The translations under genes were made by a program, and so were the position numbers. DNA of 64,000 nt from Lacticaseibacillus mingshuiensis. GTDB taxonomy: Bacteria; Bacillota; Bacilli; Lactobacillales; Lactobacillaceae. Positions 1 to 64,000 of the stretch are shown here, one piece after another. Location: contig NZ_BOLS01000006.1 of assembly GCF_016861785.1 (NCBI RefSeq), positions 1-64,000 of the forward strand. The letters run 5' to 3'. The notes under the pieces are model-generated. The model was not told the DNA's origin. It searched no databases and was given only the letters and a program-made list of their open reading frames with translations. How positions within the stretch are numbered: position 1 is the first letter of the stretch; each line of letters opens with the position of its first letter.

Positions 1-403
1 GCAAACCTAGAGTGGCTGCTATGAAGGGCATCCGAGTCAGTGGTGTCATAAATTAGGCGAGTGGGTGTTTCACAGATTCATCGTTCTACCAGTATTACCA
101 GCGCTACGGTTCCTCAGTAGCCTCGTTGTCCGGCAGTAAGCATCGACCTTTGATCACGCTGTCGCCGTTGAAATCTGATCGCGCCATGCCCCACAAGCAA
201 GGCGCCCGCAGTATCCTAATCTAAAATCACGCAAACACACTGGCAATGCTTAAAACGACACCTCGACCGGTGTGTTTGTTGTACATAAGGGCCAGAATCT
301 TTTTTTTCGATTCTGACCTTTTTTCAAAAAAGTGAGAATCGACGAAAAATCTAAACATGCACAAAAAATTCGCCCGAATTTTGGGCACAATGCCAAACTG
401 GGG
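1..403. other. Stretch without a recognised gene
   Basis: No open frame here has both a credible ribosome binding site and a recognisable product. Short frames on both strands are low in complexity or overlap the terminator to the right. Around 300-345 there is an A/T-rich inverted repeat (AGAATC, then a T-run, then GATTCT). The first 60 bases could be the tail of a gene that starts to the left of the window, but nothing in them could be identified. Confidence 0.5.
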
Positions 404-440
404 AAAAATGGCGCTGAGAGCTCGCACTCTCAGCGCCATT
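404..440 (-). terminator. Rho-independent terminator of the antiporter gene
   Basis: A perfect 13-bp stem (407-419 with 428-440) encloses an 8-base loop. On the minus strand it is followed by a run of five T. It lies 10 bases after the stop codon of the antiporter gene. Confidence 0.9.
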
Positions 441-449
441 CGTTTGCCA

Positions 450-2531
450 TTAAGCTTCATCCAGCCGTGTCATCGCAGCCGCATTTTCCGTGTAGTTCAA
501 TTCCTGGTTCAGCTTCTGCGCCATCGGGGTCGTGATGTAGCCCTGCTCGAGCAGATCATGAACCGCCGCTCGTTCGGCCGCCAGCGCACCAGCCCGCAGT
601 CGATCACTTTCTCGATCGTACTGGGTCGCCTTTTGCTTGCCCAACGCCTTGATGCTGGCGATGCGGTTGCGATACGTGACGATCAGCGCATAGATGACCT
701 GACGATCATAGTTATGGGCGCGGTGTTCCGGTTGCTTCAAAAAACTGGACAGGTACTTCAGGCCACCCTTGGCCAGCGCTTTTTCAACCTGCAGTTGTGC
801 CGTTTGCCCACGCTGATGCAAAAGTGTCTGGCGAATCTTGAACACTGGGGCAAAAAGTCGCTCGAGCACCGCATACACTGGCGGATGGCCGCTGCGCCTC
901 AGCGTCGTCGCCAAGGCGTCATGTTTGTGGGTCAAATGCTTTTTCAGCCGGCGGTATTGCCGCGGCTCGACTTGACCCTCCTGTGCCAGCTGATCGAGTG
1001 TCATCAGTTCGCCTTCGATGCCGATCTGGCGCAGCTCCAACTCGTCCTGCACGCGCTTAGGCAGTGCCTCGGTCTCCTCGGCCTTCGCCAGCCGCCGAAT
1101 CAGATCCTGATATTCCGCGATCAGATCGAGGACAGGCTTCTGGTTGGTTTCCCGACGCTCACTTTCCAGCCGGCGCACAGCCATTTGATAAAGGAAGCGT
1201 TTGGCCTGCTCCAGCGTGATCACGCGCACATCGGCCGTGTCTTCTGCCTCGGGTTCATCGCTGACGACACTGGAGCCTCGAGTCTCAAGCGGCGTCCGCA
1301 TTTTTGTGACCAGCGGCAAGCCGACCACCGCAACAACCAAGCTGAGTACCACAAAGCCGGCCGCGATGAACAGCATCAGACTGCGCTCGGGAAACGGCTG
1401 GCCATTGGCGACGGTCATCGGCACGGCCAGCACCCCGACCAACGTGATCGCACCGCGGACGCCCGACAACCCGGATAAAAGCGCAGTGCTGAAATGAACA
1501 TGCTCCCCGGCGCGTTTTTCAAACCAGAGATTGGCAAACGACCACAGCGTGCGAATCGCGAGCACCGCCAAATACACCAGTAGTACATCCAGCAGGGCGC
1601 GGCCCGTCGAAACAGCGCGACTTTCGATCGTCGTGCGCATCGCCACGGGCAACTCAATGCCTAAGATAAGAAAAATGATTCCGTTCAGCGAATAGACAAT
1701 GATGTCCCAAGTTCGCTCGGAGACGATGCGCAATTCGGGTAGTGCCGAAATGTAGCGCTGCTCGGAGCTGCCTGTGGCCAAAACGCCGGCCACCACCACG
1801 GCAATGACGCCGGATGCGTGCAGCCCCTCATCGACCACCAGATAGATCAAAAACGGCGTCACCAACTGCATCACAGTGTGCAAGATGACATCGTTGATGC
1901 CTTGCTGCAGCAACCAAACGCGCAGCGCATTGATCAGCAGCATCAAAAACGCCCCGGCGAGCGCCCCGATCACCGCCACATAGGCAAAGTCGCCGATCGC
2001 TTGGCCGAGGAAAAAGCTCCCCGACACCGCGGCGGCGATGCCGTATTTGAACCCGATCAGCCCGCTGGCATCATTGATCAAGCTTTCGCCGGACACTAGG
2101 TGCAGCATTTTGCTTGGCAGCTTGACGCGGTTTGCGACTGACTGCACCGCGATCGGATCGGTCGGCGACAGAATCGCAGCCAGCGCAAAGCTTGCGGCAA
2201 GTGGCATCGCCGGCACTAACCAGTGAATGAAATAGCCGCCGATGAACATCGTCGCAAACACCAGCAAAATCGCGTTGCCAAAGATTGGCCAGCGCAGCGC
2301 CCATAACTCACGCTTGGGAAATCGCCGCCCATCATTGAACAAAAGCGGCGCAGTGAACAGCAACATGAACCAGTCCGTTGCAATGTCCAGTTTCAAGTTG
2401 AAAACAAGCGCGGCGCCTAGCCCCAGCGCCGCCTGAATCAACGCCACAGGCACCGCCACCAGATAATGGCTGATAATATTGGAAATGATCACCAACACGA
2501 TCAGCAATAAGACCGCTTCAACAAGTTGCAT
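450..2531 (-). CDS. Na+/H+ antiporter, CPA1 family
   Basis: This is a 693-residue membrane protein. The first ~410 residues are a chain of hydrophobic helices with CPA1 hallmarks: an acidic AAILSPTDPIAVQSV motif near residues 140-155 and a GESLINDASG motif near 170, which holds the conserved ion-binding Asp. The last ~270 residues are hydrophilic, rich in charged and helical stretches, and probably form a cytoplasmic regulatory tail. Such proteins exchange cytoplasmic Na+ (or K+) for protons in pH and salt homeostasis. ATG is preceded by a GGAAAGGGGG stretch. The gene is monocistronic with its own terminator. The exact cation is not predictable. Confidence 0.9.
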   Translation of the reverse strand: MQLVEAVLLLIVLVIISNIISHYLVAVPVALIQAALGLGAALVFNLKLDIATDWFMLLFTAPLLFNDGRRFPKRELWALRWPIFGNAILLVFATMFIGGYFIHWLVPAMPLAASFALAAILSPTDPIAVQSVANRVKLPSKMLHLVSGESLINDASGLIGFKYGIAAAVSGSFFLGQAIGDFAYVAVIGALAGAFLMLLINALRVWLLQQGINDVILHTVMQLVTPFLIYLVVDEGLHASGVIAVVVAGVLATGSSEQRYISALPELRIVSERTWDIIVYSLNGIIFLILGIELPVAMRTTIESRAVSTGRALLDVLLVYLAVLAIRTLWSFANLWFEKRAGEHVHFSTALLSGLSGVRGAITLVGVLAVPMTVANGQPFPERSLMLFIAAGFVVLSLVVAVVGLPLVTKMRTPLETRGSSVVSDEPEAEDTADVRVITLEQAKRFLYQMAVRRLESERRETNQKPVLDLIAEYQDLIRRLAKAEETEALPKRVQDELELRQIGIEGELMTLDQLAQEGQVEPRQYRRLKKHLTHKHDALATTLRRSGHPPVYAVLERLFAPVFKIRQTLLHQRGQTAQLQVEKALAKGGLKYLSSFLKQPEHRAHNYDRQVIYALIVTYRNRIASIKALGKQKATQYDRESDRLRAGALAAERAAVHDLLEQGYITTPMAQKLNQELNYTENAAAMTRLDEA

Positions 2532-2616
2532 CCACAGGCCCCCTTTCCAGAGTCACACGATTTTGCCAACACTAACTGCGTCCGGCCGGCCATTGTGGCA
2601 GGCGAGAACACAGGAC

Positions 2617-3519
2617 TTACCCCTTGGCCACGTCACTGCCAATGATTCGCACTTCCGGATGCAGGGCCACGCCAAATTTGGCGGCAACATGTTCCTGGAC
2701 ATAATGAATCATCGCCAGATAATCGCTGGCCGTGGCGCCACCGAGGTTGACGATGAACCCCGCATGCTTTTCCGAGATCTGCGCCCCGCCGATGATATGC
2801 CCCTGCAGGCCACTTTGCTGAATCATCGGGCCGACAAAATGCCCCGCCGGCCGTTTAAACACGGAACCGCAGGAGGGATAATCAAGCGGCTGCTTGGACG
2901 CGCGCAGACTGTTGAAATGATCCATCGCCGCGCGAATCTGTGGCCGCGGCTGCCGGGTGAGCGCAAAAGTGGCCCGCAGCACGATATCGCCGGTGTCTTG
3001 AACCAATGAATGGCGATACGCAAACTGCATGTCTTCATTTGAGTAGGTTTTCAATTGGCCATCGCGTGTCAACACCTCAGCACTGGCCAGCACATCGCAG
3101 ATCTCCCCGCCATAAGCACCAGCGTTCATGAACACGGCCCCGCCAATACTGCCTGGAATCCCCGCCGCAAACGCCAGCCCACCTAAGCCAGCCTGATAGG
3201 CGACCTCGGTGACATCGATCAAGCGCGCGCCGGCTTCGGCGATCAATTGCGTGCCGTCGCAAGTCACCCCGGTCATTTTTGTCAGCAAGATCACCAGCCC
3301 GCGAATGCCGCCGTCTTTGACGATCAAATTGCTGGCATTGCCGATCACCGTCACGGGTAGCGCCTGGGCACGTGCTTCGGCCAACAATTGCTGGACCTCA
3401 CCCACACTGGTCGGCAAGGCCAACAGATCGGCTGGCCCGCCTGTTTGGGTGAAGGTAAAATGGCTGAGCGGCTCATTGAGATGCACGCTGAGCCCACCAA
3501 AACTGCCTGTTTCTGTCAT
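2617..3519 (-). CDS. murB: UDP-N-acetylenolpyruvoylglucosamine reductase MurB
   Basis: At 300 residues this has the usual length for type IIa (Gram-positive) MurB. It reduces the enolpyruvyl moiety to UDP-N-acetylmuramic acid with NADPH and FAD, the second committed step of peptidoglycan precursor synthesis in the cytoplasm. The FAD-binding domain shows TQTGGPADLL, VIGNASNLIVKDGG and GIPGSIGGAVFMNAGAYGGE. The MurB C-terminal domain shows the catalytic-serine segment YPSCGSVFKRP and a late Glu in HPEVRIIG. It stands alone, divergent from exoA. Confidence 0.96.
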   Translation of the reverse strand: MTETGSFGGLSVHLNEPLSHFTFTQTGGPADLLALPTSVGEVQQLLAEARAQALPVTVIGNASNLIVKDGGIRGLVILLTKMTGVTCDGTQLIAEAGARLIDVTEVAYQAGLGGLAFAAGIPGSIGGAVFMNAGAYGGEICDVLASAEVLTRDGQLKTYSNEDMQFAYRHSLVQDTGDIVLRATFALTRQPRPQIRAAMDHFNSLRASKQPLDYPSCGSVFKRPAGHFVGPMIQQSGLQGHIIGGAQISEKHAGFIVNLGGATASDYLAMIHYVQEHVAAKFGVALHPEVRIIGSDVAKG

Positions 3520-3632
3520 TTGATCAGGTCCCTTCCGCGGATAACTGGTTCAATTTTAACATAAACCCGGCCCCTAGCGACCCCGCCTTCCATCGGGTAC
3601 AATGGAGGCAAACAAGAAGCGAGGCGGCAATA

Positions 3633-4406
3633 ATGAAACTGATCTCATGGAATGTCAACGGGCTGCGCGCCGTGTTGACGCACGACTTTATGACCACGTT
3701 CAACCAGCTGGATGCCGATTGGTTCTGCGTCCAGGAAACAAAGATGCAAGAAGGCCAGGCAAGCCTCGACCTGCCCGGCTATCATCAATACTTCAATTAT
3801 GCCGAGCGCAAAGGCTATTCCGGCACGGCGATCTTCACCAAGCATGAACCGTTGGCCGTGACCTATGGCATCGGGGTGCCTGAGCTGGACACCGAGGGCC
3901 GCGTGATCACCCTGGAATACCCGAATTTTTACCTGATCACCGTGTACACCCCGAATTCCGGCAGCGACCTGAAGCGGCTGGCTTTTCGCCAAACATGGGA
4001 TCAAGCCTTCCTGGCCTACACCAACGCTTTAGCTGAAAAAAAACCGCTGGTCTATTGCGGCGATCTGAATGTCGCCCATCACGAGATCGATCTGAAAAAT
4101 CCGGCCAGCAACCATCACAACGCCGGCTTTACTGATGAGGAGCGGCAGGATTTCACCACGCAACTTGATGCGGGCTACGTCGATTCGTTTCGCCATTTCT
4201 ACCCTGATCAAACAGACATCTTTTCGTGGTGGAGCTATCGCTTCTCCGCGCGCAGTCGCAATGCCGGGTGGCGCATCGACTACTTTGTGGCCAGCAGCGA
4301 TTTTGTGCCATTCATGACAGACGCGGCGATTCACAATGAAGTCCTCGGCAGCGACCACTGCCCGGTCGAATTGACAGTCGACCCAACGTTGCTGGAGGCT
4401 AAGTGA
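3633..4406 (+). CDS. exoA: Exodeoxyribonuclease III / AP endonuclease
   Basis: A 257-residue member of the ExoIII/EEP phosphodiesterase family, which acts in base-excision repair by cutting DNA at abasic sites and degrading 3' ends. Metal and catalytic residues are visible: WNVNGLRA (Asn), VQETKMQ (Glu), the Tyr of ITVYTPNSG, GDLNVAHHEID (Asp/Asn) and the terminal GSDHCPVEL His/Asp pair. The start follows a GAGGCGG ribosome binding site. A TACAAT -10-like box lies at 3598-3603. Its TGA overlaps the start of the next exonuclease gene, so the two are probably translationally coupled. Confidence 0.96.
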   Translation: MKLISWNVNGLRAVLTHDFMTTFNQLDADWFCVQETKMQEGQASLDLPGYHQYFNYAERKGYSGTAIFTKHEPLAVTYGIGVPELDTEGRVITLEYPNFYLITVYTPNSGSDLKRLAFRQTWDQAFLAYTNALAEKKPLVYCGDLNVAHHEIDLKNPASNHHNAGFTDEERQDFTTQLDAGYVDSFRHFYPDQTDIFSWWSYRFSARSRNAGWRIDYFVASSDFVPFMTDAAIHNEVLGSDHCPVELTVDPTLLEAK

Positions 4407-4939
4407 TGGATTTCGTCGCGATGGATTTTGAAACGGCCAACCGCACCCGAGCTTCAGCGTGCTCGCTGGCGCTGGTGGTGGTTCGGGCAAGCCGCATCGT
4501 CGACAGTTTTTACACGCTGATCGATCCCGAGGAAGCATTCGAGCCCCAAAACATCCGCGTCCACGGCATCACCAGTCGCGCCGTGCAAGGCCAGCCGACG
4601 TTTCCGCAACTCTGGCCGCACATTGCCCCACTTTTTGCGGAAAGTGGGCTGATCGCCGCGCATAATGCCCCGTTTGATGTGTCCGTCTTGCGCCAGGAGC
4701 TGGTCCGCTATGACTTGCCGCCGGTGCATTACCAAGTGCTGGACACGGCCCGCACCGCGCGGAAATTGATGCCGGAGCTGCGCGATCACAAGTTGGAAAC
4801 GGTCAGCGCCGCGCTGGCGGTGCCGCTATATGACCACCACAATGCGCTGGCCGACAGTTATGCCTGCGCCCGCATTCTCCTGGCGCAAGCCGCCACGTTT
4901 GGCCAGGACACCTTGTCTGCGATGCTCAAGGAAGCCTAG
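4406..4939 (+). CDS. DEDDh 3'-5' exonuclease, DNA polymerase III epsilon-like
   Basis: A 177-residue exonuclease of the DnaQ fold. Visible motifs are ExoI MDFETAN (Asp/Glu), ExoII HNAPFDVSVL (Asp) and ExoIIIepsilon YDHHNALADSYAC (His/Asp), which makes it the DEDDh subtype. It lacks polymerase or BRCT domains, so it is a stand-alone repair or RNA/DNA-trimming enzyme rather than PolC. The ATG at 4406 overlaps the exoA stop and sits 7 bases after a GGAGG. A GTG three bases upstream would be too close to that site. Pairing with exoA suggests a DNA-repair role. Confidence 0.88.
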   Translation: MDFVAMDFETANRTRASACSLALVVVRASRIVDSFYTLIDPEEAFEPQNIRVHGITSRAVQGQPTFPQLWPHIAPLFAESGLIAAHNAPFDVSVLRQELVRYDLPPVHYQVLDTARTARKLMPELRDHKLETVSAALAVPLYDHHNALADSYACARILLAQAATFGQDTLSAMLKEA

Positions 4940-4998
4940 TCGCGTGGGCCAAGCACTTTTTGCCGCGCCTTGGCGCAGACTTTATATAGAAGAAACGC

Positions 4999-5050
4999 AA
5001 ACAAATAGCGGGGCGCATGCCATTTTCGGCATGTGCCCCGCTATTTGTTT
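4999..5050. terminator. Bidirectional terminator between convergent genes
   Basis: A long stem (arms 4999-5021 and about 5028-5050) around an ATTTTC loop, flanked by A-rich and T-rich ends, serves both the exonuclease gene and the minus-strand tsaE gene. The tsaE stop codon at 5049 lies at the edge of the stem. Confidence 0.9.
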
Positions 5051-5513
5051 ACTTCAGCGCCTTGATCTGCGCAGCCAGCGCGGTCGCCCGCGGTCCGGTC
5101 GCGCTGATGGTCAGCTGGCGCTGCTCGTCAACAAGTGGATCTTTATCAAGGCGAATCGTCAATGCGTCGCTTGGGGCAACCACGCCCAGAAATTGCGGCC
5201 ACTCCACCACACTGACGCCATCGCCGTCAAAATATTCTTCAAGCCCGAGGTCTTCCACCCCGCCATCTTCCAAGCGGTAGATGTCCATGTGATACAGGGG
5301 CAACCGGCCGTCTGGATACTCGCGGATAATGGTGAAGGTCGGACTCTTTACATTTTGGGAAATGCCCAAGCCCTTCGCGAGGCCCTTGGTGAAACTGGTC
5401 TTGCCAGCCCCCAAGTCGCCTTCAAGGAGCAACACATCCCCCGCCTGTAAAAACGGTGCGATCTTGGCCGCGAATGTCTGAAGGGCGGCCTCATTGGCAA
5501 AGGTGGTCCTCAT
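5049..5513 (-). CDS. tsaE: tRNA N6-threonylcarbamoyladenosine biosynthesis ATPase TsaE
   Basis: A 154-residue P-loop ATPase of the TsaE/YdiB family. With TsaB and TsaD it completes the t6A37 modification of ANN-decoding tRNAs. The Walker A is EGDLGAGKTSFTKG near residue 35. The family segments SPTFTIIREY and LYHMDIYRLE follow, and then the WPQFLG region. It overlaps the pta stop by four bases, the common pta-tsaE pairing in lactobacilli, so the two are cotranscribed. Confidence 0.94.
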   Translation of the reverse strand: MRTTFANEAALQTFAAKIAPFLQAGDVLLLEGDLGAGKTSFTKGLAKGLGISQNVKSPTFTIIREYPDGRLPLYHMDIYRLEDGGVEDLGLEEYFDGDGVSVVEWPQFLGVVAPSDALTIRLDKDPLVDEQRQLTISATGPRATALAAQIKALK

Positions 5514-6487
5514 GCGATCAGATTCTGGGCAGCGGTGATGATCGCCAGCTTGTAGACAGCCTCTTCGTTGGCGCCACGCGACAGATCGGAGACCGGCTTG
5601 TTCAGCCCCTGCAAGATCGGGCCGATCGCTTCGAAGTTGCCAAAGCGCTGCGCGATCTTGTAGCCGATGTTCCCTGCCTGCAGATCTGGGAAGATAAAGA
5701 CGTTGGCATTGCCGGCCACCTCAGAATCTGGGGCCTTGAGCTTCGCAACGGTCGGCACAAACGCAGCGTCGAACTGCAATTCACCATCAAGCGCGAGCTC
5801 TGGCGCCAATTCATGAGCGATCTTTGTCGCTTCAACGACTTTGTCCACTTGCGGTGCCTTTGCAGAGCCCTTGGTGGAAAAGCTGAGCAGCGCGACTTTT
5901 GGATCGATGTCAAACAGCTTGGCAGTCTTTGCGGATTCAACGGCGATCTCGGCCAGCTCTTGGCTGTTCGGGTCGATGTTGATCGCGTTGTCGGCAAACA
6001 GATAGCGTTCGTCGCGGCCGCGCTGCATGATGAAGGCCCCGGAAATGCGAGACGCATCCGGCCGGGTCTTGATGATCTGAAGCGCCGGGCGAACCGTGTC
6101 AGCCGTGGAGTGCACCGCCCCAGAGACCATACCATCTGCCTCGCCTAAAAAGACGAGCATGGTGCCAAAATAATTGGGATCGCGAACGATCTGATCCGCT
6201 TGTTCCTCAGTGGCCTTCCCATTGCGGCGATCAAAGAACGCCTTAGCCATTTCGGCGTGAAAGGCATCCGTTTGGGGATCGCGAATGGTGACTTTGGAAA
6301 CATCAAAGCCTTTTTCGCCAGCGACCTTGCTGATCTCTTCGGCGTTGCCAAGCAGCGTCGGGGCGATCAGACCGTCTGCGGCCAGGCGCACAGCCGCGCC
6401 AATGATGCGCGCGTCGGTGCCTTCAGGAAAAACAATGCGTAGGTTCTTACCACTGATCTTTTGCTTTAAGCTGTCAAATAAATCCAA
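5510..6487 (-). CDS. pta: Phosphate acetyltransferase
   Basis: A 325-residue short-type phosphotransacetylase, interconverting acetyl-CoA and acetyl phosphate in the ATP-yielding acetate pathway. Family signatures are IVFPEGTDARI at the N-terminus, VSGAVHSTADTVRPALQI, and the C-terminal FPDLQAGNIGYKIAQR and GPILQGLNKPVSDLSRG. The TTG at 6487 is chosen because GGAGGG lies six bases upstream of it. An upstream ATG would place that ribosome binding site inside the gene. It is followed directly by tsaE. Confidence 0.95.
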   Translation of the reverse strand: MDLFDSLKQKISGKNLRIVFPEGTDARIIGAAVRLAADGLIAPTLLGNAEEISKVAGEKGFDVSKVTIRDPQTDAFHAEMAKAFFDRRNGKATEEQADQIVRDPNYFGTMLVFLGEADGMVSGAVHSTADTVRPALQIIKTRPDASRISGAFIMQRGRDERYLFADNAINIDPNSQELAEIAVESAKTAKLFDIDPKVALLSFSTKGSAKAPQVDKVVEATKIAHELAPELALDGELQFDAAFVPTVAKLKAPDSEVAGNANVFIFPDLQAGNIGYKIAQRFGNFEAIGPILQGLNKPVSDLSRGANEEAVYKLAIITAAQNLIA

Positions 6488-6501
6488 GATGGGTCCCTCC
6501 A

Positions 6502-6516
6502 TAAAAGCGTTTTCGT
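6502..6516 (-). promoter_or_regulatory. Possible cre (CcpA) site before pta
   Basis: A 15-base stretch fits the cre consensus WTGNAANCGNWNNCW with two mismatches. It lies just downstream of a TATGAT -10-like box (6522-6527) and 14 bases before the TTG start. CcpA control of pta is known in Bacillus; here it is only inferred from position and partial match. Confidence 0.35.
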
Positions 6517-6547
6517 TTTCTATCATAGCCGACTTGAAAGCCGAGCG

Positions 6548-7231
6548 CTAGTCCTGCGGTGAACTTGGCAGTTGCCAATCGATCGGGCTTTCCCCCATTT
6601 GGGCAAGCGCCGCGTTGGTGCGCGAAAAAGGCTTGCTCCCGAAAAAACCACGGGAGGCTGACAGCGGACTGGGATGTGGGGAAGCAATGATCGCATTTTT
6701 CGTCGAATCGATCAGCGCAGTTTTTGCCCGCGCCGCATTGCCCCACAAGATAAAGACGACCCCGCCACGATCGGACAGCGCCGCGATCGCCGCATCCGTC
6801 AGCTCTTCCCAGCCTTGATGCTGATGGGAATACGCCTGACCGTCGCGAACCGTCAACACCGCATTGAGCAGCAACACGCCCTGTTTTGCCCAGGCCTTCA
6901 AATACCCGTGAGTCACCGGCGCGATGCCGAGGTCACTTTGCAGCTCCTTATAGATATTCTTCAGCGACGGCGGCAGCGGGATCCCCGGCGCCACAGCAAA
7001 GCTCGCCCCGACCGCCTGATTTGGCCCATGATACGGATCCTGGCCGAGGATCACCACCTTGACCTGCGCAAACGGCGTCCATTCGAACGCTTGAAAAATA
7101 TGGTGCATCTCCGGATAGATCGTCTGCGTGCGATATTCTTCTTTTAAAAAGGTATGCAGCTTGCCGTACACCGGCCCGTCAAACACAGGCGCCAAAACTG
7201 TCTGCCAGTCATTATGTATCAAAGTTTTCAT
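6548..7231 (-). CDS. ung: Uracil-DNA glycosylase, family 1
   Basis: 227 residues, the usual length. It removes uracil from DNA in base-excision repair. The water-activating motif [11 protein letters not shown] (Asp/His), the FILWGNAAR segment and the leucine-loop motif [10 protein letters not shown] are all present. The open frame runs further upstream, but the ATG at 7231 begins the conserved [10 protein letters not shown] region and follows GGCGGAGG. The 65 extra codons would have no homology. Confidence 0.96.
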
Positions 7232-7443
7232 CACGTAGCCTCCGCCCCTCATTTTACAAGGGAAGCCAGCATTCGACCAGCCGCTGGGGAAAGTTTCTGA
7301 ATCAAACGTCAAGCGCCAGACTCGCTTTGCCGTGATGCCATGCGGAAAAAGGGAGCCCCTCACCCTTCGAACCCGGCCGACGCCAGAAACGGCCGGGTAT
7401 GCTACACTTAGCGCGTAACGTTTCAACGAAAGGTGGCAATTGA

Positions 7444-8319
7444 ATGATACGCATCATCGCATCTGACATGGACGGCACCCTGCTCAACGACAAAAACGAG
7501 GTCTCACAGGAAAACGCAGACGCGATCAAAGCTGCCCAGGCAGCCGGCATCGAATTCATGGTGGCAACGGGCCGCGGCCTGAGCGAGGCCAAGCCCCTTT
7601 TTGCCGATCATGACTTGCATCCTGCCTTCATCACCATCAACGGCGCCAATGTCTACGACGAACAAGAGGCACTGAAAGTAGAAGCCGCGATTCCCCACCC
7701 ACTTGCGTTATCGATCACGCAAACGCTGAGTGAGGCTAACATTTACTACGAGCTTTTCACCAGTCGCGGCATTGCCTCCGATGACCGCGCCCGGCGGATT
7801 CAAAACGTGGCGGATGTCCTCGTGAAACTCAATCCAGACACGCCGTATAAGATCGCGGTCGCACTGTCGGCCGCCCGCCTTGAGCTGATTCATATCACCT
7901 ACGTCGACGATTACGCCGAGCTGTTAACGGATCCCGCCGTGAAGATCTACAAGGTCGTCGCTTTTTCCCGCGAAGGCCAGGCCAAGCTTGCCGGCGTGAA
8001 AAAAGTGTCCGACGCGACCGGCGAGCTGGCGGTCACCTCAAGTGCGGCAAACAATCTCGAGATCAACAGCATCGCCGCGCAAAAAGGCACCGCGCTTGAG
8101 GCCTATGCCAGCCAAAAAGGGATTCGCATGGACGAAGTGATGGCGATCGGCGACAACCTCAACGACGCCTCCATGATCAAAATGGCAAAATACGGCGTCG
8201 CGATGGGCAATGCCATCCCAGAGATCAAGAAGATCGCCTGGTGGACCACGGCAACGAACCGTGAAAACGGTGTCGCCGTCGCGATTCAACACGCACTTGA
8301 TGAGAATCGAGGCCACTAA
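7444..8319 (+). CDS. Cof-type HAD-IIB sugar phosphatase
   Basis: A 291-residue member of the Cof/YidA family. The catalytic DMDGTLLND motif is at residues 8-16, the [10 protein letters not shown] motif II at about 41, a cap domain fills the middle, and the [13 protein letters not shown] motif with its Mg2+-binding aspartates is near 237. These enzymes dephosphorylate sugar phosphates or cofactors such as FMN and PLP, and the substrate cannot be read from sequence. The ATG follows an AAAGGTGG site. The next gene starts on the base after its stop, so the pair forms an operon. Confidence 0.92.
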
Positions 8320-8835
8320 ATGGAATTTTATGTGGATGTCCAGACATTACATGACACCAACATGACCGTCATCAAGGATGAGAAAAATCAACCGGTCTAC
8401 ATTCTCACCGGCCGCCGCGGCATCGCAAATGATGGTTTTTTTCTCCACACGATCAGCGGCAACGAACTCGGTGAGATCCGGCAGCGCACCGTCAGCGTCA
8501 ACCCGCGTTTCGACCTGCTCATCGGCGGGGAAAAAGTCGCCTCGATCAAGAAGATGTTCGGCGTCTGGCGCGAGTTCATTTTCGTCTCCGACCTCAACTG
8601 GATGGTCATCGGCAACATGCTCGCCAACCAATATCACATCTATCATGGCATGAAAACGGTCACCACGATCGCCTCGGTTGGCACCGCCAGTGAGACGATC
8701 TTGAAACTCGACATCGCCAATCCGCGCGATGTCGTGCCTGGCCTGCTCGTTGCCGCCTTATTGGACCGCTGGCGCCAGGCAAACTTGGCTAACCCGCTCG
8801 TCCGTCATGACGTGGGTATCAGCTACGGCCTATAG
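8320..8835 (+). CDS. YxjI / LURP-one-related family protein
   Basis: A 171-residue protein with the tubby-like YxjI/LURP-one pattern: short beta-strand segments, an early VIKDEKNQPVYILTG strand pair, EIRQRTVSVNPRFDLLIGG and a late VPGLLVAALLDRWRQ helix. The family's biochemical role is unknown; a membrane-lipid or scaffold role is only suggested by the fold. It begins immediately after the HAD gene with no gap and ends at a strong terminator. Confidence 0.82.
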   Translation: MEFYVDVQTLHDTNMTVIKDEKNQPVYILTGRRGIANDGFFLHTISGNELGEIRQRTVSVNPRFDLLIGGEKVASIKKMFGVWREFIFVSDLNWMVIGNMLANQYHIYHGMKTVTTIASVGTASETILKLDIANPRDVVPGLLVAALLDRWRQANLANPLVRHDVGISYGL

Positions 8836-8839
8836 CCAG

Positions 8840-8879
8840 ACAAAAACGGAGTTGGAATTTTTTCCAGCTCCGTTTTTGT
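8840..8879 (+). terminator. Rho-independent terminator of the HAD-yxjI unit
   Basis: A 17-bp stem with one G-T pair (8840-8856 with 8863-8879), a T-rich loop and a T5 run. The A-run on its left could let it work in both directions. Confidence 0.9.
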
Positions 8880-8940
8880 GTATTTGCGTCGCGCCAAAAC
8901 TGCGCTCGCTACCTGCGTGATCACATTACTTGATCACAGG

Positions 8941-9510
8941 TTATGCCAAGTCTTTGATCATATGATTGTATCGATGCGACCCGATCATCAGCTCACCGGT
9001 CTTCTGGTAGCCCATCTTCGTATACAACTTTTCAGCCCGTGGGTTCGTCTGATCAACATTCAAACTCAAGCAGCGCTGGCCCTGCGCCGCAAGCAACGGC
9101 TCGATACCCTGAAGCAGTGCGGTGCCGACGCCATGTCCTTGCGTGTTTTCCGCAACTGCCAACGTGTCGATGTACCATTCGCCTTCATATGTTTCCGTGT
9201 CGGGAAATAGCTCTTTGTCTTCGGGTAGCCCGACCTTTGGCAGCAGCGGCTGAAACGCGTCATCGATGTGGGCTTCCTTCACATGCGGATAGCCGACCAA
9301 GATTCCGTCGATCGCACCGGCCGCATTCACATGGACATGCGTTTGCGGATAGCCATAGCGATAATCCTTCATCAAGAAGGCTTGCTCAAACACAGGATAC
9401 AGATCCTTTTTCGCCATTTTCTGAAGCGCCGGAATCTCCATCTCTTCAAAAACAATATCGATCAACGGCACGACCTGCGCCGCGTCATCAGGGTGACTTG
9501 CTCGTATCAT
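8941..9510 (-). CDS. GNAT family N-acetyltransferase
   Basis: A 189-residue GNAT protein. The acetyl-CoA-binding motif A is AVAENTQGHGVGTALLQG, followed by the motif B region NVDQTNPRAEKLYTKMGY. The substrate is unknown. The start at 9510 (MIRASHPDDA) fits GNAT N-termini. An ATG five codons upstream has no ribosome binding site. A GGAGG lies 46 bases upstream of the chosen start, separated from it by a perfect 9-bp hairpin, so the hairpin may bring the site to normal spacing. Confidence 0.88.
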   Translation of the reverse strand: MIRASHPDDAAQVVPLIDIVFEEMEIPALQKMAKKDLYPVFEQAFLMKDYRYGYPQTHVHVNAAGAIDGILVGYPHVKEAHIDDAFQPLLPKVGLPEDKELFPDTETYEGEWYIDTLAVAENTQGHGVGTALLQGIEPLLAAQGQRCLSLNVDQTNPRAEKLYTKMGYQKTGELMIGSHRYNHMIKDLA

Positions 9511-9514
9511 ACAA

Positions 9515-9551
9515 CACCGCACCATCTTGGCCCGCGGCTGGCGGTGCGGTG
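9515..9551 (-). promoter_or_regulatory. Hairpin between ribosome binding site and start of the GNAT gene
   Basis: Perfect inverted repeat CACCGCACC (9515-9523) and GGTGCGGTG (9543-9551) with a 19-base loop. On the minus strand the order is GGAGG (9560-9556), 4 bases, hairpin, 4 bases, ATG. If folded, the effective spacing is 8 bases. Confidence 0.5.
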
Positions 9552-9560
9552 ATCGCCTCC

Positions 9561-9923
9561 AATTGAACCAGTCGCGGGGCGCGCCATGCGCGCATCTATG
9601 GTCAAGTATACCAAAAGCCGAACAATGTACAAGGCCACGGCCGGCTCAAACAATAGGTGCGAACAGTATATTATCGTTATTCAACATCGTTCGTCTTTAA
9701 CAACGCGTCGTTTTCGCCGCTGCGCATGGCCGGACCCCGCTTCAAAGTGCTGATCAGGAAAAATGTTTATAAATTATAACGAGGATAAACGGGGATATCG
9801 CCGTTATTTGAGTACGCTAAAGTGCGATTGATGGTCTCCTTTTCAGTAAAAGAAATTAATATAATGAACAAAGGTGAGAATTGACCGACATATTGATGAG
9901 AAGCAATCATATCACACAATATC
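9561..9923. other. Intergenic region upstream of the ABC importer
   Basis: No gene is supported here. The right half is A/T-rich and holds several -10-like words, including TATAAT at about 9858. An inverted pair, AACGG ... CCGTT, lies near 9789-9806. The region separates the divergent GNAT and ABC genes and probably carries their regulatory sites, which could not be assigned further. Confidence 0.4.
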
Positions 9924-9952
9924 TTGTTAGTCGCGTGCGCATTTGCTACCAT
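9924..9952 (+). promoter_or_regulatory. Promoter candidate for the ABC importer operon
   Basis: TTGTTA (9924-9929) and TACCAT (9947-9952) are 17 bases apart. The start of transcription would fall near 9959, some 57 bases before the TTG start of the ATPase gene. Confidence 0.5.
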
Positions 9953-10015
9953 GATGATGGTGACTTTTTCGACGGCAATGAGGGTCACCAGACTATTTTG
10001 AAGGAGCGAACTGGG

Positions 10016-11077
10016 TTGAAAGTTACGTTTAAAGACGTCACCCTCTCCTACGACGGAAAGATCGACACCCTCAAGCATCTCAACTTTGAGATTCCTGACG
10101 GCTCGCTGGTCTCTTTGCTAGGGCCGAGTGGCGGTGGCAAGACGACCACATTGAACCTGATCTCTGGGCTCTTGCCGGCGACCAGCGGCCACATCTATTT
10201 TGGAGACGAAGATGTCACCAAAAAGGATGCATTGGCCCGTAAAGTAGGGATGGTATTCCAGAACTATTCGCTGTATCCCCATCTGTCGGTGCGCGACAAC
10301 ATCGCGTTTCCGCTCAAGATGCAGCATGTCAGCCGCAAAGAACGCTACGCCAAGGCGGAGGAATTGGCCAAGCTGGTGCATGTTGATGACCAGCTGGACA
10401 AGAAACCCGGCGAACTTTCCGGCGGGCAGCAGCAGCGTGTCGCCATTGCGCGCGCGCTGGCCAAGTCCCCTTCGCTGCTGCTTCTCGATGAACCCCTGTC
10501 AAACCTCGATGCGCGCCTGCGTATCGAGATGCGGCAGGAGATTCGCCGCATTCAGCGCGAGACAGGCGTCACGACGATCTTCGTGACCCATGACCAGGAT
10601 GAAGCCTTGCACATCTCGGACAACATCATGGTCCTGTCGTTTGGGAAAATTCAGCAGTTTTCTGCCCCAGACGACCTGTATGAACGCCCAAGCAATCTGT
10701 TTGTCGCCAAGTTTATTGGGGAACCCGTGATCAACACCCTGCCAGCCGAAACACTCAAGGCAGATCTTCAAGGCCATGTGCCTGATGAGATTTTCGCCAA
10801 GGCCGTCACTGCTGGTCTGCGGTCGGAAGCACTGGTGCCATTTGACAACGGTCAGGGCATCTTGACCACGTTCCATGCGACGCTGGCCTACAAGCAAAAA
10901 TACGGCCGTGAAGCGACGGCAGCTTTGAACTATAACGGCCAAACGCTGCTGTCCACCGAAATGGCGGGCCTACCAGCCGATCAAAAGGAAGGCGACTTCT
11001 TCATCACGAAAGCAGGCTTCTTCCTGTTCGACGAGGCTGGTGCGTTGATTTTTGGCGGTGAAGCTCATGATCAATGA
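10016..11077 (+). CDS. ugpC: ABC importer ATPase, UgpC/MsmK type
   Basis: A 353-residue ATPase of the carbohydrate CUT1 class. Walker [11 protein letters not shown]-loop [13 protein letters not shown], signature [15 protein letters not shown], Walker [13 protein letters not shown] and switch His in [14 protein letters not shown] are intact. The last ~120 residues form a TOBE-like regulatory domain. The start is TTG at 10016, with AAGGAG nine bases upstream; the frame is open further left but without a site. It leads the ugpCAEB-like operon and its end overlaps the first permease gene. Confidence 0.9.
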
Positions 11078-11960
11078 AAAACCTACCATTAAATCCACGC
11101 TGAAGGCGCTGCTATATCTCCTGCCGATGCTGGTGGTGACGATCACCTTCAGCATCTGGCCGATCATCAGCTCCTTCATGATGAGTTTCTACACGAAGTA
11201 CGATTATTATAACGACAAGGTCAGCGCGATCGGGTTTGATAACTTTGTCACGCTTTGGCAGGACCCTGAGTTCCATTTGGCTGTGCGCAACACCCTGATC
11301 TTCGTGGTCGGCGTGGTGCCTATCACCGTCATTTTGTCGCTGATCATCGCGCTTCTTTTGAACCAGATCAAATGGCTGTCCGGCTTCTTCCGCACGGTGT
11401 ACTTCCTGCCGTTCGTCACCAGTACCGTTGCCATCGCGATGGTCTGGAACTGGATCTACCATTCTGATTACGGGCTGATGAATTATTTTCTGGGGCTCGT
11501 TGGGATCCATCCGATCAATTGGCTGACGGACCCGAATTACTCGCTTCTGGCGCTCATCATCATGAGTATCTGGAAGAACCTCGGTTTCAACATCATCTTG
11601 TTCCTTGTTGGACTTAACAACATCGACAAGCACTACTATCAAGCCGCCGAGATCGATGGTGCCAATTCCTGGCAACGTTTCTGGAACGTCACCATCCCGC
11701 TGTTGTCGCCAATCACCTTCTTGGTCTCGGTCAATGGCGTCATCGGCAGCTTCAAAGTCTTCGACCAGGTCTACGCGTTGTTCGGCGGCCAGCCAGGCCC
11801 CGCCAAAGCGGACTTGACCATTGTGTATTACCTCTTTGAGAAGTTTTACACGGAAAACAAGTACACGCTGGCTGCCGCTAGTGGTGTCTTCTTGTTCTTC
11901 CTGATCTTGCTGGTCACGCTTGTGCAGATGTGGTATTCCCGCAAGCACGTGCATTATTAG
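11067..11960 (+). CDS. ugpA: ABC importer permease, UgpA/MsmF type
   Basis: A 297-residue permease of the CUT1 sugar/polyol class with six hydrophobic segments. The EAA loop that touches the ATPase is readable as YYQAAEIDGANSWQRFWNVTIP near residue 205. It forms a heterodimeric membrane channel with the next gene product. The ATG at 11067 overlaps the ATPase stop by 11 bases, implying translational coupling; upstream TTG and GTG codons in frame are alternatives. Confidence 0.9.
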   Translation: MINEKPTIKSTLKALLYLLPMLVVTITFSIWPIISSFMMSFYTKYDYYNDKVSAIGFDNFVTLWQDPEFHLAVRNTLIFVVGVVPITVILSLIIALLLNQIKWLSGFFRTVYFLPFVTSTVAIAMVWNWIYHSDYGLMNYFLGLVGIHPINWLTDPNYSLLALIIMSIWKNLGFNIILFLVGLNNIDKHYYQAAEIDGANSWQRFWNVTIPLLSPITFLVSVNGVIGSFKVFDQVYALFGGQPGPAKADLTIVYYLFEKFYTENKYTLAAASGVFLFFLILLVTLVQMWYSRKHVHY

Positions 11961-11969
11961 GAGGACCCC

Positions 11970-12791
11970 ATGGCGAAAAAACTCAGTAAAGTCATTATTT
12001 ACGTGTTGCTTTCGGTCGGGGCCATCACGATGCTCGTGCCGTTTATCTGGATGGTGTCGACTTCTTTGAAGACCGGCCCTGAAACGATCAAGGTCCCACC
12101 GATCTGGATTCCGAAGGTGCTTCAATGGGGTAACTACATCAAGGCTTGGAACGCCGCGCCATTCGCGCAGTATTTCATCAATAGTGTGGTCGTCACTGTG
12201 GTCACCACGGTCGGGCAATTGTTCACCAGCATCTTAGCTGCGTTCGCATTTTCCCGGCTTCAGTTCTACGGCAAGAACCTGCTTTTCATGATCTTCCTTG
12301 GCACGATGATGATTCCAGGCGAAATGCTGATCATTCCTAATTTTGTCACCTTGTCTAAGCTCGGTATGATCGACCATTATGCGGCCTTGATCGTGCCGTG
12401 GCTCGCAAGCTTCTTCACCGTCTTCACGCTCAGACAGACCTTCCAGGCCACCCCGGACCAGATCTACTACGCCGCCAAGATCGACGGCGCCTCTGACTGG
12501 AAATACCTGTGGACCGTCCTGGTGCCGATGAGCAAGTCGACGATCACTGCCGTCACCGTTTTAGCCGTTATCGGTTCGTGGAACTCGTTCATGTGGCCGC
12601 TGATCGCAACGAACAGCGAAAACATGCGGACCCTGCCAGTTGGGTTGCAAGCCTTCACGACTGACTCTGGGACCACCTACGAACTGCTGATGGCCGCTTC
12701 CACCTTTGTGATCATCCCAATGGTCATTTTGTACATGTTCTTGCAAAAATACATTATTGCTGGTATTTCCAAAGCTGGTTTGAAAGGATGA
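11970..12791 (+). CDS. ugpE: ABC importer permease, UgpE/MsmG type
   Basis: A 273-residue CUT1 permease with about six membrane helices, beginning with the typical short cytoplasmic stretch and first helix (VIIYVLLSVGAITMLVPFIW). The EAA loop is YYAAKIDGASDWKYLWTVLVP near residue 170. It starts nine bases after the UgpA-type gene, behind an AGGAGG site, and is followed by the binding protein. Confidence 0.9.
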   Translation: MAKKLSKVIIYVLLSVGAITMLVPFIWMVSTSLKTGPETIKVPPIWIPKVLQWGNYIKAWNAAPFAQYFINSVVVTVVTTVGQLFTSILAAFAFSRLQFYGKNLLFMIFLGTMMIPGEMLIIPNFVTLSKLGMIDHYAALIVPWLASFFTVFTLRQTFQATPDQIYYAAKIDGASDWKYLWTVLVPMSKSTITAVTVLAVIGSWNSFMWPLIATNSENMRTLPVGLQAFTTDSGTTYELLMAASTFVIIPMVILYMFLQKYIIAGISKAGLKG

Positions 12792-12800
12792 GTCTTTCTC

Positions 12801-14099
12801 ATGAAAAAGAGTTTTTGGGGTAAAGCACTACTGGGGATCTCCGCGCTCGCATTGGGCCTGGTCCTAACCGCTTGTGGTAGTAACAACAGCTCGGATAAGA
12901 GTAGCAACGGCGGCAAAGTCACGATCACCTTCTGGCACGGTATGACGGGCCCTTATGGTAAGGCTTTGAACGGTATCATCAAGGACTTCAACAACTCCCA
13001 AGACAAGTACGTCGTCAAAGGCACTGCCCAAGGCAACTACGCGACCTTGCAGCAAAAGATCATGGCCGCTGCCAAGTCCAAGAAGCTTCCAACGATCGCA
13101 CAGACAACTTACACGACCGTTCCGGACTATGTTAAGAACAACTTCCTTGCACCACTGGATCCATACATGCTGAAGGGTTCCGACAAACTCTCCACCGCAT
13201 CGATGGATGATATCTATCCGGCCTTCTTGTCCAGTTCCAAGTATCAAGGCAAGTACTATTCGGTGCCATTTTCCAAGTCCGTCCGTGTCCTCTTCTACAA
13301 CAAGAAGCTGATGGATCAACTTGGCGTCAAGATGCCAACCAGCTGGGAAGAGATCGCAGCCCTTGGCCCGCAGCTCAAGAAAAAGGGCATCATGGCGATC
13401 GGCTTTGATAAGTCCTTCGACATGGAGTTCGAGGGTCTCGCTCGCCAAGCCGGCAACGCGCTGGTTGAACCAGACTCACTGAAGGTCAACGTGGATTCCA
13501 AAGAAACGCTGACTGCGGCCCACTTCATCTGGGACATGCTGCAAAAGGGTTACGCCAAGACCGCCGGCGAAGATTTCTACGGCGACAAGGCGTTCCAGAC
13601 CGGCAAGACCTTGTTCTACGTCGGCTCCTCTGCTGGTGTCACCAACATGAATCAGACCGCGCCAAAGTCGCTTGATTGGCACACCGCCCCACTTCCAACT
13701 TACAATGGCCAAAAGGCGACCGAACTGGCCGGCAATGACCTTGTGATGTTCAACTCTGGTAACGATGCCCAAAAGAAGGGCGCATGGGCCTTCATGAAGT
13801 TCCTGCTGTCCAAGAAGGAAACGATCAAGTGGGCTGAAGGCACCGGCTATGTGCCGCTGCGTAAGTCCGCCGTTGAAGATCCTTCCTTCCAGGATTGGCT
13901 GAAGAAGAACCCTGCGAATGCGGCTGCTGTCAACTCGCTGGACTTCGGCTTCCAGTCGACCGCGTTTGTCGGCTTCACCGAATACCGCAACGATCTGCTT
14001 GATGCCGTTGATTCCATGATCTCCAAGAAGACCCAACCTGAAAAGGCGCTGGCCGACTTGAAGACCAAGGCGGAAAAGATCATCAAGGATAATAACTAA
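12801..14099 (+). CDS. ugpB: Extracellular solute-binding lipoprotein, UgpB type
   Basis: A 432-residue family 1 solute-binding protein. The signal peptide ends in a lipobox LTAC with Cys25, so it is a membrane-anchored lipoprotein. The mature part opens with VTITFWHGMTGPYGKAL, and this WHGM/TGP start with a large aromatic-rich pocket resembles glycerol-3-phosphate-binding UgpB proteins more than maltose- or multiple-sugar-binding ones. Ligand glycerol 3-phosphate (or a glycerophosphodiester) is therefore inferred, not proven. It is the last gene of the operon, before a terminator. Confidence 0.85.
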   Translation: MKKSFWGKALLGISALALGLVLTACGSNNSSDKSSNGGKVTITFWHGMTGPYGKALNGIIKDFNNSQDKYVVKGTAQGNYATLQQKIMAAAKSKKLPTIAQTTYTTVPDYVKNNFLAPLDPYMLKGSDKLSTASMDDIYPAFLSSSKYQGKYYSVPFSKSVRVLFYNKKLMDQLGVKMPTSWEEIAALGPQLKKKGIMAIGFDKSFDMEFEGLARQAGNALVEPDSLKVNVDSKETLTAAHFIWDMLQKGYAKTAGEDFYGDKAFQTGKTLFYVGSSAGVTNMNQTAPKSLDWHTAPLPTYNGQKATELAGNDLVMFNSGNDAQKKGAWAFMKFLLSKKETIKWAEGTGYVPLRKSAVEDPSFQDWLKKNPANAAAVNSLDFGFQSTAFVGFTEYRNDLLDAVDSMISKKTQPEKALADLKTKAEKIIKDNN

Positions 14100-14112
14100 G
14101 CGATAATGTACG

Positions 14113-14150
14113 AAAAGCCTTGCAGCAGAAAATGCGGCAGGGCTTTTTTT
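14113..14150 (+). terminator. Terminator of the ugpCAEB-like operon
   Basis: An 11-bp stem (14113-14123 with 14137-14147, one G-T pair) followed by a run of seven T, starting 13 bases after the ugpB stop. The 230 bases to the right hold no gene and lead to a TATGAT box and AAGGAGGAG site for the next gene. Confidence 0.88.
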
Positions 14151-14383
14151 GACGGCAGTGGGCCACCCAATGCCTATCAAACGCGCCACCCTGACAGCAG
14201 TGTCGTGGGCCAAATGTCCGGGTCCGAGCAACTAAGGCGCCAATCACCTGGTCCAGCGTTTGGACCCGGCGCTTGGCACACTTACCTGTCGGCCCCAAGC
14301 CCAATATTTGGCTCACTTCCCTTTCCAATGACCCGGCCAATGGCTTATGATGGAGTGTTACAACAGAAGGAGGAGCTGCGCAA

Positions 14384-15622
14384 ATGACACAGATACGATT
14401 TTTGAATGGACTGACCACGATCGGCGGCAACATCGTCGAATTTTCCAACGGGGACAGTCGCGTGATCATGGACTTTGGGGTGGCCGCTGATCTGACCAAT
14501 GAAACGATCGAGTCGGCGATGGCGGCGGGCAAGTTGCCGCAGGTGCCGGAGCTGTTTGGCGAAGGCCCGGACACATTCGCGCATGAGGCCATCTTCATCT
14601 CGCATCTGCACATCGATCACATGGGCGCGCTGCAATACCTCAAGCGCGACATTCCGATCTACCTCTCGGCGCCCAGCTACCAACTGTATCAAACGCTGAT
14701 CGCACTGGGCGTTGAAAAACCGGTCGCAAACCTCCATCCCCTGCCGTTTGAGACGCCGATCCAGATCGGCGCGTTTTCCGTGGAAGGCTTTGCCAGCGAC
14801 CATGACGAACCAGGCGTCATGGCGCTGCTGGTCAGCGATGGCACGCGGTGGTTCGGCCATTCCGGCGACGTCCGGCTCAACGGCCCGCACCTGGATCGCG
14901 TAAAAAAATGGGCGGCGGCCTTCCGTGACAAGAAACTCGCCATGTTCATGGTGGAAGGGACCACCTTTTCCTTCGACAGCCCCGCGCCGGTGGAGGACAG
15001 CGCCCATCCAAGTGTGCCGCTGACAGAGGACACCTTGCAGGAGCGGCTTGAAGAACAGCTCAAGGCCGCCCCGCAACTGGTCGTCATCAACCCCTACATC
15101 CGCAACTATGCCCGCCTGCAAAACATTCAGGCGACCGCCCATCGCGCCGGCCGCCAAATGGTCTGGGGAAAAAATGACGCCGCCGTGCTCAAAACGATGT
15201 GCGGCGTCGAACCCGATTTTGTGCTCGATGAGGACATCCACCTGCGCACCATTCAGGCCGACCCCAACCACTACCTGTTGCAAAACGATTTTGACCAACT
15301 CGCACAACTGGCCGACTTGCCGATCAGTGTCTATCTGCACAGTAATGGCGAACCCCTGGGCGACTATGATCCGCGGTTCAAGCAGCTGCAAGACTGGCTT
15401 TCAGACCACGAGATTCCGCTGGTCTTCCTGTCTTGCTCAGGCCACGCCCTGCGCCAGGATCTCGTCACCTTGGTGCGCTGGATCGCCCCGCAGATCGTCG
15501 TGCCGTGGCACAGTTTTCACCCAGAACGTGAGGCCCAGGCGCTGGATGAACAGACCAAGGCGCAGGGCCTACTGCCGGAAAAAGACTTGTACTATGATCT
15601 CGATGAACCGGACCAAGACTGA
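14384..15622 (+). CDS. RNase J-like metallo-beta-lactamase/beta-CASP hydrolase
   Basis: A 412-residue metallohydrolase. The zinc motif SHLHIDHMG (HxHxDH) is near residue 75, a second His lies in FASDHDEPG, and HSGDVR matches the metal-binding Asp motif. C-terminal elements SCSGHALRQDL and IVVPWHSFHPE mirror the beta-CASP motifs of RNase J (SGHA..DL and P.HGE). It is shorter than RNase J1/J2 (about 555 residues), lacking their C-terminal domain. A ribonuclease or nucleic-acid phosphodiesterase role is inferred from these motifs. Start follows AAGGAGGAG. Confidence 0.82.
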   Translation: MTQIRFLNGLTTIGGNIVEFSNGDSRVIMDFGVAADLTNETIESAMAAGKLPQVPELFGEGPDTFAHEAIFISHLHIDHMGALQYLKRDIPIYLSAPSYQLYQTLIALGVEKPVANLHPLPFETPIQIGAFSVEGFASDHDEPGVMALLVSDGTRWFGHSGDVRLNGPHLDRVKKWAAAFRDKKLAMFMVEGTTFSFDSPAPVEDSAHPSVPLTEDTLQERLEEQLKAAPQLVVINPYIRNYARLQNIQATAHRAGRQMVWGKNDAAVLKTMCGVEPDFVLDEDIHLRTIQADPNHYLLQNDFDQLAQLADLPISVYLHSNGEPLGDYDPRFKQLQDWLSDHEIPLVFLSCSGHALRQDLVTLVRWIAPQIVVPWHSFHPEREAQALDEQTKAQGLLPEKDLYYDLDEPDQD

Positions 15623-15696
15623 TCCGCGCCACGCGTTGAGGTGAGGCCTTCGCACCAGGAGCTCTCGCGTTCACGCATATGAGGTCCACCAACAGC

Positions 15697-15754
15697 AAAA
15701 CAGGAACCGCATGCGCGTGCCACAAAGGCTGCGCACATGCGATTCCTGTTTTTT
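15697..15754. terminator. Bidirectional terminator
   Basis: A long imperfect stem beginning AAAACAGGAACCGCATGCGC pairs with the sequence ending at 15754; T-runs are present in both directions. It separates the convergent MBL and MATE genes. Confidence 0.85.
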
Positions 15755-15758
15755 CGTC

Positions 15759-17120
15759 TCAGATCAATTTCTTTGCGACCCATTTTTGCCCGTGGAAGCG
15801 CCAAAGGAAGATCACGCCACGGACGGCCCATTCAAAGCCCATGATCGCCGCGATGCCATTGAGCCCCCAGCCCAACTTGATGCACAGGAAATAGGCGCCG
15901 GCCACCCGAAACAGCCACATCGTCGTCAGCGAGACGACAGTAGTGAAATTACCATCCCCCGCGGCGCGCAGGGCATTCGGCGTGACGAAGCTGATTGTCC
16001 AGGCCAATAGGTGCCCGCCCACAAAGATCAGATACATGTTGAAGATGCGCGATACCAAAGCCGGTGCCGGCGAAAACAGCAGAATCGCATGATCAAATGA
16101 CAGGAGCATCACCCCGTCCACCACTACAAAGGCGGCGATGCCTGTGAGGATGAACGCACGTGTGATCTTGCGCGCATCGGCGATGTTGCCGCGCCCAACA
16201 CACTGGCCCACGATTGGCACCAGTGCCGTGCCAAGCGCCGACGGAATGATCTCACTCATTTGCGTCCAGGACGTGGCGATCGCATACACCACGATCGAAC
16301 TGGTGCCCAGTGACACCACCATCATCTGAATGAGAATTTTCCCGCCGTTGAAGAAGACGCCTTCCGCCGCAAATGGGATGCACACGATCAAGACCTTTTT
16401 GATCATCGCCCAGTTGGGGTGCAGCATCGTGACCATTTTCAAGGCAAAGAGGTCGCGGTGGCTCCGCAGCATCCACACCGCCAGCCCCGCGGCCAGCCAG
16501 CGCGACAGATTCAGCGCAAACAGCATCCCCAGCACGCCCAGATGCAGGCCGTAAATGAAGATCACGTTGAACACCAGATACGACAGGTTCATCGCCAAGG
16601 ACAGCTGCAGCGAATTCTTCGTTTTGCCGATGCCGCGCAGACAGCCATTCGTGCCTTCAACCGTGGCCTCAAATGGATAACTCAGCATCACCCCGACCAT
16701 GTACAGCCGCGCGTTGGCCATCACGGCAGGCGACGCACTGCCAAACAGCAAGTCCAAGATGCCATTATGGAGCGACCCGAAAAACAGCGCGATCACCGCC
16801 GCCACCAAGACGGCGCCGAAAATGGTGCCGTTGACGACTTTGCTGAGCATCTGGCGCTCGCCGCGGCCAAAATACTGCGCCGTCAGCACCGTCCCGCCCA
16901 GTCCAACAGCCACGAAGATCTGAATCAAAAACACGTTGACGCTGCCGACCATGTTGACGGCACTGATCGCCGCCGCGCCGCTTGAGCTGATCAGCGCCGT
17001 GTTGAGGAAATTGAAACTGATCAAGAAAAACTGGTCAAACACGACCGGCCCAAGCAGGCTGAAGACATACCGCTCGTCAAACGTCTCGCCGGCGTACCAG
17101 CGGTGTAACAAATTACGCAA
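15759..17120 (-). CDS. MATE family efflux transporter
   Basis: A 453-residue polytopic membrane protein with about twelve hydrophobic segments and internal two-fold similarity, the pattern of MATE exporters. Characteristic pieces are GPVVFDQFFLISFNFLNTAL near the start, GLGGTVLTAQYFGRGE at about residue 75 and ALGTALVPIVGQCVGRGN in the second half. MATE proteins use a Na+ or H+ gradient to expel drugs or metabolites; the substrate is unknown. It is divergent from the J-like gene. Confidence 0.92.
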   Translation of the reverse strand: MRNLLHRWYAGETFDERYVFSLLGPVVFDQFFLISFNFLNTALISSSGAAAISAVNMVGSVNVFLIQIFVAVGLGGTVLTAQYFGRGERQMLSKVVNGTIFGAVLVAAVIALFFGSLHNGILDLLFGSASPAVMANARLYMVGVMLSYPFEATVEGTNGCLRGIGKTKNSLQLSLAMNLSYLVFNVIFIYGLHLGVLGMLFALNLSRWLAAGLAVWMLRSHRDLFALKMVTMLHPNWAMIKKVLIVCIPFAAEGVFFNGGKILIQMMVVSLGTSSIVVYAIATSWTQMSEIIPSALGTALVPIVGQCVGRGNIADARKITRAFILTGIAAFVVVDGVMLLSFDHAILLFSPAPALVSRIFNMYLIFVGGHLLAWTISFVTPNALRAAGDGNFTTVVSLTTMWLFRVAGAYFLCIKLGWGLNGIAAIMGFEWAVRGVIFLWRFHGQKWVAKKLI

Positions 17121-17250
17121 AACGCCACCTCATCAAGTCAATAATAGCTCCTATTATAGCCGTTTCCGGGCCAGCATTCGACAGCGCTTCCACATTTTGA
17201 CCAGGTCTGCCCGCCGCTATGCTAAAATAAAAGCCAAGGGAGGGCTGCAA

Positions 17251-18120
17251 ATGGCATACGACATGATCTTGTCACCAGAACAAACACTGCTGGATCTGCG
17301 CTTCGCGGTCCTGCGCAACAGGCTCGTGGACACCTTGACCGAGCGAAACATGCTGGTGCATCAGCGCATTCCTTATGAGAAGGCGCGCTATACGCATGAA
17401 TTCGGCGACGAAGAACTGCAGCTCGCCATCCTCGATTACCAAGCGGCCCGAGCCAGCGCACGCGTCTGCCTCGCCCAAGCATTGAAAAATCAAGACAAGC
17501 CGATCGACGCCGTGACGCTGGCCGACCAGCTTGATGTCGCGTTTCACGACAAACAAGCCGCGATTCAGCAAGCCAGCGATCTCGTAACATGGGCAACGGA
17601 TCACCTCGAGAACACCACGCCGTTGAGCCCAGAAGACAGTGAGAAATTGCACACGGATTTCAAGACGCTGGTCAAGGCCCTCCACCCGGATCTGCACCCC
17701 GACCAATCCCCGCGCGATGCCAACATGTTCGCCCTCGCCCAGGTTGCATTGGCGGATGGCGACCTCGAGCTAATGGCCACTTTAGTCGAGACCCTCGCCG
17801 TCGCAGGCAGTGGCACCGACCCAGCCCCATCGACCGAGCCGGCCACCATGACCGCAACAGGCGAAGATCCGTTTCGCTTTGCCAAACGCGACCTCTTTTA
17901 CCTCGCGCATCGGTACCTGCACGAAAAAGCGCAGACATTGGCCCTGTATGAAGAATGGCCGCTGAACGTAGCGGGCCTGCTTGGCGTGCCTCGGTGGCTG
18001 GCGCGCCAGCATGGCCATTATGAACAACTGTTGCAGCAGTGGTCCTGGCAAGTGGCCGCCGATAATGTGCGCTATGGCGTGCTGATCGGCGATCTGGGAG
18101 GCATAAATGACAAACAGTGA
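17251..18120 (+). CDS. J-domain-like protein of unknown function
   Basis: A 289-residue soluble protein, mostly helical and rich in Ala, Leu and Asp. Around residues 138-150 it reads LVKALHPDLHPDQSP, which resembles the HPD loop of DnaJ J-domains and its preceding helix. The segment after it (DANMFALAQVALADGDLELMATL) fits the third helix of such domains. The rest has no family I recognise. The ATG follows GGGAGGG; an upstream extension of the frame lacks a site. It overlaps the HIRAN gene by 14 bases, so the two act together in all likelihood. Confidence 0.72.
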   Translation: MAYDMILSPEQTLLDLRFAVLRNRLVDTLTERNMLVHQRIPYEKARYTHEFGDEELQLAILDYQAARASARVCLAQALKNQDKPIDAVTLADQLDVAFHDKQAAIQQASDLVTWATDHLENTTPLSPEDSEKLHTDFKTLVKALHPDLHPDQSPRDANMFALAQVALADGDLELMATLVETLAVAGSGTDPAPSTEPATMTATGEDPFRFAKRDLFYLAHRYLHEKAQTLALYEEWPLNVAGLLGVPRWLARQHGHYEQLLQQWSWQVAADNVRYGVLIGDLGGINDKQ

Positions 18121-18523
18121 TTGGACACCCAAACCAATTGACCCACCGGCTGTGCCGTTTCATTTTGACCCGACCAACCCGACGCCGGCACCCACACTTT
18201 TTCCGCGGCCTGGCCAACAGGATATCTTGCTGACCAATCACCACATTGCAGGCACGATGCATGTCGATGACCCCGAGCACCTGCTGGACGCGCTGACACT
18301 TGGTCAGCAGCTGACGTTGGTGCGGGAGCACAACAGTCACGACGCCTTCGCCACGCGCATCGACAGCGCAGACGGCAAAAAGATCGGCTATGTGCCAAAA
18401 GGCGACAACACCATTTTTGCCCGGTTGCTGGATGCGGGCCTCCTTGTCTACGCCAAAGTGACTTACTGGGAGACCCGGGGCAAGTGGCCCTATATTCGCG
18501 CCGATTTTTACCTGCGGGCCTAG
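18107..18523 (+). CDS. HIRAN domain protein
   Basis: A 138-residue protein. After a Pro-rich head (residues 1-40) comes a HIRAN domain: HHIAGTMHVDDPEHLLDALT, GQQLTLVREHNSHDAFATRI, GKKIGYVPKGDNTIFARLLDAG and an AKVTYWETRGKWPYIRADFYL end. HIRAN domains bind single-stranded or 3' DNA ends, for example in HLTF, and in bacteria occur alone or with nucleases. The gene overlaps the J-like gene and ends at a shared terminator. A role in handling damaged DNA is inference. Confidence 0.85.
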   Translation: MTNSDWTPKPIDPPAVPFHFDPTNPTPAPTLFPRPGQQDILLTNHHIAGTMHVDDPEHLLDALTLGQQLTLVREHNSHDAFATRIDSADGKKIGYVPKGDNTIFARLLDAGLLVYAKVTYWETRGKWPYIRADFYLRA

Positions 18524-18564
18524 GGCATGACAGACGGTACAAATGACAGCACCGGAAGAATCAA

Positions 18565-18617
18565 AAAAGCACGTCTTTGCAGGCAATGACAGCATGCAGC
18601 GACGTGCTTTTGTTTTT
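18565..18617. terminator. Bidirectional terminator between HIRAN and smpB
   Basis: AAAAGCACGTC (18565-18575) pairs perfectly with GACGTGCTTTT (18601-18611). T-rich ends lie on both strands, serving the convergent HIRAN and smpB genes. Confidence 0.85.
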
Positions 18618-19089
18618 ACCTTTGGCCGGCGCGCAGAGCCCGTGCGACTTCGCGCTGTTGGTCCTTTTTCTTCAAACTTTCGCGCTTGTCATAGTTATGC
18701 TTCCCTTGGGCGATGCCGATCAGGAGTTTTGCATAGCCATGCTTGAGGTACATCTTCAGCGGCACCAAGGTAAATCCTTGCTGCTCAAGTGCCTGCTGGA
18801 GCTTGGCGATCTCTTTTTTGTGCAACAAGAGCTTGCGCCGCCGCAGTGGATCGGCATTGAACTGGTTGCCCTCTTTGTAAGGACTGATGTGGACATTTTC
18901 CAGCCACGCCTCGCCATTTTGAATGCGGGCGTACCCATCGCGCAAGTTGATCTTGCCGTCGCGGACCGATTTGATCTCGGTGCCGGTCAGCGCGATGCCG
19001 GCCTCATACGTGTCGACGATCGTGTAATCATGGCGGGCCTTCTTGTTTTGGGCCAACAAGTTATCCGCCTTGGGCTTCATCTTGGCCAC
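18616..19089 (-). CDS. smpB: SsrA-binding protein SmpB
   Basis: 157 residues, the usual length. SmpB brings tmRNA to stalled ribosomes for trans-translation. Conserved parts are [19 protein letters not shown], the [20 protein letters not shown] block, [10 protein letters not shown] and the basic C-terminal tail [18 protein letters not shown]. It is 18 bases downstream of rnr in the usual secG-est-rnr-smpB order. The partner ssrA gene is not in the window. Confidence 0.97.
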
Positions 19090-19107
19090 AAGAGGGCCTC
19101 CTTTCTG

Positions 19108-21483
19108 TTAGTGCTGGTTGCCGCCGCGCTGTCCGCGTTGGTTCGGCTTGTTCACACGATTGGCGATCGTCGGATGGAATCCGCGACTTTCGCCAGTCTT
19201 ACGGTTGCCGCGTTCGCGGTCCGGTTGACTGTGTCCGCGCCGTGGCCCGTTGCTTGGCCGTGCGCCCCGCGGATTGCCGCGCGGAATCTCGATATCTGAG
19301 AGCGGAATATCATCCGTTGGAATCAGGGAAAAATCGACCTGGCGTTGCTCGACATCCACGTTATCCAGCTTGACCTTGCAAGGCTGGCCAATGCGGAAGG
19401 TGCGGTGGCTGTTTGAGCCGACCAGCGCCATTTGACTGTCGATAAAGGAATAATAATCATCCTTCATGCGGGAAATGTGAACGAGGCCTTCCACCGTGTT
19501 GGGCAGCGCCACGAACATCCCGAAGCTGGCCACGCCACTGACCACGGCATCGAATTCATCCCCGACTTTATCGGCCATGAATTCGGCCTTCTTCAGGTCA
19601 TCGACAGCGCGTTCGGCATCGATCGAATGACGCTCCATCGTCGAACACTGAACGGCGATCTCTGGCAATTTTGCGTGCCACTTGTCCTGCACAGTCTCGC
19701 CGGTGCCTTGTGTCGCATAGGTGCGGATCAGGCGATGCACCGTCAGATCCGGATAGCGGCGAATCGGACTCGTGAAATGGCAGTAGTATTTCGCTGCGAT
19801 GCCAAAATGGCCCAGTGGATCATCGGAGTAATGCGCCTGCTTCAAACTGCGGAGCAATTTGACATTGACCATCATTTCCTCAGGCGTGCCTGCCACCTCA
19901 GTCACAACATCCTGAAGCATCTTTGGTGTCACCGGCTGGCCCTTTTTGATCGGCACGTGAATACCAAAACTGGAAAGGAAGTCGATGAAATCGGAGATAC
20001 GATCATCGTCTGGCGTTTCGTGGACCCGATACAGGAATGGCAGATGCAACTTGTTGAAGTGCTCCGCGACTGTTTCGTTGGCCGCCAGCATGAAGCTTTC
20101 GATCATGCGCTCGGACAGGCCACGATCCCGCAAAACGATATCCGTCGGGTGCCCATTTTCATCGACAATGATCTGCGCTTCGTTTTCTTCAAAATCGATC
20201 GCGCCACGGCCATGCCGCATGTTGTACAAAATGGTGTGCATCTCGCCCATCAGATCGAGCATCGGCACAAGGTCCTTGTACTGCTCGCGCAGGACTGGAT
20301 CCTTGTCCGTCAAGATCTTGTTGACGTTATTGTAGGTCAACCGACCATGGGAGCGAATCACGCTTTGATAGATCTCGTGATTGACGACATGGCCCTCGTG
20401 ATCGATCTCCATGTCGCAGGACATCGCCAGGCGATCCACATCCGGATTGATCGAGCAGATTCCGTTGGACAAGCGGAACGGCAACATCGGCACCACGCGG
20501 TCGACCAAATAGGTACTGGTCCCGCGTGCGTAAGTCTCCTGATCCAGCGGCGAGCCTTCCGTCACATAATAGGAAACATCCGCGATGTGCACGCCCAAAT
20601 GGTAATTGCCATTTGGCAGCTGCCATGCGACGACTGCATCATCAAAGTCTTTGGAGTCATCCCCATCGATGGTCACAACCGGCTGATCCGTGATGTCGCG
20701 GCGACCGATGCGATCCTCATCCGTGACATGATCTGGAATCGCGTTGGCCTGGTCGAGCGCCTCTTGCGGGTAGTCAACGCGGATATCATTGGCCAGGACC
20801 AGTGACATGATATCGACACCGGGATCATTTTTATTCCCGAGGTCTTGCGAAATAATGCCGCGCATCGCTTTGGGATGAGTCGCGTCCGGGTAATCCGTGA
20901 TCTCGACCATCATCATATCGCCGAGTTGCGGCAGGCGCCCCGTGTTTTTCACAAAAACAGGGTAGTTCTTCATCTTCTTCTCGTGGCTGGTCACCGTGCC
21001 GATAAAGCCGGTGCGTTGCGCCTCGCCGTCAGAAAGTGGGGCGTATTCGCCGACTAGTCGGGTGACTTTGCGCTCGACGATCTTAACGACTTCCCCCTCC
21101 GGCCCGCGGGTATCGCCGGGGCGAGCCGCCCGCAGGATCTTGACTTCAACCGTGTCGCCATCCAATGCAAACGCGGTGCTCGGCGGGGCGATGAACATGT
21201 CATTGTCCTGGCCTTCCACTGCGACGAAGCCGAAGCCCTTTTCGTTGCCATGGAAAATACCGACCAGTGCAACTGGCTTGGGGCCAAATTGATACTTTTC
21301 CCCATCTGTCGGGTGAATCAGGTTGTCATTTTCAAGGCCGGTCAACGCCTGAACAAGCACCTTAAAATCCGCCGCATCGCTCAGTTTGAGCGCACGCTGC
21401 AGCGACTGCATCGAGTAATTGATCTGGGGGTTACGGCGGAAAAGGGCCAGCAGTTCATTGCGCATATGTCCGACTGTCGTCAT
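19108..21483 (-). CDS. rnr: Ribonuclease R
   Basis: A 791-residue 3'-5' exoribonuclease of the RNB family, acting in RNA turnover and in tmRNA-linked mRNA decay. Order: N-terminal winged helix (about 1-70), two cold-shock domains, catalytic RNB domain with TIDGDDSKDFDDAVVAW (the four catalytic aspartates) near residue 270, S1 domain (VVSGVASFGMFVALPNTVEGLVHIS) near 630-700, and an unusual Arg/Gly/Asn-rich tail (last ~70 residues) that probably binds RNA. Its ATG overlaps the esterase stop (TAATG). Confidence 0.97.
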   Translation of the reverse strand: MTTVGHMRNELLALFRRNPQINYSMQSLQRALKLSDAADFKVLVQALTGLENDNLIHPTDGEKYQFGPKPVALVGIFHGNEKGFGFVAVEGQDNDMFIAPPSTAFALDGDTVEVKILRAARPGDTRGPEGEVVKIVERKVTRLVGEYAPLSDGEAQRTGFIGTVTSHEKKMKNYPVFVKNTGRLPQLGDMMMVEITDYPDATHPKAMRGIISQDLGNKNDPGVDIMSLVLANDIRVDYPQEALDQANAIPDHVTDEDRIGRRDITDQPVVTIDGDDSKDFDDAVVAWQLPNGNYHLGVHIADVSYYVTEGSPLDQETYARGTSTYLVDRVVPMLPFRLSNGICSINPDVDRLAMSCDMEIDHEGHVVNHEIYQSVIRSHGRLTYNNVNKILTDKDPVLREQYKDLVPMLDLMGEMHTILYNMRHGRGAIDFEENEAQIIVDENGHPTDIVLRDRGLSERMIESFMLAANETVAEHFNKLHLPFLYRVHETPDDDRISDFIDFLSSFGIHVPIKKGQPVTPKMLQDVVTEVAGTPEEMMVNVKLLRSLKQAHYSDDPLGHFGIAAKYYCHFTSPIRRYPDLTVHRLIRTYATQGTGETVQDKWHAKLPEIAVQCSTMERHSIDAERAVDDLKKAEFMADKVGDEFDAVVSGVASFGMFVALPNTVEGLVHISRMKDDYYSFIDSQMALVGSNSHRTFRIGQPCKVKLDNVDVEQRQVDFSLIPTDDIPLSDIEIPRGNPRGARPSNGPRRGHSQPDRERGNRKTGESRGFHPTIANRVNKPNQRGQRGGNQH

Positions 21484-22229
21484 TATTGTTCCTCGTTTTC
21501 TTTCTCATTTAAAAATTGAATCACATCTTGTGTTAACCGCTGGCGGGCCGAATTCACCGTCAGCACATGTCCCGCTTCAGCGTACCACCGAAACGTCACC
21601 GCAGCATGGGGCAACGCCTGGGCCAACGCCCGACTGCGCGCAGGATCGATCATCTCGTCGCGCCCGCCTTGAGCAATGAAGACCGGTTGCCGGATCTGGC
21701 CAAGCCCTGTCGCCACCGTCGCAGCCGCGGCCTGATTAGCCGCCAGCGCAGGCTTGAGCGCCGTTTCAAGCGCCGTTGTCCGGTCCGGTCGCTCGGCCAG
21801 CCGGTCCAGATAAGTCGCATATTTCATGAAATTCGGGGCGATCTGCTGAGCCCCTGGCATGACCGGTGACGCAAACACGCCGCCGCAATCGACCGCCAGC
21901 TGTTCAAGTGCCTGCATGGCAAAAATACCGCCCAGCGACAGGCCAAACACAGCCACCCGCAAATGGGTCGCCGCAAGCGTCTCAACGGCCGCTTGCACCT
22001 GCGCCCACCATTGTGTTGGCCGAGCCGCCAACACCGCCATGGGATCTGGGGTGCCATGGCCCGCAAACAATGGCGCCTGCACCGCAAACCCCTCACGCGC
22101 TAGCGCATGCGCCAGTGAATTCACATCATTTGGACTGCCGGTATAGGCGTGCAACAACAACACCCCAGTCGGCCGGTCGCCCGGCAGAGCCAGTGGCTGT
22201 GGCGCGCGCACGGTGACTTGCATCTTCAA
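21483..22229 (-). CDS. est: Carboxylesterase, alpha/beta hydrolase
   Basis: A 248-residue alpha/beta hydrolase of the thermostable carboxylesterase type found next to rnr in Firmicutes. The oxyanion region is GVLLLHAYTGSPND, the nucleophile elbow VFGLSLGGIFAM (Ser), the acid QGGRDEMIDPARS (Asp) and the late His in YAEAGHVLTVN. It hydrolyses short-chain esters; the natural substrate is unknown. It sits between secG and rnr, with an overlap to rnr. Confidence 0.92.
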   Translation of the reverse strand: MKMQVTVRAPQPLALPGDRPTGVLLLHAYTGSPNDVNSLAHALAREGFAVQAPLFAGHGTPDPMAVLAARPTQWWAQVQAAVETLAATHLRVAVFGLSLGGIFAMQALEQLAVDCGGVFASPVMPGAQQIAPNFMKYATYLDRLAERPDRTTALETALKPALAANQAAAATVATGLGQIRQPVFIAQGGRDEMIDPARSRALAQALPHAAVTFRWYAEAGHVLTVNSARQRLTQDVIQFLNEKENEEQ

Positions 22230-22259
22230 AAAAAGCCCCCTGTCTTCCAGGAGACCATA

Positions 22260-22496
22260 CTAGTGAGATGCAAGATACACCAGAACAAGCGAAAGTCCGA
22301 AGAAGATGACGCCCAAAACGACGGTCACTTTCTCCATGAAGGCTTCATAACCGCGTGATTTGGATTTGCCGAACAGATCCGTCGCGCCGCCGGACAACGC
22401 ACTCAAGGCGTCCTGTTGTTTACTTGGCTGAAGCAATGTTGCGATCACGATCACGATCGAATCGATGATCAATAGATTGAGTAAAATGGCTTGCAA
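22260..22496 (-). CDS. secG: Preprotein translocase subunit SecG
   Basis: A 78-residue protein with two membrane helices (about 2-20 and 55-75) around the conserved LLQPSKQQDALSALSGGATDLFG stretch, the SecG signature region. It is the accessory subunit of SecYEG. The start is the TTG at 22496 with GGGAGG seven bases upstream; the longer frame to 22553 would overlap the neighbouring clcA stop and put the ribosome binding site inside the gene. First gene of secG-est-rnr-smpB. Confidence 0.95.
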   Translation of the reverse strand: MQAILLNLLIIDSIVIVIATLLQPSKQQDALSALSGGATDLFGKSKSRGYEAFMEKVTVVLGVIFFGLSLVLVYLASH

Positions 22497-22549
22497 GCTG
22501 CTGCCTCCCTTGCATAAAGTCGCTAATAGTAGACTACCACAACCAGCGC

Positions 22550-24106
22550 TCATTGACTAGTATGTTCATCTTTGATCGCCTCGGCTGTTTGATGAATCGC
22601 AGCCGCCACGGCCGCCCGCTGCGAGCTATCGGTCAGCAGGACCAGGGTGTCTCCGGCGCGAATCACCGTGTCGCCATGCGGCAGGATCGTTTTTTCCCCG
22701 CGCTGAATGCCGGAAAGCAGCGTCTGTTCTGGCCACTGAAAATCTCGGACGAGCCGATCCTCCAGCGGGCTTCCTGCAAACACAGGCAGCTCCAGCCGGT
22801 CCATGTGGGTGATGCCGGAGACTTTTTTGCCCACCGTCAGCCGCTCCAGCAGCGATTCATAGATTGGCGCGCCGCCCAGCAGATCGACCACCAGATACGC
22901 GACCAGCGCCAAAAGCGCCATGGGCATCAACAGCGTCAGGTTCCCGACCATTTCCGTGATCAACAGAATGGCGGTAAACGGCGCCTTGCCGATGCAGGCA
23001 AAATAAGCCGCCATCGAGAAAATGATCAGGTTCATCACATAATTTTCTGGGAGCAAGCCCATCTGATGCATGAAGGTCCCGTAGATCGCCCCGATCACGG
23101 CACCCAGTGACAAAATGGGTAAAAAGATGCCACCCGGTAGTCCGGAGCCGTACGACACCACGGAAAAGACGAAGCGAAGCGCAAACAGAATTAGCAGGAG
23201 CGATAACCCGGGCACATTTTTCCCAAACCCGATGATCATCTGATTGCCGCCGCCCAAGATCATCGGCAGCCACACGCCGATGGGAATCACGAGGAGAAAT
23301 GGGATGATCCCCTGAAACGCCCGCGGAATATGGGTCAACGCATACAGACGCGGCATCGCGAGAAGCGCTTTTTGATACAAAAAGCCCAGTAACCCCAGCA
23401 AGATTCCGAGCAGAAGCAAATGCCAGTACAATTCGACCGGCATCGGGCGTGAATAGGTCAGATGAAGCACCGGCACCTCGCCGAACACATTCAGCGAGAT
23501 GAAGTCCGCCGCCAACGCGCTGGCCAGGCTCGTGACCCAGACCAGCGGGGAAAAGTTATGGTAGACCTCCTCCAGCACAAACAGGGTGCCGGCGATCGGC
23601 GCATCAAAGGCCGCAGACAGCCCCGCTGCGGCGCCGGCCGCGATCATGATGCGGCGCTCGCTGCCTTGCCGCTTCCAGCCAGCCGCGACCCCTTGACCAA
23701 CCGCAGCCCCAAGCTGAATCGAGGGCCCTTCTCGGCCAAGAAACAGGCCAGGGCCGATCGCTAGGATCCCAGCGGTGAATTTTTTCCAGAGAATCGACCA
23801 CCAGTTGAATTCGAGCTCACCTTTCAGTTGGCCCTCGACCTGCGGAATCCCGGAGCCTGAGATGTTCGGCTCACTTTTCAGCAGCAGGCCCACCACGATC
23901 GCCAAGACCACGCTGCCCAGCGCGATCAAGATCAGAAGTCCGGCGCTGGGGTGGCGATACAACCCCTGCATAAATTCCAGAAATTTTTCGATGCCTAGCC
24001 GAAACAAGCTGATCACGCCGCCGGTCAGCAAGCCGACGACAACCCCTTGTAATACCAATCGCAGGCGCGTGAGATCCCACTGCCGCTTTTTTTGCCCAGC
24101 GTTCAT
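22550..24106 (-). CDS. clcA: ClC family chloride channel/transporter with RCK-C domain
   Basis: 518 residues. The ClC core (about 1-430) shows the chloride-binding motifs GSGIPQVEG, GREGPSIQLGAAVGQG and GLPGGIFLPILSLGA; the Glu of GREGP, which gates H+-coupled antiporters, is present. The C-terminal ~85 residues form a TrkA-C/RCK-C-like domain (LPHGDTVIRAGDTLVLLTD), probably a ligand-sensing module. A role in acid resistance or anion balance is inferred. It stands alone between secG and the eno terminator. Confidence 0.92.
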   Translation of the reverse strand: MNAGQKKRQWDLTRLRLVLQGVVVGLLTGGVISLFRLGIEKFLEFMQGLYRHPSAGLLILIALGSVVLAIVVGLLLKSEPNISGSGIPQVEGQLKGELEFNWWSILWKKFTAGILAIGPGLFLGREGPSIQLGAAVGQGVAAGWKRQGSERRIMIAAGAAAGLSAAFDAPIAGTLFVLEEVYHNFSPLVWVTSLASALAADFISLNVFGEVPVLHLTYSRPMPVELYWHLLLLGILLGLLGFLYQKALLAMPRLYALTHIPRAFQGIIPFLLVIPIGVWLPMILGGGNQMIIGFGKNVPGLSLLLILFALRFVFSVVSYGSGLPGGIFLPILSLGAVIGAIYGTFMHQMGLLPENYVMNLIIFSMAAYFACIGKAPFTAILLITEMVGNLTLLMPMALLALVAYLVVDLLGGAPIYESLLERLTVGKKVSGITHMDRLELPVFAGSPLEDRLVRDFQWPEQTLLSGIQRGEKTILPHGDTVIRAGDTLVLLTDSSQRAAVAAAIHQTAEAIKDEHTSQ

Positions 24107-24238
24107 CGCCGCGCCTCCTCGTTTAGTCCAATGCTTCCATTATACACCGGCACTCGCCTGCTTGTAGCCCGCTGGCGCATGGTTCACAGCCAGGCGGCGG
24201 AAAAAATGGCCTCACGCCACCGATTTTTCCGCAGGCAC

Positions 24239-24271
24239 AAAAAGCGCCCCTCCACCTGGAGAGACGCTTTT
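24239..24271 (-). terminator. Terminator of the glycolytic operon, after eno
   Basis: Stem with arms around 24239-24252 and 24257-24271 (an AAAAGCG/CGCTTTT base and a CC(T)CC/GGAGG top), followed on the minus strand by TTTTTG, 15 bases past the eno stop. Confidence 0.88.
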
Positions 24272-24285
24272 CAAAAGCTAGTCGA

Positions 24286-25623
<1,338 letters not shown>

Positions 25624-26379
25624 TTAGTCTTGATAATTTGCCAATGCGATGAAGCTTTCTGGGTCCATGGAAGCACCGCCGACGAGACCGCCATCGATGT
25701 CTTCCTTGCCCATCAGTTCCTTCACATTAGAAGGCTTAACGGAACCGCCGTAAAGAATGCGAACGGCATCCGCAGTTGCTTCGTCGTAAAGCTTGGCAAC
25801 GGTCTTACGGATATGAGCAACAACTTCTTGTGCCTGATCCGCAGTCGCCGTCTTGCCGGTGCCGATCGCCCAGATCGGTTCGTAGGCGATGACGCTGACC
25901 TTGACCTGCTCCGCCGTCAAACCGGCCAGGGCAGCATCGACTTGGGAAGCCACCCAGTCGTTGGTCTGACCAGCTTCACGCTGCTCGAGGCTTTCGCCAC
26001 AGCAGATGATCGGAAGCAAGCCATTTTTGAAAATTGCTTTGGCTTTCTTGTTGATATCCTGATCAGTTTCGTGGAAATAGCCGCGACGTTCGCTGTGGCC
26101 GATCACAACATAGTCAAGACCCATTTCCTTGAGTGCTTTCGGGCTGGTCTCGCCAGTGAACGCGCCTTCGTCTTCGAAGTAGCAGTTCTCAGCGGCCGTC
26201 TGAAGCGGCTGATCTTTTGCGCCTTCAACCAGGGTGAACAGATCGATCGCAGGTGCAGCGATGACGGTCTGAACCTTGGAAGAATCAGGCAGTTTGCCCT
26301 TGACCCCATCCAAAAAGGCTTGGGTCTCTTCCGGGTTCTTGTTCATTTTCCAGTTGCCGGCAATAATTGGTGTACGCAT
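25624..26379 (-). CDS. tpiA: Triosephosphate isomerase
   Basis: 251 residues. It interconverts dihydroxyacetone phosphate and glyceraldehyde 3-phosphate. Active-site pieces: GNWKMNK (Asn, Lys12 equivalent), [13 protein letters not shown] (catalytic His), [14 protein letters not shown] (catalytic Glu, then the flexible loop) and [10 protein letters not shown] (phosphate grip). It lies between pgk and eno with gaps of 26 and 33 bases and no terminator. Confidence 0.98.
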
Positions 26380-26405
26380 TGTAAACTCCCTTTCGCTTCT
26401 GGTAA

Positions 26406-27596
26406 TTACTTGTCAGAGATCGCAGCGATACCTGGCAAGGTCTTGCCTTCGAGGTATTCGAGACTTGCGCCACCGCCAGTGGAGATATGCGTGATCTTTG
26501 GTGCGATGCCGAGCTGCTTTGCAGCCGCAGTGGAATCGCCGCCGCCGATGATGGTCGTTGCGTCGGTCAGATCGCCGAGTGCCTGACCAACTTCAAGCGT
26601 CCCCTTGGCATAGTTAGGCATTTCAAAGACACCCATTGGGCCGTTCCAAACGACCGTCTTGGCACCCTTCAAAGCAGCCTTGATGTCTTCAACAGACTTC
26701 GGGCCGATATCCAAGGCCATGTAGCCATCAGGAATGTCGCCTTCAACAACTTTGTGAGGCGCATCGTTGTTGAATTCAGTTGCGACCACGTTGTCGACTG
26801 GCAAAAGCAGCTTGTCGCCAGCTTCTTCCATGATCTGCTTCGCCAATTCGATCTTGTCAGCTTCAACAAGGGAGTTGCCGATCGAAAGACCCTTCGCTGC
26901 CCAGAAGGTATAGGTCATGCCGCCGCCAACGATGATCTTGTCAGCCTTAGGAACAAGGTTGCGGATCACGCCGATCTTGTCGGAAACTTTTGCACCACCA
27001 AGAATGGCGATGAATGGGCGCTTCGGGTTCTCGACCGCTTCACCCAAGAACTTGATCTCTTTTTCCATCAGGAAGCCAGCAGCTGCCTGTGGCATGTTGG
27101 AGGCAATGCCAACGTTCGAAGCATGGGCACGGTGCGCCGTCCCAAATGCATCGTTGACGTACAGGTCGCCCAAAGACGCCCAGTACTTGCCAAGTTCAGG
27201 GTCATTGCCAGATTCCTTTTTGCCGTCAAGGTCTTCGAACCGGGTGTTCTCCATGACGAGAACATCGCCGTCGTTCATCTTGGCGATCGCATCTTCAAGC
27301 TCTTTGCCGCGCGTTGCCGGAACAAAGGTGACCGGCTTCTTCAGCAATTCAGAAAGACGCTCTGCAACAGGACGCAGGGACAATTTTGCCTTGTCTTCTT
27401 CGGTCTTGATACGGCCAAGGTGAGAAAGCAAGATCGCCTTGCCACCGTTGTCGATCACGTATTGGATGGTCGGCAGGGCTGCAACGATACGGTTGTCATC
27501 ACCGATGACACCATCTTTGATCGGCACGTTGAAATCAACGCGGATCAACACTTTTTTGTCTTTGACGTCAAGGTCAGACACAATCAGTTTTGCCAT
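26406..27596 (-). CDS. pgk: Phosphoglycerate kinase
   Basis: A 396-residue kinase making ATP from 1,3-bisphosphoglycerate. N-domain: [26 protein letters not shown] and [13 protein letters not shown]-domain: [13 protein letters not shown] and the nucleotide loop [13 protein letters not shown]. The ATG at 27596 begins the conserved AKLIVSDLD region and has GGAGGG upstream; the open frame extends 18 codons further without a site. A strong terminator precedes it, so pgk-tpiA-eno expression relies on readthrough or on an unseen promoter. Confidence 0.97.
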
Positions 27597-27656
27597 TGAA
27601 TAAAACCCTCCTAAAATAGAAAAGCTATGTTCACAGGAGATGCCTGACATCTCCTG

Positions 27657-27690
27657 AAAAAAAGGCGGAGGGAGTCTCTCCCTCCGCCTT
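27657..27690 (-). terminator. Strong hairpin terminator between gap and pgk
   Basis: A perfect 12-bp G/C-rich stem (27662-27673 with 27679-27690), 5-base loop and a run of seven T on the minus strand. It lies 33 bases after the gap stop and about 60 before pgk, inside the glycolytic cluster, so it should lower downstream transcription or stabilise a cggR-gap message. Confidence 0.92.
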
Positions 27691-27722
27691 CTTGATGCGG
27701 TAATAAAGAGTGTTACTCCAGA

Positions 27723-28745
27723 TTAGAGAGTAGCAAACTTCAGCAAGGTACGAACCATCTGGCAAGTGAAGCCATATTCGTTATCGTACCAAGCAACCGT
27801 CTTAACCAGCTGATAGTCACCCGCGGTGGTAACTTCAGTCTGGGTCGGGTCGAAGACAGAGCCGTAAGTTGTGCCGATGATATCGGAAGATACAACTTGG
27901 TCTTCGTTCCAGCCGAAGCTTTCGTTGCCGTCGGTGTGCTTCTTGATGGCTTCGTTGATCTGATCAGCAGTGACGTTCTTGGTCTTCAGGATGGAAACCA
28001 ATTCGGTCAGGGAGCCGTCAACAACGGAAACACGCTGTGCGTGGCCCTGCAGCTTGCCAACAAGTTCTGGGATAACCAGACCGATAGCCTTAGCAGCACC
28101 AGTGCTGTGAGGAATCGTGTTAACAGCAGCAGAACGTGCAGCACGCAGGTTGCCACCACGAACAGGGCCGTCAAGCAGCATCTGAGTGGAGGTGTAAGCA
28201 TGAACCGTCGTCATGGTACCAACTTCGATGCCGAAGTCCTTGTTCAGGAAGTAAGCCATCGGTGCCAAGCAGTTGGTCGTGCAAGAACCAGCAGAAACGA
28301 TCTTGTCGTCAGCAGTCAAGGTGTCATCGTTAACATTGTAAACGATGGTCTTGATCTTGCCAGCAGGAGCAGAGATCAGAACACGCTCTGCACCGGCATC
28401 CAAGTGAGCCTGAGCCTTTTCAGCAGAGGTATAGAAGCCTGTGCATTCGAGAACATACTGAACGCCGTCGTTCTTGACCCAAGGAATGTTTTGTGCCTGA
28501 GGTTCAGCATAAACACGGTATTCCTTGCCGTTCACAACGATGCCGTTGTCGGTTGCACTAACTTCACCAGGGAAGGTGCCGTGAGTGGAATCATACTTGA
28601 GCAGGTGTGCCAGCATAGCCGGGCTCGTCAGATCGTTGATCGCAACAACTTCGATGTCAGAGCTCTTTGCGCCAAGTTCGAAGATGCGGCGGAAGGCCAA
28701 ACGACCGATACGGCCGAAACCATTGATACCAATTTTAACAGTCAT
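27723..28745 (-). CDS. gap: Glyceraldehyde-3-phosphate dehydrogenase, type I
   Basis: A 340-residue NAD-dependent GapA. The Rossmann start [15 protein letters not shown], the catalytic [14 protein letters not shown] (Cys), the [13 protein letters not shown] segment, HSTGAAKAI and the [14 protein letters not shown] end are present. It follows cggR by 37 bases with an AGGAGG site and ends at a strong terminator. Confidence 0.98.
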
Positions 28746-28782
28746 GCTAAAATTTCCTCCTTTAGGAAATAAGAGTTTTATT

Positions 28783-29820
28783 CTAACGGGTCTCCCCAGT
28801 TAAAATCGAGTTTGCAGCGCCGATGTCCGTGATCAACCACGTGTGCTTCGGCGCGTTGTGCATGTATGCCTCGATCGCTTTTGCCTTCGAACGGCCACCG
28901 GCGACGGCGAAAACATACGGTATGTGATCAAGATCCGGAATCTGAAGACCGATCCTTGGAATCTTGTAAATGACGCGTCCTTCTGCATCGAAGAATGTGC
29001 CAAACGTTTCTGAAACAGCCTGTTGTGCGGTGAGGCGGCTGATCGCTTCCGGCGCCATTGAACGGCGCTTTGCCATGACCAACGCATCCCCTATACTATG
29101 AATCACAACCTGGGCATTGTCAATCATTTGCAACACTTGCTGAACGGCTGGTTCCTTCAACAATGGTTGGTAAGATTCGGCGCTGACGTTTTCTGGAACA
29201 TAGAGGACTCGGTAGCGGCTATCCGTGGCTTCAGCCATGGCCGCAGCCACAGAATTTGCCTGAATCGCCACCGCCTCACCGACCCCGCCGCGCGCTGGCA
29301 CGAAGGTGAGCTCACGGCCGGCAGACACCTTGTAGGACATCTGATCGGCCATGCGCGCCATTGTCGTGCCACCCATCACCGCGATGGTCAGCTGACCCTC
29401 CGGCAACACCGTCGAAAGCGTCTGAGCAAGTGTCTTGCCCATTTCGTCGAGCACCCGGCTGCTCTGATCACAATCACCATTGACGATCATGCAGTGCGCA
29501 ATGCCGAGTTGGGACGCGAGCTTTTTTTCATCTTCCTTAAAGCCCAGCAACTGGTTCATCAATTGCTGAAGTCCTTGGAAGCACTCGCGGCCTTTGCTGG
29601 TCAACACCATGCCGGATTTGGACGAGCCAAGCATCCCTTGCTTGCGAAGAAAATCGGTCTCAGTCCGCAACGCGCGTTCTGATGTCTTCATTTGTTCAGC
29701 CAGGGTGCGGCGGCCAACAGGGGCAAGCCAGTTGACAAACTGCAGGACCTGATAACGTTTGGTGATGACGTCGACTACATCCGGCGCCATCGCTTCGATC
29801 CAGGCGAAGTCAGAATGCAT
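28783..29820 (-). CDS. cggR: Central glycolytic genes regulator CggR
   Basis: A 345-residue SorC-family repressor. The N-terminal winged helix-turn-helix (about 15-75: [42 protein letters not shown]) is followed by a sugar-phosphate-binding domain related to NagB/RpiA, with [30 protein letters not shown] and VIHSIGDA. In Bacillus CggR represses the gap operon and is released by fructose 1,6-bisphosphate. Here it leads the same genes, behind a two-site operator. Confidence 0.95.
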
Positions 29821-29838
29821 CAGCCAAATCCCTCTCAG

Positions 29839-29877
29839 TGGGTCGCTTAGCGTCCAACCGTGTCGTTCAACGACCCA
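29839..29877 (-). promoter_or_regulatory. Two-site CggR-type operator
   Basis: Two 13-base palindromic units, at 29842-29854 and 29862-29874, lie exactly 20 bases apart. On the minus strand they read GTCGTTGAACGAC (perfect palindrome) and GACGCTAAGCGAC (one mismatch), and the whole is framed by TGGGTCG and CGACCCA. Position in the cggR leader, downstream of the promoter, matches the Bacillus CggR operator, which also has two repeats. Binding is inferred. Confidence 0.65.
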
Positions 29878-29944
29878 GCAGTGCCAAAAAAATTAGGAAA
29901 TCCAGTCACACTCATCGTCTACTGCTTTCCTTACCAACGCATTC

Positions 29945-29973
29945 ATTATAGCAATGGATGAAAATGCCTGCAA
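29945..29973 (-). promoter_or_regulatory. Promoter of the cggR-gap-pgk-tpiA-eno operon
   Basis: On the minus strand TTGCAG, 17 bases, then TATAAT. The start of transcription would be near 29938, giving a leader of about 118 bases that contains the CggR operator. Confidence 0.8.
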
Positions 29974-30153
29974 GGTTTTTGCCTCCTCAAGCACGGGTTC
30001 CGGGAACATCTTTTCAATAGTAGAATATTGCCAACCGCGTCGCATCAGGCATTCGCACTGTAAGCCTTTTCCCCTGCTTGACCGGTTCAACCATTCGGCT
30101 CTTTTCTCAGGACAATTTCATGTTTGCGCCTGGCATTTTCTGGATGTTCGCCC

Positions 30154-30182
30154 TTGCTTTTTCTGAGGCCTTCCCGTATCAT
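30154..30182 (+). promoter_or_regulatory. Promoter candidate for tRNA-Arg
   Basis: TTGCTT (30154-30159), 17 bases, TATCAT (30177-30182). Transcription would start about 6 bases before the tRNA. Confidence 0.6.
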
Positions 30183-30194
30183 TATTAGGTACTT

Positions 30195-30266
30195 GCGCGG
30201 TTAGTGTAATGGATCGCACGTGAGATTCCGGTTCTCGAAATCAGGGTTCGACTCCCTGGCTGCGCA
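30195..30266 (+). tRNA. tRNA-Arg (anticodon CCG)
   Basis: A full cloverleaf: acceptor GCGCGGT with GCTGCGC, D-stem GTGT with GCAC, anticodon stem TGAGA with TCTCG around loop TTCCGGT (anticodon CCG), T-stem CAGGG with CCCTG, and discriminator A at 30266. CCA is not encoded. A terminator follows at 30297-30327. Phage genes begin just beyond, so its 3' end is the probable attachment site of the prophage. Confidence 0.92.
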
Positions 30267-30290
30267 TAATCAATAGAAAGCACGCAACTG
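30240..30290. other. Probable prophage attachment site at the tRNA-Arg 3' end
   Basis: Phage lysis genes begin 400 bases to the right, and the host glycolytic operon lies directly to the left. tRNA 3' ends are common phage integration sites. The core cannot be bounded because the other att copy is outside the window. This is inference from position. Confidence 0.5.
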
Positions 30291-30296
30291 TGCGAA

Positions 30297-30327
30297 AACA
30301 AAACGCCTAGAAATAGGCGTTTTTGTT
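30297..30327 (+). terminator. Terminator downstream of tRNA-Arg
   Basis: AAAACGCCTA pairs with TAGGCGTTTT around a GAAA loop, followed by T-rich sequence. A/T-rich gene-free sequence continues to about 30500. Confidence 0.85.
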
Positions 30328-30511
30328 TGCCCGAAAAGGAGCGAAAACAAATTCCATTGGCAGTCGACTGGCATTTTTCCCATTTTTGGCCCATTTTTTG
30401 CCGTTTGAATGCCATAAAAATGCCAATTGAAACGCTGTACCCTTTGGGCCGTGTGGGATAGCGGATTCGCAGAATTTTGATTACAGGGATTTTTTGACCT
30501 TTCAAGGGCAC

Positions 30512-30542
30512 AAAAATAGCCCCACCCCGCAAAGGGTGAGGC
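30512..30542 (-). terminator. Second terminator-like hairpin after the lysin gene
   Basis: A 9-bp stem with one mismatch (30519-30527 with 30534-30542), followed on the minus strand by TATTTTTG. It backs up the terminator nearer the lysin stop. Confidence 0.65.
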
Positions 30543-30646
30543 CGTGAGAAACGATGCTCCATTTTAAACTGGGGCATTTTAAAAAATCATTCGATGATAT
30601 GCAATGCCGTTTTGGCACATCGTATCAATATGCCAATTTGGACCGC

Positions 30647-30682
30647 ACAAAAATAAGCCTCCCGCCATTGCTGGTAGGAGGC
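30647..30682 (-). terminator. Terminator of the phage late operon, after the lysin
   Basis: GCCTCC and GGAGGC arms (30657-30682) with an inner GCC/GGT, followed on the minus strand by TTATTTTT. It starts 8 bases past the lysin stop. The rest of 30330-30650 contains no gene I can support. Confidence 0.8.
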
Positions 30683-30689
30683 ATTTTTG

Positions 30690-31997
30690 CTATCGGATAT
30701 ACAGGTCTTCGCCCGGATAGATCAGGCTGTAAATTGACTTGCCGTTGTTAGCAGCGAGTGTGTACATGCTAATGCCGTACTTGTTGGCAATGCTCCAGAA
30801 GCTATCACCAGAGCGGGCTGTGTAGTACGTGTGGCTTGAATAGCTTGCACCAGATACTCGGAGAACGTCTCCGGGGTAAATGACACTGCTGATGGTCTTG
30901 CCGTTGTTAGCAGCCAGCGTGTACATGCTCATGCCATACTTGTAAGCAATCGACCACCAACTGTCACCCGACTGAACCGTGTAGGTCGAGCCAGAGCTTA
31001 CTGATGGCACGCTGGTCGTTGTCAGCAACTCAACATTGCTTCGGTTGATCCAACTCATGATGCCACCAAGCAATACGTTAGATCCAGATACTTGTTGCAC
31101 AGTGTACGTCTTGCCCTGAACCCAGCTAGGCATTGCAACACCGTTAGCCCAACGGGTTGTGCCAAAGTTGACTTTAACGCTATCGCCAACTTTGATCTGG
31201 CTAAGCGTGGTGTTGTTAGCTTGTTGGCCTGCGTTGGTTGCTGGTGTGTTGGTTGATGGCTTGACGTAAGTTTTACCGCTGTCAGTTGTCGTGCTACCGT
31301 TGTAGCCTGAATCAGTGATGCCGGTTAGATCAACGTTGCCATCAAGACCGCCTGCCGCATGCATAGAAGTAAATTGGTAGAGCGCAATGCCGGGCATTGA
31401 CGGGAATACACCATAATCTGGCAATGCCCGAATCTGATAGTCCGGATAGGCCGCGATCCACAGTGAATTGGGAAACTCCGCTAGAATGCGCTGATAGTCA
31501 ACGTGTGCCAGTGTATACGGCTTGTAGCTGTAATACATTGGCGTATATCCCGCCTGCGCAATGCGCCGCATACCATATAGAATGGCATCGGTATTGGCAG
31601 CCATACTTGATGAGGCACCGTCCTCATAATCAAGAGCAACAATAGAACCTTTCGGCGTTAGAATCTTGGGAAGGAAGTAGTCAAGTGCCTGTCGACCAAT
31701 ATCAGCACTGCCACCGACCCCGTACCACAGATAAGTATGGGTTTTGAGTCCATTCGCCTGTGCTGCCTTGACTTGGCTTGCATACGTCCATTGATCATAC
31801 AGCGTACCGCCTTGTGTACCGCCAGCCTGAATGATCGCGAACTTGTTATTCGTGCCATATTTCCCGTTGGCTCCCTGATAAACTGCCCAGTCCACACCGA
31901 TATCACCCTTGGCCGCGTTTACCTGCGATGGCAGGGCAAAAGAAATAGCCGCCAAAAAGGCGACTACCAAGGTGATGAGTTTAGTTTTAAATTTCAT
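30690..31997 (-). CDS. lys: Endolysin: GH25 muramidase with SH3-like and two LysM domains
   Basis: 435 residues. A Sec signal peptide (1-28, cleavage after VNA) suggests export without full dependence on the holin. The GH25 domain (about 32-225) has GVDWAVYQG and the catalytic ALDYEDG (Asp123, Glu125). A Ser/Thr/Asn linker precedes an SH3_5-like domain (about 265-330: VGDSVKVNFGTTRWANG ... LLGGIMSWINRSNVEL). Two LysM repeats (about 340-383 and 390-434) share the YTLAANNGK motif and anchor the enzyme to peptidoglycan. Last gene of the late operon. Confidence 0.94.
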   Translation of the reverse strand: MKFKTKLITLVVAFLAAISFALPSQVNAAKGDIGVDWAVYQGANGKYGTNNKFAIIQAGGTQGGTLYDQWTYASQVKAAQANGLKTHTYLWYGVGGSADIGRQALDYFLPKILTPKGSIVALDYEDGASSSMAANTDAILYGMRRIAQAGYTPMYYSYKPYTLAHVDYQRILAEFPNSLWIAAYPDYQIRALPDYGVFPSMPGIALYQFTSMHAAGGLDGNVDLTGITDSGYNGSTTTDSGKTYVKPSTNTPATNAGQQANNTTLSQIKVGDSVKVNFGTTRWANGVAMPSWVQGKTYTVQQVSGSNVLLGGIMSWINRSNVELLTTTSVPSVSSGSTYTVQSGDSWWSIAYKYGMSMYTLAANNGKTISSVIYPGDVLRVSGASYSSHTYYTARSGDSFWSIANKYGISMYTLAANNGKSIYSLIYPGEDLYIR

Positions 31998-32008
31998 GGT
32001 GCCCTCCT

Positions 32009-32281
32009 TTATTCTTTATCAATTTGGATTGCACGATTTTCAAATTTTTTGTAAGCATCAAGGTACAACTCGTGTTTATCACCATTGTACGTTATCTCGT
32101 AGTACATGCCGTCGCTGACGTTTGTACTAGCCAGTGCCTTTGAGTTCTGAAGGGCTTTGCACGACCAAACGATATACACATCATCCGGAGTGATTGAGTT
32201 TCCATCGGTATTATCCATGTGGTCATTTGTATAATCAGCAACTAAATGCTGACACGTGTTTCTAAAATCTAAATCGTTCAT
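32009..32281 (-). CDS. DUF6275-like small phage protein
   Basis: A 90-residue soluble protein with the DUF6275 pattern: an early NTCQHLVADYTNDHMD helix, VYIVWSCKALQNSKALAST, GMYYEITYNGDKHELYLDAYKKFEN at the C-terminus. Function unknown. These proteins often sit beside lysis genes in Lactobacillus phages, as here between holin and lysin. Confidence 0.75.
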   Translation of the reverse strand: MNDLDFRNTCQHLVADYTNDHMDNTDGNSITPDDVYIVWSCKALQNSKALASTNVSDGMYYEITYNGDKHELYLDAYKKFENRAIQIDKE

Positions 32282-32295
32282 TTATTTTCCCCTCC

Positions 32296-32748
32296 TTATT
32301 GCTGTGGAGCAACAGATGATGGTGCCAGCTGAGCCTTAACTGCGTCTGCGGCTGCTTGAGCTGCGGCAGCCACTTTGTCTTGATTAGATGCTTCCTGATC
32401 AACTGTCTTTTGCGGATAGGTTTCTGCCAGGCTATCCTTCAAATCCGCATAAGCTTTCTCAACCGCGTTGGCAATTGTCTGCTCGTCTGTGCTGGTGAAG
32501 CCAAGCGACTTCAAACCATCTTTCACAGCCTGAATGGCAGCCGATTTCTTGACCGCACCGTCAATCACCTGTGTCACACCGAGTTGTTCTGCTGCTGTTA
32601 CCGCAGCATTTGCCAACGGGCCTAATACCTTTACCAAAGTTAATGCCTGTTTGTTAGCCAGCAACTGTTTTGAAATCCAAGCCCCAATGATTGGGACTGC
32701 TGCTACTGCAAGTGATACTAATAGTTCTGTCCAATTATTCATCATCAT
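32296..32748 (-). CDS. Phage holin, LLH family
   Basis: Up to 150 residues. One hydrophobic helix lies near the N-terminus (TELLVSLAVAAVPIIGAWI), followed by a long Ala-rich amphipathic region (ANAAVTAAEQLGVTQVIDGA, a YADLKDSLAE stretch, and an Ala/Gln-rich tail). This is the LLH holin layout. It permeabilises the membrane at lysis. Three consecutive ATG codons lie 3, 6 and 9 bases after AAAGGAG, so the first residues are uncertain and dual starts are possible. Confidence 0.85.
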   Translation of the reverse strand: MMMNNWTELLVSLAVAAVPIIGAWISKQLLANKQALTLVKVLGPLANAAVTAAEQLGVTQVIDGAVKKSAAIQAVKDGLKSLGFTSTDEQTIANAVEKAYADLKDSLAETYPQKTVDQEASNQDKVAAAAQAAADAVKAQLAPSSVAPQQ

Positions 32749-33025
32749 TATCTCCTTTGATGCCTACATGGTCTTCCAATCTAGTAATTCTAACCGAGTG
32801 ACTGCCAAGCTCTTCATCATGTGTTTTCAGATGAGTATTCAAGTCTGCCAGCGATTGTTCGTGTAGCTTGAGCTGACGATTAATCGTCTCTGAAAGTACT
32901 TGAATATCAGAACGCAATGGATCTAAGGCAATCTTTTTGAACAGCCAGCTGCCCGCGCTCACGCCCACCCCTATGATTGATATGAACTCCGCCCAGTCAC
33001 CAATCGTGTATCCAAAAAATGTCAC
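32735..33025 (-). CDS. XhlA-like hemolysin/holin-associated protein
   Basis: 96 residues: a hydrophobic segment near the start (AEFISIIGVGVSAGSWLF) and then a coiled coil (about 35-85, SETINRQLKLHEQSLADLNTHL region). This resembles XhlA-type proteins encoded next to holins. The GTG at 33025 is chosen because GGAAGGAAG lies just upstream; a GTG six codons earlier would place the site within the gene. It overlaps the holin start. Confidence 0.65.
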   Translation of the reverse strand: MTFFGYTIGDWAEFISIIGVGVSAGSWLFKKIALDPLRSDIQVLSETINRQLKLHEQSLADLNTHLKTHDEELGSHSVRITRLEDHVGIKGDNDDE

Positions 33026-33056
33026 TTTCTCACTTCCTTCCACAAAAATAGCTGCT

Positions 33057-33083
33057 AAAAATAGCGGCTAGAAATAGCCGCTA
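33057..33083 (-). terminator. Terminator between tail and lysis genes
   Basis: A perfect 9-bp stem TAGCGGCTA/TAGCCGCTA with a 4-base loop, followed by five T on the minus strand. The first arm contains the TAG stop of the XkdX gene. It should lessen transcription into the lysis cassette. Confidence 0.8.
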
Positions 33084-33212
33084 GCTCTTGCCAGCGGCGT
33101 AGTCATTACCGGTTATCTGCTTGTACTCATCAGCCGTTATCACTACTGGTACGTATGGTGCCAGGTCAATCCCCCAGCTGTAAAACAGTACGCACTGGTC
33201 ATAGTTGCTCAT
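33081..33212 (-). CDS. XkdX family protein
   Basis: A 43-residue protein, typical of XkdX: a short aromatic start (MSNYDQCVLFYSWGIDLAPY) and a late helix ITADEYKQITGNDY, the family's most conserved part. XkdX proteins are found at the end of tail-fibre modules in Firmicute phages, with unknown role. It overlaps the upstream gene by four bases. Confidence 0.82.
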   Translation of the reverse strand: MSNYDQCVLFYSWGIDLAPYVPVVITADEYKQITGNDYAAGKS

Positions 33213-33466
33213 GACTTCGCCTCCAATTGCGCTAGACGCAAACTTAATGAGGCAATCAATTGCTGCTCAGCAGTTGGCTTTGGCGCGTATAACTCAGCTT
33301 TCTTAGCCTCATCAACCACCGGCTCGCCATCAACAAGTTTCGTTGCACCAATCACAATTCTAGACGTGTCAACATCGACAATCGTTGCGCTAGGCGCAGC
33401 ATAGGCTTCGTCCGTCCAGCCATCGATATAGCCGTCGCTGTTGTAATTCAATTCTACCTTTACCAT
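33209..33466 (-). CDS. Small tail-module protein, unknown
   Basis: 85 residues. The N-terminal half is beta-rich (VELNYNSDGYIDGW...), the C-terminal half helical and coil-like (EQQLIASLSLRLAQLEAKS). Proteins of this shape follow tail-tip genes in Lactobacillus phages, and may be a short fibre chaperone or baseplate accessory; that is inference. Overlaps Tal by 8 bases and XkdX by 4. Confidence 0.65.
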   Translation of the reverse strand: MVKVELNYNSDGYIDGWTDEAYAAPSATIVDVDTSRIVIGATKLVDGEPVVDEAKKAELYAPKPTAEQQLIASLSLRLAQLEAKS

Positions 33467-35754
33467 GCGAGCACCTGCCTTAATACATAAGCGTTACGGT
33501 TGTTGTCATTACCCGTGATAGACGTGCTGGTGACATACACGTATTTCGACGCTATAAGCGCCGTCTGATTAGTCAGAACCGCAGAAACACCTTTCCCCGA
33601 AAAGGCGTTAACATACGCTTTCGGAATGAAAGTAAAGTTGAAGTTGTAATCCTGGGCGGATCCGCTTGTAAAACCTGACCAGACAAGCACCCAGCCATTT
33701 AAGCAATCGGACAGCGGCATACTTGGCGTAATTGTCTGCGAGGCAATGGGGTACTGCCCCCCGCTCCAGAGGACTTTTCCGGTGTTGATCAACTGAGCTA
33801 ACTGGTCATTTGTCAGCGTGACAAATTGGGAATTGTAAAGAATTGTTAGGCCGTTTCCGCTCAGGTATATCTCTCCGGTAATGTCACCATTTGCGCCTTG
33901 TGACCATGCGTAAACATTGGCGCCGTCCAGCCCAATCGTGCCTAAGCCAGCCGTTTCGCTAGTGCCATCGGCATAGGTAGTCTTAAGCCTTGGTCCCGCC
34001 CAATCCACGCTGGCTTCCTCGAGCTGAGCACTGCTTCCTGTCACATTTTTGTATGTTGTTGTAAAGATTAACCCATTCGGCGTCATTTTCCCTTGCTGAG
34101 TCCTGTAGGCGTCATCAGTGGTCGCCGTGTTGAATGTACTGCCGGTAATATTCCCGCCGTTAATGTTCCCGTTCTCATCAATGCTGAATGTGCCATTGGC
34201 ATTGCCAAAGGTTGACCCAGTGATGTTCTTGCCGATAATATTCTGCGCGATCAGGCTAGACTCAATTGGCGTGTCCTGCCAAGTCGTCCCGCTCCAAGTC
34301 TTAGCAGATGCTGGAGTCGCACCATCAGCCGGTTGCAACCACACGGCGTTAGCTGGCAGATTAGTTGTGTCAGGCGCAGTAGCCGACTTGATGAAGGTTC
34401 GTGCAGTATTGGCCGTTGCTTGCGCTTTTTCGGCAACTTGAGCGGCGGTCGTTGCTGTGTCTTGAGCAGTGTTAGCTGTCGTTTGTGCACTGTCAGCTGT
34501 CGTCTGAGCAGTGCTTGCAGTAGTGGCTGCGTTAATAGCTGTTGTTTGCGCAGTGTACGCAACAGTGTTTGCCGCCTGCGCTTTACTAGCTGCATCTTCA
34601 GCAGATTTAGCAGCTTGCTTAATCTGTTCGGAGGTCTGGTCATGCTCAATTTTAAAGTCGCCTAGTGTCAGCTTGCTGCTGTTGGGCAGACTGTAGCACT
34701 TGTCAACCTCAAGCACGGTCGCCGAAAGGTACAGGTTCTGTGCTTCGTCTTCAACGCTCACGGTATCGCCCTTGCTTAGCTCAGATGGCACCCTTGCCAT
34801 CGTGACGGTGTAGTTTACAGCCGGATGGTTATACTGCTTTAAGTCAGCCAGTGCAGACTGCAATAGGGTAGCTTGCGTCGTAGCTTCATAAGTCTTCACC
34901 ATTTGTAGATGGCTAGATTCTGGCGTTGGATTGGTGTTACTCCGCAGGCGAGACCATGTGCGAATTGCGATAGTGTCGCGAAGCACGCCGTCGCTGCCGA
35001 GCGCAAACTGGCCTGTGCTATCTGTCCACTTATATCCCACGAGGTTAAGCGGTGCAGTCTTGCCGTCTGGCGTTGCACCATAGGCTTTAATGCTTGTGTG
35101 TAAGTCAGCTGTACTGGTCTCACTCACAATCTGGCTAATGTCAGCGCCTTGACGCAAAGTGATATTGGTGGTACTACCCAGCTTGTTCACCACATTTAGA
35201 TAGCGGTGTGTAACTGCCATGCCCTCAATCGTAAATGTATAATAGAGGCTTACACCGAAGTCATTTGCGGCTTCAAGCATGCGGTCATACGACGTCTGTT
35301 CACTGCTAAACTCAAGCGTGCGTACACTGGCAGGGATTTCGTTGAGACCAATTTCCCATCCGGAATCTGCGCAGAACATAGAAAAGTATTGCGCAAAGGT
35401 CATCGGTTTAGTCGCCGCGTATTCACCAATGACTTCATTCTTTAGGTCATTGCCAGCGTCATCGGCTTGAAAGTTTATTAAGCACCCAGTGTTGTCAACT
35501 TGAGTGTCTTGGACTGTCATAAAATGACCAATGCCACGGTCGTCTTCATAAAGTATATAGTTGCCACCCTCGCCCACAACCATGGCAATAGCATCGTTCA
35601 GGTCGCCCTTGGCAAAGTAGATATTGCCGGTCAAAGCGACAGTACTTGCTGTGGTGCTTTGCGCTTCAATCTCGCCGGCTATGCGGAAACGTCCGCGTTC
35701 AGTACTTGCTATCCCCAACAAGTTATACTGGCGATCGGTAAAATAAAAGTCCAT
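33460..35754 (-). CDS. tal: Tail-associated protein (Tal) with receptor-binding-like C-terminus
   Basis: 764 residues. The first ~370 form a gp27/siphovirus-ReqiPepy6-like tail hub (MDFYFTDRQYNLLGIAST, KSLPNSSKLTLGDF region). Then comes a coiled coil of 7-residue TAQTTAx-type repeats (about 380-450), a connector with GNINGGNITGSTF motifs common in trimeric phage fibres, and a C-terminal beta-rich domain (about 560-764) that could bind the cell wall. No peptidase motif was seen. Role: tail tip and host contact. Confidence 0.82.
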   Translation of the reverse strand: MDFYFTDRQYNLLGIASTERGRFRIAGEIEAQSTTASTVALTGNIYFAKGDLNDAIAMVVGEGGNYILYEDDRGIGHFMTVQDTQVDNTGCLINFQADDAGNDLKNEVIGEYAATKPMTFAQYFSMFCADSGWEIGLNEIPASVRTLEFSSEQTSYDRMLEAANDFGVSLYYTFTIEGMAVTHRYLNVVNKLGSTTNITLRQGADISQIVSETSTADLHTSIKAYGATPDGKTAPLNLVGYKWTDSTGQFALGSDGVLRDTIAIRTWSRLRSNTNPTPESSHLQMVKTYEATTQATLLQSALADLKQYNHPAVNYTVTMARVPSELSKGDTVSVEDEAQNLYLSATVLEVDKCYSLPNSSKLTLGDFKIEHDQTSEQIKQAAKSAEDAASKAQAANTVAYTAQTTAINAATTASTAQTTADSAQTTANTAQDTATTAAQVAEKAQATANTARTFIKSATAPDTTNLPANAVWLQPADGATPASAKTWSGTTWQDTPIESSLIAQNIIGKNITGSTFGNANGTFSIDENGNINGGNITGSTFNTATTDDAYRTQQGKMTPNGLIFTTTYKNVTGSSAQLEEASVDWAGPRLKTTYADGTSETAGLGTIGLDGANVYAWSQGANGDITGEIYLSGNGLTILYNSQFVTLTNDQLAQLINTGKVLWSGGQYPIASQTITPSMPLSDCLNGWVLVWSGFTSGSAQDYNFNFTFIPKAYVNAFSGKGVSAVLTNQTALIASKYVYVTSTSITGNDNNRNAYVLRQVLAW

Positions 35755-37244
35755 TATACGTACGCCTCCTGATAGTAAATGTCTACCCGCGGCTGGGTCG
35801 CCCAGCTGCTACCATCGACTGTAATGGTGTTAGCACCCGGCGTCAGATAGAAGTCGTCCCAATGATTGCCAATCTCTTGCAGACCCCTGTCCTCGACGCC
35901 GTTCACTAGAATCTTTTTGTTTTGTGTATCAATCGTGACCACATCGCCATTCGCAAACAAATTTGGTATGTCAGTGACTGTCGTCTCATTTTCCCATGTG
36001 AACTTAGTGTCGGTCAGCTCAATGTCAAGGTCGGCATTGTTTGAATACTTCTGTGGCCAGATTGTTGCACCAGTAATTTCCATGGCGCCCAGTTCTGCCA
36101 TCGTGGTTGACCAGCGCCAGCTGTGTTTGCCGTCTACCTCACTCAACTGCCAAGTTATGGTGTTACCCCTGCGTGTTATTTTAGCCTCCAGAAATGTCTT
36201 CCAGCTGGATGGAATCACATAAGACTTAAGCGAGTTTACAGTATCGCTAAGCGTCCCGACTACGCAGTCAAAATTACGATTTGCTGACTTGTCACCAGAA
36301 TCGCGCAAGATCGCGGCGATACCGCTTTGACCGTTATTTTCAAGATTAAACTCGACGCGGCCGAAGCCCCTTGTCGTTGGCTGAAAGTCAACGCGGTTAG
36401 CAAAGGTAAAGTACCCGGTTCTAATGCCATTGATATTAGCCGCAATATCCCCGTGGATAGCTGGGCCATGCCAAACATTGGCCGAGTTTGACGCCCAAGC
36501 TGGTGTAGCCACTTCTTTGCTTGACCCTTGACCAAACTTGAGGTACCCATCAAACGCATTTGGATACCTGCTGTCGCCTAACCGGTATGGATATGCAGTA
36601 ACACAGCTTGTGTTAATGTTTGAGCCAGCCGGCGAACTCTTGTAGCTCCACCAAAGCGCCCGGTCAGACTTAGTGCCGTAGATTTTGTCGGGCGATTCAG
36701 CATCACCAAACTCAAGGTATCCGCCGCTTGAGCTTGCAAGGCCCAAAAATCCATTGTCGCCGTGCATCGTGGCCGTAATGACGGGGTAAGACTTATAGCT
36801 GCCAGCGTTATTAAAGCTGATAGTGTCCGTGCCAGCAGTGTTTGTGGCTGTGGTCGTAGCAATGCTATGGGCGACGCCGTCCGGGACGATAAATGACAAG
36901 CTGACGGTACCCGCACGCCATTCCTCAGCTAGCGTGGGTTGACCGTAGTAGATTGCGTTGTAGTAGACGCCAGTATCATCGCCAATAATTAGCTTTTGGG
37001 GTTCGTCCGTGTCGATCGCGGCGCCTAACTCGCGGCGTAAATTAGCCAAGTTCGCATTTGTGATAATGCCGGTCACCGTAATAGTCTTGGCGTCACGTGA
37101 CATATACTGCCACAGCTGACCGTCGCTCTTCCCGACCTTGACCATGGTATTAGTGTGAGCGGTCCCTACGTTGCGCTGCACGTTCGTGACATCGAGCCAT
37201 TGGCTCAACTCGACGTCGTTATAGATTAAACTTATTCCTGCCAT
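35754..37244 (-). CDS. dit: Distal tail protein (Dit), extended form
   Basis: 496 residues, about twice a classical Dit. The N-terminal ring domain is recognisable (SLIYNDVELSQWLDVTNVQR, KVGKSDGQLWQYMSRDAKTI, VTGIITNANLANLRRELG). The middle (about 180-420) is an inserted beta-rich, Trp/Asn-rich region resembling a carbohydrate-binding or lectin-like fold. The C-terminus returns to the Dit galectin-like part (ATQPRVDIYYQEAYV). Such evolved Dits in L. casei phages bind host polysaccharide; here inferred. Stop and Tal start overlap. Confidence 0.82.
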   Translation of the reverse strand: MAGISLIYNDVELSQWLDVTNVQRNVGTAHTNTMVKVGKSDGQLWQYMSRDAKTITVTGIITNANLANLRRELGAAIDTDEPQKLIIGDDTGVYYNAIYYGQPTLAEEWRAGTVSLSFIVPDGVAHSIATTTATNTAGTDTISFNNAGSYKSYPVITATMHGDNGFLGLASSSGGYLEFGDAESPDKIYGTKSDRALWWSYKSSPAGSNINTSCVTAYPYRLGDSRYPNAFDGYLKFGQGSSKEVATPAWASNSANVWHGPAIHGDIAANINGIRTGYFTFANRVDFQPTTRGFGRVEFNLENNGQSGIAAILRDSGDKSANRNFDCVVGTLSDTVNSLKSYVIPSSWKTFLEAKITRRGNTITWQLSEVDGKHSWRWSTTMAELGAMEITGATIWPQKYSNNADLDIELTDTKFTWENETTVTDIPNLFANGDVVTIDTQNKKILVNGVEDRGLQEIGNHWDDFYLTPGANTITVDGSSWATQPRVDIYYQEAYV

Positions 37245-37268
37245 AGTTACCCCCTAATTCTAATCCTG

Positions 37269-40200
37269 TCAAGCCGTCCGAAAGCTATTCTGGCGGTCAT
37301 TATAGGCCTTGACCTTTGGTGCTACCTTCGGATAGAACTGGTCGTCGCCGATTTGTACGTTGAAGCTGAGCTTGGTCATCAGCAAGCCTAGGGCATTAAT
37401 AGCGGCGATAAGGTCGCTGTTATCACTCGCTGGTGCTACCTGCGTCTGCGCCGAGGATTGACTGGCGTTAATCTGCTGTACCGCCTGTCCCAGCAGTTGC
37501 CATGCGCGACTAGCCTTTGACGCTGATAACGGTACAACCATTTCAGGGCCTGCTTCGCCACCGATTGCCATACGGTTACCAGCAGACAACAGCGTTGGCG
37601 TGTTGATAAGGCCGCCATTGGCATACCAGTCCACGCTAATGTGAGGCAGCGTGTGATGCTTGATCCAGTCAAGCGGGTTCATGCTGCCGGAAATGTCAAA
37701 ATGCGGAAGCGGAATGTGCGGCAATCTGATGTGGAAGTTAAATAGTCCCTTGATGCCATTCACTAGGCCACCAAGCAGAGACTTAGCAGTCTGGATTGGG
37801 TGGACAATAGCGTTACCTACCGACCCAAAGATGCGACCAACGACTCCGCCTAGACCGCTCCAGCCACCCTTAACGTGACTTGATACCCAGTCAACAACCC
37901 CACCGACCTTTGATTTGATACTGGACCATGTGCTGCTGGTTTTGGACTTAACGGCTGTCCATGCGTCAGAAATGTGAGATTTTACGCCAGCCATACCGCT
38001 CTTAGAATTAGACTTAATTTTGCTTAAGCCATCGCTAACAGACTTCTTGACATCTGACCATGTGCTACGCGTCTTGTCGCCGACTTTGCCCCAGAAGCTA
38101 TCCCAATCCTTTTTCATCTTTTTGTTGGCTGCGGCTTGTTGCTTTTCCATTTGAGCATTCGACTTGTCATTTTGTGTTTGAATGCCTTTCCACCACTTTG
38201 CAATGCCGGTTGCGCCCTTGTGAGCATTAAAACCCAGCTTGCCTAGCCAGTCCTTAGGCTTAGCCTTAGCGTTCCAACCGTCCGTGAACTTCTTGGCTGC
38301 ATCTCCAGCCCATCCGCCAGCAACTTTACCGACTGTTGCGCCAATAGCAGCTCCTACGGGGCCACCGAGAACAAAGCCAATACCGCCACCGATAAGCGTA
38401 CCCGCGGTCTCACCACTGGCGTGAAACTTCTGGCCGACTGTACCACCCTTGCTGAAGGCCTTGGTCAGGTCCTTTATGTCTGAAACGGCGTCATAAGCGA
38501 TGGTGACTACCGCGGTTGCCGTGCCGAGCTTACTATTAGCAAATTTAGAAAAGTTGGCAGCTATTTTTGAGAATAGTTCGGTCTCACTTAGCTTTTTCAA
38601 GTTGTCATAGACACGTAGCAAACTGCCGGCAAAGGTGAGCACCTTTTTTGTCACCCACAGTGCGGCCAGTACTTTCACTGTCCCCTTGATGCCGTCCTTG
38701 TTCTTAGCAATCTTATCGAGAATGTCATGAACAGTGCCCAGCGGGTCCTTCATCGTTTTAGCGTTCTTGCCGCCAACACCTAGCCAGCCTGCAATGTCTT
38801 TGATCGTCGTCTTGGCGATTGACCAGACTTCAGCACCGGCAACCTTTGCGATGTCCCACATGTCGCTAGCAATCCCAGTTACGTCTTTTTTGTGAGCAGA
38901 GATGTAGTCTAGGCCCTTTTTGGCCATGTTCGCCACGTATGCCAGACCATTGCCAAGGCTAGTAGCCGCGTTTTGCACAACCGGGCTAGTTATCAAAGAT
39001 GATAGACTTGCCATGCCTGAGTTTTTAACCTCAAGCAGTGGTGCCGCCAGCTTCGCCTTTAAGCTCGTCCAACCACCCCTAATTTGCGCCATCGCACCCT
39101 CGGCCGTTTTGCCGTAGGTTTTAAAGGTGGTACCCGATGTTGTTCCTATTTTGTATAGCAAATTTTGGAAGTCAGCGCTGGATATTTTACCCTTGGCAAC
39201 CATAGTGGCAAAAGCGCCTTGAGACACCCCAGCCGCCTTAGCAAGCTGTGCGCCTAGTGTCGGCGCCTGCTTTTCAAGCCTCGCTAATCCACCAGAAGTT
39301 AAGTCACCGCTGGCGACCACTTTTTGCATGGATTTTGCCAGTGTGTCCATGCCTGAACCGCCAATGTGAGACGCCGTGGCAATGCCAGCGATACCAGCGG
39401 AAATAACGGTCGTTTTTTCCGTCACACCGTGGGTGAAGCTGTCAACGGACTTCTGCATTGTGTTTATTTCTGTTCCAGAAGCCCCGGTTTGTGCACGGAG
39501 ATAGCCCATCTGATCGCCAAGGATCTGAATGTCATTGGCATTCTTACCCATGTTCTTCCAGGTGTCATTAATCTTCTCGCCGGCCTCATCTAGCTCAAGG
39601 CCGCTTGTGATTGTTGACTTGATACTGCTGGTGAGCGTACTAAAGCCATTGCTAATTGCATTGGTGACCAGACCACCAGCCACAATCTTCTTAAATAGGC
39701 TTGGTGTCTTCTCCGCCTGTTTGTTTGTGCCCTCGATTGCAGTCTTAATCCTGCTGAATACAGACGGATTAGCCTTCTTCATGGCAGAATCTAATTCAGT
39801 CATGCTGGTTTTAGTCTTGGCCAAAGCAGTAGCCGTCTCATCAACACGTACCTTTTGCGTACGCCATGCATCGGAATCTTTACCACTGGCAGTAGCGATC
39901 CGTGATAGCTCTTTTTCTTGTGCTGACAGCTGCTTGTTCAGGTTACTGATGATGTCCTTGTAACCCGTCATCTGCGCTTTGTTGGCTTCTTGCTGCTTGC
40001 CCTCAGCCTTCAGCCGCTCAACATAGCTGTTAGAGACTGTGGTAATTTGCTTGTATTCAGTTTGTAAGCCTGCCAAGCCTGACTTCTGGTATTCAAGGGA
40101 AGACTTCGCCCGTGTCTGTTGTGCCTCCAACGACTTCAACTGTGTGGTGGCACTGTCAATGTCCTTCTGGTACTTGAGATAGGACTCAGCGCCGTCTTTG

Positions 40201-40457
40201 GTCGTGACATCTAGGCCCTTTTGCTTGTCCCGCAGGCTTTCAATTTTGCTTTCTTGAGCCTTTATGCTATCGCCCAAACCCTTGTAGCGCGTCTCTGCTG
40301 CTTTCAGGTACTCGCCGGTGGACTTTAGCGCTGCTTCCTGCGACTTCCACGCATTCTTGGTTGAACTGATAACAGCATTTAAGCTCTTGAGTGACGTTTC
40401 GGCTTTGAGCGTGTTCAGAGCGACTTCTGTGCCCATTTCAGCCTGAACTTTTTGCAT
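37269..40457 (-). CDS. Tape measure protein
   Basis: 1062 residues, sets tail length and takes part in DNA injection. The N-terminal third is coiled coil (about 1-230). A TMP core around 270-500 includes the conserved ASGTEINTMQKSVDSF and the GAMAQIRGGWTSLKAKLA motif. Hydrophobic stretches lie at about 590-720 (including GGGIGFVLGGPVGAAIGAT). The C-terminus holds the GNRMAIGGEAGPEMVVPL motif typical of lactic phage tape measures. Length exceeds any other gene here, as expected. Confidence 0.93.
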   Translation of the reverse strand: MQKVQAEMGTEVALNTLKAETSLKSLNAVISSTKNAWKSQEAALKSTGEYLKAAETRYKGLGDSIKAQESKIESLRDKQKGLDVTTKDGAESYLKYQKDIDSATTQLKSLEAQQTRAKSSLEYQKSGLAGLQTEYKQITTVSNSYVERLKAEGKQQEANKAQMTGYKDIISNLNKQLSAQEKELSRIATASGKDSDAWRTQKVRVDETATALAKTKTSMTELDSAMKKANPSVFSRIKTAIEGTNKQAEKTPSLFKKIVAGGLVTNAISNGFSTLTSSIKSTITSGLELDEAGEKINDTWKNMGKNANDIQILGDQMGYLRAQTGASGTEINTMQKSVDSFTHGVTEKTTVISAGIAGIATASHIGGSGMDTLAKSMQKVVASGDLTSGGLARLEKQAPTLGAQLAKAAGVSQGAFATMVAKGKISSADFQNLLYKIGTTSGTTFKTYGKTAEGAMAQIRGGWTSLKAKLAAPLLEVKNSGMASLSSLITSPVVQNAATSLGNGLAYVANMAKKGLDYISAHKKDVTGIASDMWDIAKVAGAEVWSIAKTTIKDIAGWLGVGGKNAKTMKDPLGTVHDILDKIAKNKDGIKGTVKVLAALWVTKKVLTFAGSLLRVYDNLKKLSETELFSKIAANFSKFANSKLGTATAVVTIAYDAVSDIKDLTKAFSKGGTVGQKFHASGETAGTLIGGGIGFVLGGPVGAAIGATVGKVAGGWAGDAAKKFTDGWNAKAKPKDWLGKLGFNAHKGATGIAKWWKGIQTQNDKSNAQMEKQQAAANKKMKKDWDSFWGKVGDKTRSTWSDVKKSVSDGLSKIKSNSKSGMAGVKSHISDAWTAVKSKTSSTWSSIKSKVGGVVDWVSSHVKGGWSGLGGVVGRIFGSVGNAIVHPIQTAKSLLGGLVNGIKGLFNFHIRLPHIPLPHFDISGSMNPLDWIKHHTLPHISVDWYANGGLINTPTLLSAGNRMAIGGEAGPEMVVPLSASKASRAWQLLGQAVQQINASQSSAQTQVAPASDNSDLIAAINALGLLMTKLSFNVQIGDDQFYPKVAPKVKAYNDRQNSFRTA

Positions 40458-40530
40458 GCTTACACTTCCTTTATATACAAAAAGGGACAGACGGCTTTGG
40501 TATACCGACTATCCCATGTGTCATTCTGCG

Positions 40531-40746
40531 TTACATCAAGCCCAGACCCTTGAGCATTTGTTCGGGGTCTTGCTGGCGATCCTCTGGCTTTTTTGCCGTT
40601 TGAAGCTCCAGCAGGTCATAGAAGTCACTATCCAGCCATTGCTCAGGCGTCCAATGCAGATACACCAGCGTGTCTTGCCCCGACAGCTTCAAATCTTCCA
40701 GCTTGTTTTTCAGCTCAAACACCGTTTTACGCTTGTTCGGCTTCGC
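40531..40746 (-). CDS. Tail assembly chaperone C-terminal part (gpT-like), +1 frame
   Basis: This segment is open in the +1 frame relative to the chaperone gene upstream and overlaps its end. It reads AKPNKRKTVFELKNKLEDL and continues to GLGLM, 71 residues. It has only a weak GTG (40722) without a ribosome binding site. In most siphophages the second chaperone product is made by ribosomal frameshifting. Here a run AAAA in codons GAC AAA AGC would allow a +1 slip on Lys117, giving a fusion of about 188 residues. Lambda uses -1; Listeria phage PSA uses +1. Confidence 0.7.
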   Translation of the reverse strand, partial: AKPNKRKTVFELKNKLEDLKLSGQDTLVYLHWTPEQWLDSDFYDLLELQTAKKPEDRQQDPEQMLKGLGLM

Positions 40747-41098
40747 TTTTGTCGTCCGCCTGTGATGCCTCTTTGGTCAACTTTGCAATATCTTCATCAC
40801 TTAAACCCTGAACGCGTAAAATAACGTTGTTAGCAATTTCAACGGTCTCACTAAACTCTAAGTCGTCTAGCTTTTCTTGTTCTTTTTGGTTTAACTTGAG
40901 CGTGTCCGTGATGTAATTCATCACGTCATCAATCAGCTTCTGCTGTTGCTTAAGCTGTTCCACCGGCGTTAGGTCCGCGTCTTCAACGTCATCAACCTGC
41001 GCCATCATCAGCTGTAAAGATAACGTGGCCTTCATGACCCTGTTGGTCACCTTGACGATATGCTCACGGTTGCTTAGCTTAGCTTCTTTAATTTTCAT
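40727..41098 (-). CDS. Tail assembly chaperone N-terminal protein (gpG-like)
   Basis: 123 residues, helical and acidic at the end (EDIAKLTKEASQADDKSEAEQA). Position between major tail protein and tape measure, and the overlap with an out-of-phase downstream frame, identify it as the gpG-like chaperone. It coats tape measure protein during tail assembly. The ATG follows AAGGAG. Confidence 0.8.
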   Translation of the reverse strand: MKIKEAKLSNREHIVKVTNRVMKATLSLQLMMAQVDDVEDADLTPVEQLKQQQKLIDDVMNYITDTLKLNQKEQEKLDDLEFSETVEIANNVILRVQGLSDEDIAKLTKEASQADDKSEAEQA

Positions 41099-41197
41099 TA
41101 TGAATTCTCCTTAAAAGATTAACGCCGACAGCACGGCTTGCACGTGCTTGCCGCTAGTGCCGGCTCGTATCCTCAATAAGCCCATGCGGGTGTTCGC

Positions 41198-41818
41198 TTA
41201 ATTGCCAGTACCCGTGCTAGTACCCGTGCCAGTTGCCGCTACATAACCACCGAATACTTCTTTGAGCATCGTTGGTTGATCGAAGCCAGTATCGGCAGAG
41301 TTATACAGCTTAAATGGCTTGTGACCGAACGCGATTGTATCCAAGGCGGAAATGGTAAGCGCATCATCGACAATCTGCTTATTATCATCATTAGTCTGGA
41401 CGTTGGCTTCACTTTCAACGGCTGTGGCGTTACCGAACCCGAAGTAAATGCTGCTGCCACTGAGCGACTGCGTTTCAATCAACATGGCGATATGTGCAGG
41501 GTCGCTTGGCGTCCAACCGCCCTTACCATCGCTAACAAAACCCTTGATTTTCTGCTTGATGTCAAAATCAAGATTAAGCGAGTCATAGGCAATAGACGGT
41601 GCCGCGGCGCCATAAGTAACCTGCTGACTTACATTGTTGCCGTACCGCTTGGTGGAGCTACCAACCAGACCCGTGATGTTGGCCGTTTTTGACCCCATGT
41701 CCTTTGTATCTACTTGATAAAGCCCGTCTGCTGAAAGCCCGTCTTCACCCTTCAAAAGCTGCTGAGTGACTGGATCGACCAGCGCAAACGTGACCATTTT
41801 TAAACCTACAATAGCCAT
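41198..41818 (-). CDS. Major tail protein
   Basis: 206 residues, a phi13-type major tail tube protein: VGLKMVTFALVDPVTQQLL at the start, a beta-rich core and QSLSGSSIYFGFGNATAVESE in the middle. The last 10 residues are a Gly/Thr repeat (TGTGTSTGTGN). The 100 bases downstream of the stop contain hairpin-forming sequence but no gene; the next start is at 41098. Confidence 0.85.
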   Translation of the reverse strand: MAIVGLKMVTFALVDPVTQQLLKGEDGLSADGLYQVDTKDMGSKTANITGLVGSSTKRYGNNVSQQVTYGAAAPSIAYDSLNLDFDIKQKIKGFVSDGKGGWTPSDPAHIAMLIETQSLSGSSIYFGFGNATAVESEANVQTNDDNKQIVDDALTISALDTIAFGHKPFKLYNSADTGFDQPTMLKEVFGGYVAATGTGTSTGTGN

Positions 41819-42199
41819 TTAATTACCTCCAATATTCTTTTCGCGTGAAAAATAAAATGTGTTCATCAGTTGCTGTGTGTCTTGGTCTAATGTGCGCTGA
41901 CGTACTGCCACGACTTGCCAACCCGCGTGAACAAACGCCTTCATTAGTGCTACTTCAAGCGTCTCTGGGTCGCCGTCGAACTCTTGCGAGTACCAGACTT
42001 GTACCTCAACCTCTTGGTAAAGCCGCCAGAAGTCACCGTTGCCATATCCGGAAGGATTATTGGCTGCATCAGTCACCAACACCACCGTCTTGTCTAGGCT
42101 GTCGATGGCTTCCTGAGGTAAGTTGTTGCCATAAACTTCATCTATGCCAACTAAAGAAGCGGCGCTAATCAAAGCAACCGCATCATCTACTGCGCTCAT
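41819..42199 (-). CDS. DUF806 tail-terminator-like protein
   Basis: 126 residues with DUF806 features (PQEAIDSLDKTVVLVTDAAN, YQEVEVQVWYSQEFDGDPETLE, FYFSREKNIGG). It sits between the gp10-like and major tail genes, the place of the tail terminator/completion protein, which caps the tail tube at the head end. Overlaps the gp10-like gene by one base and abuts the tail gene. Confidence 0.78.
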   Translation of the reverse strand: MSAVDDAVALISAASLVGIDEVYGNNLPQEAIDSLDKTVVLVTDAANNPSGYGNGDFWRLYQEVEVQVWYSQEFDGDPETLEVALMKAFVHAGWQVVAVRQRTLDQDTQQLMNTFYFSREKNIGGN

Positions 42200-42612
42200 T
42201 ATTCGCCACCGCCTATCTTCTTGATTACCTTCTGATATTCCTCGAATTCAGCCGCAAGTACTTCATCTTTATCATCGTCACGTGCATTGTCCACGAAATG
42301 GTCACCACGAATGTACTTTGTGCCATCATTAAGGAACCGGGCAACGAACTCTTTCTTGGTGAACCCAGCCATGGACTTGCCATTATGCCTACCGTCAACG
42401 TCACCAGTTGCCGACGCAATGTCATCGGTTAAGTGCCCATATTCGCCGCCTGACCCCTTTGTGTTTGGGTGATTTGCCTTGGTGGCTTCTGTTAGCTTAT
42501 CAGCCAGAACGTCGGCTCCGGCTTTGGTTATCTTTTCTTGTTGCTTGCTAGTCAACTTAGCCGCTTGGGTAACCTGCTTTTGCCATTGATCTAATGCTTC
42601 GTTGAGGTCCAT
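42199..42612 (-). CDS. HK97 gp10-type tail component
   Basis: 137 residues, basic, starting with the helix MDLNEALDQWQKQVTQAAK. Family segments VLADKLTEATKANHPNTKGSG, YGHLTDDI and EFVARFLNDGTKYIRGDHFVD are clear (gp10/minor head-tail connector). It helps join head and tail. Confidence 0.85.
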   Translation of the reverse strand: MDLNEALDQWQKQVTQAAKLTSKQQEKITKAGADVLADKLTEATKANHPNTKGSGGEYGHLTDDIASATGDVDGRHNGKSMAGFTKKEFVARFLNDGTKYIRGDHFVDNARDDDKDEVLAAEFEEYQKVIKKIGGGE

Positions 42613-42614
42613 TA

Positions 42615-42956
42615 CTACGCCCCCTTAGTTACTTTGGTAAGGGTCAGGTAGTCATAGCGGAGAGCATCGTTACTGTCGTCCGGGCTAATGTCTGAAATGT
42701 CATACACAACACCATCAAGGCGTGCCTGTTTCTGATTAATGTTTCTAGCATCATGACGGACTATGATGGTGATTGAATTATCCAAGCGTGTTCCCACAAG
42801 CGTGTACTGCTGCGTGAGTGTTCGTTTCTGCTGCTTGAAATGCAAGCTATAAGCTGGCACGAAGCTGGTGACGTTAACACCAGCACCAGTTTTATGTGAC
42901 TGTGGAGAACCTAGCTCAACCGTTCGGCTGAAATCGGCTGCCTTAAATTTTGCCAT
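42615..42956 (-). CDS. Head closure / head-tail adaptor protein
   Basis: 113 residues, beta-rich (FVPAYSLHFKQQKRTLTQQY, NSITIIVRHDARN, YDISDISPDDSN), matching SPP1 gp16-like head-tail stoppers. The ATG at 42956 opens the MAKFKAADFSR region and overlaps the end of the connector gene by 14 bases; a longer frame lacks a site. Confidence 0.8.
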   Translation of the reverse strand: MAKFKAADFSRTVELGSPQSHKTGAGVNVTSFVPAYSLHFKQQKRTLTQQYTLVGTRLDNSITIIVRHDARNINQKQARLDGVVYDISDISPDDSNDALRYDYLTLTKVTKGA

Positions 42957-43281
42957 CAGTATCACCAGCCTTTGCCGCTTGGTCACGCTGGATTTTCCAA
43001 CGAATACTGTTGATCATGTATGCGTAGCTGGGCGGATAGGCTTTGTTTTGATCGGATAGGGCACCGCGTGAGTAATACATGTAGTCAACAAGTACCCGAA
43101 CCGCTTGATTAAACAACGGATATGCCCTATAAACATCAATCCCAATCGTGTCATCAATGGCCCCGGTAACTGCGTCCTCTGCCGTACTGATCATATCGGC
43201 AAGAATTGAAGCATCGCCATCGGCGTCAAGATTAAGATATTTTTGCATGTCTTCCGGGGTAACCCCTTGACCATCTGCCAT
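42943..43281 (-). CDS. Head-tail connector, gp6/gp15-like
   Basis: 112 residues, all helical: VTPEDMQKYLNLDADGDASIL, LADMISTAEDAVTGAI, QAVRVLVDYMYYSRGAL. This is the HK97 gp6-type adaptor that docks to the portal. It is the first gene after the capsid. Confidence 0.85.
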   Translation of the reverse strand: MADGQGVTPEDMQKYLNLDADGDASILADMISTAEDAVTGAIDDTIGIDVYRAYPLFNQAVRVLVDYMYYSRGALSDQNKAYPPSYAYMINSIRWKIQRDQAAKAGDTDGKI

Positions 43282-43352
43282 ATTCAGCCCTCCCTTAATA
43301 GCCGCCCGTCATATCGACGAATTGTTTATTTCTTAGGCGACTAACGATCGTA

Positions 43353-44531
43353 TTACTTACCAGTACCGGAACCAGATGCAGAATCTGTGTTGGTTACAAA
43401 ATAGCCGGCATTGCTATCGGCCTTTTCGACGCCAAATCTGAACGCGGCACCGAGATAACGGCCATAAATCTTGCTGTCTTCCCATGCCAACGTAACCTGT
43501 TGACGATCCGCAAACAGCACACCACGTTTCAGATCACCAACAAATGCCTTCTGATCGCCGGCGGCAGAACCTAGAAGCATATCGCCAACAACATAAACAG
43601 GGACGCCCAGAACAGTACCCTTTGCAGCACCGCTAGTAATGGAATCGGACGCGTCGTGAAGCAAGTATCGACCGTTCTTATCCTTCAAAGTGTCGAGTGT
43701 GTTGAACAAGGACTGAGTAACCACAAGCGCCCGACTATATGCCGGGTCAAGATCAACGTTCAGGATGTGCTTAAGATTATCAACCAAAGTGTCAGTGGTT
43801 GTAGCCTTAGCAGTGAACGACTGCAACACAGGCGCAATCAACGCGTTGTAGGTGTTGACAGACTTCTCGTTAATGGACTGGCCAACCAGTGCGGTCAAGT
43901 CCACTTCAGAATCAGCAATAGCTTCTTCGGACAGAGGAATTGCGCCACGGTACGTGCCAACAGACCAGTCCACCTGTTCAAATTCAGGCTCAGCAAGTGT
44001 GGGATTTTCGGCCAATTCTGCCACACTAGAAAAGCGATCGGTTGCCCGTTTCAAAATCGGGTATGTACCCTTAGGAGTAGTAACCGGCGTCTTGGTAACC
44101 AAGGTGGACAAATCCACAACTGAATTTACTTCTGCGGTAGGGTCATAGATGATTTCTTCCGGAATTAGCACGCCTGCTTCTGTCGAAGTGACGTGACCAG
44201 CTGCAGCATCAACCACCTTGCCATGGCTATGGATGAAGTCGTTGATAGCCTTCTTCTTCGCATCGATTGGCTTCTTGGACAGGTCGGTGCCCTCCTGTTG
44301 TTCATTATCCACTGGCTTGTCAGGATCAGAATTGGCCTTATTTTCATCTTCAAGTGCTTTAATCTGGTCGTTGATAGCGTCCCGACGTGCCTTTGCAGCG
44401 GTAAGGTCGTCCTTGATCTTTTGAAAATCATCGACAGAGGCATTCTCATCTTGCAGTTTTACGTTCAATTGAGCGTTCAAATCAGCACACTTGGCACTGA
44501 CATCGTTAAAAAGTGTTTGTAACTTGTCCAT
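43353..44531 (-). CDS. Major capsid protein, HK97 fold
   Basis: 392 residues. The first ~110 form a coiled-coil scaffold (delta) domain (LQTLFNDVSAKCADLNAQLN, KIKDDLTAAKARRDAI) removed by the protease. The mature part starts near residue 115 and shows the HK97 capsid pattern VPEEIIYDPTAEVNSVVDLS-like region, PVTTPKGTYPILKR and LFADRQQVTLAWEDSKIYGR. The end is Gly/Ser-rich. Its start overlaps the protease stop by a base. Confidence 0.92.
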   Translation of the reverse strand: MDKLQTLFNDVSAKCADLNAQLNVKLQDENASVDDFQKIKDDLTAAKARRDAINDQIKALEDENKANSDPDKPVDNEQQEGTDLSKKPIDAKKKAINDFIHSHGKVVDAAAGHVTSTEAGVLIPEEIIYDPTAEVNSVVDLSTLVTKTPVTTPKGTYPILKRATDRFSSVAELAENPTLAEPEFEQVDWSVGTYRGAIPLSEEAIADSEVDLTALVGQSINEKSVNTYNALIAPVLQSFTAKATTTDTLVDNLKHILNVDLDPAYSRALVVTQSLFNTLDTLKDKNGRYLLHDASDSITSGAAKGTVLGVPVYVVGDMLLGSAAGDQKAFVGDLKRGVLFADRQQVTLAWEDSKIYGRYLGAAFRFGVEKADSNAGYFVTNTDSASGSGTGK

Positions 44532-45217
44532 TATTGGACCTCCTTTTTGTCATAAAAAATAGCCAGCTTCTTGTTTAGCAGATCGTTCTGCTTAGGAAGT
44601 TGACCACGTAACTTGTCGTTTTCGTCCTTCAAATTCTTGATGCGTTGAACCGCTTGATGTGGAATAATCGGACCTACCGCATTTACAATCGGCGCATCGA
44701 AGTCTAGTTTTTCATCTGCAAGACCGAGCTCAATTGCCTGATCGGCAGTAAGCCATGTTTCAGAATCCATTAGCTCAATAAAATTATCGGCAGGCTTACC
44801 TGTCTTGGTTGCGTACAAGTCAGCAATCGCATTGTCTGTTGTTTGCAGCATGCCAGAAGCCTTATTGATATCGTTGACGTTTCCACTAGCGTCGCTTGAT
44901 GCTCGGTGGATCATCATCTTCGCACCCGGCGCCATCTGAACCGTATTAGCACCCATAGCAACAATAGTCGCAGCTGAGTATGCGTTAGACACAACCTTCG
45001 CTGTCACATTGCCCGAGTATGCGCGCAAGGCATTACAAATTTCCGTTGCTGGATCTACCTCGCCACCATCGGAGGCAATCTCAAGTGTGACATCAGAACC
45101 ATCGTCGGGCAGCTTATCAACAATATCTGACGGCGATACAACCGTAATTCCGAACCAATCACGATAGATTGGCGCATAGTCGTTGCTTGTAATGTAGCCT
45201 TTAACCGGAATAATCAC
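44531..45217 (-). CDS. ClpP-type prohead protease
   Basis: 228 residues. ClpP fold with GEVDPATEICNALRAYSGNV, the nucleophile segment SNAYSAATIVAMGAN and the catalytic MMIHRASSDASG (His), then an acidic residue in YATKTGKPADNF. It matures the capsid by removing the delta domain. Linked by a 4-base overlap to the portal gene and a 1-base overlap to the capsid gene. Confidence 0.92.
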   Translation of the reverse strand: MIIPVKGYITSNDYAPIYRDWFGITVVSPSDIVDKLPDDGSDVTLEIASDGGEVDPATEICNALRAYSGNVTAKVVSNAYSAATIVAMGANTVQMAPGAKMMIHRASSDASGNVNDINKASGMLQTTDNAIADLYATKTGKPADNFIELMDSETWLTADQAIELGLADEKLDFDAPIVNAVGPIIPHQAVQRIKNLKDENDKLRGQLPKQNDLLNKKLAIFYDKKEVQ

Positions 45218-46365
45218 TTGTCATCACCTCCCTTCGTTGAGCTGGTAAGCGGTTTGAAATCAGGCAAATTATTGGGGAAAAAGCCCGATCCTTTAAGGAT
45301 AAATTGTGCCTGCTCAGCGCCTAGCACCCCGGACTTGGCAAGATTGGCTATCTGGTTAATCAGTATTGAGTCGTCAACATCCAACATATCTTTGATATCC
45401 AATTCAAGGTCCGGTGCGTTCATCTTCAAGCGCAGCTCGTCCACGATTGGATTAACGTATGAGTTTAAGTTTGCCAGATATGTTGCCTTGATTTGGTCAA
45501 TATTGGAGTGCTGGCTTTCAGTCGACGTGCCACCGCCCAAAATGTCACTGGGTACACCAAAGGCCTTGGAGATTTGGTCAGCAGAGTATGCTGAATTATC
45601 AGCCAAGGCCTTAAATACATCAGTCTTCATTTCAAGCTGGGTGTATTTGAACCCATCGGGTAAAACCATCAGGCGACCAGAGTTATCACCAGTATTGGCT
45701 TTCTCAAACTCTTCACGGGCGGCTTCTAGGTCTTTACCATCGCTTAAATAGTTACTTATTTCGAGCTGTCCAGCAGGATTAATCTGATTTTCCATAGCGC
45801 TCATGTTGCTTTTTGAGGCTTTATCGTCCAAATTAAGGGCGTTTTGCAGGCTTTCTAAAGGTGATCGGCCAATCAAGTACCGATATTGTGGATCTGGCAT
45901 GAGCCTAAAATGAAGCATTTGGTTCTGTCTAAGCACCATTTGAGGACGATCATTGCTCTCTAAAACCGTATATACGATGCCTGTATTGCCTGGCAAGTAG
46001 TTAATCTGGACATCAGAGTTAGGAATATGCTCCAAGTTTGGCCCAACTAAGGGGATATAGTCGTTGCCCGACAAGCACAACTGCATCAACGCACCTTGCC
46101 AAAAAGAAAACCGGCCTATCAAACCGCTAGGGCTCTCAAGTCGGTTCAGTGTTGCAGTATTTTCGGTCTTGAAGTGCGCCGAGGCAACATCGCTAGCAAT
46201 ACGGTTGATCACACTATAAACATTAGTGTTCTGCAAAGCAGACAGCGCCGAAACATAAGAAAGCTGCATGCCGCCAACCGTGGTCGTTAAAAACGCAGGA
46301 TTGCTCGGATAGACCATGTTTTTGGCTTTACGTTTATTGAAGTTTCTAGGGGTTAGAAGTCCCAT
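45214..46365 (-). CDS. Portal protein, HK97 family
   Basis: 383 residues. Family pieces: LSALQNTNVYSVINRIASDVAS at the start, GNDYIPLVG, RSPLESLQNALNLDDKASKSN in the middle and VPSDILGGGTSTESQHSNIDQ toward the end. It forms the dodecameric portal through which DNA enters. The ATG follows GGGGGTGAGG within the end of the small membrane gene upstream. Confidence 0.94.
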   Translation of the reverse strand: MGLLTPRNFNKRKAKNMVYPSNPAFLTTTVGGMQLSYVSALSALQNTNVYSVINRIASDVASAHFKTENTATLNRLESPSGLIGRFSFWQGALMQLCLSGNDYIPLVGPNLEHIPNSDVQINYLPGNTGIVYTVLESNDRPQMVLRQNQMLHFRLMPDPQYRYLIGRSPLESLQNALNLDDKASKSNMSAMENQINPAGQLEISNYLSDGKDLEAAREEFEKANTGDNSGRLMVLPDGFKYTQLEMKTDVFKALADNSAYSADQISKAFGVPSDILGGGTSTESQHSNIDQIKATYLANLNSYVNPIVDELRLKMNAPDLELDIKDMLDVDDSILINQIANLAKSGVLGAEQAQFILKGSGFFPNNLPDFKPLTSSTKGGDDK

Positions 46366-46371
46366 TTAGCC

Positions 46372-46545
46372 TCACCCCCTTTCTTTGTCCAAAATATAGG
46401 CAATCACACACAGCTCAATTCCGGAAACTAAGTAGCCAAGTACCAGATTGAAGGTGAATGCGGCCACTGAAATCAACGCTAATCCGAGAACAAACACCAG
46501 TACTGTTCCCCAATTGCTGAAAAAATTATTAATTACTTTCGCCAT
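46372..46545 (-). CDS. Small membrane protein between terL and portal
   Basis: 57 residues with two hydrophobic segments (GTVLVFVLGLALISVAAF and LVLGYLVSGIELCVIAYIL). Its ATG overlaps the terL stop (TAATG), behind GGAGGTGG. Similar small proteins occupy this slot in lactobacillus phages; role unknown. Confidence 0.75.
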   Translation of the reverse strand: MAKVINNFFSNWGTVLVFVLGLALISVAAFTFNLVLGYLVSGIELCVIAYILDKERG

Positions 46546-48443
46546 TACTTACCACCTCCAAACATCGCCTTGAAGAAGTCACGTTTTTCCTGTGCGTCTA
46601 GGTCATTCAGCGGGTTATAGCCCTCATCATGATAGTTTTCAAAATAGAACTTGGCCTGCGCGTGGGCATTAATAAGTGCATCAGTCGTATCGATGTGATC
46701 GTTGGTGCGGTTTTGACGGTCAATCTTGACCGAACCACCGCGATCTTCTACCAATACAGCGTTGTTTAGCCCATCAATCAGTAGCGGATCATTTAGCATC
46801 GAAATGTTGCCATTAATAAACAAATTCTGAAAGTCCTTCGTAGGTTCATTCAACTTGAACGAGGTTGGAGGCAAAGGAAACCATTGCCACTGCGGTTGAT
46901 AATTCTCCAGTTTCTTTTCGAGCCATTCACCGTGGTTTGGATCAGCAATGATGAATTTAACCTTGAGCCGATGTTGATTAACATAATCAACCAACCACTG
47001 GTAAACCTGATCGGTGTTGATTACGCCTGATGCAAGATTGGTGATGTCAACAAATCCTTCATCTTGCAATTTAAGGTAATCTAATCCGTCCTGCTTCGAC
47101 TTGGCTTCAATGGTTTTTGCCTGTGCGAAGGGAATAAAGCTGTGCTGCTGAACATGGAACATGTGTTTGTCATGATCAGTGTACGGATAAATGAAGCCAA
47201 AAGACGTATTATCATTTGTCTGTGACCCGTCAAACCCGATAAACACATCACGCCCGTTCACATCGAAGTGGTCAATAATACTGCGTTGAATGTTGTCTAG
47301 GGACAAATAGCTGTTCTGAAATCTCCGGCTCCACAGATTTAGTGACTTATTTACGAAGGTTTCAAGCGTTCCCTCACGTTCATTATCGTTGCGATCCTGA
47401 TTAAGAGCCTTTTGAAGGTTGTCCCGTTTACTATTTTGCAACTCAAGCAGATTAGGATTAGATTTTGCCCATGTTTCGGGTTCAAATACCTCATCCTCCG
47501 AGTCCTGAGCATAAATTACTTGGAATACGTTGTCAGCGTCTCGAACGGCGTCATGCTCAATGGCAGACCGGGTAACATCTTCGTCGTTCTTAAACTTAAC
47601 CTTGATATCTGGATAAGCTGTTGAAATCTTGACAAACATTCGGTTCTTAATGCCATTTTGTCCGGATGTAATCTGTTTTAAGGTCTCATTCAGTGCTGGC
47701 CTCAAGTTACCAATTTCATCATAAACAGCGATTGCATTGTGGAAACTATCAAAGCCGCCGCCTTGTGATGTGCCTTTTCTGATCGTATTCTTAGTGTTTT
47801 TTGCAATAACTTGCGTGGTTTGGGCTTCCACGCCACGCTCTCTAGCATCATCTGCAAAGTCCGGCAGGGATAAAATTGTCTTCGCCTGCAAAGACACGTC
47901 ATTGAACAGCTTGGTTGCATGTTCACTGTCGTAACTGGCCACTAGCAAGTCCTGTGATGTCGCATTCCAGCAGACTACAAAGTAATAAAAGTTGATTAGA
48001 ATTGATGCTAGCCAAGTTTTGCCCTGCTGACGCGCGATTGAAATGTTAGACGTTGTGAATCGGGTCCCATTATCAGGCGTCCGCCAACCAATCAAGCTAT
48101 CCAGAATGAACGATTGCCACTTAAAGGGCTGAATATTATTTGTGGTATCTTCAGGGTTGGGTAGCAAGCGTGAGAAGTATTCGATCGCGTCCACCATGTC
48201 TGGACTGTATTGATAGGGAAAATCATCCTCGCCAATCCGCAGTAAATCATTCAAGTGCCTAATACATGCCAGCTGAGTATCTCTTCCAGTCATGTATTTA
48301 TTGGTGAACATCACATCATAAGCGTATCTTGTTCCTGGATCGTGGTACTTATCAAACAGTCCTTGGTAATCTGATTGGTACGGCTTTACGTAGCCGCGAA
48401 TATCTTGCACACCGGTAAAATCAAACGTCCGCACCAAACCCAA
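46545..48443 (-). CDS. terL: Terminase large subunit
   Basis: 632 residues, Terminase_1 family. ATPase: Walker A-like SIARQQGKTWLASI near residue 140, Walker B AVYDEIGNL near 240. Nuclease: FIGFDGSQTND and later acidic residues in NRTNDHIDTTDALINA. It cuts concatemeric DNA and drives packaging. The start overlaps terS by 23 bases. Confidence 0.95.
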   Translation of the reverse strand: MGLVRTFDFTGVQDIRGYVKPYQSDYQGLFDKYHDPGTRYAYDVMFTNKYMTGRDTQLACIRHLNDLLRIGEDDFPYQYSPDMVDAIEYFSRLLPNPEDTTNNIQPFKWQSFILDSLIGWRTPDNGTRFTTSNISIARQQGKTWLASILINFYYFVVCWNATSQDLLVASYDSEHATKLFNDVSLQAKTILSLPDFADDARERGVEAQTTQVIAKNTKNTIRKGTSQGGGFDSFHNAIAVYDEIGNLRPALNETLKQITSGQNGIKNRMFVKISTAYPDIKVKFKNDEDVTRSAIEHDAVRDADNVFQVIYAQDSEDEVFEPETWAKSNPNLLELQNSKRDNLQKALNQDRNDNEREGTLETFVNKSLNLWSRRFQNSYLSLDNIQRSIIDHFDVNGRDVFIGFDGSQTNDNTSFGFIYPYTDHDKHMFHVQQHSFIPFAQAKTIEAKSKQDGLDYLKLQDEGFVDITNLASGVINTDQVYQWLVDYVNQHRLKVKFIIADPNHGEWLEKKLENYQPQWQWFPLPPTSFKLNEPTKDFQNLFINGNISMLNDPLLIDGLNNAVLVEDRGGSVKIDRQNRTNDHIDTTDALINAHAQAKFYFENYHDEGYNPLNDLDAQEKRDFFKAMFGGGK

Positions 48444-48921
48444 CCTCCTTCAATGGACTATTTCGCTTAGGCTTTTCTGGCTCTTCGACAGTTATCTGAC
48501 GTAATCCAGAGTCAAACGTAAGTCCTAAATCATGCCCTAACGACTTCATATTCTTCACACAAGAGTCCATTTGCACAGCTCCAGGGGAACGCTTCACCGC
48601 AACATCATCGTTGTCATAAATCCACAGCCCTTGTTTTTCGATTAGCTGCTCAGACTTAATGTAAAGCGAGTAATAACGGCAGTATAGCTCGAGGCTGGGC
48701 TGGTCAATTTTTTTCAGGTAACCGAGCTTCTTGATTTCCGGAACTAATGTCTTCCACAAACGGCTAGCTTCATCATCTAGGTGAACGGGAGGCGTGTTCT
48801 GGATGTCCTTCATGTCGTCGTCACTGTTGGGCTGATCATCAGAGGAACCAGCATGTAAAATTGTTAAATTTGGATGATTTTCTGGCAAAAAACGCGCCTC
48901 CTTTCTGTGCTGAAATGCCAT
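48421..48921 (-). CDS. terS: Terminase small subunit, P27 family
   Basis: 166 residues. P27-type: PPVHLDDEASRLWKTLVPEI, YLKKIDQPSLELYCRYYSLYI, SPGAVQMDSCVKNMKSLGHDLGL. It recognises the packaging site. The C-terminal tail overlaps terL. Confidence 0.9.
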   Translation of the reverse strand: MAFQHRKEARFLPENHPNLTILHAGSSDDQPNSDDDMKDIQNTPPVHLDDEASRLWKTLVPEIKKLGYLKKIDQPSLELYCRYYSLYIKSEQLIEKQGLWIYDNDDVAVKRSPGAVQMDSCVKNMKSLGHDLGLTFDSGLRQITVEEPEKPKRNSPLKEVGFGADV

Positions 48922-49023
48922 CGTTTAGGGATTTAAGTCTAAAAAGTCGAAATTTTCAAAAAATGGCCTCGTGCTGACTGGACACTGGTGTGTGAGGTTC
49001 CCCTTAAACAACATAGGGCCCCC
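48922..49023. other. Gap between HNH and terS genes, candidate cos region
   Basis: About 100 bases with no gene, G/C-rich patches and a small palindrome around GGGCCC (about 49016). In phages with an HNH gene next to P27/Terminase_1 genes the cohesive-end site usually lies here. The exact cut is not visible. Confidence 0.35.
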
Positions 49024-49518
49024 CTATTTTTTATGAGCGAGTACCCATTCAGAGATTTTGCTGCGTGTCCACTTGGTTGAAACGTCAAGATTTTCAATTC
49101 TGGACTGTGATGTGTATATTTTTTCCTCAAGCTGCGTCTTCCAATAGTGGCAGCCTTTGCACAACACCCATAGGTTGGCCTTGTCTAGGCACTTCCGTCT
49201 GTCTATTCTCAATGGCACGATGTGGTCGACAATCAGATAGCCAGAGCGATCATAGGTTCGTCCACACACTGCACAAGTGAAGAAGGCCTGAGCCTTTAGC
49301 ATGTGTGCTGTATGTTCCCATATCTTGGAATGATAGAATGCAGTTGACTCTTTGTCGCGCTTGTATCTGTCATAGTAGGACGTGCTTCGGCTGGCACGCT
49401 GGATGGGCTTGATGTCAATGGGCTTGTACAGCTTGGCGTGCATGGCACAGTATGGGTTGGCTTGACCATAAGGTATGGTGTTGTTGCATCCAGTCTTGCG
49501 ACATACCTTCACACGCAT
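49024..49518 (-). CDS. HNH endonuclease of the packaging module
   Basis: 164 residues. A zinc-finger start (VCRKTGCNNTIPYGQANPYC), then the HNH domain CAVCGRTYDRSGYLIVDHIVPLRI and KANLWVLCKGCHYWKT (two CxxC pairs, DHIVP, His). HNH proteins beside terminase are needed for cos cleavage in related phages. Confidence 0.92.
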   Translation of the reverse strand: MRVKVCRKTGCNNTIPYGQANPYCAMHAKLYKPIDIKPIQRASRSTSYYDRYKRDKESTAFYHSKIWEHTAHMLKAQAFFTCAVCGRTYDRSGYLIVDHIVPLRIDRRKCLDKANLWVLCKGCHYWKTQLEEKIYTSQSRIENLDVSTKWTRSKISEWVLAHKK

Positions 49519-49521
49519 GCG

Positions 49522-49695
49522 CTATTCCTTGCCTTCTGGTACAAAGGTGAAGTCCTCACCGCTTAGTATCACCGTCTTTATGCCTGTTTTGCCAGTGAGT
49601 TCTTCCTCTGCTCTATCTGCTTGCTCGCAACTAATAAAGCCTGGAACGATAATCAACAGTAAGTCATGTCGCTCAATGTAAATAAACTTGCCCAT
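49522..49695 (-). CDS. Small unknown phage protein
   Basis: 57 residues (MGKFIYIERHDLLLIIVPGF...GEDFTFVPEGKE), soluble, acidic. An in-frame TTG three codons upstream (49704) is another possible start. The nearest GAGGAG is 3 bases from the TTG and 12 from the ATG, so neither is ideal. Function unknown. Confidence 0.55.
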   Translation of the reverse strand: MGKFIYIERHDLLLIIVPGFISCEQADRAEEELTGKTGIKTVILSGEDFTFVPEGKE

Positions 49696-49704
49696 ATCAA
49701 TCAA

Positions 49705-49869
49705 TCACTCCTCATGCAATCCGATGACGACAACCAGTCCGATCCAGAATACTATCCAGATAATCCAAGCAATCAACGGCACGAATACCAGTAACCAACT
49801 CCATGCAATCAAGCCGAATAGTTTGGCCAGCACGAAGATAAGTGTAAGCAGTAATACGAAGTAGTACAT
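49705..49869 (-). CDS. Small membrane protein
   Basis: 54 residues, almost wholly hydrophobic with two helices (YYFVLLLTLIFVLAKLF and LVFVPLIAWIIWIVFWIGL). ATG follows AAGGAGG with a 9-base spacing, directly after the glutaredoxin-like gene. Unknown role; small membrane proteins in this position may act in superinfection exclusion or be accessory to lysis, which is only a guess. Confidence 0.65.
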   Translation of the reverse strand: MYYFVLLLTLIFVLAKLFGLIAWSWLLVFVPLIAWIIWIVFWIGLVVVIGLHEE

Positions 49870-49870
49870 G

Positions 49871-50107
49871 CTAGTCGGCCTCCTTGTATTGGTTGATCTT
49901 GTCTGTCCTCATGTCGCACCATTGATCGCGCGTGCCATCTGGCTTGTACACGGTAACGACTGGCATAGACTTGTAGCCTTGCTTTCGGAAACGTGCATAG
50001 TCTTGTTCGTCAGCCATGATTGTTTGGACTGGCATGGCACGAGACAGCAGGTTGGATGTCATGCGACACTTGGCACAGTTTGGTTTGGTATAAATGATTG
50101 CGTGCAT
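49871..50107 (-). CDS. NrdH/glutaredoxin-like protein
   Basis: 78 residues of thioredoxin fold: MHAIIYTKPNCAKCRMTSN with the redox CxxC (Cys11, Cys14) and the cis-Pro region YKSMPVVTVYKPDG. It resembles NrdH redoxins that feed electrons to ribonucleotide reductase; no phage reductase gene is in the window. The frame is open 29 codons upstream to 50194. The 50107 start matches the family; the extension (with VCSTERSIIEELSREEK) is unexplained. Confidence 0.8.
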   Translation of the reverse strand: MHAIIYTKPNCAKCRMTSNLLSRAMPVQTIMADEQDYARFRKQGYKSMPVVTVYKPDGTRDQWCDMRTDKINQYKEAD

Positions 50108-50197
50108 GTGTTTCTCTTCTCTCGACAACTCTTCAATTATTGATCGCTCTGTACTGCATACGTAACCGTATCCGACTCGTTTCATTTCAGACATGAC

Positions 50198-50728
50198 CTA
50201 CACCGCAAACTCGAAGGAAAAACCGTGGTGATGTTTGAGCTTGCCATGAAGGCACGCAGATACGTGGCCATCGTTTAGTCCAAGAATTTCTGAGGCCTTC
50301 TTTTGGCTGCTAAAGAAATAATGATGTCCCGAACTAGTTATTACATTAATCGGACGTTCAAGCGCTTTTGCTACACGCTTGTTGCGGCCATTGTACATGT
50401 TGTTGTAAAGCATCGTGCACCATTCAAGGTTTTCTGCTCGGTTATTGCTTGGGTTCTCATCTTTGTGATTGACAGTCGCATATCCATTTGGGTTTGGTAT
50501 GAACGCAGCAGCTACAAGACGGTGAACCAAATATACAGCCTTATTGCCATTGTGTTCTAACGCTACCTGCAAATATCCATCATGAACGTTTCCTTGTTTC
50601 CTTAAAATGCCCTTTCTATGATGTCCAAGTGCATCGATGCGCGGCAATGACCGAACTCTTCCAAAAGAGCTTACCTGAAATGCTCCTTCATATCCTTCAA
50701 TGTCTTTCCAAATTTCCTTTTCGCTCAT
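50198..50728 (-). CDS. NUMOD4/HNH homing-type endonuclease
   Basis: 176 residues. NUMOD4 motif at the start (EIWKDIEGYEGAFQVSSFGRVRSL), HNH core (VHRLVAAAFIPNPNGYATVNHKDENPSNNR, then LEWCT) and a NUMOD1-like DNA-binding tail (SSQKKASEILGLNDGHVSACL). It is a free-standing homing endonuclease type, likely a selfish insertion between the metallophosphoesterase and redoxin genes. Confidence 0.9.
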   Translation of the reverse strand: MSEKEIWKDIEGYEGAFQVSSFGRVRSLPRIDALGHHRKGILRKQGNVHDGYLQVALEHNGNKAVYLVHRLVAAAFIPNPNGYATVNHKDENPSNNRAENLEWCTMLYNNMYNGRNKRVAKALERPINVITSSGHHYFFSSQKKASEILGLNDGHVSACLHGKLKHHHGFSFEFAV

Positions 50729-50740
50729 GATAATTACCTC

Positions 50741-51889
50741 TCAAACGTAGTAAATTGCAGTTGTCTCGTGGTCTGAATACTCAACCAATTCAAATGTCTT
50801 ATGAGCAACAACGCCCAAGTCATCTGTCCAGCGGTCTGTCGGTTTCCTCGTTGAAACTTGCCGTTGAATGAACCCACCAAGGTCACGAGACATTTCGCTA
50901 TGCATGTGGCCAGAAAACAGCTCGCGGTTCTGTGCTGTGCCTAACATGAAGCCGAACTCATCAAGATACTTGGCTAGGTAGCTTGCCTTGCCTTTATCCC
51001 CGTGTGTTGCACCAATGAAGTTGTGGCCTAACATCGCTCCCTTGTAATGCTTCAGTGATATGTCCCAAGTTATGTTTGTTTGGTTGCTGTAGGCGCGTTT
51101 CAATAACCGGGCAAACATATAACCAACTGACGGATCATGATTCCCGGCGCAATACATGACCTCACACTCATTGGCGTTCTTGATAATCGCCTCAATCAGT
51201 GTCTCGAAATATTGCTCCATTTCATTCACAGTCTCGCCTAGGTCGGTTGTTTCGAGCTGTGTGCCCTTTGCTGTGGTCGAGTTGATATTGTCCACGTGGG
51301 CTAAGTCACCACCCAGAATGAGCAATATCTTTGCATAATGGCCACGTTGAATGATATCCAGCTGCCGCTTAAGAGATTCAGCATAGATGTCGAACGTATG
51401 CCCGTTGAAGTGCGTGTCAAATGCGGGAACGACAAGATATCGTTCTGATGGTACAAAAATAGGAGCCTTGGATTTGTAGGGCTCCTTGTGTGTGATGATA
51501 TCGTTCATCAGGGATTCATATTGTTCAGCCTCGACCAATGGCCTAATTTGTATCTTGCTCTGGTACAGTGTTGCTTCGGGCGTCTGCTTCCAGAAATTGC
51601 TGGTAGCACGCACCAGTTCCCACTTGGTGTAGTCATACCCGTGGGCTTCTAGCACCTCTCTAGGCGTCATTTTGTGGCCCCTGACGACTTTTAGAATTGT
51701 CTCACTAGACTGTGTACCGTCTGAATCGTACTCGTTCGTCATGGGTGGCTGAAATTCAATTCCGAGCCTGTGTGACTTCGCCTTTATAGCGTTATAGCTA
51801 AGTCCCATCTTATCTGCGACTTCGCGCCGCGTATATCCAGCGGAGGCGAGCTTGCGCATCGTTCCGATCTGTTCATCTTTCCACTGCAA
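50741..51889 (-). CDS. Metallophosphoesterase with N-terminal helix-turn-helix
   Basis: 382 residues. The first ~50 form a helix-turn-helix (MRKLASAGYTRREVADKMGL, SYNAIKAKSHRLGIEF). The catalytic domain shows calcineurin-like motifs: VPAFDTHFNG (D-x-H), LLILGGDLAHVDN (GGD), MYCAGNHDPSVG (GNHD), GATHGDKG and FSGHMHSE (GHxH). A nuclease or phosphatase acting on DNA is likely. TTG start follows GGAGG by 8 bases. Such proteins occur in Lactobacillus phages; role unknown. Confidence 0.83.
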   Translation of the reverse strand: MQWKDEQIGTMRKLASAGYTRREVADKMGLSYNAIKAKSHRLGIEFQPPMTNEYDSDGTQSSETILKVVRGHKMTPREVLEAHGYDYTKWELVRATSNFWKQTPEATLYQSKIQIRPLVEAEQYESLMNDIITHKEPYKSKAPIFVPSERYLVVPAFDTHFNGHTFDIYAESLKRQLDIIQRGHYAKILLILGGDLAHVDNINSTTAKGTQLETTDLGETVNEMEQYFETLIEAIIKNANECEVMYCAGNHDPSVGYMFARLLKRAYSNQTNITWDISLKHYKGAMLGHNFIGATHGDKGKASYLAKYLDEFGFMLGTAQNRELFSGHMHSEMSRDLGGFIQRQVSTRKPTDRWTDDLGVVAHKTFELVEYSDHETTAIYYV

Positions 51890-51912
51890 TTAATTCGCCT
51901 CCGAAAAAACGC

Positions 51913-51941
51913 TTGCAACACAAGCTCAAATATAGGACAAT
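51913..51941 (+). promoter_or_regulatory. Promoter of the csbD gene
   Basis: TTGCAA (51913-51918), 17 bases, GACAAT (51936-51941). Transcription would start about 22 bases before the csbD start codon, independent of the late operon. Confidence 0.65.
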
Positions 51942-51969
51942 GACGGTACACCAAAAGGAGGTAATATCT

Positions 51970-52179
51970 ATGAGCTTAGATGGTAAAATTGACAGCACTA
52001 AGGACAAAATCTCCGGTAAAGCTAAAGAAGTTGAAGGTAAGGTTACTGGTGATAAGGCCCGTGAAGCACAAGGCAAGGCTGAAGGCGTGATTGGCAAAGT
52101 AAAAGAAAAATTAGACGATGCCAAAGATGCCGTTAAAGATACCGTTGATGATGTAAAAGAAAAGTTCAATAAAGATTAA
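51970..52179 (+). CDS. CsbD family stress-response protein
   Basis: 69 residues, the CsbD pattern: GKIDSTKDKISGKAKEVEGK, VTGDKAREAQGKAEGVIGKV and an amphipathic helical tail. CsbD-like proteins are induced by general stress in Firmicutes; mechanism unknown. It is on the plus strand amid minus-strand late genes, with its own promoter, AAAAGGAGG site and terminator, so it is probably lysogenic-conversion cargo. Confidence 0.9.
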   Translation: MSLDGKIDSTKDKISGKAKEVEGKVTGDKAREAQGKAEGVIGKVKEKLDDAKDAVKDTVDDVKEKFNKD

Positions 52180-52186
52180 TCTCTTG

Positions 52187-52211
52187 GCCGGCATTTGCCG
52201 GCTATTTGTTT
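52187..52211 (+). terminator. Terminator of csbD
   Basis: GCCGGC/GCCGGC stem with an ATTT loop, then TATTTGTTT, starting 8 bases after the csbD stop. Confidence 0.8.
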
Positions 52212-52216
52212 GCACA

Positions 52217-52247
52217 AAAATAGCACCTCACCGTTTGGCGGAGTGCT
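52217..52247 (-). terminator. Terminator of the 52228-52894 gene pair
   Basis: On the minus strand AGCAC...GTGCT arms (52222-52247) with an inner C/G-rich part are followed by ATTTTTG. The stop codon of the 52228 gene is inside the stem. Confidence 0.65.
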
Positions 52248-52545
52248 CGGGTAAATAAACAGACGCCGAAGCGTCTTCTATGGATTTCCTCGTGGCTCTC
52301 ACGACACTGTTCAGAATACGAGTTACGGTCTTTAGCTTTTTCATTAGGGCTGCATCATATTGACACTGAGTGTATAAGCCAGGAGAAACGCCAAAATGCA
52401 GGACCTTTAGGCTATCCATTTTTGCTATTAAGTTAATTGAAAGGCACTGCATTTCTGGGCACTGTTCTTGGTATATTTGTGCCTGTTGCTTATCCGCACA
52501 CAACAGTAGGTTATCAAAAATGGTGTCATTTTTTTCTTTCTTCAA
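52228..52545 (-). CDS. Unknown protein, second gene of an accessory pair
   Basis: 105 residues, mixed and mostly helical, with four Cys (LLLCADKQQAQIYQEQCPEMQC and a YTQCQYD stretch) and a basic C-terminal third (MKKLKTVTRILNSVVRATRK). No family recognised. The start overlaps the end of the upstream gene by 20 bases, so the two are coupled. They are bounded by csbD on one side and tRNA-like genes on the other, a place used for non-essential cargo. Confidence 0.6.
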   Translation of the reverse strand: MKKEKNDTIFDNLLLCADKQQAQIYQEQCPEMQCLSINLIAKMDSLKVLHFGVSPGLYTQCQYDAALMKKLKTVTRILNSVVRATRKSIEDASASVYLPEHSAKR

Positions 52546-52894
52546 AACGGTTATCCACCTCCCACATAATTGTGGCTGACCCTACATCCGACAGAAAACT
52601 AACAGCTGAGTCGCTAGTCAATCTCCCTGACGTATACTGTACGGTATCCTGAACCCATTTATAGTATCTGTGATATGGCCCTGGGCCAGCATGAAGAAAA
52701 TTGTTTCTAGCCAAATTGTATTCGTGATATTCGCTGTCAAGACTTTTCCTTAGCTCACGAACATCTGTCATATCTTCCCGCGTTAATGGTCGATTCCTTT
52801 TCATTAATTCACTCGCACGCCGGTTATAAGCGTCAATCCTATCTGACAGTTCTTTGATCGTTGGCTTGCTCTTTCTAAAGTTAATCGGTTCCAT
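52526..52894 (-). CDS. Unknown protein, first gene of an accessory pair
   Basis: 122 residues. A basic helical first half (KPTIKELSDRIDAYNRRASE, LTREDMTDVRELRKSLDSEY), then an aromatic middle (GPGPYHRYYKWVQDTVQYTS) and an acidic/basic tail. No family recognised. The ATG at 52894 follows GAGGTGAG; a longer frame runs back through the tRNA-Ile gene and is rejected. Confidence 0.6.
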   Translation of the reverse strand: MEPINFRKSKPTIKELSDRIDAYNRRASELMKRNRPLTREDMTDVRELRKSLDSEYHEYNLARNNFLHAGPGPYHRYYKWVQDTVQYTSGRLTSDSAVSFLSDVGSATIMWEVDNRFEERKK

Positions 52895-52953
52895 TTTACT
52901 CACCTCAAAAAAATAGTACTCCAGCATGAACTGGAATACTACATTGAGGTGAA

Positions 52954-53026
52954 TGTAGACGGCAGGGTTTGAACCTGCACCCACGCAATTATAAGTTGCG
53001 CGCTCTACCGATTGAGCTACATCTAC
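52954..53026 (-). tRNA. tRNA-Ile (anticodon UAU)
   Basis: A complete cloverleaf: acceptor GTAGATG with CGTCTAC, D-stem GCTC with GAGC, anticodon stem CGCAA with TTGCG around CTTATAA (anticodon TAT), variable TGGGT, T-stem GCAGG with CCTGC, discriminator A. CCA not encoded. The UAU anticodon reads AUA, a codon rare in G+C-rich hosts. Most bacteria read AUA with a CAU tRNA modified by TilS. Confidence 0.85.
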
Positions 53027-53099
53027 TGTGAGAGGTGGGAATCGAACCCGCATATTGCCCGCCTGATGACGGGGCGCTTTTCCACTTAGCTACTCTCAC
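53027..53099 (-). tRNA. tRNA-like sequence, anticodon uncertain
   Basis: Acceptor GTGAGAG with CTCTCAC is perfect, and the T-arm (GCGGG/CCCAC) has one mismatch. The anticodon arm is irregular: the best stem is CGCC/GGCG around CCGTCATCA, a 9-base loop, and no fold gives a five-pair stem with U33. A CAT reading (Met) needs two mismatches. It abuts the tRNA-Ile gene without a gap. It may be a degenerate gene. Confidence 0.5.
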
Positions 53100-53161
53100 A
53101 CGCTCGCTCCCCCGTCAGACGGGATCGTCGCAGGCTATATCCGGTCACTAAACCGGGCAAT

Positions 53162-53219
53162 GAGGCCAGACGGGACTCGAACCCGTGACTCACGGCTCTA
53201 CCTACTGAGCTACCGGCCT
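53162..53219 (-). pseudogene. tRNA-like sequence lacking the anticodon arm
   Basis: Acceptor AGGCCGG with CTGGCCT, D-arm GCTC-AGTAGGTA-GAGC and T-arm ACGGG-TTCGAGT-CCCGT are all canonical. Between the D-arm and the T-arm only 8 bases remain where about 22 are expected, so the anticodon arm is missing. The rest shows no decay, which is odd for a pseudogene. Confidence 0.6.
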
Positions 53220-53318
53220 CTGTGCGCCTGTTTATCGCTCCCTCAACAGACTGAGTGGCTTCTAGCCGTAACAAGCGATACAGCACATTAGGTTCTGGGT
53301 AACCTTTTGGGCCCGAAC

Positions 53319-53386
53319 TGCTCCGTGCCGGAATCGAACCGGCAGCCATGCGTGGCTTCCACATCGGAGCTACCTATCCACGGAGG
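53319..53386 (-). pseudogene. tRNA-like sequence with altered D and anticodon arms
   Basis: The T-arm (GCCGG-TTCGATT-CCGGC) is perfect and the acceptor (CCTCCGT with ACGGAGC) pairs in six of seven positions. In the middle the strongest hairpin is AGCCA-CGCA-TGGCT, with only a 4-base loop, so no usable anticodon loop exists. The 100 bases between this and the next tRNA-like sequence contain no gene. Confidence 0.45.
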
Positions 53387-53482
53387 CATGATCACCGCGA
53401 ATCGGGTTGGAACATCACAAAATGAAAGAAGGAAGCACCGCCGGCTCTCACCTTTGGCACAATACAATATTAGCACGCCATT

Positions 53483-53965
53483 TCAGGGTAGATGTTCGCT
53501 CTTTGTTCGCACTTTGTTCGGTGTTCGTTCGCTGTTTGTTCGGACCAGCAATCCATGATCGCCAGCTGGCCACAATCCGGCAAATGTATATAGTGCATCT
53601 TTCAGTACGTCATAGTAGCCCGTTTTCCCATATCCAGAATCCGCAATCAACAGCTCTACAGCAATTGGCCGCTTGATGTAGTAGTCCTTCAGTATGTTGC
53701 GGTGAGCGTCGTCCTCAATGCAGCCGATTGTCTTGTCACAAGCCTCTATGTACGTCTCATCGTCAATGTGATCCGTAATCCTGATCTCAACGACGTTGCC
53801 AATCGATGGCGACCTTGGCATGCCATCAAGCGATGGCGACTTGATCGAGGCCTTCACACGTGCCCGCTGCTTGCGTCTGCGATAATCTTCTAGCACTGTG
53901 TCAGCGGCAAGTACGGACGCCTCATAGTCCCACGGGCTCACAGCATTAGCTGTTGTCTTTCTCAC
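53483..53965 (-). CDS. ArpU-family late transcription regulator
   Basis: 160 residues from the GTG at 53965, which has AAAGGAG ten bases upstream. ArpU pattern: VLEDYRRRKQRARVKASIKSP, LDGMPRSPSIGN, CIEDDAHRNILKDYYIKRPIAV and YGKTGYYDVLKDALYTFAGLW, a sigma-70 region 4-like helix-turn-helix. ArpU proteins control late genes of Firmicute phages. The last ~19 codons are five 11-bp DNA repeats. An in-frame ATG at 54040 would add a hydrophobic helix (MLFTAWVGVWFWANW) and cannot be excluded. Confidence 0.82.
   Translation of the reverse strand: MRKTTANAVSPWDYEASVLAADTVLEDYRRRKQRARVKASIKSPSLDGMPRSPSIGNVVEIRITDHIDDETYIEACDKTIGCIEDDAHRNILKDYYIKRPIAVELLIADSGYGKTGYYDVLKDALYTFAGLWPAGDHGLLVRTNSERTPNKVRTKSEHLP
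53488..53542 (-). repeat. Five tandem 11-bp repeats at the end of arpU
   Basis: Minus-strand consensus CGAACAAAGNG; units at 53532-53542, 53521-53531, 53510-53520, 53499-53509 and 53488-53498. All begin CGAAC; the last diverges at its end. They are one helical turn apart, in the coding 3' end of arpU and just upstream of an A/T-rich TAATAT region (about 53467-53472), like activator sites ahead of a promoter. Confidence 0.85.
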
Positions 53966-54036
53966 CAGCGCGTCACTCCTTTCCCAGTTTGCCCAGAACC
54001 ACACGCCCACCCAGGCTGTGAACAGCATGACGGCAA

Positions 54037-54150
54037 TCAACGGTCATGCCACCAGTTGTAAATTATCAAGACAGCAAGCGCGGTGAGGCCAATGATTGTA
54101 GCAACGACCTCGAACCAGAACTTGATTCCGATATAATCATATAAGCTCAT
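54037..54150 (-). CDS. Small membrane protein
   Basis: 37 residues with one helix (FWFEVVATIIGLTALAVLII) and a WWHDR end. ATG follows GGAGGCGGAG. It overlaps both neighbours by four bases. Such single-helix proteins are frequent before late regulators; function unknown. Confidence 0.65.
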   Translation of the reverse strand: MSLYDYIGIKFWFEVVATIIGLTALAVLIIYNWWHDR

Positions 54151-54701
54151 TTCTCCGCCTCCAGTAGCTCCGGATTTTCGTAGACGAACGTGTAGCCTTT
54201 CACGGTATTTCGTTTACCTTGAAGTGCCATCGTAATGTCGCCGTTTGACTTCAATCCCAGGAAGTATTGTGCATCCTTGACAGATTTAAACTTTCCGACC
54301 TCAATGCCATCTTTAAACATAGCAACTGGCTTGTACTTCTTTTCACACACCTCAGCAATGCCTTTGAGATAGTTCTCATTCCACGAAAGCCACTGCATAT
54401 TGCGAAACTCATATCCTCTGTACGGGTTGATCCGATCCACGGAAGGCTTAGATTTTTTAGAGTAATCGTCGGTCACCCAAAGGTTAAATAGTCTCAAAAA
54501 CTCATCGCTACTCATAGCCCACGTCTGAAATTCACCGAGGGTGAAAGGAAGCGTTCCGTATCCTTTCAGCTTGTTTCGGCTAGACAGCTTTTGGAACAAG
54601 TTTGTCAACATTCCAACGGGCATATGCCTATACACGGCGGTTGCGTTGTCAAACCGCGCCCTTGCCTTTTCCTCCCACGCTCGAAACTTAATCTGTCTCA
54701 T
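54147..54701 (-). CDS. HNH-like/NUMOD phage protein with YopX-like start
   Basis: 184 residues. The first eight (MRQIKFRAW) match the start of YopX-type phage proteins. The middle (LGEFQTWAMSSDEFLRLFNLW, KPSVDRINPYRGYEFRNMQWLSWNEN) resembles HNH-related proteins that carry an SxDRI..GY..NxQ motif. The C-terminus (PVAMFKDGIEVGKFKSVKDA, ITMALQGKRNTVKGYTFVY) is a NUMOD1-type DNA-binding motif. It may be a homing-type enzyme. ATG 54701 has GGAGG 12 bases upstream; an ATG at 54710 is possible. Confidence 0.68.
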   Translation of the reverse strand: MRQIKFRAWEEKARARFDNATAVYRHMPVGMLTNLFQKLSSRNKLKGYGTLPFTLGEFQTWAMSSDEFLRLFNLWVTDDYSKKSKPSVDRINPYRGYEFRNMQWLSWNENYLKGIAEVCEKKYKPVAMFKDGIEVGKFKSVKDAQYFLGLKSNGDITMALQGKRNTVKGYTFVYENPELLEAEK

Positions 54702-55086
54702 CTCGCACATCCGCCTCCAGTTTCACGATTTCGCCTGTTTCATCAACGCGCCAGACACCTAGCAACCAAGCACGAGCGAATGTGTTCTGATTGTTAGCGA
54801 TCCAGTGATACTTCGTCTGGTTTAGGTCATCTAGCGGCGTATCAATGCGACTGACGGCATCTCTCAGGAAACCGAATAATGTGAACATCAGTTTGTATCT
54901 CTTTAGATACTCTCCTACCTCTTTCGGAATCACCGGCAGATCATCTGGAAACGCGGCGTCATAACGGGCAGATAGGTAGCTACGTAGGTCGCCAGCCTCA
55001 TCGTCGTTAACTGGGTCATATTCCCTGCCAACTGGCGCATATACCAACGCGGCATCAAACACGTCGCGCTTCGTCTCATCGCTCAT
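54688..55086 (-). CDS. DUF1642 family protein
   Basis: 132 residues. The conserved DUF1642 segments are LPVIPKEVGEYLKRYK near the middle and NQNTFARAWLLGVWRVDETGEIV near the end. Found in many lactobacillus and streptococcal phages between replication and late genes; function unknown. Overlaps both neighbours. Confidence 0.85.
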   Translation of the reverse strand: MSDETKRDVFDAALVYAPVGREYDPVNDDEAGDLRSYLSARYDAAFPDDLPVIPKEVGEYLKRYKLMFTLFGFLRDAVSRIDTPLDDLNQTKYHWIANNQNTFARAWLLGVWRVDETGEIVKLEADVRDETD

Positions 55087-55252
55087 CGTCAGTCACCTCC
55101 AACTGTTCCCTGTTGTAATCGATAATACGTTGATAGCCGTTGTTGGCTTGCCATGCGCAATCATACAGACCACACAGATCAAGCTTGTTGATTGTATTGT
55201 TAGCGGCATCGATGGCCTTTTGTGCCGCGTCTATGTCAGCTTTAGTCGTCAT
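55076..55252 (-). CDS. Small unknown phage protein
   Basis: 58 residues, helical (TTKADIDAAQKAIDAANNTI...YQRIIDYNREQLEVTDDER). ATG at 55252 follows AAGAGGT and overlaps the upstream stop by 11 bases; its own end overlaps the DUF1642 start by 11 bases. The tight overlaps support it as a real gene. No family recognised. Confidence 0.65.
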   Translation of the reverse strand: MTTKADIDAAQKAIDAANNTINKLDLCGLYDCAWQANNGYQRIIDYNREQLEVTDDER

Positions 55253-55511
55253 AGTGGATTACCTCTTTGTCTTCCCAGTGCCAACCCAAGCCTTTACGTG
55301 CTTCTTCCTCGGTAGGTTCCACTGGGTGTGCAACACGCTCAATCTTCATAATCCGCACAGTGTTATCAGAATCATATGGCCAAGAACCTGTTTCAATTGC
55401 ATTATCGTATGCTTCGTCGCACGTGTCGCGATAATAATGATCAGCTTCGGCACGGGTTTCAAATACCTCTAATCCATAAATACTGTGTACTGCCCAGCAA
55501 TCAGTCTTCAT
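55242..55511 (-). CDS. Small unknown phage protein
   Basis: 89 residues, aromatic and acidic: CWAVHSIYGLEVFETRAEAD, YYRDTCDEAYDNAIETGSWP, KGLGWHWEDKEVIHYDD. No family recognised. Overlaps both neighbouring genes by 11 bases, in a run of coupled small genes. Confidence 0.68.
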   Translation of the reverse strand: MKTDCWAVHSIYGLEVFETRAEADHYYRDTCDEAYDNAIETGSWPYDSDNTVRIMKIERVAHPVEPTEEEARKGLGWHWEDKEVIHYDD

Positions 55512-55938
55512 CGTCAGTCACCTCCTGAAGTCCAATTTGTGTCAGTCCTTTGATCGTCAAAAATCTGTCACGAAAATGATGACCGATGGCAACTGGTTTT
55601 GACAAAAATGTGTTTGATCCATCGTAAACTACTCTAACCGGAATGTCCTTAAGTCTTGCCAGTCTGATGCCATCATCACTATCAACCCCAAATAGTTCAA
55701 CAAGTGCCCGCATCATGAGACCGGCATTTGTGATTTGGTTTACTCCACAACCAATGGCTTGAGTACCAGTGTCAAAGTCAACTGGCATCCAAAGTGAGGG
55801 GACGTTGCCAAAATGTCCTGTGACGATAAAGTCAACGCTTCTTACGAGCCCGTTCACGTCATTTGCTTCCGGCCATATGGCATTGACGTCAGCTAAAGTA
55901 ATGAATTTCGTCTTTTCGACATATAAATCAGTCTTCAT
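55501..55938 (-). CDS. Unknown phage protein
   Basis: 145 residues, beta-rich (VEKTKFITLADVNAIWPEAN, SVDFIVTGHFGNVPSLWMPV, VRVVYDGSNTFLSKPVAIGH). No family recognised. The ATG at 55938 overlaps the upstream gene by 11 bases behind GAGGTG; the longer frame to 55983 lacks a site. Confidence 0.65.
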   Translation of the reverse strand: MKTDLYVEKTKFITLADVNAIWPEANDVNGLVRSVDFIVTGHFGNVPSLWMPVDFDTGTQAIGCGVNQITNAGLMMRALVELFGVDSDDGIRLARLKDIPVRVVYDGSNTFLSKPVAIGHHFRDRFLTIKGLTQIGLQEVTDDED

Positions 55939-56461
55939 CTTGCACCTCGACTTTTTCGCAATCCTGCAAACCGTAGTGATCAATCTCGGCGTCGGTGAAT
56001 GTCAGATTCCGGACAATCTCGTCATCAGTTCGCCATGCACCGGTACACCCAATATTTCCGTTTCCTCGTTTCCAGTACAGTTCATCTGCCGTATGTGGCA
56101 CCTTCACGTTCCACCGCTTATGTTTCTCGACCGCCCAACCGTTAACGTAGGCGCGCATGAGGCGGTCTTGACTGTTAATAGGGGCACCGGCGGCCCCGCA
56201 GTCAAAAATATGCGCCGGCCAGCATGAATCTTTAGCCCTTTCCAGCATCTCCGCTTCTTCCTCGCTCACCACGACCTTATCCGGGGACTCGACTAGCTCG
56301 ACCACGTGAGCTCTACGCCCCATGCTTTGAGCCTCCGCATAGCTCTTATCCTTGAATAGCGTTGGGTTATTGGAGTACCAAATTCCCATTTTCGTGCCGT
56401 CTAATGACAGCCATTCGCCTTCATCATTCTTCACTGCGTACAGCTTCGCTTTATCTGTCAT
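55928..56461 (-). CDS. Unknown phage protein
   Basis: 177 residues, soluble and charged. The start (MTDKAKLYAVKNDEGEWLSL) and middle (SMGRRAHVVELVESPDKVVV) suggest a small beta-domain followed by helices, like several DUF1642-neighbour proteins that take a substrate-style read of the cell's state; no firm family. ATG follows GGGAGGAAG and overlaps the upstream stop (ATGA). Confidence 0.65.
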   Translation of the reverse strand: MTDKAKLYAVKNDEGEWLSLDGTKMGIWYSNNPTLFKDKSYAEAQSMGRRAHVVELVESPDKVVVSEEEAEMLERAKDSCWPAHIFDCGAAGAPINSQDRLMRAYVNGWAVEKHKRWNVKVPHTADELYWKRGNGNIGCTGAWRTDDEIVRNLTFTDAEIDHYGLQDCEKVEVQDED

Positions 56462-56664
56462 ACTTGCTTCCTCCCGAGCGCCCATGCTCCAACGCCGATT
56501 TTCCACACTATAACGGGCTCGCTCAGTGTGATGTGCACTCGCTGGCGATCACTCGGTGCCGCCCCATGCTTTGTTTGCTGATTAATCCACTGAAAACAAA
56601 GTTCCTTGTATTTGGCCGTGAAGTAAGACTTACCGCTCTCGAAGCCAATAACTTGATAACTCAT
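56458..56664 (-). CDS. Small unknown phage protein
   Basis: 68 residues (SYQVIGFESGKSYFTAKYKE, WINQQTKHGAAPSDRQRVHI, ALGRKQV). ATGA overlaps with both the rusA stop and the next gene's start show strict coupling. No family recognised. Confidence 0.65.
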   Translation of the reverse strand: MSYQVIGFESGKSYFTAKYKELCFQWINQQTKHGAAPSDRQRVHITLSEPVIVWKIGVGAWALGRKQV

Positions 56665-57077
56665 AGTTCCTCTACCTCGATTTCCACTCGTGGTGTGTCG
56701 CTGTACCACTTGCTGACGTACATGTCGACGATCTGGTTGTCGTCTACCCACACGATCCCGGTCAGCGCATCAGACACCGCTTTGTAATAGTTGTCTGTGT
56801 CCGGCTTAACAGTTGGCCTGATAATGCCATCCCGTTTTTGCCGTTTAATAAGCTCGCTACCGGCTTTTTGAATGCCTCGGTATACTTTTACGTTTATCAT
56901 GATAGAACCCGCCAGAGGCTCAATATGGAGCTCCTGACGTGCAATCCGCTTGACGTACTCCTTGTACGCTTTAGACTTTGGCGGATCATACGTGCTCACG
57001 AACCGACCTCGCCGGGAAAATCTCGGTCGTCCTTGGGCAACTGGCTCCCCCGGAATCGTCAGCTTAACCACCGGCAT
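56661..57077 (-). CDS. rusA: RusA-type Holliday junction resolvase
   Basis: 138 residues. RusA pattern: LTIPGEPVAQGRPRFSRRG, TYDPPKSKAYKEYVKRIAR, RPTVKPDTDNYYKAVSDALTGIVWVDDNQIVD, where the conserved aspartates bind metal. It resolves recombination or replication intermediates of phage DNA before packaging. Overlaps the replisome gene by 14 bases. Confidence 0.93.
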   Translation of the reverse strand: MPVVKLTIPGEPVAQGRPRFSRRGRFVSTYDPPKSKAYKEYVKRIARQELHIEPLAGSIMINVKVYRGIQKAGSELIKRQKRDGIIRPTVKPDTDNYYKAVSDALTGIVWVDDNQIVDMYVSKWYSDTPRVEIEVEEL

Positions 57078-57957
57078 TGTTGACCTCCTTCAGTTTTGCC
57101 AAGCGATCCGCAAGCTCCTTGTCTTCCTCTTCTGTCAGTTCATCCCCAGCCATCGGCATTGTTTGATCTAACCATTCTGGATGGGCTTCCCGTCTGACAG
57201 CTTTATAACTTCTCTCTGAAGCGTATGGTCGATTAGCCTGCGCTTTCATTGTGTCGTACTTCTCACGCAGCTTAGCCGCACTCAAGATATTCGTTTGCCA
57301 GAACGTATCAGACTGGCACCAGTCGATCATGCGATGGATCTTGTCGAATGGTCGCTTGTCGATCTCGTGCATCTTGCGAATGTCATTTGCCCACGGTTGC
57401 AGGTTCGGCTTCCTGTGCTCTGGGTTGTTGCTTTTGATTTTCTTCCAGAGGTAGGTCGCTTCGATCAGTTCCGGGGAGTCGTCAGCATATTCCCGCTTGC
57501 GGGGATGCTGACTATCTCTTTTATTAGCATTCTTTGCATTCTTAGCATTCTTGATTGTGGACACTTGATGGACACTTGATGGACTAGTGATGGACAATCG
57601 CTGGTCATCTTCTTGATACTCACCCCAGCTAATCACAGTGATAACGCTGTATTTAGTGTTCGATTTGATGGACAACATTTGCTCTTTTTCAAAAAGTTTT
57701 ATCCATCTCCATAGTTGACGCCCGGACACGCGCTGGACAGGCTTTGCCCCTGCGTTGAACTCCGATGCTATTGCATCGCGCCCGGTGACGAATTGACCGC
57801 TGGACACGTCCACCTGTTGACCGTTAAATAGGAAGCGATTGCCATCATGAGATGCCTTCATCAAAATTAACAGCCATAGCTTTAATTGATTCGCGTCAGT
57901 CCATACGAAGGACTGGCGTATTTTCCGATATACCTTGATCCAGCCTCCGTCTGCCAT
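57064..57957 (-). CDS. Replisome organizer (phage replication initiator)
   Basis: 297 residues. The N-terminal domain (GGWIKVYRKIRQSFVWTDAN, LWLLILMKASHDGN, VSGRQLWRWIKLFEKEQML) is a winged helix of the replisome-organizer type. A linker KNAKNAKNAN follows at about residues 137-146, then a helical C-terminal domain (WANDIRKMHEIDKRPFDKIH, WCQSDTFWQTNILSAAKLREKYD) like DnaD/Phage_rep_O tails. It binds the origin and loads host helicase. Iterons lie within this gene. Confidence 0.85.
   Translation of the reverse strand: MADGGWIKVYRKIRQSFVWTDANQLKLWLLILMKASHDGNRFLFNGQQVDVSSGQFVTGRDAIASEFNAGAKPVQRVSGRQLWRWIKLFEKEQMLSIKSNTKYSVITVISWGEYQEDDQRLSITSPSSVHQVSTIKNAKNAKNANKRDSQHPRKREYADDSPELIEATYLWKKIKSNNPEHRKPNLQPWANDIRKMHEIDKRPFDKIHRMIDWCQSDTFWQTNILSAAKLREKYDTMKAQANRPYASERSYKAVRREAHPEWLDQTMPMAGDELTEEEDKELADRLAKLKEVNNAGG
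57526..57552. repeat. Three 9-bp direct repeats in the replisome gene
   Basis: AGCATTCTT, TGCATTCTT, AGCATTCTT at 57526, 57535 and 57544. They encode the KNA repeats of the linker. With the neighbouring 11-bp repeats and A/T-rich sequence they may form part of the origin. Confidence 0.8.
57550..57593. repeat. Tandem 11-bp iterons, probable phage origin
   Basis: Four 11-bp units in a row, each ending TGG: 57550-57560, 57561-57571, 57572-57582 and 57583-57593. The two middle ones are identical (ACACTTGATGG); the outer two diverge. Origins built of iterons inside the initiator gene are known for lactococcal phages such as TP901-1 and Tuc2009. Function here is inferred. Confidence 0.65.
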
Positions 57958-57971
57958 GCGATCACCTCAAA

Positions 57972-58367
57972 TCAGAATGGAAGATCATCATCATCTGCGA
58001 CGTTTGCCGGCTGGCTGCTGGTGGTCGGTGCTTGGTTAGCTGCCTGAGACCTCGGTTCAAGCAACGCGAAGTTCTCAACGATTACCTCAGTCACATACAC
58101 TTTCTGGCCTTCTTGGTTGTCGTATGTGCGCGTTTGAATGTGTCCCTCTACACCAACCAGCGAACCCTTATGCGTGAAATTTGAAAAGTTTTCGGCACTC
58201 TTACGCCAGATCACGCAGTTGATGAAGTCGCTCTCTCGTTCACCTTGCTGATTCGTAAACTTCCGGCTAACCGCCAACGTGAACTGGGCTACGGCGGTCC
58301 CACTTTGTGTGTACTTCAATTCGACATCACGGGTCAGGCGGCCCGTCAGTGATACGTTATTGATCAT
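57972..58367 (-). CDS. ssb: Single-stranded DNA-binding protein
   Basis: 131 residues. OB-fold with [62 protein letters not shown] and the acidic tail DDDDLPF that binds partner proteins. It protects phage ssDNA during replication and recombination. Overlaps the HNHc gene (ATGA) behind GGGAGG. Confidence 0.97.
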
Positions 58368-59056
58368 TGCTGATTCCTCCCATCAAATTCTTCAAATTGT
58401 TTTCTTGTGTTGAGCCGGAGACTGACCAGCGTTTCTTCGTCAAGCTTCACCGGCTTTATCTTGTAAAAATCCATGAACCAATCGATCCCCTTCTGATGCC
58501 TGATCGTATGGTGTACCCGGCATAGGGGCATGAATTTGTACTTACGATTATCGATGTGATCACGATCGTTTCCGGACCCGATAGGCGGCTCATGATCGAT
58601 GTCCGCAGGCTTGCCACAGATCACACATACCCGATGCTTAAGGCACTGCATCATCAGGGGGTAGTCATCCGGTATTGAGTCCATGTGTTTCGTACTCCAC
58701 GGCAACCCGTGATCAAAGCCAAACGTGATGACATAGCTTAAGTATTCGCTGGCCTTGCTCATCGAACAGTTGGACATTGAGAAATACTCGGAGCCAGTCT
58801 CAGCCATATAAAACGCCTTGGTCCAAGCCTCCATCTCCAGCGGCGAATATCCTGTGTAAAGCGCATAGTCGCCAATGAGTGCCCAAATCTTCTTACGCTG
58901 ATCGGGACTGATGCTGCGACCGTCTTCGACCTCAACGGCGACACTTGGCTGCTTGCCATTAGCTAGTTGGTGCAAGCGCAGCATGTCGGGCATGTCTACC
59001 AGCCGGACCGCGACCAGGTCTCCGCTCACACTTTCGATATTCCCGTTCAGTAGCAA
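58364..59056 (-). CDS. Putative HNHc nuclease
   Basis: 230 residues. N-terminal ~130 residues of helical character ([37 protein letters not shown]) like phage HNHc proteins, then a zinc [45 protein letters not shown]. It belongs to the ERF/SSB recombination module. TTG start with GGGGTGAT upstream; overlaps the ERF stop closely. Confidence 0.85.
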
Positions 59057-59060
59057 TTGA

Positions 59061-59720
59061 TCACCCCATTAGCTGGCTCAGGGCACGCTTTAATGCCCCC
59101 ATTTCTGGTTGTGTCAGCGAGTTCAGCCGCTTGTTTTGAACTTTTGCGGAAGTAAAAATGTTCTGGTATACCACCTTTGGTGATGTTCCGTCCTTACCAG
59201 CAAAATCAGTGACCAGAGTGTCAAGCTCCTCTACATCTTGCTGACTGGCTAACGGCTCGCTAGTCTTTTGTTGTCTGGTCTGATGCTGACTAGGCCGCGT
59301 GCTCTGATCAGGCTGGTTCTCTGAGGCTCCATTGCCGTCATCATCCTCGCTCGCAATGCCAAATGCCGCTTCCAGCGAGTACCGCCGGGCGTATGTCAGC
59401 GCTGATCCATATCCTTGTGCGTCTTTCTTGCCAACCGGTAATGTCAGTGGGCCAAACATTAAATACTCGCCAGAGATGTGATGAATCGTTGTCTTTACCT
59501 GCGGCAACCCGGTGTCAGAAGTTGATGCATCCTGTGTATAAGAGATACCAAGATCCGGGTGTGCGGTCTGAACTTCCTTAATCGCTGAAATATCATCGTC
59601 TAGGCCAGCATATTTTGACTTGAAGAATGGATTATCCTTGTTCTTCTTCGGTGCGCTTAGGTACTATTGAAACTTGGCCAGAGCCTTAGAAATTTCCTTG
59701 ATGTCGTCTGACTTATCCAT
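59061..59720 (-). pseudogene. erf: ERF single-strand annealing protein, broken by an amber codon
   Basis: From the ATG at 59720 (AGGAGG upstream) the frame reads MDKSDDIKEISKALAKFQ, then TAG (59664-59666), then continues in the same frame with YLSAPKKNKDNPFFKSKY and on through YGSALTYARRYSLEAAFGIA to the natural stop, 219 codons in all. ERF proteins run straight through this position (usually FQxxLxNPxKxxxNPFFKSKY), so one base change explains the stop. A restart is possible only from weak codons downstream. The product would lack at least 19 residues. Confidence 0.85.
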
Positions 59721-59729
59721 AGCTGCCTC

Positions 59730-60221
59730 CTACTTGATGAGTAAGTGATTCCCGCGCGGCTTGTACGTGGCCCCGACAACTTCTTCGCCGGCGTCCAAGC
59801 GTTGCCGGATCAGGTCGGTGTCTGACGTACGTACCTCTTTAAACACGTCGGCTTGCAGGTTATCTTCGTCGATGTCGATCGGCTGCTTGCCGCCATTCTT
59901 GGCAATCGTCACGGTGAACAGTGGCGTTTTGACCCTAGTCAAATGGGCGTATTCAAGGCACTCTTGGAGTGATTGCTTGATGTGGTCGCGGTTGTGGAGA
60001 AAGGCTGCTCTGCGGTCGGTAAGCCGCTTAATTTCAGTGTCAATGACATCGGCGTCCGCTTCGATCTGCTTGATAACTTGCACATATCCCTCGGTCTTTT
60101 CTTCAATGGCCCCGTCGATGCTGTCCATGGTGTCTTGCAGCACTTCCGGATCGACGGTGCCGTTTTCCGCAAGGTTAAGCAAATTGGCACGTTTACCGGT
60201 TAAGTCGTATAATATGCTCAT
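59730..60221 (-). CDS. Siphovirus Gp157-like protein
   Basis: 163 residues. Gp157 family: MSILYDLTGKRANLLNLAE, a coiled coil (GYVQVIKQIEADADVIDTEIKRL), then LEYAHLTRVKTPLFTVTIAKN and VGATYKPRGNHLLIK. It has been linked to phage recombination and resistance; it lies just upstream of the ERF gene as in many Firmicute phages. Confidence 0.88.
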   Translation of the reverse strand: MSILYDLTGKRANLLNLAENGTVDPEVLQDTMDSIDGAIEEKTEGYVQVIKQIEADADVIDTEIKRLTDRRAAFLHNRDHIKQSLQECLEYAHLTRVKTPLFTVTIAKNGGKQPIDIDEDNLQADVFKEVRTSDTDLIRQRLDAGEEVVGATYKPRGNHLLIK

Positions 60222-60233
60222 AGTGGATTCCCC

Positions 60234-60467
60234 CTATTTAGTATTGGTCGTCAGTGTTGCCCCACTGGCGGCCTTTTTTGCGTCTTCCAACTGTTCAATC
60301 TTGCGAACTGCTTCGCTCAGGATGTCATAGCGCGCGGCGGCTTTGATCTTGTCGGCCGCGGCCTCACCATCCAGAACGAGCTGCGAAAGCTGTGTCGCAA
60401 AATACTCACGCTTGGTTACCAGGTCACGATAGATCTCGTCTGCTGACACATAGTAAATGTTCTTCAT
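60234..60467 (-). CDS. Small unknown phage protein
   Basis: 77 residues, one long helix (KREYFATQLSQLVLDGEAAADKI, LSEAVRKIEQLEDAKKA). ATG at 60467 follows GAAGGTGA; an earlier ATG overlapping the upstream stop (60497) has no clear site. No family recognised. Confidence 0.62.
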   Translation of the reverse strand: MKNIYYVSADEIYRDLVTKREYFATQLSQLVLDGEAAADKIKAAARYDILSEAVRKIEQLEDAKKAASGATLTTNTK

Positions 60468-60493
60468 GATTTCACCTTCTTTCGTTGTTTTGT

Positions 60494-60757
60494 TCATTCC
60501 GGCTGCCTGCCTTCTGCAAAAGCGCGGACATTTACGTATTGCCCAGGCGCGATTTCACCACTAAGTTGGCGAACACCTGTGCCGTCGTCCAGATGGTAAT
60601 GGCTCTGAGTTGCATCAGGCATTGTCGCAACGAATGGCGCCAGTGCATCACGCGCCGCCTGATTAGTTGGTAGGTCAAACAGCCAAAGGTCAATATTCGC
60701 ACCCTGGCGCACTGCCTGGATGATCGCGTTCTCTGTCGGGCTAACGTTGATCAGCAT
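60494..60757 (-). CDS. Small unknown phage protein
   Basis: 87 residues (LINVSPTENAIIQAVRQGAN, LDDGTGVRQLSGEIAPGQYV, VNVRAFAEGRQPE). Three starts are possible behind GGAGGTG; the ATG at 60757 gives the best spacing. No family recognised. Confidence 0.6.
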   Translation of the reverse strand: MLINVSPTENAIIQAVRQGANIDLWLFDLPTNQAARDALAPFVATMPDATQSHYHLDDGTGVRQLSGEIAPGQYVNVRAFAEGRQPE

Positions 60758-60863
60758 CTTCATCACCTCCTAAGTCGAATAAATCGCGGAACTTCACACC
60801 ATCGAGCATCGGTGGAATGATGCAGATTGCGATGATGCTGATTGGAACCAGAATTACTTGCAT
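60741..60863 (-). CDS. Small membrane protein
   Basis: 40 residues; a single helix (VILVPISIIAICIIPPMLDG) and an acidic end. GGAGG lies 6 bases before the ATG at 60863; it overlaps DUF771 and the next gene. Unknown role. Confidence 0.58.
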   Translation of the reverse strand: MQVILVPISIIAICIIPPMLDGVKFRDLFDLGGDEDADQR

Positions 60864-61201
60864 TGCCATCCTCCTTCGGTAATCTGTTTCAAGTTGTCGT
60901 GCAGCCACACAGCCATCTCCGGCGCGCTGAACAGCCACCGAGAGCCGTCACCGCCCTGGGCACGCGGATAACTGACCAGCGCACCACAGGCATTGAGTTC
61001 AACAATCTTCGGCAGCAGGACGTGGTTGGTCAGCTTGCCCCGTTCATAGCCGCGTAGCTTCTTGATGACATCGTTGATGGTCCAGCGGTCGCCGAATATC
61101 AGCTCCCTGGTCGCCTGTTCCCAGTCGACCCGGTCAACTAGCACCTTGTCTGCAGGGACTGTGACTGGAAACGACACCGTCACATTGATCGTGTCTTCCA
61201 T
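60854..61201 (-). CDS. DUF771 family protein
   Basis: 115 residues. DUF771 pattern: RWTINDVIKKLRGYERGKLTNHVLLPKIVEL, VSYPRAQGGDGSRWLFSAPEM and WLHDNLKQI. Early phage genes near the antirepressor; a winged-helix DNA-binding fold is likely, function unknown. Confidence 0.83.
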   Translation of the reverse strand: MEDTINVTVSFPVTVPADKVLVDRVDWEQATRELIFGDRWTINDVIKKLRGYERGKLTNHVLLPKIVELNACGALVSYPRAQGGDGSRWLFSAPEMAVWLHDNLKQITEGGWQCK

Positions 61202-61216
61202 GGCTATGCCTCCTTT

Positions 61217-61996
61217 CTATGCCGTCTGCGGTTCGTTAGTCCGCAGAAACTTGTTGATAAAATACTGTTGGCCCTTGCCGGTCACCTTGACTGTTTTGCT
61301 AATGCTTACCGATCCGTCAGAGTGCCCAATGGTGGTTTCCTTGACCCGGAACAGCTTCATATCCATAGACCGCTGCGTTGGCATGTTCCAGTCACTGCCT
61401 TTACGGTTAATCAGATACCCTTGATCACGCAGCATCTTGAATAGTCGATTTTGGCCAATGTCTACGCCGTTCTGCCGAAGCAGCTTTGCCAACTCGCCGA
61501 CCAAAATCGTTGTGTGGCTGGTGGCCACCGCGTCCGCGAACAACGCCTTAGGCTTCATCTTCTCGTTATCGGCTGTGAGTGCTGCCGTACGGGCTTGTTC
61601 ATTCTTCAACTGTGTTGCCAGTTTGATAATGAAGTCTGGGTCGTAGATGGCCTTCTCAATCGTTTCTGGCGTCATATACGCACCGTGCTTGCGGATCGAT
61701 GGAAGGACTTCTGCGGTCACCCAGTGCTTGAATTCTTTGGCAGTCGGCAACTTGCTGGATAGAACTAGGCTGTACAAACCCGATTCGTTGATGATGGTCA
61801 TTTCGCGAGATTGACCTGAGGTACCGATTTGGTACTTCAGCCGATCTTCCTCTTCAACATGAGCGTTTACGTCACGACTTCCGTTTTGATATCCGAGAAT
61901 GTCGGCCACATCCTTACCGACAAACATCGGCTCGTTATCAACAACCAAAGTCCGTACTTGACGGCCTTTGAAATCAAACTGCTGTAATTCGTTCAT
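61217..61996 (-). CDS. Antirepressor, Bro-N and KilAC (ANT) domains
   Basis: 259 residues. Bro-N domain (about 1-110: FDFKGRQVRTLVVDNEPMFV, GKDVADILGYQN, ESGLYSLVLSSKLPTAKEF, WVTAEVLPSIRKHG) and C-terminal KilAC domain (about 145-255: ALFADAVATSHTTILVGELAKL, LRDQGYLIN). Antirepressors counter CI and drive the lytic switch. ATG at 61996 follows GAGGG; a GTG frame extends 10 codons. Confidence 0.9.
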   Translation of the reverse strand: MNELQQFDFKGRQVRTLVVDNEPMFVGKDVADILGYQNGSRDVNAHVEEEDRLKYQIGTSGQSREMTIINESGLYSLVLSSKLPTAKEFKHWVTAEVLPSIRKHGAYMTPETIEKAIYDPDFIIKLATQLKNEQARTAALTADNEKMKPKALFADAVATSHTTILVGELAKLLRQNGVDIGQNRLFKMLRDQGYLINRKGSDWNMPTQRSMDMKLFRVKETTIGHSDGSVSISKTVKVTGKGQQYFINKFLRTNEPQTA

Positions 61997-62080
61997 TTTT
62001 AGATACCCTCTTTCATAAGTTTTCACAGTTTACCGGCGTCCAGAAGTGGGATAATTTTCTTCAGGAAGGAGGTGAGATAT

Positions 62081-62338
62081 ATGGACAATATTTATCGAAT
62101 CAAAGAAATCACTAGTGCCTCGGCAGCTGCTGATGCCAATGCATACCTTGAAAAGGGTTGGCGCCTCGTGACTGCCGGAACAAAAACCATAATTGATGAT
62201 TTAGGCGATTCGTATCAGACAATTGCTTATGTTGTTGGCGCAACAAAGCAACAATGGGACGAATACAATGCTGTAAGAGCGTCAGCGAAGATCGATTCAC
62301 CGCTCAAACCCGACCTGTTCCGCGATGGCAATGAATGA
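62081..62338 (+). CDS. Unknown protein on the plus strand of the early region
   Basis: 85 residues (NIYRIKEITSASAAADANAY, LEKGWRLVTAGTKTIIDDLG). Small phage proteins with a YLEKGW motif exist in lactobacilli; function unknown. It starts behind AAGGAGGTGAG and a GATAAT -10-like box at about 62050-62055. It runs against the early operon, and its end overlaps that of the minus-strand 62304 gene by 35 bases. Confidence 0.7.
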   Translation: MDNIYRIKEITSASAAADANAYLEKGWRLVTAGTKTIIDDLGDSYQTIAYVVGATKQQWDEYNAVRASAKIDSPLKPDLFRDGNE

Positions 62339-62549
62339 GTTCGTCAGCCAAGGTGCGATCAACAAAAAATAGGATAGATACTTGGCTTTCATAGTCGAGG
62401 TCGTGCTTGCGTAACACCGCAATTACTTCCTTGGCTATTTTCTTATCAACAAGGTCAACGTCTGGATAGCCACCTTTTGGAGCCATAATATTGCGTCGTG
62501 TAAGATCCATCGTTATCACCTTCTTCCGATCCGTCTGTGGTTCGTTCAT
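62304..62549 (-). CDS. Small unknown early protein
   Basis: 81 residues (NEPQTDRKKVITMDLTRRN, VDKKIAKEVIAVLRKHDLDY, ILFFVDRTLADELIHCHRG). ATG directly follows the ORF6N gene stop (TAAATG), with AAGGAGG 8 bases upstream. A second ATG (62510) with GAAGGTGA could give a shorter form. No family recognised. Confidence 0.65.
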   Translation of the reverse strand: MNEPQTDRKKVITMDLTRRNIMAPKGGYPDVDLVDKKIAKEVIAVLRKHDLDYESQVSILFFVDRTLADELIHCHRGTGRV

Positions 62550-63359
62550 TTATACGGCCTCCTTAGCTGAATTAATTGCCTTTGCGATCGCCTTGACGCC
62601 TTCATCGAAGTAAAGCCATTGCGGTACTTCCTTGTCACTGTGCTGTGACTTGCTGTTAGCCCATCGGCCGTATTCGTTTTGCCCTGGCTGTTCAGCCTTG
62701 ATGCCAATTTGATTAGCGGTGCGGCCCACCTTGTTGGCTGTGGTTCCAAGCTTCTGGGCGACCGCCGTTGCGCTGTACTCCTTCCTGAGCAACACAGGAA
62801 TGGTCATCTCACCGGTGATTGCTTCCGCAGCCTTGGCCAACAGTGCCTGCTTGGACGTTTCGGACTTGGTTTGCATGGCGATACGGTAAAGCAATGTTCC
62901 CTTGCGTGTCTGCGCATTCTCGCTCATGATCTCAAGCCGCTTAGCGGAATCGATACGCGGCTGTGTTGCCTTTGCCTCCGCCCGCATGGTGAAGTAACCA
63001 TCAACCAACTGGTCATATACTTCCCATGCCTTATCATCTTCGAGAATCTTCAACAGCTTGGAATACCCACGCTCGGAAAGCAGATATGCATTTGCGCTAC
63101 GGTTCCAAGCGTTCTGGGTATAGCCAAATTCGTTATGGCTCAGACCCATCACGGATTTGAGATCAATAATGTCGATGCCATTCTTGAAGCGTTCTCGGTT
63201 GTCATTGATCCGTCGATTAATCTCGCCAAGCGGCTGGCCGTGAATCAACGCGATGTCCTTAACCAACATTGCCTTTTTGTCTTTGCCGAACCCGCCTTCG
63301 ATACCGGTGAATTCAATGTGGCCGATATGTTCACGGCCAATTACTTTTAATTCGTTCAT
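62550..63359 (-). CDS. Antirepressor with ORF6N domain
   Basis: 269 residues. ORF6N domain (about 30-130: KKAMLVKDIALIHGQPLGEI, NRRINDNRERFKNGIDIIDL, AYLLSERGYSKLLKIL), a helical middle, and a C-terminal part with a helix-turn-helix-like SATAVAQKLGTTANKVGRTA. It probably interferes with CI or senses induction. It lies directly after cro; the operator at the end of cro is 17 bases before its start codon. Confidence 0.85.
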   Translation of the reverse strand: MNELKVIGREHIGHIEFTGIEGGFGKDKKAMLVKDIALIHGQPLGEINRRINDNRERFKNGIDIIDLKSVMGLSHNEFGYTQNAWNRSANAYLLSERGYSKLLKILEDDKAWEVYDQLVDGYFTMRAEAKATQPRIDSAKRLEIMSENAQTRKGTLLYRIAMQTKSETSKQALLAKAAEAITGEMTIPVLLRKEYSATAVAQKLGTTANKVGRTANQIGIKAEQPGQNEYGRWANSKSQHSDKEVPQWLYFDEGVKAIAKAINSAKEAV

Positions 63360-63361
63360 TA

Positions 63362-63595
63362 CTATGCCTCCTTTCGTTCCTTTTTAGGAACGTTAACTTC
63401 AAAAAAATATGCCATTGGCGCTCCGAAATTGGAGTGAAGTTTGCGAGCTTCCGACAGGCGGAAATCAGGCCCGGTTCCATTAAGCTTTTTGCTTACGTAA
63501 TTTGGCGTGGTGCCCAAAAGCTCTGCAACTTCCGACTGGGAAATGTTTCGAGCAACAAGCCAACCTTTTAGATTCCCATAACCCGGATTGTTCAT
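63362..63595 (-). CDS. Cro-like repressor
   Basis: 77 residues. Helix-turn-helix GWLVARNISQSEVAELLGTTPNYVSKKL near residues 11-38, then FRLSEARKLHSNFGAPMAYFF. The Lys/Arg-rich tail is encoded over an operator copy. ATG follows AGGGAGG. It is the first gene right of the switch on the early strand. Confidence 0.85.
   Translation of the reverse strand: MNNPGYGNLKGWLVARNISQSEVAELLGTTPNYVSKKLNGTGPDFRLSEARKLHSNFGAPMAYFFEVNVPKKERKEA
63376..63391 (-). promoter_or_regulatory. Operator copy inside the end of cro
   Basis: GTTCC-N6-GGAAC, perfect, flanked by C and G so that 18 bases are symmetric. It lies in the last codons of cro and just ahead of the ORF6N gene. Confidence 0.7.
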
Positions 63596-63619
63596 ATGTT
63601 AGCCTCCCTTCTGCAATCC

Positions 63620-63635
63620 GTTCCTATAAAGGAAC
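63620..63635. promoter_or_regulatory. CI/Cro operator O1
   Basis: GTTCCTATAAAGGAAC, a perfect GTTCC-N6-GGAAC site at the transcription start of the early promoter. Confidence 0.8.
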
Positions 63636-63641
63636 AGGTAC

Positions 63642-63670
63642 ATCGTAAGCCCAATATGGTATTGTGTCAA
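63642..63670 (-). promoter_or_regulatory. Early (PR-like) promoter for cro and the early operon
   Basis: On the minus strand TTGACA (63670-63665), 17 bases, TACGAT (63647-63642). It sits between two operator copies. Confidence 0.85.
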
Positions 63671-63677
63671 CAAAAAA

Positions 63678-63693
63678 GTTCCTTTTCGGGAAC
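63678..63693. promoter_or_regulatory. CI/Cro operator O2
   Basis: GTTCC-TTTTCG-GGAAC, perfect arms. It overlaps the -35 element and spacer of the cI promoter (TTCCTT at 63679-63684) and ends 8 bases upstream of the -35 of the early promoter. Confidence 0.8.
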
Positions 63694-63707
63694 AAACGTG
63701 ATATAGT
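63679..63707 (+). promoter_or_regulatory. cI promoter candidate
   Basis: TTCCTT (63679-63684), 17 bases, TATAGT (63702-63707), 26 bases before the cI start codon. Confidence 0.6.
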
Positions 63708-63724
63708 GTTCCTAAAGGAGGAAT
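63708..63724. promoter_or_regulatory. Degenerate operator O3 over the cI ribosome binding site
   Basis: GTTCC followed after 7 bases by GGAAT, a weaker match to the operator. It covers the AAAGGAGG site of cI, so binding there could block cI expression. Confidence 0.4.
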
Positions 63725-63732
63725 ACTCAACC

Positions 63733-64000
63733 ATGACAGAAACCTTATTTGGCAAGAGATTGCATGACCTCAGACTACTGAAAAAAATGTCCCAACAACA
63801 ACTTGCTGACAGTCTCAATAAGTGGACGAAAGAACATGATCCGAGCAATCCTTCCACTATCAGTAAGAGCATGATATCACGCTGGGAAACCGGCAATACC
63901 GACCCTCAAATGTTCTATGTTAGGCTCGTAACCAAATACTTCGGAGTAAATCCAGAGGCGTTTATGAACGAAGCATGGTCTTTGGAAGACGATATCATTG
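63733..64000 (+). CDS. CI-like repressor, N-terminal part (runs off the window)
   Basis: The first 89 codons are present with no stop. A classic HTH_XRE domain: FGKRLHDLRLLKKMSQQQLAD, then an insertion (LNKWTKEHDPSNPS) before SKSMISRWETGNTDPQMF and LVTKYFGVNPEAFM. AAAGGAGG precedes the ATG. It should hold the lysogenic state by binding the GTTCC-N6-GGAAC sites. The C-terminal half, and any peptidase motif, is beyond the window. Confidence 0.88.
   Translation, partial: MTETLFGKRLHDLRLLKKMSQQQLADSLNKWTKEHDPSNPSTISKSMISRWETGNTDPQMFYVRLVTKYFGVNPEAFMNEAWSLEDDII

Follow-up and report, generated by a model that had tools for sequence, protein, structure and literature searches.

tRNA-like structures without an anticodon arm as candidate processing signals in probable late leaders of Lactobacillaceae phages

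Bacterial Y RNAs of the YrlA type have a tRNA-like module, tmRNA has a message and a G3-U70 alanine signal, and C4 is a single regulatory RNA with no array in a late leader. The precursor of C4, an antisense RNA of phages P1 and P7, resembles the tRNA-like structures (TLS) described here in being a phage RNA other than a tRNA that is cut by host RNase P (excerpt of PMC4919922). The same excerpt describes mascRNA and menRNA (from MALAT1 and MEN-beta) and the t-elements of plant mitochondria, where tRNA-like folds mark sites for RNase P cutting, with RNase Z also acting on the two long noncoding RNAs (PMC4919922). These examples are eukaryotic, whereas the elements considered here form arrays in probable phage late leaders, and some of their lower halves are reduced to 14–20 nt. 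The tRNA-like domain of tmRNA, like the TLS, corresponds to the upper half of a tRNA without an anticodon (excerpt of PMC3929946); the main TLS acceptors (GTGGCA and GCAACYG) differ from it in that the third pair is not G-U. ROOL and GOLLD are large structured phage RNAs that are often found near tRNA islands (excerpt of PMC12286853). Phage tRNA arrays are clusters of tRNA genes, some of which decode, whereas ARAGORN gives no amino acid to 70 of the 91 elements in the broad set analyzed below. In open-licence PubMed Central papers, we found no description of arrays of anticodon-less tRNAs in phage late leaders.

The window analyzed here is the whole 64,000-nucleotide stretch of Lacticaseibacillus mingshuiensis DNA. 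Its phage matches suggest a prophage, and phage matches were likewise used to assign a family and genus to the genomes compared below. On its minus strand, an ArpU-like gene is followed in order by a conserved motif, TLS D, a spacer, TLS C, a linker, TLS B, tRNA-Ile(TAT), and an intrinsic terminator. We consider it moderately likely, judging from sequence comparisons, that this array is an ArpU-driven late leader in which the TLS would be cut by RNase P and RNase Z and would act as punctuation between structured spacer RNAs. What we observe directly is the position of the TLS, their conservation, their compensatory changes and strand bias, the absence of an encoded CCA, a U at +1 or +2, the folding of the spacers, and, in the broad set, an enrichment of U at −1. 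The features of the locus are as follows.

53483–54040, minus strand: ArpU-like late transcription activator gene (phrog_248 transcriptional activator, E 1.9e-22)
53494–53543, no strand assigned: five direct repeats, GTTCGC/GTTCGG as written on the plus strand, at exact 11-bp spacing in the 3′ end of the activator gene (read by eye)
53467–53472, minus strand: candidate −10 box TAATAT, proposed from the sequence
53447–53464, minus strand: conserved motif TATTGTGCCAAAGGTGAG, in at least 120 viral stretches and 9 of 301 family genomes, all 9 being among the 15 of the window's genus
53319–53370, minus strand: TLS D, 52 nt, with a 6-bp acceptor, one small hairpin, and a T arm (by homologue comparison)
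53221–53318, minus strand: spacer RNA between D and C, fold z −1.6, with related sequence in L011, L079, L111, and L128
53161–53220, minus strand: TLS C, followed by TTG (Rfam tRNA, 44.0 bits in a permissive scan, above the gathering score)
53100–53160, minus strand: linker RNA with two hairpins, fold z −1.1 (calculated for this copy plus its first base)
53027–53099, minus strand: TLS B, adjoining tRNA-Ile without a spacer (Rfam tRNA, 44.4 bits)
52954–53026, minus strand: element A, canonical tRNA-Ile(TAT) with no encoded CCA (Rfam tRNA, 73.1 bits)
52913–52942, minus strand: intrinsic terminator after the array, with a 13-pair stem and a T run (terminator prediction)

The first-pass annotation had described four minus-strand tRNA-like elements here, one a complete tRNA and three without a normal anticodon arm. 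Rfam, ARAGORN, and the homologues all bear this out, and the acceptor and T arms are good, as it had said; the borders it gave to D had to be moved. Homologues of D have ATCCCG/CGGGAT or CCCCG/CGGGG where the window has GCTCCG/CGGAGC, and because these acceptor variants pick the inner strand, D is placed at 53319–53370 with GCTCCG as its 5′ acceptor strand. The earlier, longer D of about 70 nt was ruled out on the same ground. D has neither a D arm nor an anticodon arm, and it sits where the first TLS ("TLS1") sits in other leaders. The 5′ acceptor strand is doubled both in 53319–53386 and in TLS1 elsewhere (GTGGCA twice; CTCCG twice), which would allow alternative TLS of two sizes, about 54 and 65 nt. 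In C, the acceptor, D, and T arms are intact and 8 nt replace the anticodon arm; C is unlisted when the fast filters of Rfam are used, and a homologue is present in L079. B has an acceptor paired at 7/7 positions, a D stem of 3 bp, and a T stem paired at 4/5 with one C-A, and ARAGORN reads its anticodon as two bases only, "???(tc)". Across 11 distinct homologues of B, pairing holds in 73/77 cells for a hairpin that has one bulge and a loop of four bases (ATCA, ATTA, or ATGA), but in just 30/55 for a canonical anticodon arm of 5 bp and 7 nt. Relatives of B at 91.4–95.9% identity occur in six named phages (10 records), two of which are Herelleviridae.

The combination expected of a functional tRNA, a cloverleaf with a 5-bp/7-nt anticodon arm and U33, is found in A only and not in B, C, or D. 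All four elements have a U within 2 nt after the discriminator and no encoded CCA: in A, T stands at both +1 and +2, the trailer of C starts with TTG, D has G at +1 and T at +2, and B has G at +1. On the 5′ side, B alone among the three TLS of the window has T/U at −1, and C and D have A. Since B abuts tRNA-Ile, one RNase P cut would make both ends. No ROOL or GOLLD match in the window reaches the Rfam gathering score, and ARAGORN finds no tmRNA there; the array has neither the model match nor the G3-U70 pair of a tmRNA. A match to the YrlA Y RNA across B and A reaches 23.6 bits against a gathering score of 69. In Rfam scans of the arrays as a whole, only tRNA, plus ROOL in one other locus, reaches gathering score. 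We also rejected the idea that the array is a copy of host tRNA genes or an attachment site, as a search of its own 2.76-Mb genome (at E 0.001) finds no match to the 581-base array other than itself. Elsewhere in the window, at 30194–30267 on the plus strand, there is a tRNA-Arg(CCG) at 47.5 bits.

The five repeats at 53494–53543 are probably the operator of the activator, and TATTGTGCCAAAGGTGAG is the probable start of the late transcript. In many leaders, tandem words at about 11-bp spacing lie upstream of the motif, and by eye these words differ with the activator allele. Such allele-specific direct-repeat regions ahead of a constant start region are probable late promoters. In phage phi13, the late promoter needs four direct repeats, which lie in the 3′ end of the late-regulator gene (excerpt of PMC13123087). 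A promoter consensus scan of the window gave no minus-strand promoter at the candidate −10 box (53467–53472). The operator word and the activator seem to change together, with the repeats inside the 3′ end of the activator gene and a constant start region after them.

To compare leaders, we collected the sequence behind the motif from the window, named phages, viral contigs, and genomes of the genus, which gave 124 distinct leaders of at least 500 nt; an earlier set held 106 distinct leaders including the window. At least one TLS is present in 116 of the 124, so this is not local decay. These leaders hold 179 TLS, 100 of which come from one TLS group. ARAGORN assigns an amino acid to just 11 of the 179 (4 tRNA-Ile(TAT) and 7 others), gives 10 an unassignable anticodon, and leaves 158 uncalled. 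The strand bias is strong: the sense strand of the 106 leaders carries 164 T arms, 157 of them with an acceptor partner, compared with 2 and 0 on the antisense strand, and a stricter scan gives 146 T arms, 53 with an acceptor partner, whereas first-order Markov sequences give 0.2 and 0.0. Of the 106 distinct leaders, 104 have one or more T arms on the sense strand, and in 93 a T-arm element has its end about 130 nt past the motif start. Leaders hold 212 TLS in 148 kb versus 31 in 2.39 Mb elsewhere in the examined loci, where the 31 include real tRNAs and leaders with a variant motif. Eight leaders lack a TLS. Four of them (L035, L121, L132, and L136) hold visibly altered TLS, and in the other four (L031, L033, L093, and L095) no TLS is visible by eye though the motif is present. 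In L031, L033, and L095, the motif is followed, with no TLS between, by an open frame that by eye starts like a secreted coiled-coil protein. The T loops TGCAAAT, TGCAAGT, TCCGATT, and TGCAACT occur in L013, L130, L132, and L144 in place of TTCRANN.

The activator family reaches well beyond this genus, with phrog_248 in 77 of 151 family genomes and 27 of 40 genera. From the matches listed, we took 89 regions of 1300 nt each behind ArpU-like genes (30 loci and 59 stretches; 86 lie outside the genus of the window). TLS or tRNAs are present on the sense strand in 47 of these regions, with 91 elements on this strand versus 5 on the antisense strand, and no TLS was found within the 1300 nt of the other 42. 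Upstream of the activator gene, 39 kb from the 30 loci hold 1 sense and 1 antisense element. Among the best-scoring 24 regions from other Lactobacillales, 3 have one match each, and the match in L255 is probably due to chance. The shortest forms, of 46–52 nt, consist of an acceptor, 14–20 nt, and a T arm, and 16 non-redundant examples come from 12 genera. Words resembling the GG of a D loop (TGGT, TGGC, AGGA, or AGGC) occur in 17 of 22 short middles versus 6.0 in shuffles, these words having been picked after inspection; plain GG occurs in 19/22 against 14.9 expected, a count reached by 22 of 2000 shuffles.

Next, we considered whether the TLS are functionless, decaying phage tRNA genes, which we judge quite improbable. 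The same arrays do hold elements to which ARAGORN assigns an amino acid (21/91 in the broad set), and acceptors are broken in some copies, for example in L039, L083, and L121. The figure of 21/91 is an upper limit for decoding tRNAs, because it includes cases such as a "tRNA-Phe(aaa)" with a long hairpin and an AAAA loop. Decay fits poorly with the membership of 100 of the 179 leader TLS in one group and with the recurrence of the minimal design in 12 genera, and it is further contradicted by compensatory changes in acceptor and T stems and by a 3′ signal kept in 57 of 59 TLS, as described below; a tRNA pseudogene would lack such selective constraint. The first-pass annotation had proposed a search of related phages for armless forms and for compensatory changes in them, with a lack of conservation as a refuting outcome. 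The forms are conserved, leaving its reading unrefuted, and compensatory stem changes are found in the two largest TLS families.

In the 46 distinct forms of the first TLS, the acceptor is paired in 256/276 cells, compared with a mean of 220.6 (s.d. 4.9, maximum 236) in 1000 shuffles, and the T stem is paired in 223/230 cells, compared with a mean of 210.1 and a maximum of 217. The rows used for these counts were chosen by the T-loop motif and its closing pair and not by the remaining pairing, and in TLS1 of the GTGGCA type the 5′ strand has two upstream copies, either of which could pair. At the position of D, the TLS fall into four acceptor types, and they show four T-stem types that are fully paired. 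For the second TLS, 21 of 42 table rows pair at 7/7, while 14 Leu-like rows are off register by two bases and two B rows by one; for the out-of-register rows the acceptors were identified by visual inspection, and we leave aside the pooled count from this table. Homologues of B are present in Lb338-1 and Lbab1, both Herelleviridae, together with a 57-nt TLS (GCGACTG/CAGTCGC) that resembles a 58-nt form (GCAACCG/CGGTTGC) with two compensatory pair changes. In these large phages (L006, Lbab1, and L007, Lb338-1), the B-type and 57-nt TLS share their strand with ROOL and tRNA genes.

In the later TLS, the acceptor and T arm stay constant while the middle is replaced: GCAACYG acceptors enclose several unrelated kinds of middle, 22 to 64 nt long, and the Leu-like family has a constant D arm with middles of 65 to 85 nt. 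Such swaps bear on the main rival to processing, which is that the TLS are themselves the products, either as stable RNAs displaying a variable hairpin on a tRNA scaffold or as RNAs that occupy host factors gripping the elbow and acceptor. We regard this as rather unlikely. In its favor, the middles of the GCAACYG and Leu-like families are exchanged like cassettes, the middle of TLS1 is constrained (21 variants in 46 distinct forms, most differing at few positions), and B is conserved between temperate phages and Herelleviridae. Against this, the 16 non-redundant TLS from 12 genera with middles down to 14–20 nt leave little room for a cargo, and the linker found behind several types of TLS is itself conserved.

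Strongly varying middles would also be expected of an arms race, and the first-pass annotation had proposed decoys for anticodon nucleases or similar tRNA-targeting defences. The anticodon loop is the usual cut site of anticodon nucleases. This loop is the very part that is missing, and the forms of 46–52 nt have no room for an anticodon arm, so we consider decoys very improbable. Of the interpretations offered in that annotation, non-decoding function survives, with processing signals for the late transcript or RNase P substrates best supported by the sequences, whereas decoys are not supported, and simple deletion decay is contradicted by the conservation, by the compensatory changes, and by 3′ signals that remain intact. 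Its observation that the anticodon arm is lost selectively extends to many phages in which the acceptor/T half is retained, which argues for a function without decoding.

We next consider the signals that processing would use. RNase P favors U at −1. In 59 non-redundant TLS, T stands at −1 in 30 (p = 4e-4; the acceptor/T stack itself was required by the scan). On the 3′ side, T follows the discriminator at +1 in 48/59 (p = 2e-16) and is found at +2 in 40/59 (p = 1e-9), so that 57/59 have T at +1 or +2, where 29.6 are expected. There is no T excess at −6 to −2 or at +3 to +8. An encoded CCA is absent from all 70 TLS and all 21 tRNAs of the broad set. B. subtilis RNase Z is stimulated about 200-fold on CCA-less precursors when a U lies no more than 2 nt from the discriminator (excerpt of PMC10100781), and what RNase P, RNase Z, and the CCA enzyme gauge in their substrates is the acceptor/T side together with the elbow (excerpts of PMC4919913 and PMC4810234). 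Among Lacticaseibacillus leaders, the commonest trailer in each of 22 acceptor groups, which are partly related, always has T at +1 or +2. In these leaders, the acceptor is often preceded by A (second TLS) or C (inner strand of TLS1), and the RNase P signal is therefore weaker than the RNase Z signal. Loss of the decoding part with retention of the processing features is what is expected of processed non-decoding RNAs and not of decaying genes.

A further possibility is that the array is a leader for transcriptional control, in which nascent structures and the terminator set late read-through and the tRNA-like folds are incidental. The array does lie directly behind a probable late promoter, and a terminator-like hairpin is found 3′ of the last TLS in 101/116 leaders with TLS, at a median of 122 nt and up to 647 nt (counts given with no shuffle baseline). 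Control of this kind does not account for the missing CCA, for U at +1 or +2, for the T loop, or for the GG that resembles a D loop, and we think it improbable.

Returning to processing by RNase P and RNase Z, we analyzed the sequences that would be released. The mean fold z of 33 spacers is −2.02, with 16 below −2, compared with −0.20 and 9/99 for 99 fragments of matching length from upstream genes (p = 6e-8). Reverse-complemented spacers have a mean z of −1.50 (sense versus antisense, p = 0.09), and because they also fold well, spacer folding does not prove the strand. A hairpin starts within 5 bases of the element end for 29/74 TLS or tRNAs, compared with 16% at random positions; five bases further the count is 12/74, and thirty bases further it is 22/74. 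The linker, known in 35 distinct forms and 125 copies, follows TLS 3′ ends in other phages too. In 102/125 copies its start coincides exactly with the 3′ end of TLS1 or a close variant; in 14 the start lies at the 3′ end of a TLS with another acceptor, and the remaining 9 follow other sequence. Of 126 linkers, 63 have no recognizable T loop within 140 nt downstream.

In one TLS/tRNA array behind an ArpU-like gene, ROOL lies between a 49-nt TLS and tRNA-Lys (L242/L272). ROOL loci served as a test of the punctuation idea, and the flanking is clean at one of four (L272); in L271 the TLS overlaps the assumed end of ROOL, and in L269 and L270 no TLS was found flanking it. With only 1/4 loci clean, ROOL was rejected as a general neighbor of the arrays. 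A bolder version of our reading, to which we give somewhat less than an even chance, is that anticodon-less mini-tRNAs, as short as 46 nt, make up the noncoding late leaders of Lactobacillaceae phages, direct the release of a set of phage-specific structured RNAs, in one locus including ROOL, by the RNase P and RNase Z of the host late in infection, and form a new class of RNA.

From these observations, we infer a transcription start, cleavage, products, and a benefit, the last being either release of spacer RNAs or trimming of the leader. The ArpU-like protein would bind the repeats spaced at 11 bp in the 3′ end of the gene that encodes it, and transcription would start near TATTGTGCC. In the leader RNA, the TLS would keep the determinants of RNase P, RNase Z, and the CCA enzyme, namely the acceptor stem, the T arm, and often the elbow. 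RNase P would cut the 5′ end of each TLS, and RNase Z would cut after the discriminator, aided by the U at +1 or +2. These cuts would divide the leader RNA into the TLS themselves and structured spacer RNAs, of which the conserved linker is one, and would separate the array from the downstream genes, with the terminator behind it. We propose that the lower half could be shortened, deleted, or replaced many times because nothing needs it. If this is true, the use of tRNA mimics to mark cutting sites, familiar from single RNAs, would serve phages of many lactobacilli as modular punctuation at the start of their late transcripts, and hidden small RNAs of these phages, each with definite ends, are predicted. 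The TLS would also be natural minimal candidate substrates for RNase P and RNase Z, and the arrays would offer one setting for a possible release of ROOL RNA. A caution for annotation would follow, as tRNA finders either overlook such elements or report them as aberrant tRNAs.

Two smaller observations concern the window's own genome. The "tRNA-Phe(aaa)" mentioned above is found in L199 and in L200, a second ArpU-like locus on contig 13 of the same genome, where inspection shows a long hairpin with an AAAA loop; that of L200 is probably another TLS. Around the terminator, a 53-bp palindrome at 52900–52952, TCACCTCA...TGAGGTGA, is found at 92.5–98.1% identity in 13 phage records that match only bases 1–53 of the query. 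It precedes the cargo gene and could mask its ribosome-binding site.
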